Shown one piece after another: positions 1 to 44,015 of a DNA stretch of 44,015 nt. The stretch comes from Thermoplasmata archaeon (GTDB lineage Archaea; Thermoplasmatota; Thermoplasmata; Thermoplasmatales; Thermoplasmataceae). The stretch is taken from assembly GCA_021785735.1 (NCBI GenBank), contig JAJYEP010000002.1:1-44015 (forward strand), read 5' to 3'. The first letter of the stretch is position 1. Each line of letters opens with the position of its first letter. The notes beneath the pieces were generated by a model, which saw only the letters and a program-made list of their open reading frames with translations, was not told the origin of the DNA and did not search any database. A program made the translations under genes and the position numbers.

Positions 1-1
1 A

Positions 2-112
2 GCTCCTGCGATTATTCTTGGTATTATTGAGATCGTTCTGGGTATATTTTCACTGTACTTCCTGATACCTGGAGTATTGCTTCTGATTGCCGGCATTGCC
101 TTATCCCTCTGA
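2..112 (+). CDS. C-terminal fragment of a small membrane protein (truncated by window edge)
   Basis: Frame 2 is open from the window edge to TGA at 110-112; hydrophobic translation APAIILGIIEIVLGIFSLYFLIPGVLLLIAGIALSL. Confidence 0.5.
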   Translation, partial: APAIILGIIEIVLGIFSLYFLIPGVLLLIAGIALSL

Positions 113-221
113 GTTTTGTCGCCGTAAACCTCAGTGATTCCCAGACATTATGGCAGCACATCTGAAAGCTTTGATAAATTGCCTTTCACCCCAATTTAAA
201 ATATAGATCTTATCATTTCTT

Positions 222-1331
222 GTGTTGATGGATTCACACTTCTCTCATTTTAGCGATGAAAAATTTCAGAATGAGCTTCTTGGAAAGTTGAATTTACTGC
301 AGTACTGCAAATCAATTGATGAACTTAGAGCTACGTGCAATCTTATCCTGGATATGATCAGGTTGAACCATGACTTTATGGCCAGTGATTTTTTGCCTTC
401 TGGTGATGCTGATATTAAGATTGGTTTGGAATCTCTGACCAAAGAACTGAAACAGATACGCGATTCCTTTACGTTTGAGCGAGGAATGTATTATACGCGC
501 AGGCTGTTAAAATCTCTCACGCAAAGTAGGACCACAAAAATAAATGATATAAATCTGCTGAGATGGAAAGATTATGGGGATATTCTCACAGACAGTTTCT
601 GGAGTTTTGAAAGACGGACGAGGCAGGGTTCACACAGCGGATGGTATTGGGGAAATTTTGTTCCGCAGATACCAAACCAGCTATTGCGAAGATATACAAA
701 GCAAAATGACTGGGTGCTTGATCCATTCTCTGGAAGCGGAACCACCTTAATCGAGTGCAAAAGACTTGGAAGAAACGGAGTCGGGATTGAACTGAACCCA
801 GCAGTTGTTCAGGAATCGAAAAAAGTAATTGACGCGGAAGATAATCCGTTTAATGTAAAGATCAATCTTCTTAATGCAGATAGTTCTGCTGCAACAAAGG
901 AAGATATTTTCGCTGATGCTCCTGTGAGTTCTTTTCAGTTCATTATTCTCCATCCCCCTTATTCCAACATAATAAGATTCAGCAAGGATTCCCGTGATCT
1001 GTCGAATTTCGAATCAACGTCGGACTTTCTCAGCGCATTCGAAAAGATAGTTGAAAACGTGAAAACTTATCTGGATGATGGAAGATACATGGGTCTCGTC
1101 ATTGGTGATAAGTTCAGCCACGGGGAATGGATTCCTCTTGGTTTTATGACAATGAATCAGGTACTGAAGCATGAATTCACTCTCAAAAGCATTGTGGTGA
1201 AAAACTTTGAGGATACACGTGGAAAACGCAACTCTTCAGATCTCTGGAGATACAGGGCTCTTTTGGGAGGATATTATGTGTTCAAACATGAGTACATATT
1301 TATATTCAGGAAGGAAAAAGGAAGGGATTGA
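222..1331 (+). CDS. Site-specific DNA methyltransferase (N4/N6-type, HPPY variant)
   Basis: SAM motif DPFSGSGTTLIECKRLGRNGVGIELNP followed by catalytic-type motif LHPPYSNI; start may be ATG at 228. Confidence 0.8.
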   Translation: MLMDSHFSHFSDEKFQNELLGKLNLLQYCKSIDELRATCNLILDMIRLNHDFMASDFLPSGDADIKIGLESLTKELKQIRDSFTFERGMYYTRRLLKSLTQSRTTKINDINLLRWKDYGDILTDSFWSFERRTRQGSHSGWYWGNFVPQIPNQLLRRYTKQNDWVLDPFSGSGTTLIECKRLGRNGVGIELNPAVVQESKKVIDAEDNPFNVKINLLNADSSAATKEDIFADAPVSSFQFIILHPPYSNIIRFSKDSRDLSNFESTSDFLSAFEKIVENVKTYLDDGRYMGLVIGDKFSHGEWIPLGFMTMNQVLKHEFTLKSIVVKNFEDTRGKRNSSDLWRYRALLGGYYVFKHEYIFIFRKEKGRD

Positions 1332-1466
1332 ACATCCTGTCTATTTTCACAGAGAATTTCCTGAATACACCGTAATTTGAATGATAACCAGATTATAATG
1401 ATAGAAATATAACTTAAACACCGGTTTCTCCATTTTCTACTGTGTGGAAAATTTAAATATAGAAGA

Positions 1467-2906
1467 GTGTTTAATTCTGCCATGGAAAATGTACAAGGAA
1501 CTCATGAGGTGCATGTTCCAAGACGTTCCGTGATCACAACGCTCTCTGCCATGGGGTATTTTTTGGATGGATATGATTTGAGCGTGATTTCGGTCTTTAC
1601 GCTGGTCTTGGTCACCTACAAGATATTTTCTTACGACGCATTCACTGAGTCGTTCGTAACCGGCTCTGCCCTTCTTGGAGCTTTCGTGGGGGCAGTACTG
1701 TTTGGACATTACGCTGACAGGATAGGGCGAAGATATCTGTATATATTTGATCTGGTATTCTTTGCTGTATTTGCAGTCCTAACTGCGTTCTCGACAAACA
1801 TATACGAGATGATAATCTTCAGATTCTTCATAGGATGGGGAGTCGGCGCAGATTATGCTCTAAGCCCTGTGTATTCCACGGAGATGTATCCTAACAAGAA
1901 GAGAGGAGCAGGATACGGTTGGGTGTGGACGTTCTGGAGCATAGGAGCAGCGACGGCATTCCTTATAGGATGGGTGTTTTTCCTCCACGACCCGCTGAAC
2001 GGATGGAGATACACTCTTGGAATCGGTGCAATCCCTGCTGTAATAGTGGTTATCCTGAGAACAAGAATGCCTGAATCAACGAGGTGGAAAGTTGTCGATG
2101 AAGGTTTGGTACCAGGTTCGAGTGTAAACAAGGTTGCAGAAAAGATAGGTATTACGCCATCAGATCTGCAAGCCCTTCTTGACGAAAGACAGAGGGAAGT
2201 CAATATAGCCTCCGGATCTCTTTCCTCACTATTCAAAGGGGAATACGGGAAGCGTACTGCAATAGTGTGGATTCAATGGATCATGTATGATATAGCAGGA
2301 TACGGTATTGGACTCTATTCTCCTCTAATACTGAAGGGTCTTGGAGTTGCTGGATCAACCTCACTTCTGTTCTCATTCGTGTTCTACATGCCGGTCGGAT
2401 TCCTTGGTGCGTTCGGGGCAGTTATGCTCAACGACAGGGTGGGTAGAAGACCTCTGCAGATAATCGGTTTCGGCGGCATGGCTATTGCAATGCTTCTGTT
2501 CTTCTTTGCGTCCGAGGGTACGGGTGCTTTGTTCCTCGGGATAGGAATACTGGCATTCATCATAGACTATGGAATCGGAAACCTTGGACCTGGCAACACG
2601 ATGGGACTTTACGCGATAGAGTTGCTTCCAACGAAGCTCAGATCCTCATCGATGGGCGGAGCAACTGGAATAACAAGGATAGTATCATTCCTTTCCGCAT
2701 TCCTGTTCCCGTATCTTTCGAAACCAACAGTACTGGGACATGCCGGGTTCTTTACTGTCCTGCTGATTGTGATGGTTGGCGCTTTCCTCTTTACCATATT
2801 CTACACACCAGAAACAAAAGGTCTCACACTGGAGGAAATTGCCCTGGCATCATACAAGCGTGAACATGGATTCCCGAAACTAGTGCTGCCGTCAACGAAG
2901 AAATAA
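1467..2906 (+). CDS. MFS transporter (sugar/aromatic acid transporter-like)
   Basis: 12-TM-like hydrophobic pattern; MFS signatures GHYADRIGRRYLY and LNDRVGRRPLQ, C-terminal PETKGLTLEEI; ATG at 1482 is an alternative start. Confidence 0.85.
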   Translation: MFNSAMENVQGTHEVHVPRRSVITTLSAMGYFLDGYDLSVISVFTLVLVTYKIFSYDAFTESFVTGSALLGAFVGAVLFGHYADRIGRRYLYIFDLVFFAVFAVLTAFSTNIYEMIIFRFFIGWGVGADYALSPVYSTEMYPNKKRGAGYGWVWTFWSIGAATAFLIGWVFFLHDPLNGWRYTLGIGAIPAVIVVILRTRMPESTRWKVVDEGLVPGSSVNKVAEKIGITPSDLQALLDERQREVNIASGSLSSLFKGEYGKRTAIVWIQWIMYDIAGYGIGLYSPLILKGLGVAGSTSLLFSFVFYMPVGFLGAFGAVMLNDRVGRRPLQIIGFGGMAIAMLLFFFASEGTGALFLGIGILAFIIDYGIGNLGPGNTMGLYAIELLPTKLRSSSMGGATGITRIVSFLSAFLFPYLSKPTVLGHAGFFTVLLIVMVGAFLFTIFYTPETKGLTLEEIALASYKREHGFPKLVLPSTKK

Positions 2907-2918
2907 ACATAAATGGGG

Positions 2919-3605
2919 CTAGATAAGCAGCCCCAGTCTTTCCCATTCAATTATATTTTTTTTGTATTTATTTTTCAATTCCTCGTTTATCTTGCCACCA
3001 AAGCTTTCTCCAATCTTTTCACCGATTTCCCCAACCTTGGGGCTGCCTGAAGATTCTCTAAGAATATCTATTATTGCAGCGGATATGCACGCATAATCAT
3101 CGATCTTGCTTGAATAGTACCTGGGAACCTTGAATTCCAGTGTTGAATACAGAATGAAGGTAAGAGTGGGGATTCGCATCATCCCTATGTCAGCACTCTT
3201 CCGCCACTTGGAAATGATCTTGTATGAGGGGGGAGGAAGTTCGGTGATGAAGTTAAGAAAGCCCGTGATTTCGTCTGCCATTTCCTGGCTCAGTTTTTCG
3301 TAATGGAAGCCATCCTCAGACGGGACCAGCATTCTAGGCTGTTCATCGACCATGCCGTTTATTTCACCTGATATGTGTTCGAGAATCTCCTTTATCTTGG
3401 CATAGTCCCTGCTTCTCTCAGAAAAATAATGTTTTCTGTCCATGTAGAGCAGCTTTATTCCCTGGGCTATGTAACTCCTCAATAACACATCCTTGTCCTG
3501 ATCAAATTTACTTCTGGCTCTCCTAAGCTGCATCAGTTGATTATTTATCTGATACATATATCCTTTCCGTGGTGCAAACACTTGATCAACGCTAAAAAAT
3601 TTCAA
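2919..3605 (-). CDS. Hypothetical protein
   Basis: 228 aa ORF with charged/helical composition, no recognised family; TTG at 3605 or ATG near 3557 as start. Confidence 0.6.
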   Translation of the reverse strand: MKFFSVDQVFAPRKGYMYQINNQLMQLRRARSKFDQDKDVLLRSYIAQGIKLLYMDRKHYFSERSRDYAKIKEILEHISGEINGMVDEQPRMLVPSEDGFHYEKLSQEMADEITGFLNFITELPPPSYKIISKWRKSADIGMMRIPTLTFILYSTLEFKVPRYYSSKIDDYACISAAIIDILRESSGSPKVGEIGEKIGESFGGKINEELKNKYKKNIIEWERLGLLI

Positions 3606-3614
3606 AGAGCTATA

Positions 3615-3773
3615 TTGTACAATGACCTGATATCTGGAATAATGTTTCTTGCTGGAAGCATTCTTTTTTTTCTGGGATCGTTTTCAACCGGAATACTGTT
3701 GTTCATAATTGGCAGTGCGGAAATGGTTATCAGCCCGGCCTACAAGATAATAATGGGAAATGACCGCAGTTGA
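3615..3773 (+). CDS. Small hydrophobic membrane protein
   Basis: ORF from the track (3537..3773), trimmed to TTG 3615 to avoid overlap with the divergent gene; about two TM segments (IMFLAGSILFFLGSFSTGILLFIIGSA). Confidence 0.4.
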   Translation: MYNDLISGIMFLAGSILFFLGSFSTGILLFIIGSAEMVISPAYKIIMGNDRS

Positions 3774-4025
3774 CACCCCTATCTTTATTATCATTTGATT
3801 CGCGCATCCGCCCGATAGTCCTTAAAGTTTTGGTCTGATCCCACTAATGGAAGCAGTCATTAAGATTGCCTCCAGAAGATCAGATCAGAGATTTTTCAAA
3901 TTGATCCAATATCAAGCAAAAGATGCTTGGCGTAACACTATCCATCCCATAACCCTTTTGCTCACAGTGTTTACATAACATTTATTAATTATCATAATCT
4001 ACATAATTTCGCAATAGGTGAGTGA

Positions 4026-5705
4026 ATGACTAAATTTGTTCTTGTATCAGACAGTACTTTGAGTTATGAATACAGAAACTTTCCACTGTTAGATTTTCTC
4101 CCCTGTGCACCTTCCAGAAGCATACCTGCTTCGATATACAAATTCCTGAGAGGACCTGCTCCTCCAGCCAGGCCAAATGGTGAACTTCTCTTTGCACCAT
4201 ACGCATTGCGGAAACTGGAAGCTTCGCTCTTGAGAAAATACGATCGAAAAGATGTCGTTGTGGCACATGAGGACTATCTCCAGAATTTCATAAAGGACGA
4301 TACCGAAATAATTGGCATAACCACAATGGATCCCCTTGGAACCGGACCGACCACCATGTCATACTACGCCCTCATGGGCGGGGAAATGATGGCATGGGTG
4401 CGAAGAGACTGGGAGGAACTTATTGCAAAGATAAACGCCATAAGAAAAGGAAAAAAGGCCAAATTGATAGTGGGTGGTCCCGGTGTCTGGGAATTTACGG
4501 TAATGCCAGAGACCATAGAACAGTACAAATTTGATTATATATTCCAGGGTGAGGCCGACGATATTGCCCCACTTCTTTTCGAGCAGATTGTCGAAGATAA
4601 CATTGATCCGTCGCTCTTCTACCGCGGCTATATGTCCTATGATGATCATTTCCGGAGGGTCCTGAAGAAGGATGACAGGTTTATCGCCAGAGGGATCTCT
4701 GCGAGTGCGTATCCGAAGCTGGAAGACATTCCTGAAATAGTAAACCCTTCAGTGAAAGGCATGGTGGAGGTGATGAGGGGATGCGGTGTTGGATGCGACT
4801 TTTGCGAAGTCACGCTGAGGCCTTTGAGGTACTATTCTCCTGAAATGGTTGCAAGAGAACTTGCAGTGAATACAAGAGCCGGAATCAAGAACGCATGGCT
4901 GCATTCTGATGAGATATTCGGATACAAGCACGGAAACATGTTCGCTCCAAATGAGGAGGCTCTCACCGATCTCTTCAACGCAGCAATGTCTGTACCGGGA
5001 ATAGAGACCTCCAACCCGACGCATGGCAGAATTTCAATACCGGCAGGATATCCGGATATGATAGCGAAATTTTCCAAAATCCTGAAGGCCGGCCCTAAAA
5101 ACTGGATTGGCGTTCAGACCGGGGTTGAGACCGGAAGCGATGAACTGGCGAAGAAGCACATGCCAAACAAGACACTTCCCCTTCACATTGGACCGGATGG
5201 ATCCTGGAGGGAAATCGTATGGCAGGGTGTTTACGTTGAGACCAGAAATTACTGGAGACCTGCATTTACAATTCAGGTGGGGCAGGAGGGAGAGACGGAG
5301 GAGGATTACTGGGATACTATTGGTATGATTAACAATCTGAGTCACTCCTTTGTTGACGGCAGGCCATTTGAATTCACCATCACGCCGCTTGTGAATGTTC
5401 CTCTCGGCAGGATAAAGTCGCATACGCTGAACAAGAGCCTTCTAACCAGGGATCAGCTTGCAGTTTATTATGCATCATACCTGCATCTTGCCAAGATAGC
5501 TGCGAGGGACGGTTTCCGTGATACAGAGGGCAATTTCTTTGCCAGAGCAGGCACAGGATCCCTGATTTCCGGTGGCGGTTTCCTGATGCTAAAATATGTT
5601 GAGAGGATTGCGAGAAAGGCTGGCGTTGATATTGAGAAGATAAAGAGTTATGGTGTTCCGTCCACGCGGGAGATCAGTTCCATGAGCCAGCTCGCCAGGG
5701 CATGA
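4026..5705 (+). CDS. Radical SAM protein with B12-binding-like N-terminal region
   Basis: CGVGCDFC (CxxxCxxC) cluster motif; N-terminal Rossmann-like region IVGGPGVWEF, FQGEAD; AGGTGA upstream of ATG. Confidence 0.8.
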   Translation: MTKFVLVSDSTLSYEYRNFPLLDFLPCAPSRSIPASIYKFLRGPAPPARPNGELLFAPYALRKLEASLLRKYDRKDVVVAHEDYLQNFIKDDTEIIGITTMDPLGTGPTTMSYYALMGGEMMAWVRRDWEELIAKINAIRKGKKAKLIVGGPGVWEFTVMPETIEQYKFDYIFQGEADDIAPLLFEQIVEDNIDPSLFYRGYMSYDDHFRRVLKKDDRFIARGISASAYPKLEDIPEIVNPSVKGMVEVMRGCGVGCDFCEVTLRPLRYYSPEMVARELAVNTRAGIKNAWLHSDEIFGYKHGNMFAPNEEALTDLFNAAMSVPGIETSNPTHGRISIPAGYPDMIAKFSKILKAGPKNWIGVQTGVETGSDELAKKHMPNKTLPLHIGPDGSWREIVWQGVYVETRNYWRPAFTIQVGQEGETEEDYWDTIGMINNLSHSFVDGRPFEFTITPLVNVPLGRIKSHTLNKSLLTRDQLAVYYASYLHLAKIAARDGFRDTEGNFFARAGTGSLISGGGFLMLKYVERIARKAGVDIEKIKSYGVPSTREISSMSQLARA

Positions 5706-5788
5706 CCTGATTATATATACAATAATTTTTACCATTATTCCACTTTTTCTAAAACAACCTTAATTAACAGATTACGGTATTCTAATCT

Positions 5789-7561
5789 GTGAAATCCGGC
5801 GATTCTTTCCTTGGTTTGACATTTGAATTCTCCAGCACTGATAAGAAGGAACTACTGGAACAGATCACAGAAAACTATTATCGCATCTTCTCACAGAGAC
5901 CCACTATAAGCCTCAGTCAGTCATGGTCCGGGTCGATAGACATACTAAAAAAATCAGTCGCCGATGGCATACCGGTCATAATAGAGTATATCTTTCCAAT
6001 AGGTCTTGAAAGGGTTGATTTCATTCTGGTGGGTTCAGGAAGGGCATTGCTAATCGAGATGAAAGGGTGGAAGAAATATGAGGAGCTGAACGAATATGTG
6101 GTAAGCACCGATCTTGGAATGCAACCTCCTCCCTGCTATCAGGCAGAAAATTATCTGTCCAAATTTCAGAATTTCCACAGCGCCGGTAAGGATATGAATT
6201 TCGACAGTTGTGTAATGATGTATCATACCACCGACGGAAAGGATTGCCAGATCTTTTATTCCCCCGAGGAACTGAGCAGGAAGATCTCGCCGATACGGGA
6301 AAACCCCGGGAATCGTGAAGACGTAGAGAAAATAATTGAGGGACATTTTGTGTTTTCAAAACCCCTGATAGACTTTGTGAAAATGAATAAGGACCGCCTG
6401 CTTGAATCGCCATCAAGAGCACTCCAGGGTAGCGGTTTAGGCCTTTCCTCTGATCAGTCCGTTGCAGTGGGAAGAGTGCTGTTGAATCTGAGGAAAGGGG
6501 AGTCTACGGTTTATTTAATAAGGGGCACCATGGGATCCGGAAAAACTCTTGTCGCACTTACCATGCTTTTCACTGCGGTGAGCCAGGGTTTCCATGCCCT
6601 TCTCGGGTACAGAAACAACCGTCTTATCAACACCCTAAGAAAATCTGTTGATCCAAGAGTGAGGGATCTTCTCCAGTTTTACTCCACCGGGTTTTACGGA
6701 ACCGGCATAGGTGAGCCAAACTTCAGGGATTCCTTCATTAAGGACGGACTGGACCTCGTGATCTACGATGAGGCGCAGCGCATGACAAAATCTGTCATTG
6801 AGCTTTCCATGATCAGATCGCCCGTCTCTGTCTATTTTTTTGACGAGGAGCAGATTCTTCTGGGAGACGAGCAAGGAACAAGGGATAACTTTCTCCAGAT
6901 CGCCAGGGCCCATGGAAAGAATGTGGTGGAAATTGAGCTGAACGGTATATACAGGGTCAGGGACGGAAGAAGATATGACATATTCCTGAGATCGCTGCTT
7001 TCAGGGTCCCCTGAAAAAGTTTCCTTCGATTATGACTTCAGATGCTACAGCGATCTTTCGTTGCTGCTAAAAGAGCTTGAGATGCACAGCAAGAAGGGGG
7101 AAAAGGTTGCTCTTGTTGCATCCTTCACTGAGAGCGAAGGAAGAAAGGTCAAGGTGAGAATTAGGGAACCGCATATAGAATGGCTGATGGACCCTAAAAC
7201 TGAGTACCCGGCCTACTGGATAGATCAGGTGGATGTGCTGAAGAAGTGTGCCTCCGTATATGGTTCACAGGGATTCGAGGCCGACTTTGTGGGCGTAATC
7301 TGGGGAAAGGATCTTGTCTGGAGGAATGGATGGAAAATAGATCCCGGTGCCATCACAGATGATGTGGGAGGTCAGAATTCCCTCAAGCGGCTTTCAGTCA
7401 CGAACACTCAGATGGCAAGGGAGCTCTTGGTCAACCGCTACAGAATACTTCTAACAAGAGGGATAAAGGGCACGTTTGTATATTTTGAGGACAATGAGAC
7501 CATGAAATACGTTGAATCGATGACCCCCGGAGCACTCATTAAGGATGTCACTACGGGGTGA
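5789..7561 (+). CDS. DUF2075-family helicase (Schlafen group 3-like) with N-terminal PD-(D/E)XK-like nuclease region
   Basis: Walker A GTMGSGKT, DEAQ box LVIYDEAQR, YGSQGFEADFVGVIWGKDL and NRYRILLTRGIKGTFVYFED typical of DUF2075; N-terminal EY..RVDFILVGSGRALLIEMKGW fits E-D-ExK; GTG start. Confidence 0.8.
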   Translation: MKSGDSFLGLTFEFSSTDKKELLEQITENYYRIFSQRPTISLSQSWSGSIDILKKSVADGIPVIIEYIFPIGLERVDFILVGSGRALLIEMKGWKKYEELNEYVVSTDLGMQPPPCYQAENYLSKFQNFHSAGKDMNFDSCVMMYHTTDGKDCQIFYSPEELSRKISPIRENPGNREDVEKIIEGHFVFSKPLIDFVKMNKDRLLESPSRALQGSGLGLSSDQSVAVGRVLLNLRKGESTVYLIRGTMGSGKTLVALTMLFTAVSQGFHALLGYRNNRLINTLRKSVDPRVRDLLQFYSTGFYGTGIGEPNFRDSFIKDGLDLVIYDEAQRMTKSVIELSMIRSPVSVYFFDEEQILLGDEQGTRDNFLQIARAHGKNVVEIELNGIYRVRDGRRYDIFLRSLLSGSPEKVSFDYDFRCYSDLSLLLKELEMHSKKGEKVALVASFTESEGRKVKVRIREPHIEWLMDPKTEYPAYWIDQVDVLKKCASVYGSQGFEADFVGVIWGKDLVWRNGWKIDPGAITDDVGGQNSLKRLSVTNTQMARELLVNRYRILLTRGIKGTFVYFEDNETMKYVESMTPGALIKDVTTG

Positions 7562-7624
7562 AACTGAACCTCATGGTCTTTTTCATTTCCTTCGGGTGTT
7601 AATGATATTCTTTCATAACCCGAA

Positions 7625-8785
7625 TTGAAACTTAAAATTCAGGTAACGAATCAGGACAGGTTCATCATGCTGCTTGTACGTGATCCTGAACCTCTCGATT
7701 CATCATATATTCCGGAAAAGATCAATCTCAGGTCCAGGGAAATCAAGTACATAAATCAGAATCTCGTTGCACCATTGCGGGAGGGAAAAGGTTCAACGCT
7801 TATGGCTTATGGTAATTCTGGCGTTGGCAAAACTGTGACCGCCAAATATATCATCAGGGAAAATAGTGATCTCATAACCGTTTATGAGAACGCGCTTTCC
7901 TCCTCAAGCCTGAGGCAGGTCATCTCGGATGCCCTAATGAAAATGGGCAGGATTAACACCGTGAGCAACATCGGATTCGACTACATTTTCAAGACGATGA
8001 AAACCCTCTCCCTGGAAAAGAAGAAAAACATACTGCTGATCATAGATGAGGCAAGAAACGTGGTCAGATCCGATCCGGAAGGTTTCCGCAGCCTTGTTAT
8101 GGCCAGCGAGTCCTACGGGTTTGGACTGTCCACCATGCTCATTTCAATCGAGAATCCCATGATCTACGTCCAGGGAGATCTCATAAGGCCGGGATACCCT
8201 GTTTTCATGCTCAAATTCAGCCCTTACACGAGGAGTGAGCTGTTCGGAATATTGAAGGAACGCTGCGACCAGAGCCTTGTTGAGTCTGCTTATGATGATG
8301 TTCTTATTGATTTCATAGCAGGCATAGCGGAGCAGTTTGGGAGCGCAAGAGTCGCCATAGAACTCCTTCAGAAGGCTGCCCACCTTGCCGAGTACAGGGG
8401 TGGGGATTACGTATCCAGCGACGATGTGCGAGCTGCAAGAGCGATGATCAACCCCTTCTTTACAGAGAGCAAGCTTTCGGAGCTTGATGCGGGTGAACTG
8501 ATTGCCCTGCTTTCCATATGCAAGTGCATCGGGAGCGGCATAAGAACCAATGTCAGCTGTGTTTCCAGGTCTGCTGCACAGCTTCGGGAAGAATACAGCA
8601 TGCCCAGGATCAGGAATTTCAATCTGTACAGGATTTTGAGAAAACTTGAGAATTCCGGACTGATAGAGAGTAAGATTATTGGGCTTGGAGATCGGAGAGG
8701 AGTGAACAAGGTGATCGAAATAAACGATCTTCCTGTATCCGTACTTTCAGAAAAGATCCAGAGTCTTATTGAAAGGCTTCTCTGA
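7625..8785 (+). CDS. Orc1/Cdc6-family AAA+ ATPase (replication initiator or paralog)
   Basis: N-terminal VRDPEPLDSSYIPEKI; Walker A YGNSGVGKT; Walker B LLIIDEA; sensor-2-like FGSARVAIELLQKA; C-terminal winged-helix LSELDAGELIALLSIC...LENSGLIE. TTG start, ATG at 7667 alternative. Confidence 0.85.
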   Translation: MKLKIQVTNQDRFIMLLVRDPEPLDSSYIPEKINLRSREIKYINQNLVAPLREGKGSTLMAYGNSGVGKTVTAKYIIRENSDLITVYENALSSSSLRQVISDALMKMGRINTVSNIGFDYIFKTMKTLSLEKKKNILLIIDEARNVVRSDPEGFRSLVMASESYGFGLSTMLISIENPMIYVQGDLIRPGYPVFMLKFSPYTRSELFGILKERCDQSLVESAYDDVLIDFIAGIAEQFGSARVAIELLQKAAHLAEYRGGDYVSSDDVRAARAMINPFFTESKLSELDAGELIALLSICKCIGSGIRTNVSCVSRSAAQLREEYSMPRIRNFNLYRILRKLENSGLIESKIIGLGDRRGVNKVIEINDLPVSVLSEKIQSLIERLL

Positions 8786-10765
8786 TACACCTATTGATTT
8801 TCTTGCCCATGAGATTATGAAATCAAAGCTTTCGAAGGATCTTTCAAGAATTTTCCTGTAAAATTCCCTGTCTATTCCATGATTTGAATCATCTACGTCA
8901 AACAGATTTCTCCTGTTGTCTATAACGGAGATATAAAATTCCTGCCCTGGCATGATTTCAACCTCACTGCCGAATGATTCCATCGCCCTCTTTGTCATGT
9001 TCCTGACCCTGTACTGATCCTTCCATTTTGAAGGTGAAACCCTTATGCGGAAATCATCACTGTCAGACTGCCTGATCTTCTCAATATAGCTTCTCTCCAG
9101 GTTCTTTATTGTATCATATCTGGAAGAGATGTCCGATACATTTCTGCAGTTCTGTAAAGTTGCCAGTGCATCCATCTGGAACTTCCTGACTATCCCGGGT
9201 GAGTTTTTCTGCCTTATCTCGATGCCGCGAACCTTGAAAGATCCGTCTTTCCTCAATCCTATGTACCTGTTGACAGCACCTATTTCGCTTCGTGACGGAA
9301 GAAATGCTATCCATTCATATTGGCCGTCTGCCACTATGTCTATTCTGGTCCTTTCCTTTATTGCGGAAAGCAGGCGATCTATTGATCCCTTCCCGCTGAT
9401 CCAGAGAGAATCGACTATACCGTGTATGACTGAGAATCCCATTGATTCGGCGATCTTCATGGCATCTGAGAGACATTTTCTCCCCGTGGAGGTGATTGAT
9501 TCATGGACCTCGATCTTTCCAAATTTTGCATTCTTATATCCTGTATATCCAAATGAGGTGAGCAGCATCCATTTTAATGCAGTATCTCTCTGACCGTAAA
9601 CTGAATCGGATCCCTTCACCGATTTATAGTGAAGCCTTGTTCTGAGGAGTCCCTCGAGAGCCAGTGACAGAAAACCTCTTTCTTCCTTCACAGCATAGTA
9701 ATCTGCCTCTTCCCCTGTGATACTGTTCCTGGAAATGGTTTCAGGAGACAGGTTATAGTTGACTATTATGCTTGGATACATTGATGAAAAATCTATCTCG
9801 GTAACGTCTGTGTATATTCCTGGAGTGGGTTGCAACACCGTTCCGCCCATATCCATCCTTGAAAGATCTGAAATGTTTTTTTCTGCCTCATAGTCGCTTT
9901 TATACAGCGGCACAAGAACGTTATTCTTTATGGCATATGATATTTCAAGCGATGATACCGCGGTGCCCGGAGTAACATATGAGACCATGGAAGGTGGAAG
10001 AGATGACATCCTTGACACTTCCATTAAGCCCGAGATGCCGGCTTCGCTGTAAACGAACGAATTTTCCTCTATGCATATCTTTCCTTTCAGGCTGACTCTT
10101 CCATTATTGTGATGCACCTGCCCATACGAAGTATATGTTCCCCCGTTTGAGAAGTGGCTTGCCGGAACCTCAATGCCTGCGTCCTTCATGGCAGAGATCA
10201 ATCTCCTGAAAAAATCATGATTGTTATTGTAAATGACAAATACGGACCCGTTGATTTCATCGATCAAATCCTCGTAAGACTCACGCGATGGCTTCATTTC
10301 TCTGCCATTGATTTCCATGGTCGTTACTTCGTTGTTGCGCATCCTGCCGCTTATCCTCGTGAACGGAATATCTGGATCATGATCATCCAGTCTTTCCAGT
10401 GGAAAAAATGTGAGGTTGTTTTCTGAAGTGTATCTCAGTTGCGGGTTTATGTCGGCGTTGTATATGCTGAACTTTCTCCCGACTCCCATGCAATCGATCG
10501 CATACACCAGATCCTTTATTTTTGAAGGTTTTGTGTGAATCTTTACACCCTGGAATGTGCCATAGATATCTTTTCCCTCCTCTCTCTGATAATTTTTGTA
10601 GTCGGAGTTCTCCAACTGGTTTTCAAGAAAATCCATGTCGTATTCCGATCCGGATATGAATATCCAGGTGTCGTTTCTTTTTCTTTCCTTTGAAATCTTA
10701 TCTCCTGCATAATACCACAGTTCTATTATGTCCAGGCCTGTGGCATTTATAAGATAATCATTCAT
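8747..10765 (-). CDS. Divergent B-family DNA polymerase, PolB2-like ('inactivated' PolB lineage)
   Basis: Motif A DFSSMYPSII, motif B ALKWMLLTSFGYTGYKNAKFGKIEVHESITSTGRK, motif C VIHGIVDSLWI (DTDS->IVDS), followed by NRYIGLRKDGSFKVRGIEI; no clear ExoI DxE motif. Confidence 0.85.
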   Translation of the reverse strand: MNDYLINATGLDIIELWYYAGDKISKERKRNDTWIFISGSEYDMDFLENQLENSDYKNYQREEGKDIYGTFQGVKIHTKPSKIKDLVYAIDCMGVGRKFSIYNADINPQLRYTSENNLTFFPLERLDDHDPDIPFTRISGRMRNNEVTTMEINGREMKPSRESYEDLIDEINGSVFVIYNNNHDFFRRLISAMKDAGIEVPASHFSNGGTYTSYGQVHHNNGRVSLKGKICIEENSFVYSEAGISGLMEVSRMSSLPPSMVSYVTPGTAVSSLEISYAIKNNVLVPLYKSDYEAEKNISDLSRMDMGGTVLQPTPGIYTDVTEIDFSSMYPSIIVNYNLSPETISRNSITGEEADYYAVKEERGFLSLALEGLLRTRLHYKSVKGSDSVYGQRDTALKWMLLTSFGYTGYKNAKFGKIEVHESITSTGRKCLSDAMKIAESMGFSVIHGIVDSLWISGKGSIDRLLSAIKERTRIDIVADGQYEWIAFLPSRSEIGAVNRYIGLRKDGSFKVRGIEIRQKNSPGIVRKFQMDALATLQNCRNVSDISSRYDTIKNLERSYIEKIRQSDSDDFRIRVSPSKWKDQYRVRNMTKRAMESFGSEVEIMPGQEFYISVIDNRRNLFDVDDSNHGIDREFYRKILERSFESFDFIISWARKSIGVSEKPFNKTLDLF

Positions 10766-11001
10766 TTTAGATCATTCAGGATCTTGTCTACATCTTTCAT
10801 GATCTCTATAAGTATGGAGACTATGAAGCCTATTTCTGGATTCATTCCTGCAGTTGAGACTTCAGGAGAGTGCAATTTTCCCATTTTTATAAGTTCATGA
10901 AGATATGGTATATCCTCCGATCTCATCATGGATTCCATTTTGCCGTAAACAGCGGATATGGAATTGAAATACTGTCTTACTGTAGGAGTGCTTCTTCCCA
11001 T
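10762..11001 (-). CDS. Small helical protein in operon with PolB2-like polymerase
   Basis: 79 aa ORF with 4-bp ATGA overlap with the polymerase start and overlap with the upstream gene, consistent with translational coupling. Confidence 0.7.
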   Translation of the reverse strand: MGRSTPTVRQYFNSISAVYGKMESMMRSEDIPYLHELIKMGKLHSPEVSTAGMNPEIGFIVSILIEIMKDVDKILNDLK

Positions 11002-11441
11002 GTGTACAGACCATTCCTGTATTTGGTGGTGTCAATGGGATTGTAGAATTTCTTTCCAAAGTAATTCTCAAATATGCCATGCTGTCCAACAATAAGCGTT
11101 TCCATGATGCATCCGTAGAAATTGCTTTTGATCCTCATGATGTCATAGAGACTCTCCATCACGTGGACTGACCATGAATCAATGATGTCGGATCTTATGC
11201 AGATCATGTACGGGTAATTATCCGATTCCATCAGTATTCTTTCCAGCTGATAGGGCGTAAGAATTCTCTGTATCTTCAGTTTGCCGTCGGCATCATTCTG
11301 CTTTATGACCTCAGGATCTATTATTATTCCATCAGACAGTATGAGATGTATGGTGTCCTCTGACCGAAACTTGTCCAAGAACGCAACAACAGACGACTGC
11401 TCAAATTTATCTTCTCTCCATATCTTTAGTCTTCCTGACAT
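10977..11441 (-). CDS. Hypothetical protein, first gene of the PolB2-like operon
   Basis: 154 aa ORF, same strand, overlaps the next gene by 25 bp; alternating strand/helix pattern (IHLILSDGIIID, YPYMICIRSDII). Confidence 0.7.
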   Translation of the reverse strand: MSGRLKIWREDKFEQSSVVAFLDKFRSEDTIHLILSDGIIIDPEVIKQNDADGKLKIQRILTPYQLERILMESDNYPYMICIRSDIIDSWSVHVMESLYDIMRIKSNFYGCIMETLIVGQHGIFENYFGKKFYNPIDTTKYRNGLYTWEEALLQ

Positions 11442-11530
11442 TAATTACATAACAAAGAGTGACAAAAAAGGTTTGTGCAACGTTTGTAAAATGAGCAAGT
11501 GGTTCTACATGCGCCATCCGCAATTAAAAA

Positions 11531-11547
11531 TGCATATAATATATGCA
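11531..11547. promoter_or_regulatory. Palindromic TATA-like element in divergent promoter region
   Basis: TGCATATA-a-TATATGCA between the polB2-like operon (-) and the nucleotidyltransferase gene (+). Confidence 0.45.
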
Positions 11548-11666
11548 CGCGTATAATAAATTATCTGATCCCGCATGGGGTGGTTTGTGCCAATGCATGC
11601 TGAAACTGGGATAACATAAAATACGCCGTGGAAAAATCTTAATTAGACTGTGACTGATTTGCAGCC

Positions 11667-12758
11667 ATGACGATCAAGGGAATAGTAATGGCCGGAGGCA
11701 AGGGTACCAGACTCAGGCCGATCACATACTCAATACCGAAACCAATGGTTCCAATAGCCGGAAGACCATGCATTGACTATACCCTTAACTCATTTTTCAA
11801 TGCCGGAATAAAGGATGTCATAATAACAACAGGATACAAATTTCAGGCTCTAATAGAGGGTGTGCTTGAACATAAAAAGCCCGATCAGAACATATTATTT
11901 TCAGTTGAGATGGAACCCGCAGGGACAGCCGGCAGCATAAGGATTGCTGGAGATTTCGTGGATGATACCTTCGTAGTGGGAAGTGGCGATGTACTGGCTG
12001 ATTTTGACATCAGAGAACTAATAAAATTTCACAGGGACAGGAAATCAAAGCTGACCATAGCACTGACCAGCGTTGAAGATCCATCCCAACTTGGCGTTGT
12101 AGACCTTGAAAATGACCTGGTGAAAAGGTTCATAGAGAAACCCACAAAGGATGAGGCGTTTTCCAATCTTGTCAATGCCGGTATATACGTAATAGAACCG
12201 GAAATACTCAACTTCATACCGCTCAACAAACCGTATGACTTTGGCAGGCAGCTCTTTCCGGAACTCCTGAAAAGCGGTTTCAAGGTTTACGGATTCAAGG
12301 CCAGCGGGACATGGCTGGACACGGGAAGGCCCAACGACATGATCACTGCCAATCAGATCATGACAAAAAAGTACGGCAGAAAAATAAAGACAGAGAACGT
12401 GGACGGTACGGTGATAATGCCGCAGAATGCAACCGGTCTGAAAAACGGGATCATCAAGGGTTCAACGTACATAGGAAACGGGGTTAACTTGGGTAAAAAT
12501 TCAACGGTAACTTCTTCTGCCATCTATGACAACGTAACGATTGGATCAAATGTGGAGATAGTTGATTCCATGATCATGGACTCTGTTAAGATAATGGACG
12601 GGACCAAGATTTACAAGTCTGTGATAATGCGCCAGACCTCCATTGGAGAAAATTGTGAGATTAACCAGAGCGTGCTTTCGCCCAGATTAAACCTGCAGAG
12701 TAATTCCAGGGTATACAATGTGTCTCTCTCTTCAGAGGTAGTAGAAGACGAAAATTAA
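11667..12758 (+). CDS. Sugar-phosphate nucleotidyltransferase (mannose-1-phosphate guanylyltransferase / glucose-1-phosphate thymidylyltransferase-like)
   Basis: MAGGKGTRLRPITYSIPKPMVPIAGRP signature, FIEKP, C-terminal left-handed beta-helix-like repeats. Confidence 0.9.
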   Translation: MTIKGIVMAGGKGTRLRPITYSIPKPMVPIAGRPCIDYTLNSFFNAGIKDVIITTGYKFQALIEGVLEHKKPDQNILFSVEMEPAGTAGSIRIAGDFVDDTFVVGSGDVLADFDIRELIKFHRDRKSKLTIALTSVEDPSQLGVVDLENDLVKRFIEKPTKDEAFSNLVNAGIYVIEPEILNFIPLNKPYDFGRQLFPELLKSGFKVYGFKASGTWLDTGRPNDMITANQIMTKKYGRKIKTENVDGTVIMPQNATGLKNGIIKGSTYIGNGVNLGKNSTVTSSAIYDNVTIGSNVEIVDSMIMDSVKIMDGTKIYKSVIMRQTSIGENCEINQSVLSPRLNLQSNSRVYNVSLSSEVVEDEN

Positions 12759-13115
12759 AATAATTATAACCACGGCGACACCGATAAGTGCATAAACCAT
12801 CTTCCTGCTGCTTCCAAAGATGATTGGGACAGGGCCGATCATGATAATGCCACCAAAACTCTTTTTGCTCTCCCCCCGAAGATTGGGTTCACTGCGGTCT
12901 TCATTGCGCTCAATTGACCCTGAAAATGGGGCAAAAAAGAGGATCAGAAAACCAAAAATGATAATGATGATGGGTATCGCAGAAATTGGATTTGTTGAAA
13001 AGAAAAACGGGAATATAATGAATAAACCGACCGATGCCAGTCCCAGTAATGAAAAGACTACCAGTAAAACAATGCCGAATAATATAAGTGAGAACCCTAC
13101 GGCAAAATACTTCAT
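12732..13115 (-). CDS. DUF131/TIGR00304-like membrane protein
   Basis: TM segments plus GGIIMIGPVPIIFGSSRKM motif; 27 bp convergent overlap with the previous gene. Confidence 0.7.
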   Translation of the reverse strand: MKYFAVGFSLILFGIVLLVVFSLLGLASVGLFIIFPFFFSTNPISAIPIIIIIFGFLILFFAPFSGSIERNEDRSEPNLRGESKKSFGGIIMIGPVPIIFGSSRKMVYALIGVAVVIIILIFVFYYL

Positions 13116-13117
13116 TT

Positions 13118-14014
13118 TTACAAGAAACCTGCTTTTTGCAGGATAAGCAGATCTTCTGTCGTTAACTGTTCTCCATTTTTGAATTTATCAAACAGTACTG
13201 TAGCCTTCTTCTGGAGTTCCCCTTCCTTCTCCTTTTTCTTGGAAGACCTGTCTTTTGTCCTTATGCCATAAATGACCTTTTCCAGGTCCCTGAGATCGTT
13301 CTTGGCCTGTATGAAAGCTTGGTGTTCCTTCTCCGACTCCTGATTGAACTTGATGAAAGTCTCATGGAATTCATCGGACTTCCTCCTTGTCTCATCAAGC
13401 TCCTGAAGCATCGAATTAATCTGCTCACTGATGCGGGATATCTGTGATGAAATTTCCTCAATCTTTTTCTTGGAATCCTCTGCAATTTTCTTTTTTTCAG
13501 CAATCTTCTGGTTTATTTCCTTTACCTTGTCGTTATTCTCCAGTTCCTGATCCAGAGACGCTTTCATCTTCTTGATTTCGTTGGTCAGTTTCCTTATCTC
13601 TGAAACAATCTTCATTTCGTCGGACTTCTCCAGAGCAGTTGTCTCCTGCCTCTTGATAAGTCTCTGAAGCTCCTTCTCCTTGGCTCTTATGTCTCGCTGG
13701 TCTACCCCTTCGACGCCGGCTGACTCGCGAATTTGTCTGTACTGTTTTCTCAGTTCAGAAAGATCGCCATACTCCTTTTCCTTTTCCGGCCTGAGCTTCT
13801 GGACTTCCTCTATAAGAGCACTTTTCTGGGCAATAAGCTCCTTGACCTGATCTCTCATTTCCTTTACTTTTGCATTAAGGACATCACGTTGCTGAGCGTT
13901 ATAAACAGCCTCATCGGCCGCTTGATCTCTCTTCTTTACGTGTTCCTCTACAATCTGCCTAATCAATTCACGCTTTTGTTCAAATTCAGGAAGAAGCTCA
14001 CTCATGATTACCAT
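13118..14014 (-). CDS. Coiled-coil protein (COG1340-like)
   Basis: Long heptad-rich Lys/Glu coiled coil; likely ATG start at 14005 (MSELLPEFEQKRELI). Confidence 0.75.
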   Translation of the reverse strand: MVIMSELLPEFEQKRELIRQIVEEHVKKRDQAADEAVYNAQQRDVLNAKVKEMRDQVKELIAQKSALIEEVQKLRPEKEKEYGDLSELRKQYRQIRESAGVEGVDQRDIRAKEKELQRLIKRQETTALEKSDEMKIVSEIRKLTNEIKKMKASLDQELENNDKVKEINQKIAEKKKIAEDSKKKIEEISSQISRISEQINSMLQELDETRRKSDEFHETFIKFNQESEKEHQAFIQAKNDLRDLEKVIYGIRTKDRSSKKKEKEGELQKKATVLFDKFKNGEQLTTEDLLILQKAGFL

Positions 14015-14304
14015 TCATCGCAAAAGTAAAAGAGTGATTGTTCTTCGCAATAAATATCTTTCGAATGTTTTTGAGTTTCTTATTTATCCGGCGCGTGCAT
14101 TGCCGCTTCCATAAAATCAAGTTGCCGCAATTAATTAATATGATATCCTCTGCTGGCTCTCCCCGAGCTACTCTCGCAAAACATATTCTAAAAAACATGA
14201 AAGATTGTGATATATCATTCCTGACCCGGAATAATTTCTAAAATATATCAGACCAAACAGGACTGCCAGAAAATAAATAAATTGCCGCAGAGCATAAAGA
14301 ATTC

Positions 14305-15315
14305 GTGACCAGGGCAGTTGTGGTGCCAAAGGAAGCGGCGGACAATGTGATAAAAGAACTGCTGGCACGCAGACTGATCAGAAAAGATCTCAAGATAAAA
14401 AAATCTGGAGACGATATTATAATACCTGTGAATGAAACTGTTGCAGACCGAAGATTCAAAACGGTCGATATTGAATTTGAATCCCGTAATGTGGGCGAGA
14501 ACCCCATAACTGCAATAAACGAAAAACTGCACCGTTCGCGAATAAAAATTACAGTGCCGGAAAAATGGATACGTTATGGTGAAGCAGTGGTATTCAGAAA
14601 GTTCAGAGGATGCTGGAACCGTTCCGTATTGCGCGAAATTTCCAGGAGTCTTAAAGCCAGAAAAATTTACATCATAACCGGTCACATTGGAGGCCAGATG
14701 AGAGAACCTGAAATCAAACTGGCCTATGGAAGGCATGGTTCAGTAATCCATGTTGAAAACGGGATCAAGTACGTCTTTGATCCGGAGAAAATAATGTTCT
14801 CCCCTGGAAACGTCAATGAGAGAACCGATATGCGGAACATTAAGATTGAAGGGGGAATTGTATTCGACATGTTTTCAGGGATAGGATATTTTTCACTGCC
14901 GCTTGCAAAATATTCCGGGTGCAGGGAAGTGGTATGTACCGACATAAATCCATTGTCAATAAAGTTCCTGAAGAAGTCGGCCAAACTCAATGGTCTTTCC
15001 CATAAGATCAGGAGCGTCAATAAGGACTGCAGGGATGTCACAGTAAAGGAAGGGGCCAGTCTCATAGTTATGGGAAACTTTGACTCTTTTCAGTATATTG
15101 ACCATGCGCTCTCAAATTTAATGGATGGGGGATATCTGCTGATCCATTTTCTTCTCTCGACCGAGTTCTTAAAGAATGTGAACTCATTCGTTCAACAAAA
15201 GTTTTCCATCTACAACACGAGGGTGGAGATAATACAGGTGCATATAGTAAAGTCTTATTCCCCAAATCACTGGCACATGTCTTCACTTCTCCGAGTTTAT
15301 AAAAATGCGCAGTGA
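14305..15315 (+). CDS. Class I SAM methyltransferase, Trm5/Taw2 (TYW2)-like tRNA modification enzyme
   Basis: VFDMFSGIGYFSLPLAKYSGCREVVCTDINPLSIKFL; C-terminal VHIVKSYSPNHWHMSSLLRV; GTG start. Confidence 0.75.
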   Translation: MTRAVVVPKEAADNVIKELLARRLIRKDLKIKKSGDDIIIPVNETVADRRFKTVDIEFESRNVGENPITAINEKLHRSRIKITVPEKWIRYGEAVVFRKFRGCWNRSVLREISRSLKARKIYIITGHIGGQMREPEIKLAYGRHGSVIHVENGIKYVFDPEKIMFSPGNVNERTDMRNIKIEGGIVFDMFSGIGYFSLPLAKYSGCREVVCTDINPLSIKFLKKSAKLNGLSHKIRSVNKDCRDVTVKEGASLIVMGNFDSFQYIDHALSNLMDGGYLLIHFLLSTEFLKNVNSFVQQKFSIYNTRVEIIQVHIVKSYSPNHWHMSSLLRVYKNAQ

Positions 15316-15574
15316 ATCCATATGTACCACAGGAATGGGCAATTTTATGGCTAATTGATGGCCATGAATCTAAGAACTGTGAATCTCGTTATACGGAGTC
15401 ATGCCATGATAATATACTGGTTTTGGAAATTCTGTATACAAGCCCGTCCCCTGCGTACAATTGAGACCAAACTACTTTCCCGGACCCGTCATTTATCACT
15501 TTTTTTAAACAATATCCGAACAAATAATCCAATAATTTAAATATCTTCCTTGATATTAAGAAAAAGGTGGTACC

Positions 15575-16006
15575 TTGGTAAAAGTAGAAACGTTGGACTA
15601 TAAACCAAAACCGATAGATGAGAACTTCTTGGAGGATACGGCACACTACCCGATTACTGGAAAGCATCACGATCACGATGTCCGGGCTGAAGGAATTCAG
15701 AGAATGGACGCCACGGGTAAACCCTATCCAACCAAATTGGGTATACATGGAACAAAGGTTGCAGTTGACTGGGAGTCCTGTGTGGCCGACGGAGCCTGCA
15801 TGGATGTCTGCCCAGTGAGCCTTTATGAGTGGCAGCTTAACCCCGGACAGATGGGCACGGGCAACGACAAGCATATTGAGAAAGACAAGGATCTTTTTGC
15901 AAAATACAGAACAGATAAATGTGATCCTGTCAGGGAGAGCGAGTGCATTTTCTGTATGGCTTGTGAAAGCGTTTGCCCGACAAGAGCAATAAAGATCAGC
16001 CCATAA
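15575..16006 (+). CDS. zfx: Zinc-containing ferredoxin
   Basis: N-terminal KHHDHD Zn-ligand region, CVADGACMDVCP and CIFCMACESVCP clusters; TTG start. Confidence 0.85.
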   Translation: MVKVETLDYKPKPIDENFLEDTAHYPITGKHHDHDVRAEGIQRMDATGKPYPTKLGIHGTKVAVDWESCVADGACMDVCPVSLYEWQLNPGQMGTGNDKHIEKDKDLFAKYRTDKCDPVRESECIFCMACESVCPTRAIKISP

Positions 16007-16056
16007 ATAATTATTTTAATCCCAAAATTATATTATTTACTTAGGAGAAATCCCAT

Positions 16057-16926
16057 ATGTCCAAGATAGGTTTTCTGGGATTCGGAATGATGGGGTCCAT
16101 CATTTACGGGAAGATCAATGCCAAGTTCCCAGTAAGTCATGTGTACAACAGAAGCAGGGAAAAGGTAGTTGGCCACATCTCTGACAGTACCGAAATAGTG
16201 AATGATCCTTCTAAGCTGTTTCAAAATTGTGATACTGTGTTTTTATCGCTGACTGATTCCAGAGCAGTTGAATCCATTCTCCTGAAAGGAGATTCCGCAG
16301 CGGATTCTTTAAGAGAAAAAACTACAGTGATAGACCTTAGCACCGTGAGTCTTAAGACCTCGGTTAGGGTTGCGGAGGCCCTTAAGAAAAGAGGTGTTTA
16401 TTATTTTGATTCTCCTGTGATCGGAAGTACAAAGGCCGCATCTTCCAGCTCCCTTGTCACAGTCGTTGGAGGGGATCAGAGTGTATACAATAAGATTGAA
16501 CCTATGCTGAAGACATTTTCGAAGCAGGTTTACTACGTTGGCCCGAACGGTAGCGGCACTAAGGTGAAGCTCATCAACAACCTGGTCATGGGTACTAATA
16601 TGGCGATTCTGGCCGAGGCCATTGCAATATCTGAAAAGATCGGATTGAAGAGTTCACTCCTGCTTGATATCCTGCAGGGTGGAGGAGCTGGTTCCAAGAT
16701 ACTTGATCTTAAGAAGGAAAAGATAATCGCAAAGGATTTTTCACCTGAATTCAAGCTGGCACATCAGCTTAAGGACCTGAAATATTTCATGGAGATTTCC
16801 GACGAGGAAAATCTCCCTTCGTTGATAGGAAGCATCGTCACTCAGATATACTCTGCAGCTTTTCGTATGAATCTCGGAGATAATGACATGTCTGCGGTAT
16901 CTGAATTCAACAAAGAGATTGAGTGA
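16057..16926 (+). CDS. NAD(P)-dependent oxidoreductase, 3-hydroxyisobutyrate dehydrogenase family
   Basis: GFLGFGMMGSIIYGKI Rossmann motif, FDSPVIGSTKAASSSSLVTVVGG, GSGTKVKLINNLVMGTNMAILAEA. Confidence 0.85.
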   Translation: MSKIGFLGFGMMGSIIYGKINAKFPVSHVYNRSREKVVGHISDSTEIVNDPSKLFQNCDTVFLSLTDSRAVESILLKGDSAADSLREKTTVIDLSTVSLKTSVRVAEALKKRGVYYFDSPVIGSTKAASSSSLVTVVGGDQSVYNKIEPMLKTFSKQVYYVGPNGSGTKVKLINNLVMGTNMAILAEAIAISEKIGLKSSLLLDILQGGGAGSKILDLKKEKIIAKDFSPEFKLAHQLKDLKYFMEISDEENLPSLIGSIVTQIYSAAFRMNLGDNDMSAVSEFNKEIE

Positions 16927-17645
16927 ACATAGTGGAACAGGTGGTTTACCTCTACTTCTTTGTTCTCACACTTATCCTTCTCGGCTATGCTTCCTACAGC
17001 GATATACGCACAAGGTCCGTGAATCCATTTCTTTTCGTCCCTCTGATTGTCGCAGGGGCAATACTGGATATTATTTCTGGAATTTCACCGCTGTTCGTAA
17101 CCGTTGTTCTTGCATTATTCCTTCTAACGTATGCCCACAACAACCTGCCTGTATACGTTGCCACGGGCGCGGCTATTTTTGCCGCAGGTTTTATATTTTT
17201 GCTTCAGTCTCCATTGCTATTGTCTGCACTTATATTCATGTTTTTTGCGTATATTCTTGGGATTGGTGAGAAATTTTTCGGTATTGGAGATATAAAGGCA
17301 TTTCTTTCTATTTCCCTGTCCTTCCTCAATCCAATAATGATATTGCAGGTGTTCCATCCATTACCATACGGGATTCAGTTTCCGATGATTTTCCTGTTGA
17401 TTCTTAACGCCTCACTGGTTTCTGTCTTCTTCGTCCCTTACCTCCTATTGTTGAACATTCGAAAGAAATCGAAGATATCGGTCATGTCACTCTTTTCCAT
17501 AGAATTTGATCAGAAAACACTTGAATCTCACCCTGAAAGATATTCTGCCAGAGAATACAGGGGAAGGAAGTATTTGCTCTTCAAAACGCCCTTCCTGCTT
17601 CCCATATCCGTAGGATTTGTGATTGCGATCATTTCCGGTATATGA
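16923..17645 (+). CDS. A24-family prepilin/preflagellin peptidase
   Basis: Multi-TM; YSDIRTRSVNPF and GIGDIKAF (GxGD) catalytic aspartates; overlaps upstream stop. Confidence 0.8.
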   Translation: MNIVEQVVYLYFFVLTLILLGYASYSDIRTRSVNPFLFVPLIVAGAILDIISGISPLFVTVVLALFLLTYAHNNLPVYVATGAAIFAAGFIFLLQSPLLLSALIFMFFAYILGIGEKFFGIGDIKAFLSISLSFLNPIMILQVFHPLPYGIQFPMIFLLILNASLVSVFFVPYLLLLNIRKKSKISVMSLFSIEFDQKTLESHPERYSAREYRGRKYLLFKTPFLLPISVGFVIAIISGI

Positions 17646-17694
17646 AGAGAAACGCAGGAAGTAATTCCAAATATATGCACAGCGTATTCCTTTC

Positions 17695-18969
17695 TTGATG
17701 GACTATCTGATCACAGGCATATCCGGAATTATCGGCCCAACTAAAGAGAGAACAAATCCTGTTGCCGGTTCCGAAGCAAACAGGATCTCCTTTGTTGAAG
17801 GTGAAGGTATCTTCATAAGAAACGGTATTGTGGAAGATATTCTGGACGCGTCGGGGTTCAACTCATTGAGAAAAAAATACAGAATCAGGGAAATTGATGC
17901 CCGCGGTAACCTGGTGATGCCTGGATTCGTTGACAGCCACACACATGTCGTTTTTTCTGGAACCAGAGAGAACGAGTTCTATGAGAAACTTGCAGGCATG
18001 AGCTATCTGGAGATTCAGGAGAGAGGGGGCGGAATATACAAGACCTTCAAGGATGTTGCCTCATCTTCTGAGACTGAGATTTTTCGGCAGACCATGCGCA
18101 GAATATACTCTGCAGTTTCCAACGGAACCACAACTATGGAAATGAAAACCGGATACGGAATAGATAGAGATAACGAAGCCAAGCTGATTCGTGTAATGAA
18201 CCGCATCAGAGGGACCGGTCTTGTAAATGTGAAGAAGACTTTTCTTGGACTCCACGTGATCCCTCCCGGATTCAATGAAAATGAATACACAGATCGGGTA
18301 TGCAATCAGATGTTGCCTGAATTCTCAAGAGATGTTGATTTTGCGGACATATTCTGCGACAATGGTGCGTTTGGCACAGAATCGCTTCTAAAGTTGGAGA
18401 ACAAGGCACAGGAACTCGGCATTCCTTTGCGAGTGCACTCCAACGAGATCGCCGACATGGGCTGCCTCGATCATATTGCCGGCAGTGGAGTGGTTTCCGT
18501 TGACCATTTGATAAAAATGTCCGATCGGAACTTTGAAGCTATAGCGAAAAGCGGTGCAATTGCAACGTTACTTCCCATCACTGCATACAGTCTGGGCCCT
18601 TCTGAGATGCCGGATTTCAGGCGATTTATGAACATGGATATTCCAGTGTCGATTGCCACTGACTGTTCTCCTTCAACTTACAGCTCAAACATGCTTTATG
18701 CAATCTACCTTGCCGTGAGGTTTTCCCATTTCACCATAGAATCTGCAATCAATGCAGTTACAATTAACCCTGCATACTCCCTTGGAATTTCTGGCGAAAG
18801 AGGATCCTTGGATATTGGAAAAAAGGCCGATCTGCTTGTCCTGAATGTGGATGATTACAGAAAAATACCTTACGAATTTGATTCCGGTATAGTGAGGGAT
18901 GTCATTTTGAATGGCAGACCTGTTATCACAGACAGAATTCCGGGACGCAGTATGCGGAATTACCTGTGA
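17695..18969 (+). CDS. hutI: Imidazolonepropionase
   Basis: MPGFVDSHTHVVFSGTRENEFYEKLAGMSYLEIQERGGGI, RVHSNEIADMG, ATDCSPSTYSSNM; ATG at 17698 likely start. Confidence 0.9.
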   Translation: MMDYLITGISGIIGPTKERTNPVAGSEANRISFVEGEGIFIRNGIVEDILDASGFNSLRKKYRIREIDARGNLVMPGFVDSHTHVVFSGTRENEFYEKLAGMSYLEIQERGGGIYKTFKDVASSSETEIFRQTMRRIYSAVSNGTTTMEMKTGYGIDRDNEAKLIRVMNRIRGTGLVNVKKTFLGLHVIPPGFNENEYTDRVCNQMLPEFSRDVDFADIFCDNGAFGTESLLKLENKAQELGIPLRVHSNEIADMGCLDHIAGSGVVSVDHLIKMSDRNFEAIAKSGAIATLLPITAYSLGPSEMPDFRRFMNMDIPVSIATDCSPSTYSSNMLYAIYLAVRFSHFTIESAINAVTINPAYSLGISGERGSLDIGKKADLLVLNVDDYRKIPYEFDSGIVRDVILNGRPVITDRIPGRSMRNYL

Positions 18970-19105
18970 CCAATCCTGAATCTCGGGAAATTAACCACTG
19001 CCTGATTGTGGAGGGACAATTGCCAATGCTCTCCATCCAGCGCTTTTTTGCCAGATTGTTGATTTAACAAACTTTAATTTTGACCTAAAACTCTACCCTG
19101 AGCCA

Positions 19106-20107
19106 ATGAGAAAACCTGACGTTCAAAACATCATAAATAAACTCAATGAAATGGGCGCAAAGAAAATTCTTTTGCAACTTCCCGATGGACTGAAGCCGCA
19201 GGCATATGATCTTTTCAATGCACTCTCCAGGCAATTTTCTGTCGTGATATCCTCCGGTGGTTTCTATGGCGCTTGCGACGTCGGTACTTATGAGATGTAC
19301 AGCGATGTGGACTGTATCGTTCAGCTTGGACATTCAATAATGCCCAATGTAAGGTATCCAAAGCCCATTATCTTTGAGGAGTTCTTCTTCGAAAATGATC
19401 TGGATCTTGAAAGGATTTCACTCGATATCCTCAGCGGATATCACAATATCGGCCTTCTATTTTCAATCCAGTACATGCATCTTGCAGCAAAAGTTGGTGA
19501 TTTTCTCACGGGGAAGGGTTTTCACCCCATTATCGGAAAACAGGATGAGAGGATGGCATACCCTGGCCAGGTAATTGGATGCAATTTCAGTTCTGCACAT
19601 TCCATATCCGGCGAGGTGGACTGTTACCTTGTTGTCAGCACGGGAAAATTTCATGCCATTGGGGTGCAGTTATCTGCCGATAAAGAAACATTCATCCTTG
19701 ACGTGAACGAGATGCGGATAGTATCCATGAAGGACGAGACAGACAGGTTCCTCAGAAAGAGGTACGCTAAAATATCAAGAGCAGTTGATGCGAAGAACAT
19801 TTGCGTGGTTGCAGATACTAAGATTGGACAGTACAGAATTAAGCTTGCTGAGTTACTGATGAAACAGGCCACATCCCTCGGACTCAATCCAATATTGCTG
19901 AAGGCCGACGACGTGAAACCCTCAGATTACGAGAATCTCAGATGTGATGCAGTCGTGTTCACGGGATGCCCGAGAGTATCGATTGACGATGAGGATAAAT
20001 TCAGCATGCCTATACTCACTCCTCCTGAATTCCAGTCACTGTTCAAAATAAAGTCGCCTGGTCGCTACGTTATGGATGAGATAACTGCTGTCGACAACAT
20101 GCCCTAG
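19106..20107 (+). CDS. dph2: Diphthamide biosynthesis enzyme Dph2
   Basis: YGACDVGTYEMYSDVDCIVQLGHSIMPNVRYP; GCPRVSIDDED near C-terminus. Confidence 0.88.
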   Translation: MRKPDVQNIINKLNEMGAKKILLQLPDGLKPQAYDLFNALSRQFSVVISSGGFYGACDVGTYEMYSDVDCIVQLGHSIMPNVRYPKPIIFEEFFFENDLDLERISLDILSGYHNIGLLFSIQYMHLAAKVGDFLTGKGFHPIIGKQDERMAYPGQVIGCNFSSAHSISGEVDCYLVVSTGKFHAIGVQLSADKETFILDVNEMRIVSMKDETDRFLRKRYAKISRAVDAKNICVVADTKIGQYRIKLAELLMKQATSLGLNPILLKADDVKPSDYENLRCDAVVFTGCPRVSIDDEDKFSMPILTPPEFQSLFKIKSPGRYVMDEITAVDNMP

Positions 20108-21333
20108 ATCAGTTTTCCGATCAGATAGGTCGGACCGTTCCCGACGATCTCACATGAAATTCTGTCGAACAGGTGCAGTTCGCCCGGAACCACCACAGGT
20201 CTGTAGGCATCATCTCTTCCCACCCATGTTTCATTCTTCCCCCTTTCCGTTATCAGAAGGCTCTTTCTGCTGTTCATCTGCGATTCCAGTTTCTCCTTGA
20301 TAATCGCCCGGTGGAAATCGCTCATCTCCTTTGTCCACTTTTTAACTGCGTTCGACGGAGGAGGATTCCTGTCATAATCTGGAGTGAAAGGCCTCTGGGA
20401 GTATCTTGTGATGTTGCATATCTCCGGTTTTGTTCTGTCAAGCAGCTTCATGGAGTTCTCGAAGCTCTCCTGATCCTCGCCATGGTAGCCTGTGATAAAA
20501 TCTGTGGAGAGAACTGAATCTGGATATCTTCTCCTGAATTCAGAAACAATATTCATAAAATCCTGAACAGAATATTCCCTGTTCATTGCATCCAATATCC
20601 TCTGGTCTCCGCTCTGCACAGGTATGTGAAGAAACTTGAACACCTTGTTGGAACTAATAGAATCGAGAAGATCTGAAAGTATCTCGGATGTATTCCTGGG
20701 TTCCATCATTCCTATCCGCAGTTTGAAGTCTTCCTCCAGTGAGGTAATCGATCTTACGAGATCGGGGAGCCTGATATCAATATCTCGGCCATATGCTGCT
20801 GTGTCGAGTGACGTTATTCTTACCTCTTTCATCCCCCTGGCAAGCTGCATTCTCACCTGGCCGGTTATCTTTTGCACCGGTCTGGAGATAAGTTTACCCC
20901 TTGCTACTCTTGAAATGCAGAAATTGCAGCTGCCTGTACAACCCTGGTTTATCGGGATACCTTCCATGATTGATGGTTCCCTTATTTCCACATCGTCGAG
21001 CTGTCCGGAATAGAATGACCTGAATTCCTTTGGGGTAAGGACCTCTATGTTCTCGTCAGCGAGAGAACCTCCATTAACCGTGGATAGACATCCCATCACC
21101 TTTACCTTTGAGGAGTGAGAAAGTTCGGAGATCCTCTGGATCATCCTGTCCTCTGTGGGTTTGATCACCACACATGTGTTTATTATGGATATATCTGCCT
21201 CGTCCGGAGTTTTAACAATGCTGGAACCGTCAGCAAGCATCCTGTTAACATAAAGTCCTGACTCCGCTTTCGACAGTGTGCATCCATAAGCTTCGTAGTA
21301 TATTTTCAACTCTATCCCGATATGCGGGCACAT
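20104..21333 (-). CDS. tRNA (t6A37) methylthiotransferase (MtaB/CDKAL1-type radical SAM)
   Basis: YEAYGCTLSKAESG N-terminal MTTase domain; CTGSCNFCISRVARGKLISRP radical SAM motif; C-terminal TRAM-like region. Confidence 0.88.
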   Translation of the reverse strand: MCPHIGIELKIYYEAYGCTLSKAESGLYVNRMLADGSSIVKTPDEADISIINTCVVIKPTEDRMIQRISELSHSSKVKVMGCLSTVNGGSLADENIEVLTPKEFRSFYSGQLDDVEIREPSIMEGIPINQGCTGSCNFCISRVARGKLISRPVQKITGQVRMQLARGMKEVRITSLDTAAYGRDIDIRLPDLVRSITSLEEDFKLRIGMMEPRNTSEILSDLLDSISSNKVFKFLHIPVQSGDQRILDAMNREYSVQDFMNIVSEFRRRYPDSVLSTDFITGYHGEDQESFENSMKLLDRTKPEICNITRYSQRPFTPDYDRNPPPSNAVKKWTKEMSDFHRAIIKEKLESQMNSRKSLLITERGKNETWVGRDDAYRPVVVPGELHLFDRISCEIVGNGPTYLIGKLI

Positions 21334-21461
21334 TTATGTGTCTAATAAAAACTTAACCGAAGACGTTGATCGACGGAACCCTTTTACACAATCCCGGAAA
21401 ATATTGTTTTAAAACAGCTATTCTTAGGTTTCATCATAAGTTTTCCCTGTCCATACACTTC

Positions 21462-21525
21462 GATTATTGATTCTGGGATGCGGAATAGAAAAATTGTAAA
21501 TAACACACGTGCAGATTCAATAATC
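21462..21525. promoter_or_regulatory. Inverted repeat upstream of the lrp/asnC gene, candidate operator
   Basis: GATTATTGATTCTG (21462-21475) and CAGATTCAATAATC (21512-21525), complementary at 13 of 14 positions. Confidence 0.45.
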
Positions 21526-21565
21526 AAACTCAAAAGGAATAAATACGCAAGTTCATTGCCATAAT

Positions 21566-22099
21566 ATGTCAGAAAAATTCAAGCCTGAGAAATTTGTAGA
21601 CGAATACAGTTGTGATATAGTTCTCAGATGGACTGGGATCGATCCCGCACTTTTACCCATAGATGACCTCGATAAAGCAATAATTTGCATGCTCAGGCAC
21701 AACGCAAGAATACCAAATTCGGAGATCTCGAAAATTCTCAAGACCAGCGAGGCCACTGTGAGAAGGCGAATAGCAGAACTGACAAGAAAGAAGATAATAT
21801 TGGGCTTCGCAGCCCTCGTTGACCTGCAGGCGATCGAAAATAGCATAAAGGTGTTTCTGAAAATAAAAGTGGATAGCGACAAACTTGATGCAGTCGCGGG
21901 AAGACTTTCCAACAACATCAACATACTGGGACTTTACAGAAGACGCGGCGAAAATGAAATAATCGCTGAAACTCTATTTCTGAACATGGAAACTCTTCAG
22001 AATTTTGAGGACATGATGACAAAGGTTGACGGTGTAACAAACTTTGAGACAATGATTGTATCAAAGGCATACAAAAGGAATCCCTGGGTCGGGATCTGA
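21566..22099 (+). CDS. Lrp/AsnC-family transcriptional regulator
   Basis: DDLDKAIICMLRHNARIPNSEISKILKTSEATVRRRIAELTRKKII wHTH plus RAM-like C-terminal domain. Confidence 0.85.
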   Translation: MSEKFKPEKFVDEYSCDIVLRWTGIDPALLPIDDLDKAIICMLRHNARIPNSEISKILKTSEATVRRRIAELTRKKIILGFAALVDLQAIENSIKVFLKIKVDSDKLDAVAGRLSNNINILGLYRRRGENEIIAETLFLNMETLQNFEDMMTKVDGVTNFETMIVSKAYKRNPWVGI

Positions 22100-22193
22100 T
22101 TCACTTCCGTTCTGCCGGGCCATGGAGTGTCCATAAGTCTGGGTGCATGCACAATTTAGTTAAGATTCCACAGATTACCTTTTAGCGATCCAG

Positions 22194-23366
22194 ATGAGTG
22201 AAATTCTGAAGCTGGTTAAAAAATTTGATGAGTATAGAAGCAAGTGCCTGAATCTGCAGGCATCTGAAAATATCATGAGCAGGGATGCAAGGGCTGCCCT
22301 TGGTTCCGGAATGGCATCAAGGTATTCCCATGTGGATCATGAAACGCATGAAAATTCTTATGGAGGTACTTCCATAATTGAAGAGATAGAGGAAAGTGTG
22401 AAGAGGATGGCCTCAAAGCTTTACAGAAGCAAATATGCAGAGGTGAGGCCGATCGGCGGGCATGTCGCACTTGAGTCCACCCTTATCTCCATTCTGAAGA
22501 AAGGGGATTCATTCCTGTACATTGATGAGAAGGATGGCGGTTATCCCGGATACAGGCAGGACATGATCCCCGGCATGTTCGGATTCACAGGAATTCCAAT
22601 TCCTTATTTTTACGACAGGCAGGAGATAGATTTCTATGGTCTTGAAAAGGTCGTTAAGGAAAAGAAACCCAGGGCCATAGTTCTTGGACAGTCTGCATTT
22701 GTGAAAGAATACGACCTGGGAAGAATAAATGAAATTGCGTGGAACTATGACCTGAAGGTCGTCTACGACGGTTCCCATGTCATGGGCCTGATTGCCGGCA
22801 AGGGATTCCAGACAGATGCAATCTTCAGATCTGATGTTCTGCTTGGATCGACACACAAGACATTCTTCGGTCCTCAGGGTGGAATAATCCTTACCAATGA
22901 CGGTGATCTCATAAATAGGATATCAGAGAATATGATATGGAAGACCATGGATAATTATCATCCATCCAGACTGGCTGCCCTTGGTGTGTCCATGGAAGAA
23001 ATGCTTGCCACTGGTGAAGAATATGCCAGTGCAGTCGTGAGGAATTCAAGGAATCTTGGGAAAGCGCTGAATGATCTGAAAATCGGGATAAAGTTCAATC
23101 CCTGGTTCAGTTTCACCCACCAACTTATCGTTGACGAGAAGTCAATATCCAGACGTTCACTGGACAGAATATCATTCTCCAAAACACTGGAGAAAAACAG
23201 AATAATCGTTGATCGTGACGGCAGGATTGGCACTTCTGAGATCAGCAGACTGGGATTACATGACATGGACATGGTTGGAGAACTAATTAATAAAGCCTTA
23301 AGTAATGAGGAAGTAACCAAAGAAGTTACCGATCTGGTTTCGGGACTTCAGTCTAAATATTGGTGA
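22194..23366 (+). CDS. glyA: Serine hydroxymethyltransferase family PLP enzyme
   Basis: LQASENIMSRDARAALGSGMASRYSHV, YDGSHVMGLIAG, LLGSTHKTFFGPQGGI (PLP lysine). Confidence 0.85.
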   Translation: MSEILKLVKKFDEYRSKCLNLQASENIMSRDARAALGSGMASRYSHVDHETHENSYGGTSIIEEIEESVKRMASKLYRSKYAEVRPIGGHVALESTLISILKKGDSFLYIDEKDGGYPGYRQDMIPGMFGFTGIPIPYFYDRQEIDFYGLEKVVKEKKPRAIVLGQSAFVKEYDLGRINEIAWNYDLKVVYDGSHVMGLIAGKGFQTDAIFRSDVLLGSTHKTFFGPQGGIILTNDGDLINRISENMIWKTMDNYHPSRLAALGVSMEEMLATGEEYASAVVRNSRNLGKALNDLKIGIKFNPWFSFTHQLIVDEKSISRRSLDRISFSKTLEKNRIIVDRDGRIGTSEISRLGLHDMDMVGELINKALSNEEVTKEVTDLVSGLQSKYW

Positions 23367-23373
23367 TAGCAAA

Positions 23374-24474
23374 ATGCTTGCAAATGACATTATGACAAAG
23401 AACGTACTATCGATCGGCCTTGACACGAATGTTATGGATGCTGTCTCCCTGATGAGGGAGAACGGGATACATTCACTCCCAGTGATGGATGGAAAGAAGT
23501 ATGTGGGAATTGTTCTGTCCGGGGATTTGATAAGAAGGAGAAGCCTTCACACAAAGTCCAAGATTTCAAGCTTTATACGATACACTCCGACACTGTCACC
23601 GGAGAGTGATGTGTCATCCATCATCAGTGCAATGAAAGACTCCGGCATATCAGCGCTGCCTGTGGTCAGTGACAGGACTCTCCTTGGGATTGTGACAAAG
23701 GCAGACATTATCAGGAACTTCGAGTCTCTGGGAAAATTTGACAGAATAACAGCTATACACATCATGTCCCCGGATCCTTCCTACGTGACGCCCGATGATC
23801 CCATCGACGTTGCGATGGAAAAGCTCAGGGAGCTGGACGAATACGAAATACCGGTCTGCAGGACAGATGCAAAGTTTCTGGGAATACTGAGATTTGAGGA
23901 CGTCATGAAATTGATACTGAAGGACCCCGAGAAGATTACATATGGACAGTATACCACGGACAAAACCCCAACAAAGGTGATCGTCGGTTCCATAATGCAT
24001 GAGGATGCACACGCAGTGAATCTCCATGACGATGTTGTTAAGGCTGCAGATATAATGAACAAATATTATCTGCATATTGTGCCCGTTGTGGATGACGATA
24101 ACAAGATAAATGGCGTGATCGGGATGAACGACCTTCTTGACCTGATCACACCGTCGGCAAACAATGAAGGTTTGCTTGTAAACGTTACCGGCCTTGATCA
24201 TGGTGATGATGATCTTTACGACATTACGTATTTCTTGACCGACAAATTTGCTCAGAGGTTTCTCCGGCTTGCTGGAGTTTCCTATGGTACTTTCAATATT
24301 CATGTGATCCGGTACAAAACCGAGGGGAGCGTGAAATATTCTCTCAGGACAAGACTTTCTGCGGGTAAATATTTCATGTCAATCAACTCATACGGCTGGA
24401 ATTTCGGGCGCTGCCTGTCAGAAATCCTTGATGATTACGAGAACAGGCTCAAGAAAATTAAGGAGCAGTCCTGA
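23374..24474 (+). CDS. CBS-domain protein (four tandem CBS motifs)
   Basis: Repeated VxxALxxMxxxGIxxLPVxDxxxxxGIVxxxDL pattern (DIMTKNV..., SIISAMKDSGISALPVVSD..., HIMSPDPSYVTPDDP..., SIMHEDAHAV...). Confidence 0.85.
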   Translation: MLANDIMTKNVLSIGLDTNVMDAVSLMRENGIHSLPVMDGKKYVGIVLSGDLIRRRSLHTKSKISSFIRYTPTLSPESDVSSIISAMKDSGISALPVVSDRTLLGIVTKADIIRNFESLGKFDRITAIHIMSPDPSYVTPDDPIDVAMEKLRELDEYEIPVCRTDAKFLGILRFEDVMKLILKDPEKITYGQYTTDKTPTKVIVGSIMHEDAHAVNLHDDVVKAADIMNKYYLHIVPVVDDDNKINGVIGMNDLLDLITPSANNEGLLVNVTGLDHGDDDLYDITYFLTDKFAQRFLRLAGVSYGTFNIHVIRYKTEGSVKYSLRTRLSAGKYFMSINSYGWNFGRCLSEILDDYENRLKKIKEQS

Positions 24475-24475
24475 A

Positions 24476-25858
24476 ATGGAAGAAATGCTGGACAGCATAC
24501 TGGATTATTGCGGCAAAAGGTCCAGCTTTGCCGATGTAAGATTCATGTCCAGTGAAGAGAACGGCGTATCTTACCGGAACGGTGAGTTCCAGGGATTTCA
24601 GACTTCAAGAAACAGTGGTATCGCTATCAGGATAGTCAACAGGTCCGTAAGCTACGTTTTCACGAACAGTGGTGACATGGAGGAGATATTCAGGCTCATA
24701 GATGGTGCAGTTGATAGATCCAACAAACCTGGAAAGAACAGGATCAGCCTGGGAAAGGATACCAGGGCGAAATGGAAGGTGCCTTCCTCAAAGTTCCCGC
24801 TTGATATGTCAATTGATGACAGGATTGACATCCTGAAATCTAATGATGAACAAATGAAAACACTTGGCGCTGATATCAGGATCAATGTCCTGAGCGACAG
24901 CATCACGCATGAGCATTACATGAACACGATCGGATCATCCATAGAGGGAGAATATCCGAGAATCGGGTATTCATATGTGGCAGGTGTTATGGATTCCGGA
25001 AATTTTGAGCAATCCTCGGCACAGTTCGGCATAACCGCCGGATATGAGGATTTCAAAACAATGAATATCGAAGATAAGGTTGCTGGAGATATCAAATCCC
25101 TGAAAAATGCCATCAGATCCAGAGGCATAAAGCCCGGTGTGTATGATGTTGTCATAGGACCGGAAATCTCTGGAATTGTTGCACATGAATCCTGCGGCCA
25201 TCCAACTGAATACGACAGGATAATTGGCAGGGAAGGCGCACAGGCCGGGGAATCTTTCCTTTCAGGCAAGACCTATCCCTACAGGGTTGGATCTGACAGT
25301 GTGAGCGTGATCGACGATCCCACCATGCCTAAAAGTTATGGTTTCTACAGATATGATGATGAAGGAATAGAATCCAGAAAGAAGTATCTTTATCACCACG
25401 GGATGACGGAGGAGTTCATTCACAACAGGGAAAGTGCTGCAATCCTTGGCGTTGAACCCAATGGTTGCGGAAGATCGTCTGACTGGGACATGGAACCTAT
25501 TCCCAGGATGAGTACAACATACATCGAACCAGGCGAATTCACGCTTGAAGAACTTATTGAGGGGATAAAAGACGGTCTTTACATAGTATCATATACGGAA
25601 TGGAACATCGATGATATAAGGTACAATGAGAAATATGTCGGCAAAGAGGCTTACAGGATCACGAACGGAAAATTGGGTGATTCTCTCAGAAGACCTGTAA
25701 TTGAAACGACAACCACCAAACTTTACGGTTCTGTTGATGCCGTCTCCAGGGATCTGGAATTCTCTGCCGGGACATGCGGAAAAGGCGATCCTGAGCAGGG
25801 TGTTGATGTATGGATGGGCGGCCCAAACGTGAGACTGAGGAATATGTACATTAGTTGA
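24476..25858 (+). CDS. tldD: TldD-family metalloprotease
   Basis: VAHESCGHPTEYDRI (HExxxH); ORF trimmed to ATG 24476 just after the CBS gene stop. Confidence 0.88.
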   Translation: MEEMLDSILDYCGKRSSFADVRFMSSEENGVSYRNGEFQGFQTSRNSGIAIRIVNRSVSYVFTNSGDMEEIFRLIDGAVDRSNKPGKNRISLGKDTRAKWKVPSSKFPLDMSIDDRIDILKSNDEQMKTLGADIRINVLSDSITHEHYMNTIGSSIEGEYPRIGYSYVAGVMDSGNFEQSSAQFGITAGYEDFKTMNIEDKVAGDIKSLKNAIRSRGIKPGVYDVVIGPEISGIVAHESCGHPTEYDRIIGREGAQAGESFLSGKTYPYRVGSDSVSVIDDPTMPKSYGFYRYDDEGIESRKKYLYHHGMTEEFIHNRESAAILGVEPNGCGRSSDWDMEPIPRMSTTYIEPGEFTLEELIEGIKDGLYIVSYTEWNIDDIRYNEKYVGKEAYRITNGKLGDSLRRPVIETTTTKLYGSVDAVSRDLEFSAGTCGKGDPEQGVDVWMGGPNVRLRNMYIS

Positions 25859-25869
25859 AGGGATGATGA

Positions 25870-27174
25870 ATGGAAGTTGTTGACAGGCTTTATGAGAAAC
25901 TTTCAAGATCAGGTTTTGATGAAATAATATTATCGCATTCCCAGGGCAGTGTCAGGCAGGTCAGATTCTCTGGAAGCAGGAAGGACATGGACGCTGAATG
26001 GGATGAATCTTCTCTGGGCGTCTTCGTTTCCCGTGGAAAGAGGATACTCGCACTTGTGATTAATGATCTGTCTGTGGTTGACACGATCCCGGAAAAACTT
26101 GTTTCCATGATCTCGAGAATGCCAGAGAATCCACTATTCAATGGTATTTATGACAGGAAGGTGAATTCCTCCTCCGTTTCTACTCGCAGACTCCCCGAGA
26201 TTGATATAGTGGACAAGAGCATGACCATGATAAATGGCGCAATGGACAATGGTGCAGAGAAGTCTGCAGGACTTATCTATCGAAAAGAGGGAACTGAAAA
26301 CATCAGGACAAATTACAACGATGTTGAGTTTCCGTCTGGCGGATACGAGATGCTTATCCGATCATTCAGGAACAGCGACAGTGGCCAGGAAGCAAGCCAT
26401 GCGGGGATGCTGAGCGACCTGCATGATAGTGATTTTGCAAAGCTGGGAGAGGATAGCGCAAGAAATGCAACCCTGAAGACAAACTATTCTGATGGTGTGG
26501 AAGGAAAGATTGATGTCATCATGTCTCCGTATGTAATCGGAAACGTTTTGACTTATTCGTCAGAATTTTTCTCTGCTGAATCCGTCATTTCAGGCCTGAG
26601 TTTCCTGCAGGACAGAATTGAGCAGCCCGTCGCATCAGAATCGGTAACGTTGATAGACGATCCTCTTGATTTCACCGGTATCGGCGGAAGGATGTTTGAT
26701 GACGAATGCGCCCCGACCAGAAAAAATACAATGATCGATCATGGTGTGCTCAGGACCTATTTCCAGTCGTTTTCCACATCCAAGAATTTTAAGACTGAAA
26801 CTACCGGGAATGCTGGAATTCTTATGCCGAACTCCTGGCAGCTGAAGTTGAACGGAGGCGAAAGGAAAATAGATGAGATGATAGCATCCATGAAGAGAGG
26901 ATTATTTATCCAGAACACTTGGTACACAAGATTCCAGGACTACAGGAATGGAGTGTTCTCAACAGTGCCCCGCGACGGAATATATCTTGTTGAGAATGGT
27001 GAAATAACAACACGCTGGAAAGGAATCAGGATCAGCGATTCAGTTCCCAATATATTGAAGTCAATCAGGGAAACCTCAAGGGAAACAAGTAAAGTAAAAT
27101 GGTGGCAGGAAATAGCCGCAACAGAAATGCCTTATGCACTGGTAAATGATGTTAACATCACGAAGGCGTTTTGA
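25870..27174 (+). CDS. tldE: TldE/PmbA-family protein
   Basis: Follows tldD; GIGGRMFDDECAPTRKNTMIDHGVLRTYFQSFSTSKNF, C-terminal GIRISDSVPNILKSI. Confidence 0.85.
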   Translation: MEVVDRLYEKLSRSGFDEIILSHSQGSVRQVRFSGSRKDMDAEWDESSLGVFVSRGKRILALVINDLSVVDTIPEKLVSMISRMPENPLFNGIYDRKVNSSSVSTRRLPEIDIVDKSMTMINGAMDNGAEKSAGLIYRKEGTENIRTNYNDVEFPSGGYEMLIRSFRNSDSGQEASHAGMLSDLHDSDFAKLGEDSARNATLKTNYSDGVEGKIDVIMSPYVIGNVLTYSSEFFSAESVISGLSFLQDRIEQPVASESVTLIDDPLDFTGIGGRMFDDECAPTRKNTMIDHGVLRTYFQSFSTSKNFKTETTGNAGILMPNSWQLKLNGGERKIDEMIASMKRGLFIQNTWYTRFQDYRNGVFSTVPRDGIYLVENGEITTRWKGIRISDSVPNILKSIRETSRETSKVKWWQEIAATEMPYALVNDVNITKAF

Positions 27175-27249
27175 AATTCTTGATGTCGTGGGAAACCCGC
27201 ATAGATAGTGGTTTTCCTGGAACGCGCATCGCCGAAATTATAAGCGAGG

Positions 27250-27591
27250 CTACAGATCCACTTCCAGGAAACCGTTGTTTTCCCGCACGTTATAAGTTTT
27301 CAGGGGGTTTTTGGACTCACTGTATTCGCATTTCATTTCAGGTTTTATCTTTGCCTCAGCCAGCAGATCGCCAGTGGTCACGTCAAATCTGGCCCCATGT
27401 GCAGGGCATACAGCCTCCCTCCCCTCTACACGATCGATTAGGGCACATCCCATGTGGGAGCAAACTGGATCCATGGCATAATATTTCTCATCGTACCTAG
27501 CAAGAAGCACGGGTTTTCCCGACACCCACGCCATGACAGAATTTGTTCTTTCAAAGAGTTTGGTAGATATTGATACTCTCCTGTAAGCCAT
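27250..27591 (-). CDS. Rieske-type [2Fe-2S] protein
   Basis: CSHMGCALIDRVEGREAVCPAHGARFDVTTGDLL (CxH...CxxH); ATG at 27591 chosen rather than the 27711 upstream extension. Confidence 0.82.
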   Translation of the reverse strand: MAYRRVSISTKLFERTNSVMAWVSGKPVLLARYDEKYYAMDPVCSHMGCALIDRVEGREAVCPAHGARFDVTTGDLLAEAKIKPEMKCEYSESKNPLKTYNVRENNGFLEVDL

Positions 27592-27743
27592 GATTATTGA
27601 ATAGTCAACATGACCAAATAACTTGCACCTCACATATTTTTCTGATCTGTGTCCAGCCCCTATTATGGCTAGAAAATAATCTCCTGTTGATTCAGTCCCA
27701 CAGTTTGCCAATCTTTAATTATTACGTTGTTATAGCAATTACC

Positions 27744-28205
27744 ATGACCGGTTTACTTAATGTCGGAGATAAAGCTCCTGATTTTGAATCCGTAGACGAT
27801 AATGGAAGAAAAGTGAGCCTTCACGATTTCAGGGGAAAGACCGTTGTCCTCTATTTCTATCCGAAGGACGATACGCCAGGATGCACTACTGAGGCCTGCT
27901 CCTTCAGGGACAATTTGGAAGAATTCAGAAAGAGAGGCGTGGAAGTTTTGGGCGTGAGCATAGATTCCGAGAGATCCCACAAGAATTTCAAGGAAAAATA
28001 TAGTCTTAATTTTCCTCTTGTTGCAGACAAATCCAGGGAAATTGTTGAAAAATATGGTGCAACCGGCGATTCAAAGAGCGCAAAGAGGGTCACGTTCATA
28101 ATAGACGGAAATGGAAGGATAGCATATGTATACGGTAAGGTAACGCCGAAGGATCATTCTCTTGAGGTGCTGAAGAAACTTCAGGAACTGAAGCTGGTTC
28201 AATGA
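27744..28205 (+). CDS. bcp: Peroxiredoxin, Bcp/PrxQ type
   Basis: VGDKAPDFESVDDNGRKVSLHDFRGKTVVLYFYPKDDTPGCTTEACSFRDN; ATG at 27744 chosen. Confidence 0.92.
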   Translation: MTGLLNVGDKAPDFESVDDNGRKVSLHDFRGKTVVLYFYPKDDTPGCTTEACSFRDNLEEFRKRGVEVLGVSIDSERSHKNFKEKYSLNFPLVADKSREIVEKYGATGDSKSAKRVTFIIDGNGRIAYVYGKVTPKDHSLEVLKKLQELKLVQ

Positions 28206-28301
28206 ATCAGTGACCTCATAAAAAGAGATTGCCCCTCTATACCTTTTGTTCCGTTTGTTTGATAGGTAAATCTTTATATTGAATAACGTATCTATTAATA
28301 A

Positions 28302-29240
28302 ATGCTGGTAAGAGATATAGACAAAAAACTTGACATGAGACTTGTTCTTAAATTGCGTCAAAATGTCGAGTTTTTTGACGCCACAAATGACATAGATGCC
28401 AAGCTACCGGTTTACATATTCAGGTCTCAGGATAACACGACCTGGATGAGTGTCTATTTTCCCAAAGATGCGAAAAACCCGAGGATTTCCCTGATTCTTA
28501 AAAAGTTCAAAGCTGTCTCGAAGGAAGATACCAGCGTGATAGATACCAGAATTAATAATGTAAAGGATCTCGCTGTGATAGAGAAGCTGATGGATCTGCC
28601 ATCCCTTGTCATTAACAGATCCGACATGTCAAAGGGATTTCTCTATGTGTACGCCAGATTTCATCACAGCGATCTCCCCAGGGTATCAAATCTATTATCC
28701 CAGTATACCTCTGACAAGGATAATTCAAGGGTGCAATGGCTCGGTCCAAGCCCTGGAATAATGAAGATAGCGGACTTGGTAAATTCAGAGTACCCAATCT
28801 CGTTCGTGACCTATACCGTGAAAGTGAGCAGAAGGACTCGTGTGCTGTATGAACTGTCAAAGGAACATGGAATTATCGCAGAGGTTAAGAATGCACGAAG
28901 CAAAAAACATGGATTCAGCGTGATTCTCTACTCGGATCACGATCTTACTGGAAAAATAAACGGTGTAAAACAAATATCCGCAGGCGATATGATATATGAG
29001 GCTGACATCAAAAACCGATTCCTTGAGCTGGTCAGGGATGCCTCCAATAAGGAGCACATCATGAGGATGAGATATTTTGTCAGACCACAGGATGGTGCAA
29101 TTGACGTAACTGTGTTCCTTCCCACAGGAAGCATTTACGAATATTATTCAATCCTCTTCGAAGTTGCGAGAAACAACAGAACTATGTTTACAGTGAAGAC
29201 TCTCATGCCGTACAGTCCTGATGTGTGGGAGTTTCTTTAG
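28302..29240 (+). CDS. Hypothetical protein; part resembles ligand-binding region of archaeal Bat-like regulators
   Basis: 312 aa; segment VQWLGPSPGIMKIADLVNSEYPISFVTYTV; no C-terminal HTH recognised. Confidence 0.6.
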   Translation: MLVRDIDKKLDMRLVLKLRQNVEFFDATNDIDAKLPVYIFRSQDNTTWMSVYFPKDAKNPRISLILKKFKAVSKEDTSVIDTRINNVKDLAVIEKLMDLPSLVINRSDMSKGFLYVYARFHHSDLPRVSNLLSQYTSDKDNSRVQWLGPSPGIMKIADLVNSEYPISFVTYTVKVSRRTRVLYELSKEHGIIAEVKNARSKKHGFSVILYSDHDLTGKINGVKQISAGDMIYEADIKNRFLELVRDASNKEHIMRMRYFVRPQDGAIDVTVFLPTGSIYEYYSILFEVARNNRTMFTVKTLMPYSPDVWEFL

Positions 29241-29522
29241 GCGTAAATTCAAAAGATTCAACTGTTGAATCCTCTCCGGATTTTGCCTTTGTCAGAATCT
29301 TAAGCAGGCATTAACTTACTTCACTATTTATGGACAGTATCGGACAAGCCTTGTCATGTGGTCCAGGCGCTTGAAAAATTGGACTCCCTTGCATGCATTC
29401 GTTGCAGTGTCTTCTGTGCACGGAATTAAATAGATACCCTACGTCAAAATTTTCGTAACGATAAAAAAGCTATACAGAACAGATCCCGAACAAAAATTAT
29501 GAAAATTAAATATCGTTAAAAT

Positions 29523-29708
29523 TTAGTATTTCTGCCCGTTGTAGGTTTTTGGGTCAAGATAGAGGACAGAAACAGTAATCGAACTGAGTATCCATATAAG
29601 GGATATTATCAGCAGAAGATAGTTGGGTTCCACCCACAATGCAACTATAAGAAGCATTGCAGGTAGAAGATATTTCAACACTCCCCAGAAATATGCGTAA
29701 AGGTCCAT
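29523..29708 (-). CDS. Small two-TM membrane protein downstream of rpl12
   Basis: 61 aa, hydrophobic, starts a few nt after the rpl12 stop on the same strand. Confidence 0.55.
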   Translation of the reverse strand: MDLYAYFWGVLKYLLPAMLLIVALWVEPNYLLLIISLIWILSSITVSVLYLDPKTYNGQKY

Positions 29709-29716
29709 CTAAACAA

Positions 29717-30034
29717 TCATCCGAAGAGCGAACTTAGTCCAGCCATTGCATCTTCTTCAGAGGCCTCTGATTTCTCTTCCTTCTTCTCCTCTTTCTTTTC
29801 TTCCTTCTTCTTCTCTTCTTTCTTTGGAGCTGAAGGAGCGACCGGGGCTGCTGCCATGGTTGCAGCGTTCTTCAGAACCTCGTCTATCTTTACCTCTTTC
29901 AATCCTGATACCATTGCCTTTATTCTGGCATCGTCCGCTTTGACTCCTGCTTCCTCTAGTACTTTCTTCAGTTTAGCCTCGTCTATCTCCTGCCCAGCTG
30001 AGTGCAGAAGTAGGGCTCCATATATATATTCCAT
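29717..30034 (-). CDS. rpl12: Ribosomal protein L12 (P1/P2-like)
   Basis: [31 protein letters not shown], Ala-rich hinge, K/E tail, GLSSLFG end. Confidence 0.95.
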
Positions 30035-30049
30035 TCTCTTTTTCCTCCT

Positions 30050-31000
30050 TTATCCAAATAGTGCGCCTAATCCCTGAGACACATCATCTTCAGTATTCTT
30101 GGATGATTCCTCGGGTTTATTAATTTCTTTCTTTTCCTCTTTCACTTCTTCTTCAGTTCCGCCTTCAACCTCAGAGAGCAGAGCATTTGCTTCCCTTATG
30201 GCCTTCAGAATGAAGACGCCCATGTTCTTCTCGTCTATGAAACCTGTCTCCAGTGAGAGAGCCTCCGCGGCTATTCTTCCCTTGACCAGAAGATCGGGTA
30301 TTATTTCAGGTATAAGGAACATGGACTGAAGTGCTGTTTGCTTCGCCTGGGAGTACGCTGTGGCAACATATCCCATAATATCGTTTATTGTTATTGAAAT
30401 CGATTCTTTGGAATAGAACGTGCCTTCTCCATATGCTCCAAGAAGATTGAGTCCTACCGTGAGTGGAAAGATCTCGAGTTTTTCCATGAGTTTGGCCTTT
30501 TCCTTGGAAATGACCTCACCCTTCTTGACAAAAACCGTATCTTTCTTGATTACAATTTTTCCCTTTTCTATTGCAGTTGATAGACCAGCCTTCTGGAATT
30601 CACTTACCATTGGGCCAGGGGGAAAGCTTGTTTCCTTTGCCTCGATAATTATGTCCTCGTCGGCGATTTCCCCGCCTCTTGCTGGTGCCTTCTGCTTGGT
30701 ATGGTTAAGCATTTCGTATAGCTTGAGAGGAGATTCAGATGTTGTTATAAGGGCTACCTGCCCCGATGCGGATTCCTTAAATCTCTCGCCATTTGGAATT
30801 TTGGACTGATCAATGGCTTTCTCCAGAAGTCTGACACGAACCACCTGTATTCTGGCACTTTTCCTGAGATCTTTTCTTATCTGCTGAAGCTGGGAATTCC
30901 TGATTCCCTTTATGCTTGCAACAGCCAGAAGTTTGTTTTCGGAAATCCTCCTGGATAGATCCGAAACCAGTTCTACCTTCCACTGGGCCGCCTTGCTCAT
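30050..31000 (-). CDS. rplP0: Ribosomal protein L10 (P0-like)
   Basis: N-terminal L10 domain KLLAVASIKGIRNSQLQQIRKDLR; C-terminal P-tail QGLGALFG. Confidence 0.95.
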   Translation of the reverse strand: MSKAAQWKVELVSDLSRRISENKLLAVASIKGIRNSQLQQIRKDLRKSARIQVVRVRLLEKAIDQSKIPNGERFKESASGQVALITTSESPLKLYEMLNHTKQKAPARGGEIADEDIIIEAKETSFPPGPMVSEFQKAGLSTAIEKGKIVIKKDTVFVKKGEVISKEKAKLMEKLEIFPLTVGLNLLGAYGEGTFYSKESISITINDIMGYVATAYSQAKQTALQSMFLIPEIIPDLLVKGRIAAEALSLETGFIDEKNMGVFILKAIREANALLSEVEGGTEEEVKEEKKEINKPEESSKNTEDDVSQGLGALFG

Positions 31001-31650
31001 TGCAGATCACCTGTGTTAACCTTTACCGCTTTACCCATTGTGCTCTTGATGTACACTGACTCAATGTTGCCTGTACCTTTCTCAAGCTTTCCGGTGAGCC
31101 TCTTCATGATCGCCAGAATATTCTCCCTGATTTCCTTATCCGACATCTTCTTGGTGCCGACAAGAACATGGAAGGTTCGTCTGTCTCTGCTCCTGACCCT
31201 TACGGTTTTGCGAAGATTTGACACTATTGATGCCGGATCCTGTCCTGGTGGAACCGGTTTTGGTATTTTTCCCCTGGGTCCGAGAACCTGTCCAAGGGTC
31301 TTTCCAACCGTAGCCATGAGCGTTGATTCTGCTATGAAGAAATCCACCTGGTTTGCAATCTTCTTGAAATTTTTTTTGTCCTCAGCAAATTTTGAAAGAT
31401 CTTCCGGACCGTATACAAAGTCGGCGATTCCTTTCGCTTTGGACTTGAGTTCATCAGATCCTATAATCGCCACCTTGGTGTCTTTGCCGCGCCCGTTTGG
31501 CAATATTATCTCCTCATTCACCCTGTTCTTTGGGTCTGCGAGATCGACATCCTTCAAGTTTACTGCCATTTCTATGCTTTCCAGAAATTTTCTTTCCTTT
31601 CCGTTCTGCTTTATTTCCTTTAATGCAAGTGCTAAAGAATCCTCTGCCAA
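30997..31650 (-). CDS. rpl1: Ribosomal protein L1
   Basis: GKTLGQVLGPRGKIPKPVPPGQDP; operon position; TTG start. Confidence 0.95.
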   Translation of the reverse strand: MAEDSLALALKEIKQNGKERKFLESIEMAVNLKDVDLADPKNRVNEEIILPNGRGKDTKVAIIGSDELKSKAKGIADFVYGPEDLSKFAEDKKNFKKIANQVDFFIAESTLMATVGKTLGQVLGPRGKIPKPVPPGQDPASIVSNLRKTVRVRSRDRRTFHVLVGTKKMSDKEIRENILAIMKRLTGKLEKGTGNIESVYIKSTMGKAVKVNTGDLQ

Positions 31651-31698
31651 TTAAATCACCTGAATGTAGTGCTGACGAGATAACCTCTCCTACATCGA

Positions 31699-32169
31699 TT
31701 AAATCTGCATTGATCCTTGCTTAATAAGAGTTTGTATCTCCTTCGGATCCTTGCCGTCCACCGTTATTCCCAGTGAAACGCATGTTCCCAGAACTTCCAT
31801 TACCGCACCCTTGAGGTCATATGACATCATGTCCGAAAGTTTGGCTTTTGCAACATTCTTTATTTGTTCAATAGTGGCATTGCCAGCAATCTGCTCCTTT
31901 TTCTTGCCTGACCCTTTTTCTATGCCAAGTTCCTTTTTTATAAGCGCGGAGGTAGGGGGTATTCCGACTTTTATCTCGTACTTTTTCTGAGCTGGATCTG
32001 TTACTATGACTGAAACTGGGACCTGCATTCCCTGGAATGCTTTGGTCTTCTCGTTTATGTCCTTTATTACCTGTGCAAGATTCAGTCCCAGCGGTCCGAG
32101 AGCTGGACCCAGTGGAGGACCTGTTGTGGCTTTTCCGCCCTCTACCATTGTGTTGATCGTTTGTGGCAT
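31699..32169 (-). CDS. rpl11: Ribosomal protein L11
   Basis: MVEGGKATTGPPLGPALGPLGLNLAQVIKDINEKT. Confidence 0.96.
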   Translation of the reverse strand: MPQTINTMVEGGKATTGPPLGPALGPLGLNLAQVIKDINEKTKAFQGMQVPVSVIVTDPAQKKYEIKVGIPPTSALIKKELGIEKGSGKKKEQIAGNATIEQIKNVAKAKLSDMMSYDLKGAVMEVLGTCVSLGITVDGKDPKEIQTLIKQGSMQI

Positions 32170-32280
32170 TTCAATTACCTGTTCAAGGTGAATTTAAGAT
32201 TTACTATTAATCTTTTTGAATCAAATTTTCACATTGCAATTGATTATTTTCCGGAATCCCTGAATAACCTTCCAGATGAG

Positions 32281-32925
32281 TTAGTCCCTTTCACGCACTT
32301 CATTCAGGAATCCTGAAATAACGCTGAAAAACTCTTCCGGTTTCTCAAGATAAACGGGATGTCCGGCCCCTTCTATAATCTTCAGAACGGACACTTTGCA
32401 GAGGTCTGAGTACTCCTTTGCATGTGCAACAGGAACTGTTTTGTCCCCAGACCCCCATATAAAAAGAACAGGCAGTTTTATCTTTCTCAGATCTTCCTTC
32501 CTGTTTTCAATCCAGGCGGGAGCTGCTGCAATCACACTGGAATGCAGTTCCGGTTGCGAAATAACTGACAAAACTGCCATGCCTCCTCCCATTGAGGCCC
32601 CAAGAATGTGGGCTTTCTGAACCCCTATTGATTCCATATAGTCCCTTATGAACACCGGGCCTTTTTCGATGTTTCCCCTGGAGATCGCGTATTTTTCATT
32701 AGATGAGGACTTACCGAATCCGGGATAATCGGGGGCATAAACACTGAAGCCGATCGATGATAACCTGCTGAAGAGATCCGCTTTATCCCAGTCACCTGAT
32801 GTGTAGGACCAGCCGTGCATGAGAATTATGCTTTGCCTTTTGTCTTTTACGTTTGAAAACCTGTGAAAGACCTTCCCGTTTCCAACGGAAACAAATTCCC
32901 CTTCAATACTATGATACATAAGCAT
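32281..32925 (-). CDS. Alpha/beta hydrolase
   Basis: LMHGWSYTSGDW, nucleophile elbow GASMGGG, late D and H residues (GSGDKTVP, GAGHPV). Confidence 0.85.
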   Translation of the reverse strand: MLMYHSIEGEFVSVGNGKVFHRFSNVKDKRQSIILMHGWSYTSGDWDKADLFSRLSSIGFSVYAPDYPGFGKSSSNEKYAISRGNIEKGPVFIRDYMESIGVQKAHILGASMGGGMAVLSVISQPELHSSVIAAAPAWIENRKEDLRKIKLPVLFIWGSGDKTVPVAHAKEYSDLCKVSVLKIIEGAGHPVYLEKPEEFFSVISGFLNEVRERD

Positions 32926-32982
32926 CCAATCGCACTAATTCTTATAAAGTGCACGCGCAATATGATAGCGTATTCCCCTGAT

Positions 32983-33810
32983 TCACCCTTGTGAAGAAGT
33001 CTCCGCATCCTTGATATCGCAGTCCAATGCTATTCCAGAACGCTTCAGATTGTCCATTTCCAGGCTGAGGAATGTGTACCTTGATCTGATCTCGTTCAGA
33101 TTCTTTTCAAGGAATTTTTCCTTTGATCTGGATCTGTACGGTGTGAATCTCACAGATTCGTAATTTATATCCATGAGTATAAGGGATTGTGGAATTGCGA
33201 TCCTTCCATACCTTTCAGAGGTAACAAAGGGATCAGAATCGTCCGGGTGTTCAGAATGCTGTACCGCATAAGCCATGATTGTTCTTATCTGCTGCCAGAG
33301 AAAACTCTGAGCATAGAAATCAATGAATGTGGATCTGTTTTCAGATCCGACCTCTATCTTGCTTATGCTTCTGATTGTGTTCCTCCCGTCGCTGCGGCAG
33401 TAATTCCTGAAGTCGTGCGTCCCCAGGAACTTTTCCAGAACATGCCTGAGACCTTCTACCCCGACATCCTGGAGCAGATAATACCTGTACCACTTCATTG
33501 TGCAGTGTCTCGGGTTGAATTTTTCATCTACCACTGCAAAAGAATGAAAAGACATGTCGGTGATCCGTGAGTTCAGGATTCCCATGAGTTTTTCAATGCG
33601 ATCCCCGTATTCCACAGAGAAAACATTGGATACGGCGCTTACGCCCCTGTCTGTCCTGGCTGCCGATCTTATTTCAGAATTGATGCCCAGATTCTCGATT
33701 TCTCTCTGAATGGAATCCTCGACGCTTCTTTCACCGTTGCCTCTCTGATATCCTGAAAATCTTGTGCCGTCATAACTGAACTTGATAATGTATTTCATCA
33801 TGATCCTCAT
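32983..33810 (-). CDS. truA: tRNA pseudouridine synthase A
   Basis: YDGTRFSGYQRG, AARTDRGVSAVSN catalytic Asp motif; ATG at 33798 is a plausible alternative start. Confidence 0.92.
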   Translation of the reverse strand: MRIMMKYIIKFSYDGTRFSGYQRGNGERSVEDSIQREIENLGINSEIRSAARTDRGVSAVSNVFSVEYGDRIEKLMGILNSRITDMSFHSFAVVDEKFNPRHCTMKWYRYYLLQDVGVEGLRHVLEKFLGTHDFRNYCRSDGRNTIRSISKIEVGSENRSTFIDFYAQSFLWQQIRTIMAYAVQHSEHPDDSDPFVTSERYGRIAIPQSLILMDINYESVRFTPYRSRSKEKFLEKNLNEIRSRYTFLSLEMDNLKRSGIALDCDIKDAETSSQG

Positions 33811-34796
33811 TGAGTAATGCCAATGGTGATAAACTGATTTTCATAGCGGGCATGGGAGTGGCAGGTTCATATCTTGCGAGAAGGCTCCGCGACAATGGTT
33901 TTGATGTGGAGTGCCATGATCCCAGAAGGAGCGATTACTATTTACCCTGCGGCTATGCGACCAACAGAAATCTTCTCCGTAGGGCCCTTGAGCGCGTGAA
34001 TATGGATCCTGACGGATATATAATGTCTGAGGCAGATCACGTTTACCTGTCCTCGGACAGATTTGAGATCGAATTTGGATCATCGGGTTTGTGCACAATA
34101 GACAAGAAAAGAATGATAGAGGACATGAATTCTGGAATTGAAGTCTTCCCTTCAAAACTTATCCCTGAAGCCGATTCCATGACGGTCGACGCCACGGGAA
34201 TCTCCAGAGGATTGATAGGTAAATCAGAGAACGATTACAGCATGATCGCAAAGGAATATCTCTGTGAAAGCGGCGATCATGATGATTTCTATTTTCACTA
34301 TTTTCCAGAGGGTAGAGGATATTACTGGGAATTTCCGCTTGGCAACAGATGGCATATCGGGGCAGGTTCATCTGACCCGAAACTTATTGATCAGTACCTG
34401 GGCAACAGGAAGAGGATTCTTGTCACGGGTAGAAGAATCAGGCTCAGGCCGCTGTTTCAGGAGTCAGTTGCCGGAAACGTGATAGCTGTTGGGGAGGCTG
34501 CCGGCTGTGTATCACCGATCACTGGAGAAGGGATCATGCCCTCATTGAGGAGCGCGGAATGCCTGTTCAAAGCCATCTCAGGATATGACGATATCCGGAA
34601 GATCAGAGAGAGATACCTTTCCTGCCTCTACAGTGAGATGGGGTATTACTATGATCTCTTCAACCTGCTGAAAAAGTCCCAGAATGGCCGTTTAAGAGAT
34701 ATATCTAACCTGAAGAACATCAACATTGTGAGAAAAGATTTGAGAGATTTTGGCATCCGGGTGAGTTTTGCCAGACTCCTGCGAAATTTCCTCTGA
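33810..34796 (+). CDS. FAD-dependent oxidoreductase, geranylgeranyl reductase family-like
   Basis: IAGMGVAGSYLARRLRDNGFDVECHD; VAGNVIAVGEAAGCVSPITGEGIMPSLRSA. Confidence 0.8.
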   Translation: MSNANGDKLIFIAGMGVAGSYLARRLRDNGFDVECHDPRRSDYYLPCGYATNRNLLRRALERVNMDPDGYIMSEADHVYLSSDRFEIEFGSSGLCTIDKKRMIEDMNSGIEVFPSKLIPEADSMTVDATGISRGLIGKSENDYSMIAKEYLCESGDHDDFYFHYFPEGRGYYWEFPLGNRWHIGAGSSDPKLIDQYLGNRKRILVTGRRIRLRPLFQESVAGNVIAVGEAAGCVSPITGEGIMPSLRSAECLFKAISGYDDIRKIRERYLSCLYSEMGYYYDLFNLLKKSQNGRLRDISNLKNINIVRKDLRDFGIRVSFARLLRNFL

Positions 34797-36764
34797 TCAG
34801 ATCACTCCGCCGTCAACCGGGATCATCGCATCCGTTGTGGCACCGAATATCTCGTCGTTCAGCAGCGAGATGAGAACATTTGCCACGTGCTCTGGTAAAA
34901 CCTCGACCCTGAGCAGATTGGAACGCTTGTATTCATCGACCGTCTGCTTCTTTGCCTGCGCCCTTTTTTCGAGAACCCCGTTGGCCCATATCTTGGAGCC
35001 CTTGAAAATCTTGTCAGGGTTGATGATGTTTGCCCTTATTCCATATGGCCCGCCCTCCTTTGCCACGTAATGGCATATCTGCGCTGAGAAGGCCTTGGAG
35101 GAACCGTATGAGAGCATCCCAACGCCTGGATGGGTGAGATTCTTGGTTATGTTGAACACGACGTTTCCCCCGATTTTCTGGGCTTTCATTATGATGAATG
35201 CCTCCCTGGTCATGAGAAAAACGCCCATTGAGTTCACCCTGAAGCTCAACTCAACATCTTCCACCGTCGTCTCATCGATGGGTGCTGTCCTGAGGACGCC
35301 TGCATTGTTGAAAAGAACATCCACACCGCCATACCCTTGGACAATGTCCCTGTAGAGTGTGGATACGTCTTTCTCCTTTGATATGTCAACGACAGCGGGA
35401 TACACGTTTGCCCTGATCTGCGGATCCATTGAATTGACGACATTCTTCAGATCCGGATCGATGTCGCACGCAACGACAATGGACCCGTTCTGGGACAGTC
35501 TGATTGCAGCCTCCAGTCCTATTCCGCTTGCCGCTCCCGTGACGACTGAAACCGATCCCTGGAGATTCTTGTATACTGTCTTCTTCAGTTTCGCCTCCTC
35601 GAGGGGCCAGTATTCCATGTCGTAGGCTTCCTGTCTTGTTATGAATTCATGCCTGCCTATTGATCTTGCGAGAGAATTAACCTTCATGCTGTGGATGAAC
35701 TGATCCATGACAATGGAAGCCTCCTTCTGGCTTATCCCGGAAGTGATGATGCCCCAGCCCCTGATTACTATAATGGTTGGATATGGATCGTGCATGGGAA
35801 AACCCTTCACGTACTTTCCGTACTCAGCGGTGTAGTTTTCCGCAAAGGAGTCTATCTGTTTCAGTAGATCGTCGATTTTCTCGCAGTAAAGGTAGTCATA
35901 CTTTGTCCTGATGAGCATGTCAGGTGTGGCTGGGCCTGATTTCTGGAAGATCATTGCTTCCTCTGACTGTGCGATCCTCATTGCGGTTTCATCCCTCCTG
36001 ACCATGAGGATTTTCTTCCTCCTCTTTGAAAGTGATCCCCTGATCCTGGGAAGCCATTCCTGATAATTGATCTCGATACTATCGAACCTTTTGGCCAGTA
36101 TGTTCTTTTCAGCATTGCTGAGATATTTCTCTGCGCTGCTCACAATGGCAATGTGATTTTCATAGCTTTCCCTGGCAGTTTCGCCGAACGTGAAAAGTCC
36201 ATGTTTCTCGAGAATTATTCCCCTGATGCCGCCGGATATTTTTGGAATGACATTGAGAACCGCCTTCGCAAGCTTGAATCCTGGTGGAATATACGGAAGA
36301 ACGATAACGTTGCCCATAATGGATGCAATATCACTCTGGCTCTTTCCGGAGTTTGTTATGGCGAGAATGGCATCGGAGTGTGAATGATCCACAAATTTTG
36401 CAGGTATGAATGCATGCAGAAATGACTCCACTGAAGGGGAAGCCTCGGAAGGATCGACCATGCTCTTTCTCAGGTACGATACCATCTCCTCGTCGCTCAT
36501 CCCTTCTATGCTGGAAGCTGCCCTGAGGTCCTCAAGACGGAGTCCGGTGAAACCTTTTCTTTCAATGGTCGCCAGATCCGATCCGCTTCCCTTTACTCTC
36601 AGAACCTCAATTGATCTGCCGGTATGATCCTTTTCTTTCACCTTGACAGAGGTGTTTCCGCCTCCATGCAGAACAAGGGTGTCTTCTGACCCAAGCAGGC
36701 GTGATGAGTAAACTCTCTCCTCCAGTGAATCTTTAAATTTCTCTTCCTTCCATCTGGACTCCAT
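34797..36764 (-). CDS. Bifunctional aldolase/short-chain dehydrogenase (rhamnulose-1-phosphate aldolase / alcohol dehydrogenase type)
   Basis: N-terminal class II aldolase region VDHSHSDAILAITNS; C-terminal SDR VSVVTGAASGIGLEAAIRL, FNNAGVLRT, YGSSKAF. Confidence 0.85.
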   Translation of the reverse strand: MESRWKEEKFKDSLEERVYSSRLLGSEDTLVLHGGGNTSVKVKEKDHTGRSIEVLRVKGSGSDLATIERKGFTGLRLEDLRAASSIEGMSDEEMVSYLRKSMVDPSEASPSVESFLHAFIPAKFVDHSHSDAILAITNSGKSQSDIASIMGNVIVLPYIPPGFKLAKAVLNVIPKISGGIRGIILEKHGLFTFGETARESYENHIAIVSSAEKYLSNAEKNILAKRFDSIEINYQEWLPRIRGSLSKRRKKILMVRRDETAMRIAQSEEAMIFQKSGPATPDMLIRTKYDYLYCEKIDDLLKQIDSFAENYTAEYGKYVKGFPMHDPYPTIIVIRGWGIITSGISQKEASIVMDQFIHSMKVNSLARSIGRHEFITRQEAYDMEYWPLEEAKLKKTVYKNLQGSVSVVTGAASGIGLEAAIRLSQNGSIVVACDIDPDLKNVVNSMDPQIRANVYPAVVDISKEKDVSTLYRDIVQGYGGVDVLFNNAGVLRTAPIDETTVEDVELSFRVNSMGVFLMTREAFIIMKAQKIGGNVVFNITKNLTHPGVGMLSYGSSKAFSAQICHYVAKEGGPYGIRANIINPDKIFKGSKIWANGVLEKRAQAKKQTVDEYKRSNLLRVEVLPEHVANVLISLLNDEIFGATTDAMIPVDGGVI

Positions 36765-36818
36765 GCTTCGTAATCACGCCGCAAACTAATAATTATTCAC
36801 TTGAAGCGGGTATCCTGA

Positions 36819-39560
36819 TCATTCAATCCTTATAAGTGGTCTGCCCGGCCACGCATTTTTACCTTTCTCTATTTTGGCCTGATCCGCATGGATTTCTGCA
36901 TTGAATATTGCCCTGAAATAATCGGTGTTCTCCCTGAGGACGGAGAGTTCATCAAATTTGTAGAAACTGACCAGGTTTCTGACCTTCATTGCTTCCGGAA
37001 TCAGATATAGCAGGTTCTTCTGGATGCTTTTTGTCATGTTCTCTGAAACTGCCCTCATGACTTTCCGCTGATCATCACCGGCAACATAGATGTTAATTCT
37101 CGAAGGTTCCTTTCCGATCACTTTCAGGATGCTCCTGACGTCCTCCTCGACCCGGTCGATGTAAGATTCCTTCTCTATTAGATCTCTGTCTATATTCTCC
37201 GGAGAGTATGAATCAAGTTGTGCATTGGCCACCGATCCCGGAAGATCGAGACGGTGCCACTGTTCCTCTGAAACGAATGGAATCACAACGGAGAGTGCTT
37301 TCAGCCATTCTCCTGCGATCAACTGGAGCATTCTGGACCGTGATCCTCCTCTCCTTTCAAGCCTCTTGATGTCGTTCATCACGTCAAAGAATATTGAGAC
37401 TATCCCCTGCCTGATGTTAAAGTTCCTTATGGAGTCCACGAACGATGCCATTCGTGACCTGAATATTGATATGAACCATTTCTCAACCTCGCTCATATTT
37501 TCAATATCCGTGGAGGTTGAGTTCACGGATGAGAGAATCTCGACCAGAGACAGGTATTTCTTCTGAACTGACTGTATCTCGCTCTCCTTCCAGTCGATTA
37601 CTGACTGCGGATCGGCTGATATGGACATGTAAAGCCGATATATGTCAGCAGAATATTTGTTTGATATGACGCTCAGCGGAATTGCGTTTCCCTTGCTTTT
37701 TCCAATCTTGGATCCTTCGACAATGACCAGACCGGATATTGCAATTCCATGCGGGAGATCCTTTCCGCTGAACAGTGCGACATGGTTCATGAGGTAGAAT
37801 ACGAGATGATTTGTCAGGTGGGGAGTTGCAGTCAGTCTCAGATCCACACCGTACCAGTACTGTTTTTCCTTTCTTGCCCCGTCAATCTGTGCCATCACAT
37901 CGCCGTCATATTTCCCCTCAGGAACAGGATAACCGAGCATGATGTGGTCAAGTATGTCTGGGCTGATTTCCCTTTTTTTATCGAATATCCTGACCAGATA
38001 GGGGTAGCAGGTGTAGAGCACTGGATATATTGTGGAGTCCGAAAGGGATTCAATGATCCAGTTTTGATCGAACGGCAGTCTTGTCCCGATTCCCCTCTTT
38101 CTGGCGCATGGTCTTTCCCTCAACCATTCAATCACCTCCTTGATCGACTCTCTATAGGATGAAGGAAAGATATCCATTGAATCAACGAGCGCTCTTGTGC
38201 GATCCTTCCACTCCCTGTTGGAATAGTCGATGAACCACTGATCCTTCATGATTGCAACGATTACTTTGGCTCCTGACCTTGTTTCCGCGATCCTGCTTGT
38301 CTCATATACAACAATTGAGAACCCGAGCCTCTTCAGGTCAGCGATTATGGCATCCCTTGCCTCCTTCACACTCATGCCTGAATAAACGTCATTCTGGTCG
38401 TTCAGCCTTCCACTGTAATATTCTTCCTTGTAAAGTATCTGAGTCGCTTCCCTGAGCTTGTCCGAATCTTGCACAGACTGTATCTTCATCCTGCGGTAGA
38501 GGCTTTCCACTGTATTTTTATCATCCGGCACGTCTATGATCTTGATGGGATCAGGGTGAAAGTTTGAATTCATTATCCCCGCATAATCCCATATTGAGTG
38601 CCCCGGTACGGAATACACTATTCCAGTGCCGTTGTCCGGATTCACTATTGGCGATTCGTAGACATTCACCTTTCGCCCTGACAGCGGTGCCTCAAATTCC
38701 TCTCCCAGTATTTCTGACCTTTTAATTTCCCTCACGAGAGATATTTCATGATTCTGATAAACGAGCTTCTCGAATGATGATCTGGACAGGACCACTTTAT
38801 CCCCGTTCAGCGCACACAGCATGTAATCTCCCCTGTCGCTGATCCAGAGATTCGTCACGCCGAAAATTGTTTCCGGCCTTAATGAGGCGGCTACAAGGGA
38901 GAAGTTCCTGCCCTTGAATATCACGCCTGTATATTCCTCAATGCTTACCTTGTCGATATCCCCATCCTTTATGTCGTCTTCGCCTACGGCATTCTCGTCC
39001 TCCACGCTGTAAAGCACCGGATATGTTCCCTTTTTAATGTATCCCAGATCGTTCAGCTTCAGAAACTGCCATTTCACAAATTCCTGATAAACCGGATCGG
39101 ACGTGGTAAACCTTCTTGACCAGTCGATTGAAAAACCCATGAGGCTGAAGTCCTTTATTATTTCAGCAGAGAAGTAGTCGGCAATGTTCTTTGGGTCAGA
39201 AAAACTGGCCAGAATTCTCTTAATTTCTTTGGGGTCCTTTTCATAAAGTGACAGATAATTCGTATACATCTTCACCATGGACTCGTCACCGGATCTTATT
39301 CTCTGCGAAAGTGCAAGTATTGGAGTTCCGCTCTGATGAAACGCCATGGGATAAAGCACATTGTATCCGTTGATCCTGTGAAATCTTGCGATTATGTCCG
39401 CAAGCAGATATGTACGGCCATGGCCTATGTGCAAAGGCGCATTGGTGTAGGGATAGGGCACTGTTATGAAGTACTTTTTCTTGGTTTCACTGGGAGAAGC
39501 GATAAATGTCCCTTCCCTCTCCCAGTACCTCTGCCATTTAAGTTCATTGCTGGAATCCAA
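36819..39560 (-). CDS. leuS: Leucyl-tRNA synthetase
   Basis: PYTNAPLHIGHGRTYLLADIIARF (HIGH), GSKIGKSKGN (KMSKS-type), archaeal LeuRS architecture. Confidence 0.92.
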   Translation of the reverse strand: MDSSNELKWQRYWEREGTFIASPSETKKKYFITVPYPYTNAPLHIGHGRTYLLADIIARFHRINGYNVLYPMAFHQSGTPILALSQRIRSGDESMVKMYTNYLSLYEKDPKEIKRILASFSDPKNIADYFSAEIIKDFSLMGFSIDWSRRFTTSDPVYQEFVKWQFLKLNDLGYIKKGTYPVLYSVEDENAVGEDDIKDGDIDKVSIEEYTGVIFKGRNFSLVAASLRPETIFGVTNLWISDRGDYMLCALNGDKVVLSRSSFEKLVYQNHEISLVREIKRSEILGEEFEAPLSGRKVNVYESPIVNPDNGTGIVYSVPGHSIWDYAGIMNSNFHPDPIKIIDVPDDKNTVESLYRRMKIQSVQDSDKLREATQILYKEEYYSGRLNDQNDVYSGMSVKEARDAIIADLKRLGFSIVVYETSRIAETRSGAKVIVAIMKDQWFIDYSNREWKDRTRALVDSMDIFPSSYRESIKEVIEWLRERPCARKRGIGTRLPFDQNWIIESLSDSTIYPVLYTCYPYLVRIFDKKREISPDILDHIMLGYPVPEGKYDGDVMAQIDGARKEKQYWYGVDLRLTATPHLTNHLVFYLMNHVALFSGKDLPHGIAISGLVIVEGSKIGKSKGNAIPLSVISNKYSADIYRLYMSISADPQSVIDWKESEIQSVQKKYLSLVEILSSVNSTSTDIENMSEVEKWFISIFRSRMASFVDSIRNFNIRQGIVSIFFDVMNDIKRLERRGGSRSRMLQLIAGEWLKALSVVIPFVSEEQWHRLDLPGSVANAQLDSYSPENIDRDLIEKESYIDRVEEDVRSILKVIGKEPSRINIYVAGDDQRKVMRAVSENMTKSIQKNLLYLIPEAMKVRNLVSFYKFDELSVLRENTDYFRAIFNAEIHADQAKIEKGKNAWPGRPLIRIE

Positions 39561-39573
39561 GTTCTAATACACC

Positions 39574-40119
39574 CTAAACTATAAGCACTGCCGCGGCAAC
39601 AACGGTAGTCCATTCCCCTGATTTCAGGACGACGCCAGTGGAGCAGATGTTCTTCGTGGTCAGGATCTTGTCTTCCAGGACATATTCATTCTTGGTTTCA
39701 TCCCACACAAGCTTGTCCTGAAGCCCCATGGTGCTGGCAAGCATCTCGGCTGCGAGCTTCTCGGCAAAATAACCTGCCACCTTTTCGGTCTGGCCGTAAC
39801 TGTGGTGCTCGCTGAGGTAGCCCCATTTCTTCTTATCTCTCGGAATGGCATAACCGATTGCCGCTGAGATCATCCTGTTGAGCTCGTTTGATGAATTCCT
39901 TGCAAGAACTGAGAACAGGATCTGACCGTCAGAAAGAAGTTTCAAACCATCATTCACGGAAACGACCTCACAGTTGGGAGGAAATATCGAGCTTATGCTG
40001 GATAGGTTATACTGGGCAATATGAGCATCACGCAGTGCTTCCTCGAACGACTGGAGTTCACTTTCTCCCCTGCCCACTCCCCTCGTAAAGAATATTTGTT
40101 TTGGAACTAATGCTGACAT
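39574..40119 (-). CDS. pdaD: Pyruvoyl-dependent arginine decarboxylase
   Basis: [44 protein letters not shown] with SS cleavage site. Confidence 0.92.
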
Positions 40120-40193
40120 CTATGTGGATATCTTTCAAACTTATATTATTTTATTAGAAACCCTGCAGTTCAGAAAAATGCAGACATTCTCAT

Positions 40194-40601
40194 TCAGATA
40201 TCAAAAAGTATTCGTGCTTCCTTCCCGGCTGGATCGATATAGAGGTCGTGGTATGTTACGGCTTTTATCACATTGAGCGGTTCCATATCGTCGGTTATTC
40301 TGGCACCAGCGGCGTTACCTGATACAGTGTTCGAGGAAATCTTAAAACCAGATAGCTTGTAAAACAGAACGGATCTGGAATCAACATTCTCGATGATGAT
40401 GCCAAGCAAGTTCACAATAGCTTCCTTAAGATCTGTAAACCTGAATTGAAAGTTTTTGTGCACAGTGGTCTTCAAAGCGCTGATATCGAATATAAGATCG
40501 GCTGTGGCCGAAAACGCATTCATGAACAGATCATTTATATTCGAACCCGTTACAACGATCTCCAAGTCTGCGGTGTGATCAATAATCCTGTAATAATTCA
40601 T
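40194..40601 (-). CDS. Archease (tRNA ligase-activating protein)
   Basis: MNYYRIIDHTADLEIVVTGSNINDLFMNAFSATADLIFD. Confidence 0.9.
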   Translation of the reverse strand: MNYYRIIDHTADLEIVVTGSNINDLFMNAFSATADLIFDISALKTTVHKNFQFRFTDLKEAIVNLLGIIIENVDSRSVLFYKLSGFKISSNTVSGNAAGARITDDMEPLNVIKAVTYHDLYIDPAGKEARILFDI

Positions 40602-40636
40602 CTAAAAAAAGGGAGGTGATAAAATTTTAAAAATAT

Positions 40637-42469
40637 TTACTCCGGTCTCTGTGATGATATGACCGGTATTGGTTCCTCAAGGTTCAACCCTATCTCGTCC
40701 TCTCTCAACTTCCTGCCTATGCTCTTCTCATAGAACGAGATTATGGACCTCTTCTCTGCCATGGTGTAGTCACGGAAGTACTTGTCCTTCTTCAGGACCT
40801 TTCCGGTTCTTTCCTCATAGAGTTTTGCCGGGATTGAGTACTTTCTCTGTGTTGCATCCCTGTACAGTTCCGGTATCACATTGAATGCACAGAATGGCAC
40901 AACTCTTCCATCAGGCATTGCATAGTGGATATCACACCTTTCAACCCTGTCAACGTCGTATGTGTAAGGGTCCATGAAGTGCATGAAACCTATGAACATG
41001 CTCTTGTAATGGAAGGCTTTCAGGCCATGGTAATCTCCGCCGGTGAAGGCATTGTAAATCATATCCTTCAGCTTGAAGTCCTTGGGTGCCTTCTCATAGT
41101 CGACGAACTTCTTTATGCTCATGAGGAGCTTTGAGGTGGATTCGACCTTTTTGAGCCTCCTGAAGCTGGAGTTCTTTATCTCGTCCCCAAGTTCGCCTAT
41201 GTATTCAAACATACCCCTGACGTCAATGAATCTCGTTATCGGAATTATCTTGTCGCCATCCTTGAATATGTAAGTACCCATTCCACAGGCAAAGTGTATT
41301 GACAGTTTGTAGGTTTCCTGTCCCTTGAGGGCTTCAACGAAGTTCGAAACTTTTGTTGTCGAGGGCACTGTGAAGAAGTCTTCTCTTCCAATCATTCCGT
41401 CGGTCTGCTGTTCGATCTTCTTGATTGCTCCAGGAATTGTGATTCTCTGCTTCTCCCTCATCCTGTCAGGCATTCTTCCCACCAGGCTCACCGGCTGGAA
41501 GTTAACAGCCCTGACGACATCGATGTTTGAGAGACCGAATCTTATCATGTCTCCAAGATAACCGTCGTTTATTCCTCCTATTACAGTCGGTACAAGAACA
41601 ACGCCCATTGGAGCTTTCCTGTAATTGTCAAGTGCTGCAGGTATTTCCCAGAAATTCTTGGGGTTTGATCTGGGTGTTGGCCCATCAAAGCTTGTATAGA
41701 CGACATTTGATCCTGCCTCCCTTACTCTCTTGGGGAAATCGGGATCGAACGCAGCCCTTATGCTGTTGGTGTTGAGCTGTATGTGCTCATAGCCTTCTTC
41801 CCTGGCTATCTTGATTATGTCAATTATGTCGTCCCTTATTGTCGGTTCTCCGCCGGTTATCTGAACTGCATTCGCGCCAACAGGCTTCTCATTCCTCATC
41901 CTTCTCAGCATCATTCTCACCTGATCCTGTGAAGGCTCGTATATTGGCTCGTTCTCCTTCGCATAGAAGAAGCAGTACCAGCAGGAAAGATCGCACCTGT
42001 TTGTTACCACGACGTTTCCCAATCCGGTGTGTGACTTGTGTTTCACGCACAGACCGCAGTGAGTAGGGCAGACGATTTTCTCCTCGAGAAGGGCAACGTT
42101 AGGATTCAGGATCCTTATACCCTTGTCCTGCCATTTCTTTGCTTCCTGGTACATCTCGTAGTCTTCCCAGTACTTCTCTCTTGTTATTCCATGCTCAGGG
42201 CACTCTTTTATAAGTTTAACTTCGCCGGCGTTCTCATAAACAATGGCCGGTATTCTCATCTGATCAAATTTCTCTTCGTCGGCGCACAGAGGACACAGAC
42301 TTTCTGTCACCCTCAGTATTAGCATATCGTTGGTGATCAAGTGCCCCTGTGAGTTCAAGAATTCTGCCACTGTCTTGAACGGTGAGTTCTTGCTTATCTC
42401 GAAGTCAGAAGCAAATCTGACCTCAGGGTACCTGTTTATTTCTTCGGATACTATCATTTTTATGTTCAC
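40637..42469 (-). CDS. tes: Radical SAM protein of the tetraether lipid synthase (Tes, MJ0619-like) family
   Basis: LCPLCADE, CPTHCGLCVKHKSHTGLGNVVVTNRCDLSCWYCFFYAKENEPIYEPS; 610 aa with additional Cys motifs; GGTGA upstream of ATG. Confidence 0.75.
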   Translation of the reverse strand: MNIKMIVSEEINRYPEVRFASDFEISKNSPFKTVAEFLNSQGHLITNDMLILRVTESLCPLCADEEKFDQMRIPAIVYENAGEVKLIKECPEHGITREKYWEDYEMYQEAKKWQDKGIRILNPNVALLEEKIVCPTHCGLCVKHKSHTGLGNVVVTNRCDLSCWYCFFYAKENEPIYEPSQDQVRMMLRRMRNEKPVGANAVQITGGEPTIRDDIIDIIKIAREEGYEHIQLNTNSIRAAFDPDFPKRVREAGSNVVYTSFDGPTPRSNPKNFWEIPAALDNYRKAPMGVVLVPTVIGGINDGYLGDMIRFGLSNIDVVRAVNFQPVSLVGRMPDRMREKQRITIPGAIKKIEQQTDGMIGREDFFTVPSTTKVSNFVEALKGQETYKLSIHFACGMGTYIFKDGDKIIPITRFIDVRGMFEYIGELGDEIKNSSFRRLKKVESTSKLLMSIKKFVDYEKAPKDFKLKDMIYNAFTGGDYHGLKAFHYKSMFIGFMHFMDPYTYDVDRVERCDIHYAMPDGRVVPFCAFNVIPELYRDATQRKYSIPAKLYEERTGKVLKKDKYFRDYTMAEKRSIISFYEKSIGRKLREDEIGLNLEEPIPVISSQRPE

Positions 42470-42597
42470 CTAATTGCAACAACTTAAAATACGATAAATT
42501 AAAACTGTTTTGTAGTTTATGTGACTAATAATGTTTTTGGTCAATTAGCATCGGCAGCAACAATTATGATTAAACTGCGGAGCCTTTAATTTTTGGT

Positions 42598-42624
42598 ATC
42601 ATCAAATCGTTAATATTTGATGAT
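42598..42624. repeat. Perfect 10-bp inverted repeat with 7-nt loop
   Basis: ATCATCAAAT-cgttaat-ATTTGATGAT. Confidence 0.8.
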
Positions 42625-42946
42625 TCACTAATAATTTAGAATTAAGATTAACAAATAGCATAGACTACTTTAAAGCTATTAATGCTGGAATCTACAGCAC
42701 TTTGAATCAGTTTGCCGCAGACTCCAAGATAGATTGTAATGGACGTACTTGCTTTGATTGACCTAAGATCACGAATTTTAAAGAATGTTGTTTCGTTCAC
42801 TACAACCCGGTTTATCTACTGTCTAATAATAGTGACCATTCTTCTTGAACATGAAAGCAGTCTTATCATTCACCCACACGTTTCATTCAGTATTATCAAA
42901 CGTAGATCGTTCTGAGAATCTTTTAGGGATAACAAGGCTCACAGAA

Positions 42947-42956
42947 TTTATAAATA
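42947..42956 (+). promoter_or_regulatory. Probable TATA box of the tRNA-Gly gene
   Basis: TTTATAAATA about 25-30 bp upstream of the tRNA 5' end. Confidence 0.6.
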
Positions 42957-42979
42957 ATAGCTTAGGGATTACGGAGTGA

Positions 42980-43052
42980 GCGGGTGTGGTGTAGCCTGGT
43001 AACACGCGAGCTTGCCAAGCTCGTGCCTCGGGTCCAAATCCCGGCACCCGCA
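42980..43052 (+). tRNA. tRNA-Gly (GCC)
   Basis: GCGGGTG/CACCCGC acceptor, GTGT/ACAC D-stem, CGAGC-TTGCCAA-GCTCG anticodon arm (GCC), TCGGG-TCCAAAT-CCCGG T-arm. Confidence 0.97.
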
Positions 43053-43259
43053 TGCTGATTATATATTCTATGGGTTTTACTTGACATAAGTCTACTGCGA
43101 GGATAAGCTCTGGAAATTCGCTTCGATTAATACCAACCGGAAACCTTGCAACAATATTCGCAACTATCCACGTCGCTTATTGTGCACACCTTGTTGATCT
43201 GGTTTTAGAATTCCATGAAAAGTGGTTCAAGAAAATAATTATATATAGAATATATTTGT

Positions 43260-43811
43260 ATGTTTATGGTAGAAGATGGAAACGAACCAATTCCAAAATT
43301 CACAGAACTGCCAGAAAAATACAGGGAAAGGCTTAACAAGATTCTGTCTCCCGGGGAGAACATAGAATATTCCTTGAGGTGTATTGCCGGTACCCACGCT
43401 CAGGGCATGAATGTGAGAGCTTATGGAGGTGGTGCGGCCGGAGAACAGCTTGGACATCCCTGGATGATAATAACCAACCAGAGGTTTCTTCTTGTGTCCA
43501 AAGGACTGCTATCATTTGAAGAGAGGCAGTTCAGATATGAGCAAATTTCATCTGTGGAACTCAAGCAGGGAATCATAGAAGATCATATCATCATAACAGG
43601 AATGGGCGTAAATGAGGACTGGACCTTTTGGAAGAAGTTGAGAGACCATACAACCAGAGGAGTTCAGTTGCTTCAAATGAAGATCAATCAGCGTGCACAG
43701 GGTCAGTCCTCTTCTGCCGGTCCTCAGGATCCATTGACTGAACTTAAGATGAGACTTGTACGTGGAGAGATCACGCCAGAGCAGTACGAGAAGCTTAAGT
43801 CGCTGCTATAG
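43260..43811 (+). CDS. PH-like domain protein with C-terminal SHOCT domain
   Basis: WMIITNQRFLLVSKGLLSFEERQFRYEQISSVELKQG (PH-like), DPLTELKMRLVRGEITPEQYEKLKSLL (SHOCT). Confidence 0.8.
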   Translation: MFMVEDGNEPIPKFTELPEKYRERLNKILSPGENIEYSLRCIAGTHAQGMNVRAYGGGAAGEQLGHPWMIITNQRFLLVSKGLLSFEERQFRYEQISSVELKQGIIEDHIIITGMGVNEDWTFWKKLRDHTTRGVQLLQMKINQRAQGQSSSAGPQDPLTELKMRLVRGEITPEQYEKLKSLL

Positions 43812-43864
43812 TAAAATAGTAAAGTACTCGGAAGATTTATTTTCCATTTTAAATCAGCTAGATA

Positions 43865-44015
43865 ATGACAAGAAAGGATAGGTCAGCCAAAATTTCCATA
43901 ATAGGTGATGAAGAAAAACCTGAAAATCCGAAATTTTCCATTGAATTCATGAACAGGCAGGCTGATCCTCTGGATAATTTCTATGAATTTTCAGCTGGCA
44001 ACTGGATCAGAACTC
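43865..44015 (+). CDS. N-terminus of an M13 (neprilysin-like) peptidase, truncated by window edge
   Basis: ATG at 43865, open to the window end: MTRKDRSAKISIIGDEEKPENPKFSIEFMNRQADPLDNFYEFSAGNWIRT; DPxDNFYxFxxGNW is typical of M13 N-termini. Confidence 0.75.
   Translation, partial: MTRKDRSAKISIIGDEEKPENPKFSIEFMNRQADPLDNFYEFSAGNWIRT

Follow-up and report, generated by a model that had tools for sequence, protein, structure and literature searches.

A PolB2 mutasome locus with a convergent Orc1/Cdc6 paralog and a candidate damage-regulon promoter box in Thermoplasmatales

Five nucleic-acid genes lie side by side in the window analysed here, a 44,015-nucleotide stretch of a Thermoplasmatales genome (1.17-Mb assembly, 77% complete), and they raise the question of which of them belong together and what might control them. 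The first-pass annotation took all five (a helicase-nuclease, an Orc1/Cdc6 paralog, a divergent family-B polymerase and two small proteins) for one module. All five ORFs are confirmed at the coordinates in Table 1, as is the overlapping three-gene operon that converges on orc. The gene ends overlap by 39 bp between orc and PolB2 (tail to tail), by 4 bp between PolB2 and PPB2 and by 25 bp between PPB2 and iRadA. Our analysis indicates that the locus is probably a PolB2 mutasome operon with a tail-to-tail Orc regulator, belonging to a box-driven regulon of the damage type, and that the helicase is separate from it.

Table 1. Features of the locus and their positions in the window
Feature	Position	Strand	Basis or remark
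Radical-SAM/B12-type protein	4026..5705	+	Upstream neighbour of orc in 37 related loci
SLFN-g3/DUF2075 helicase, PD-(D/E)XK-like N-terminus	5789..7561	+	Not a module member
Orc1/Cdc6 paralog (arORC2-like), candidate regulator	7667..8785	+	Pfam, TIGR02928, orthologue alignment
PolB2, divergent family-B polymerase, motif C IVD	8747..10765	-	NF004416, palm motifs
PPB2 (arCOG07300-type), predicted small helical mutasome subunit, 79 aa	10762..11001	-	MGR arm, R9
iRadA, 154 aa, RadA-like mutasome subunit with predicted loss of ATPase activity	10977..11441	-	Alignment, AlphaFold, Foldseek
Tandem direct-repeat box ACCACTTGCTCATTTTAC	11486..11503	-	44 nt ahead of iRadA ATG; PWM 19.4

Gene order and the neighbouring helicase

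Comparison with relatives separates four of the genes from the fifth. The set of orc, PolB2, PPB2 and iRadA is complete and identically ordered in 60 of the 61 loci compared in this Thermoplasmatales family. The Orc gene is convergent with PolB2 in all 61 (window included), the order iRadA-PPB2-PolB2 holds in each of the 60 complete loci, and the ends of orc and PolB2 overlap in 48 of 61. Because it recurs in 60 other family loci, the four-gene arrangement is far from chance. Synteny across relatives, on which the first-pass annotation had staked its module, is kept for these four genes and lost for the helicase.

The helicase belongs to the SLFN-g3/DUF2075 group (Pfam, E 6.8e-61; 590 aa), and its N-terminus, which contains ..VDFILV..LLIEMKG.., gives a weak NERD-like nuclease match. 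None of the 60 related loci carries it. Of the 77 family genomes, 36 have homologues, but these are sited elsewhere, and in none of the relatives compared is a gene of this type part of the mutasome locus. The radical-SAM gene, by comparison, stands ahead of orc by -4 to 76 nt in 37 related loci, and is probably a co-transcription partner of orc. In both same-genus loci the two genes are 15 nt apart, and where a locus has the pair, something intervenes in two cases only: the helicase in the window and unrelated ORFs in L036. Only short chance repeats flank the helicase, with no target-site duplication.

The idea that all five genes serve damage tolerance or defence as one module, in which the DUF2075 helicase-nuclease processes ends, finds some encouragement in the position of the helicase, which adjoins orc on the same strand in the window, and in weak matches to candidate defence models (PADLOC; PDC-S41, E 4.5e-20). 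The absence from related loci, the homologues at other sites and the 15-nt junction in same-genus loci make this module hardly credible, and synteny excludes the helicase as a member. We conclude from gene order that the helicase is a passenger, inserted separately between the radical-SAM gene and orc in the window genome only; it is possibly a defence gene. The clustering of five genes noted at first is real in the window genome and nowhere else, and the proposed end-processing partnership falls with it. The suggestion that such a locus had not been described holds only through the helicase, since the operon and its orc neighbour are in the literature (Makarova 2014, PMC4104785; Timinskas 2025, PMC11791011). 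The locus itself is known biology, to which the helicase was wrongly added.

The mutasome proteins

Sequence and predicted structure identify the overlapping trio on the minus strand as the PolB2 mutasome of the literature (iRadA, PPB2 and PolB2). The polymerase, 672 aa in length, scores 595 bits against NF004416 (cut-off 516); DNA_pol_B is its sole Pfam match, with no exonuclease domain found by that search. Its motif C reads IVD, not DxD, and the motif A Asp is kept. Across the family the motif A Asp and the second Asp of motif C are both present in 61 of 61 sequences, and the first Asp of motif C is replaced in every one, by Ile in 54 and by Val in seven. Substitution of this residue is described for PolB2 in Timinskas 2025 (PMC11791011). 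Where PolB2 has a conserved D(K/R) motif, the window protein reads D-M.

For PPB2, the published signature is an N-terminal MGRT arm with Arg3 and Arg9, and published models show this arm inserted between PolB2 and iRadA (PMC11791011). Residues M1, G2, R3 and R9 are invariant in all 31 orthologues that we aligned. A small, wholly helical fold resembling the N-terminal domains of sigma factors is expected of PPB2. The predicted structure consists entirely of helices (pLDDT 92.9), and in Foldseek it gave no significant match, sigma-factor domains appearing only at E about 3.

Identification of iRadA relies on fold comparison, because a sequence-profile search of the PDB gave chance matches only. 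The AlphaFold model (pLDDT 84.5) finds as its best Foldseek match RecA 1ubg (E 3.5e-4, probability 1.00, TM 0.56), together with UvsX and RAD51 paralogs. The window protein has no GxxxxGK[ST] motif, and no conserved P-loop is seen across the 31-orthologue alignment. As modelled, iRadA is a RecA-like fold without a Walker A motif, in which the ATPase is predicted to be inactivated.

The iRadA-PPB2-PolB2 operon has been reported with lexA-adjacent relatives in bacteria and with orc1/cdc6 as a frequent neighbour in archaea (PMC4104785, PMC11791011). Targeted mutagenesis in S. islandicus requires PolB2 (PMC11791011), and the title of PMC8764526 presents PolB2 as an extender in translesion synthesis. 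With the published PolB2 (Dpo2)-PPB2-iRadA operon our locus shares gene order, the MGR arm, Arg3/Arg9, a motif C without its first Asp, a predicted RecA-fold iRadA without Walker A and an orc1/cdc6 gene nearby. It differs in its short iRadA (154 aa), in an Orc gene that is invariantly convergent and mostly overlapping, in the D-M form of the D(K/R) motif, and in a promoter box of which the extracts of the published accounts make no mention. The idea that the polymerase and its two small partners form a mutasome fits their motifs, fold and operon order and agrees with the published operon.

The Orc paralog and the tandem promoter box

The Orc paralog matches the Cdc6 AAA+ lid in Pfam (E 9.9e-18) and the orc1/cdc6 model TIGR02928 at E 1.6e-36, which is under that model's cut-off. 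Orthologue alignment places its start at ATG 7667 rather than TTG 7625. Walker A (GxxGxGKT) and Walker B (DE) are invariant in 21 sequences; the C-terminal winged helix scores 15.4 bits with Cdc6_C (cut-off 25.1), in a region that aligns and is partly conserved. A housekeeping Orc is present in almost all family genomes. The paralog is a second Orc, about 25% identical to the housekeeping one, found in the window's own genome and in most relatives, and it is tied to PolB2: of the 77 family genomes, 64 carry both genes and 13 carry neither. Since the two genes are adjacent, the loss of a single contig from an incomplete genome could account for much of this shared absence, but both are missing as well from genomes in two genera that are 99% complete (G023, G024 and G026; G054).

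Outside the family, no Orc lies within about 5 kb of PolB2 at 20 loci, although PolB2 and PPB2 persist there, and more distant members of the class often have a second Orc that is unlinked. From these Orc-less neighbourhoods we conclude that convergent coupling of Orc and PolB2 is, within the class, a trait of the family. Linkage of an Orc paralog to PolB2 as such is already published (Makarova 2014; Timinskas 2025). The first-pass suggestion that the paralog acts as a regulator fits this published neighbourhood and the family-wide linkage, and we retain it as a putative assignment.

A feature that the first-pass annotation missed is a shared promoter box. Upstream of iRadA in most family loci is a tandem CTCATTTT-type box with the family consensus CTCATTTTCTCATTTT, its 3′ end 43–47 nt before the iRadA start codon in most loci and 44 nt in the window. 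Among 59 iRadA promoters (the window and 58 related), 54 score at least 15 with a position weight matrix that was trained on the same promoters, and the 99% level for shuffled sequences is 10.8. The box sits just upstream of a TATA-like peak at -31 to -25, a position that suits an activator.

Genome-wide, the strict pattern gives about 110 matches in the 77 family genomes, compared with 15 for the reversed pattern. When the spacing to the ATG is coded into the pattern, the counts are 99 and 4 (reversed control), and a CACTT variant of the spaced pattern gives 15 and 4. There are few copies per genome, and in the window's 77%-complete assembly the spaced pattern matches at the mutasome promoter and nowhere else. 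The same pattern yields about 15 matches in total, close to background, in 173 genomes from other families of the class, and no box is found at the 20 PolB2 loci of those families. The box is absent from 99%-complete Orc-less genomes of the family; the Orc-less genome G032 retains box-like sites.

Could the box simply be part of a normal core promoter, or a T-rich repeat that has persisted by chance? It is T-rich, and its distance from the start codon is fixed, as in core promoter elements. The few copies per genome, the near-absence of the reversed pattern, the near-background counts in 173 genomes of other families and the TATA-like peak downstream of the box all argue otherwise, and we consider this explanation highly improbable.

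The box was also compared with the DDRE element (ANTTTC) of Saccharolobus. Exact ANTTTC is absent from the window box ACCACTTGCTCATTTTAC and present in the family box consensus CATTTTCTCATTTT; with the hexamer missing from the window, and ANTTTC being a weak match in any case, we rejected the identification of the box as DDRE. A literature search of open-access main texts for the box sequence or for a damage regulon in Thermoplasmata returned nothing relevant. The family-wide box, and its recurrence before repair genes and small proteins, are apparently undescribed.

A candidate damage regulon

Beyond the mutasome, the strict pattern, used without a spacing condition, yields 80 further sites. 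For ORFs no shorter than 50 aa near these sites, the ATG positions form a sharp peak at 42–53 nt, with 23 starts compared with 0–5 per 6-nt bin elsewhere. Unlinked genes with one box at a fixed promoter position are a feature of the family as a whole; the window genome holds the mutasome copy only. The box precedes Nre repair genes in three genomes of two genera, and nreA mutants of Haloferax are mitomycin-sensitive (PMC7776575). It also precedes several families of small proteins (55–90 aa); before these and before the Nre genes alike, its spacing is similar to that of the mutasome. Three of these families recur across genera (C in g1, g6, g7 and g9; D in g8, g17 and g18; E in g6, g7 and g12), with phmmer E values that span about 1e-20 to about 1e-2 in comparisons between genera, and no Pfam model matches the box-bearing small-protein families above its cut-off. 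The box is also carried by a 61-aa family, an AbrB/MazE-like protein and a MoxR-type ATPase. The orc gene itself is without its own box in most genomes, the window's included, but has one 47 nt upstream in three loci (L046–L048) from two genera.

This distribution, with the family-wide linkage, leads us to propose, at about even odds, an SOS-like damage regulon of Thermoplasmatales in which the Orc1/Cdc6 paralog acts through the CTCATTTT box on the mutasome, on orc in some genera, on Nre and on the 55–90 aa families. DNA damage would bring the ATP-bound Orc paralog onto the box, immediately 5′ of the TATA region, where it would switch on transcription of the mutasome operon. iRadA, PPB2 and PolB2 would then form a translesion complex able to extend past lesions at a mutagenic cost, and the co-regulated small proteins would tune replication, repair or progress through the cell cycle; induced by damage, the uncharacterised box-bearing proteins of 55–90 aa may serve as modulators of a checkpoint or of polymerases.

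The linked Orc paralog is proposed as the reader of the box because of its analogy with Orc1-2 of Saccharolobus, a non-initiator Orc that is a global regulator of the damage response, acts in its ATP form and binds ANTTTC in damage-response promoters, its own included (PMC9738581). Like the Orc1-2/DDRE system of Saccharolobus islandicus, the present one has an Orc paralog beside a housekeeping Orc, intact AAA+ motifs, a putative C-terminal winged-helix region and a short asymmetric promoter element, which stands before orc in two genera. It differs in belonging to another archaeal phylum, in having a tandem 8-bp repeat in place of a single hexamer and in the lack of an exact ANTTTC in the window box; and whereas binding is reported for Orc1-2, we infer from the analogy that the Orc paralog here would bind the box and that damage would induce the genes behind it.

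A different role for the Orc paralog is the main competing explanation: rather than regulating transcription, it could recruit the mutasome to stalled forks or origins, as a loader or an alternative initiation factor, while some other protein, such as a TFB paralog or an unlinked regulator, reads the box. An alternative initiation role was drawn from the same linkage by Makarova 2014 (PMC4104785), the convergent orientation puts orc outside the operon, orc is mostly without a box, and a TFB paralog is a damage-response activator in archaea, to go by the title of a report on it. Set against this are the parallel between absence of the box and absence of a linked Orc, seen beyond the family as well as in Orc-less genomes that are 99% complete, the three loci in two genera with a box before orc at mutasome-like spacing, and the promoter binding of Orc1-2, the closest characterised functional analogue, as a regulator. 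We regard a loader as unlikely.

The box could also mark a regulon for general stress or the cell cycle, of which the mutasome is merely one member. The box genes are mostly uncharacterised small proteins, and a MoxR-type ATPase and an AbrB/MazE-like protein are among them; yet no target is conserved more widely than the operon of a translesion polymerase, and the Nre repair family is another target, and we judge a general regulon of this kind to be rather improbable.

The damage regulon that we favour resembles bacterial SOS (LexA box, Pol V mutasome) in its scattered genes, common operator, translesion polymerase, RecA-like partner and small proteins, and differs in that there is no LexA, the candidate regulator being an Orc-type AAA+ protein that is probably an activator. 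In the open-access main texts, an Orc-controlled damage response is shown in Sulfolobales only. A shared operator and Orc paralog in Thermoplasmatales would, if real, suggest that Orc-type regulators take the role of LexA more widely in archaea. The box-bearing genes, small proteins included, form a concrete list of candidates with which an Orc-controlled SOS-like response is directly testable, and both locus and box are present in a cultivable species, Ferroplasma acidarmanus.

Genes behind the box

The box, the tandem direct-repeat element of the mutasome promoter, also precedes a family of small proteins of ~60–69 aa, found in four genera (loci L143, L148, L162, L165, L167, L175, L240–L242 and L207), which carries the motif G(R/K)x(E/D)Q(L/Y/F)..D and has no match in Pfam. 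Two further box-associated families each span three genera, one of 56–58 aa (L212, L229, L182) and the other of 66–92 aa (L235, L208, L237, L142, L177).

TnpB/IS-type ORFs in L152–L155 (genome G039) and at G041:C21:10291 bear a near-identical box, CATTTACTCATTTT, ~46 nt ahead of a start codon; this operator may thus have been captured by a mobile element as well.

Genes upstream of orc

In 37 related loci a gene for a radical-SAM/B12-type protein is located immediately 5′ of orc, the Orc1/Cdc6 paralog gene, frequently overlapping it by 4 nt; the identity of this protein is mostly 68–81% in the loci that possess the gene. In the same-genus loci, the homologue of the window methylase is co-directional with the radical-SAM gene and lies just 5′ of it.

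Window features and their positions
Feature	Position	Detail
N6/N4 DNA methylase	222-1331	PADLOC MTase_II, E 3.7e-133
Radical-SAM/B12-type protein gene	4026-5705	
PolB2 C-terminus	8747-8780	KPFNKTLDLF

Integrity and C-terminus of PolB2

The polymerase frames at G056:C7, G069:C39/C148, G002:C25 and G003:C22 are fragmented or contain in-frame stops, which may reflect gene decay, misassembly or a translated match with gaps. The C-terminal residues of the window PolB2 resemble a PCNA-binding motif; the C-termini are highly variable among relatives.
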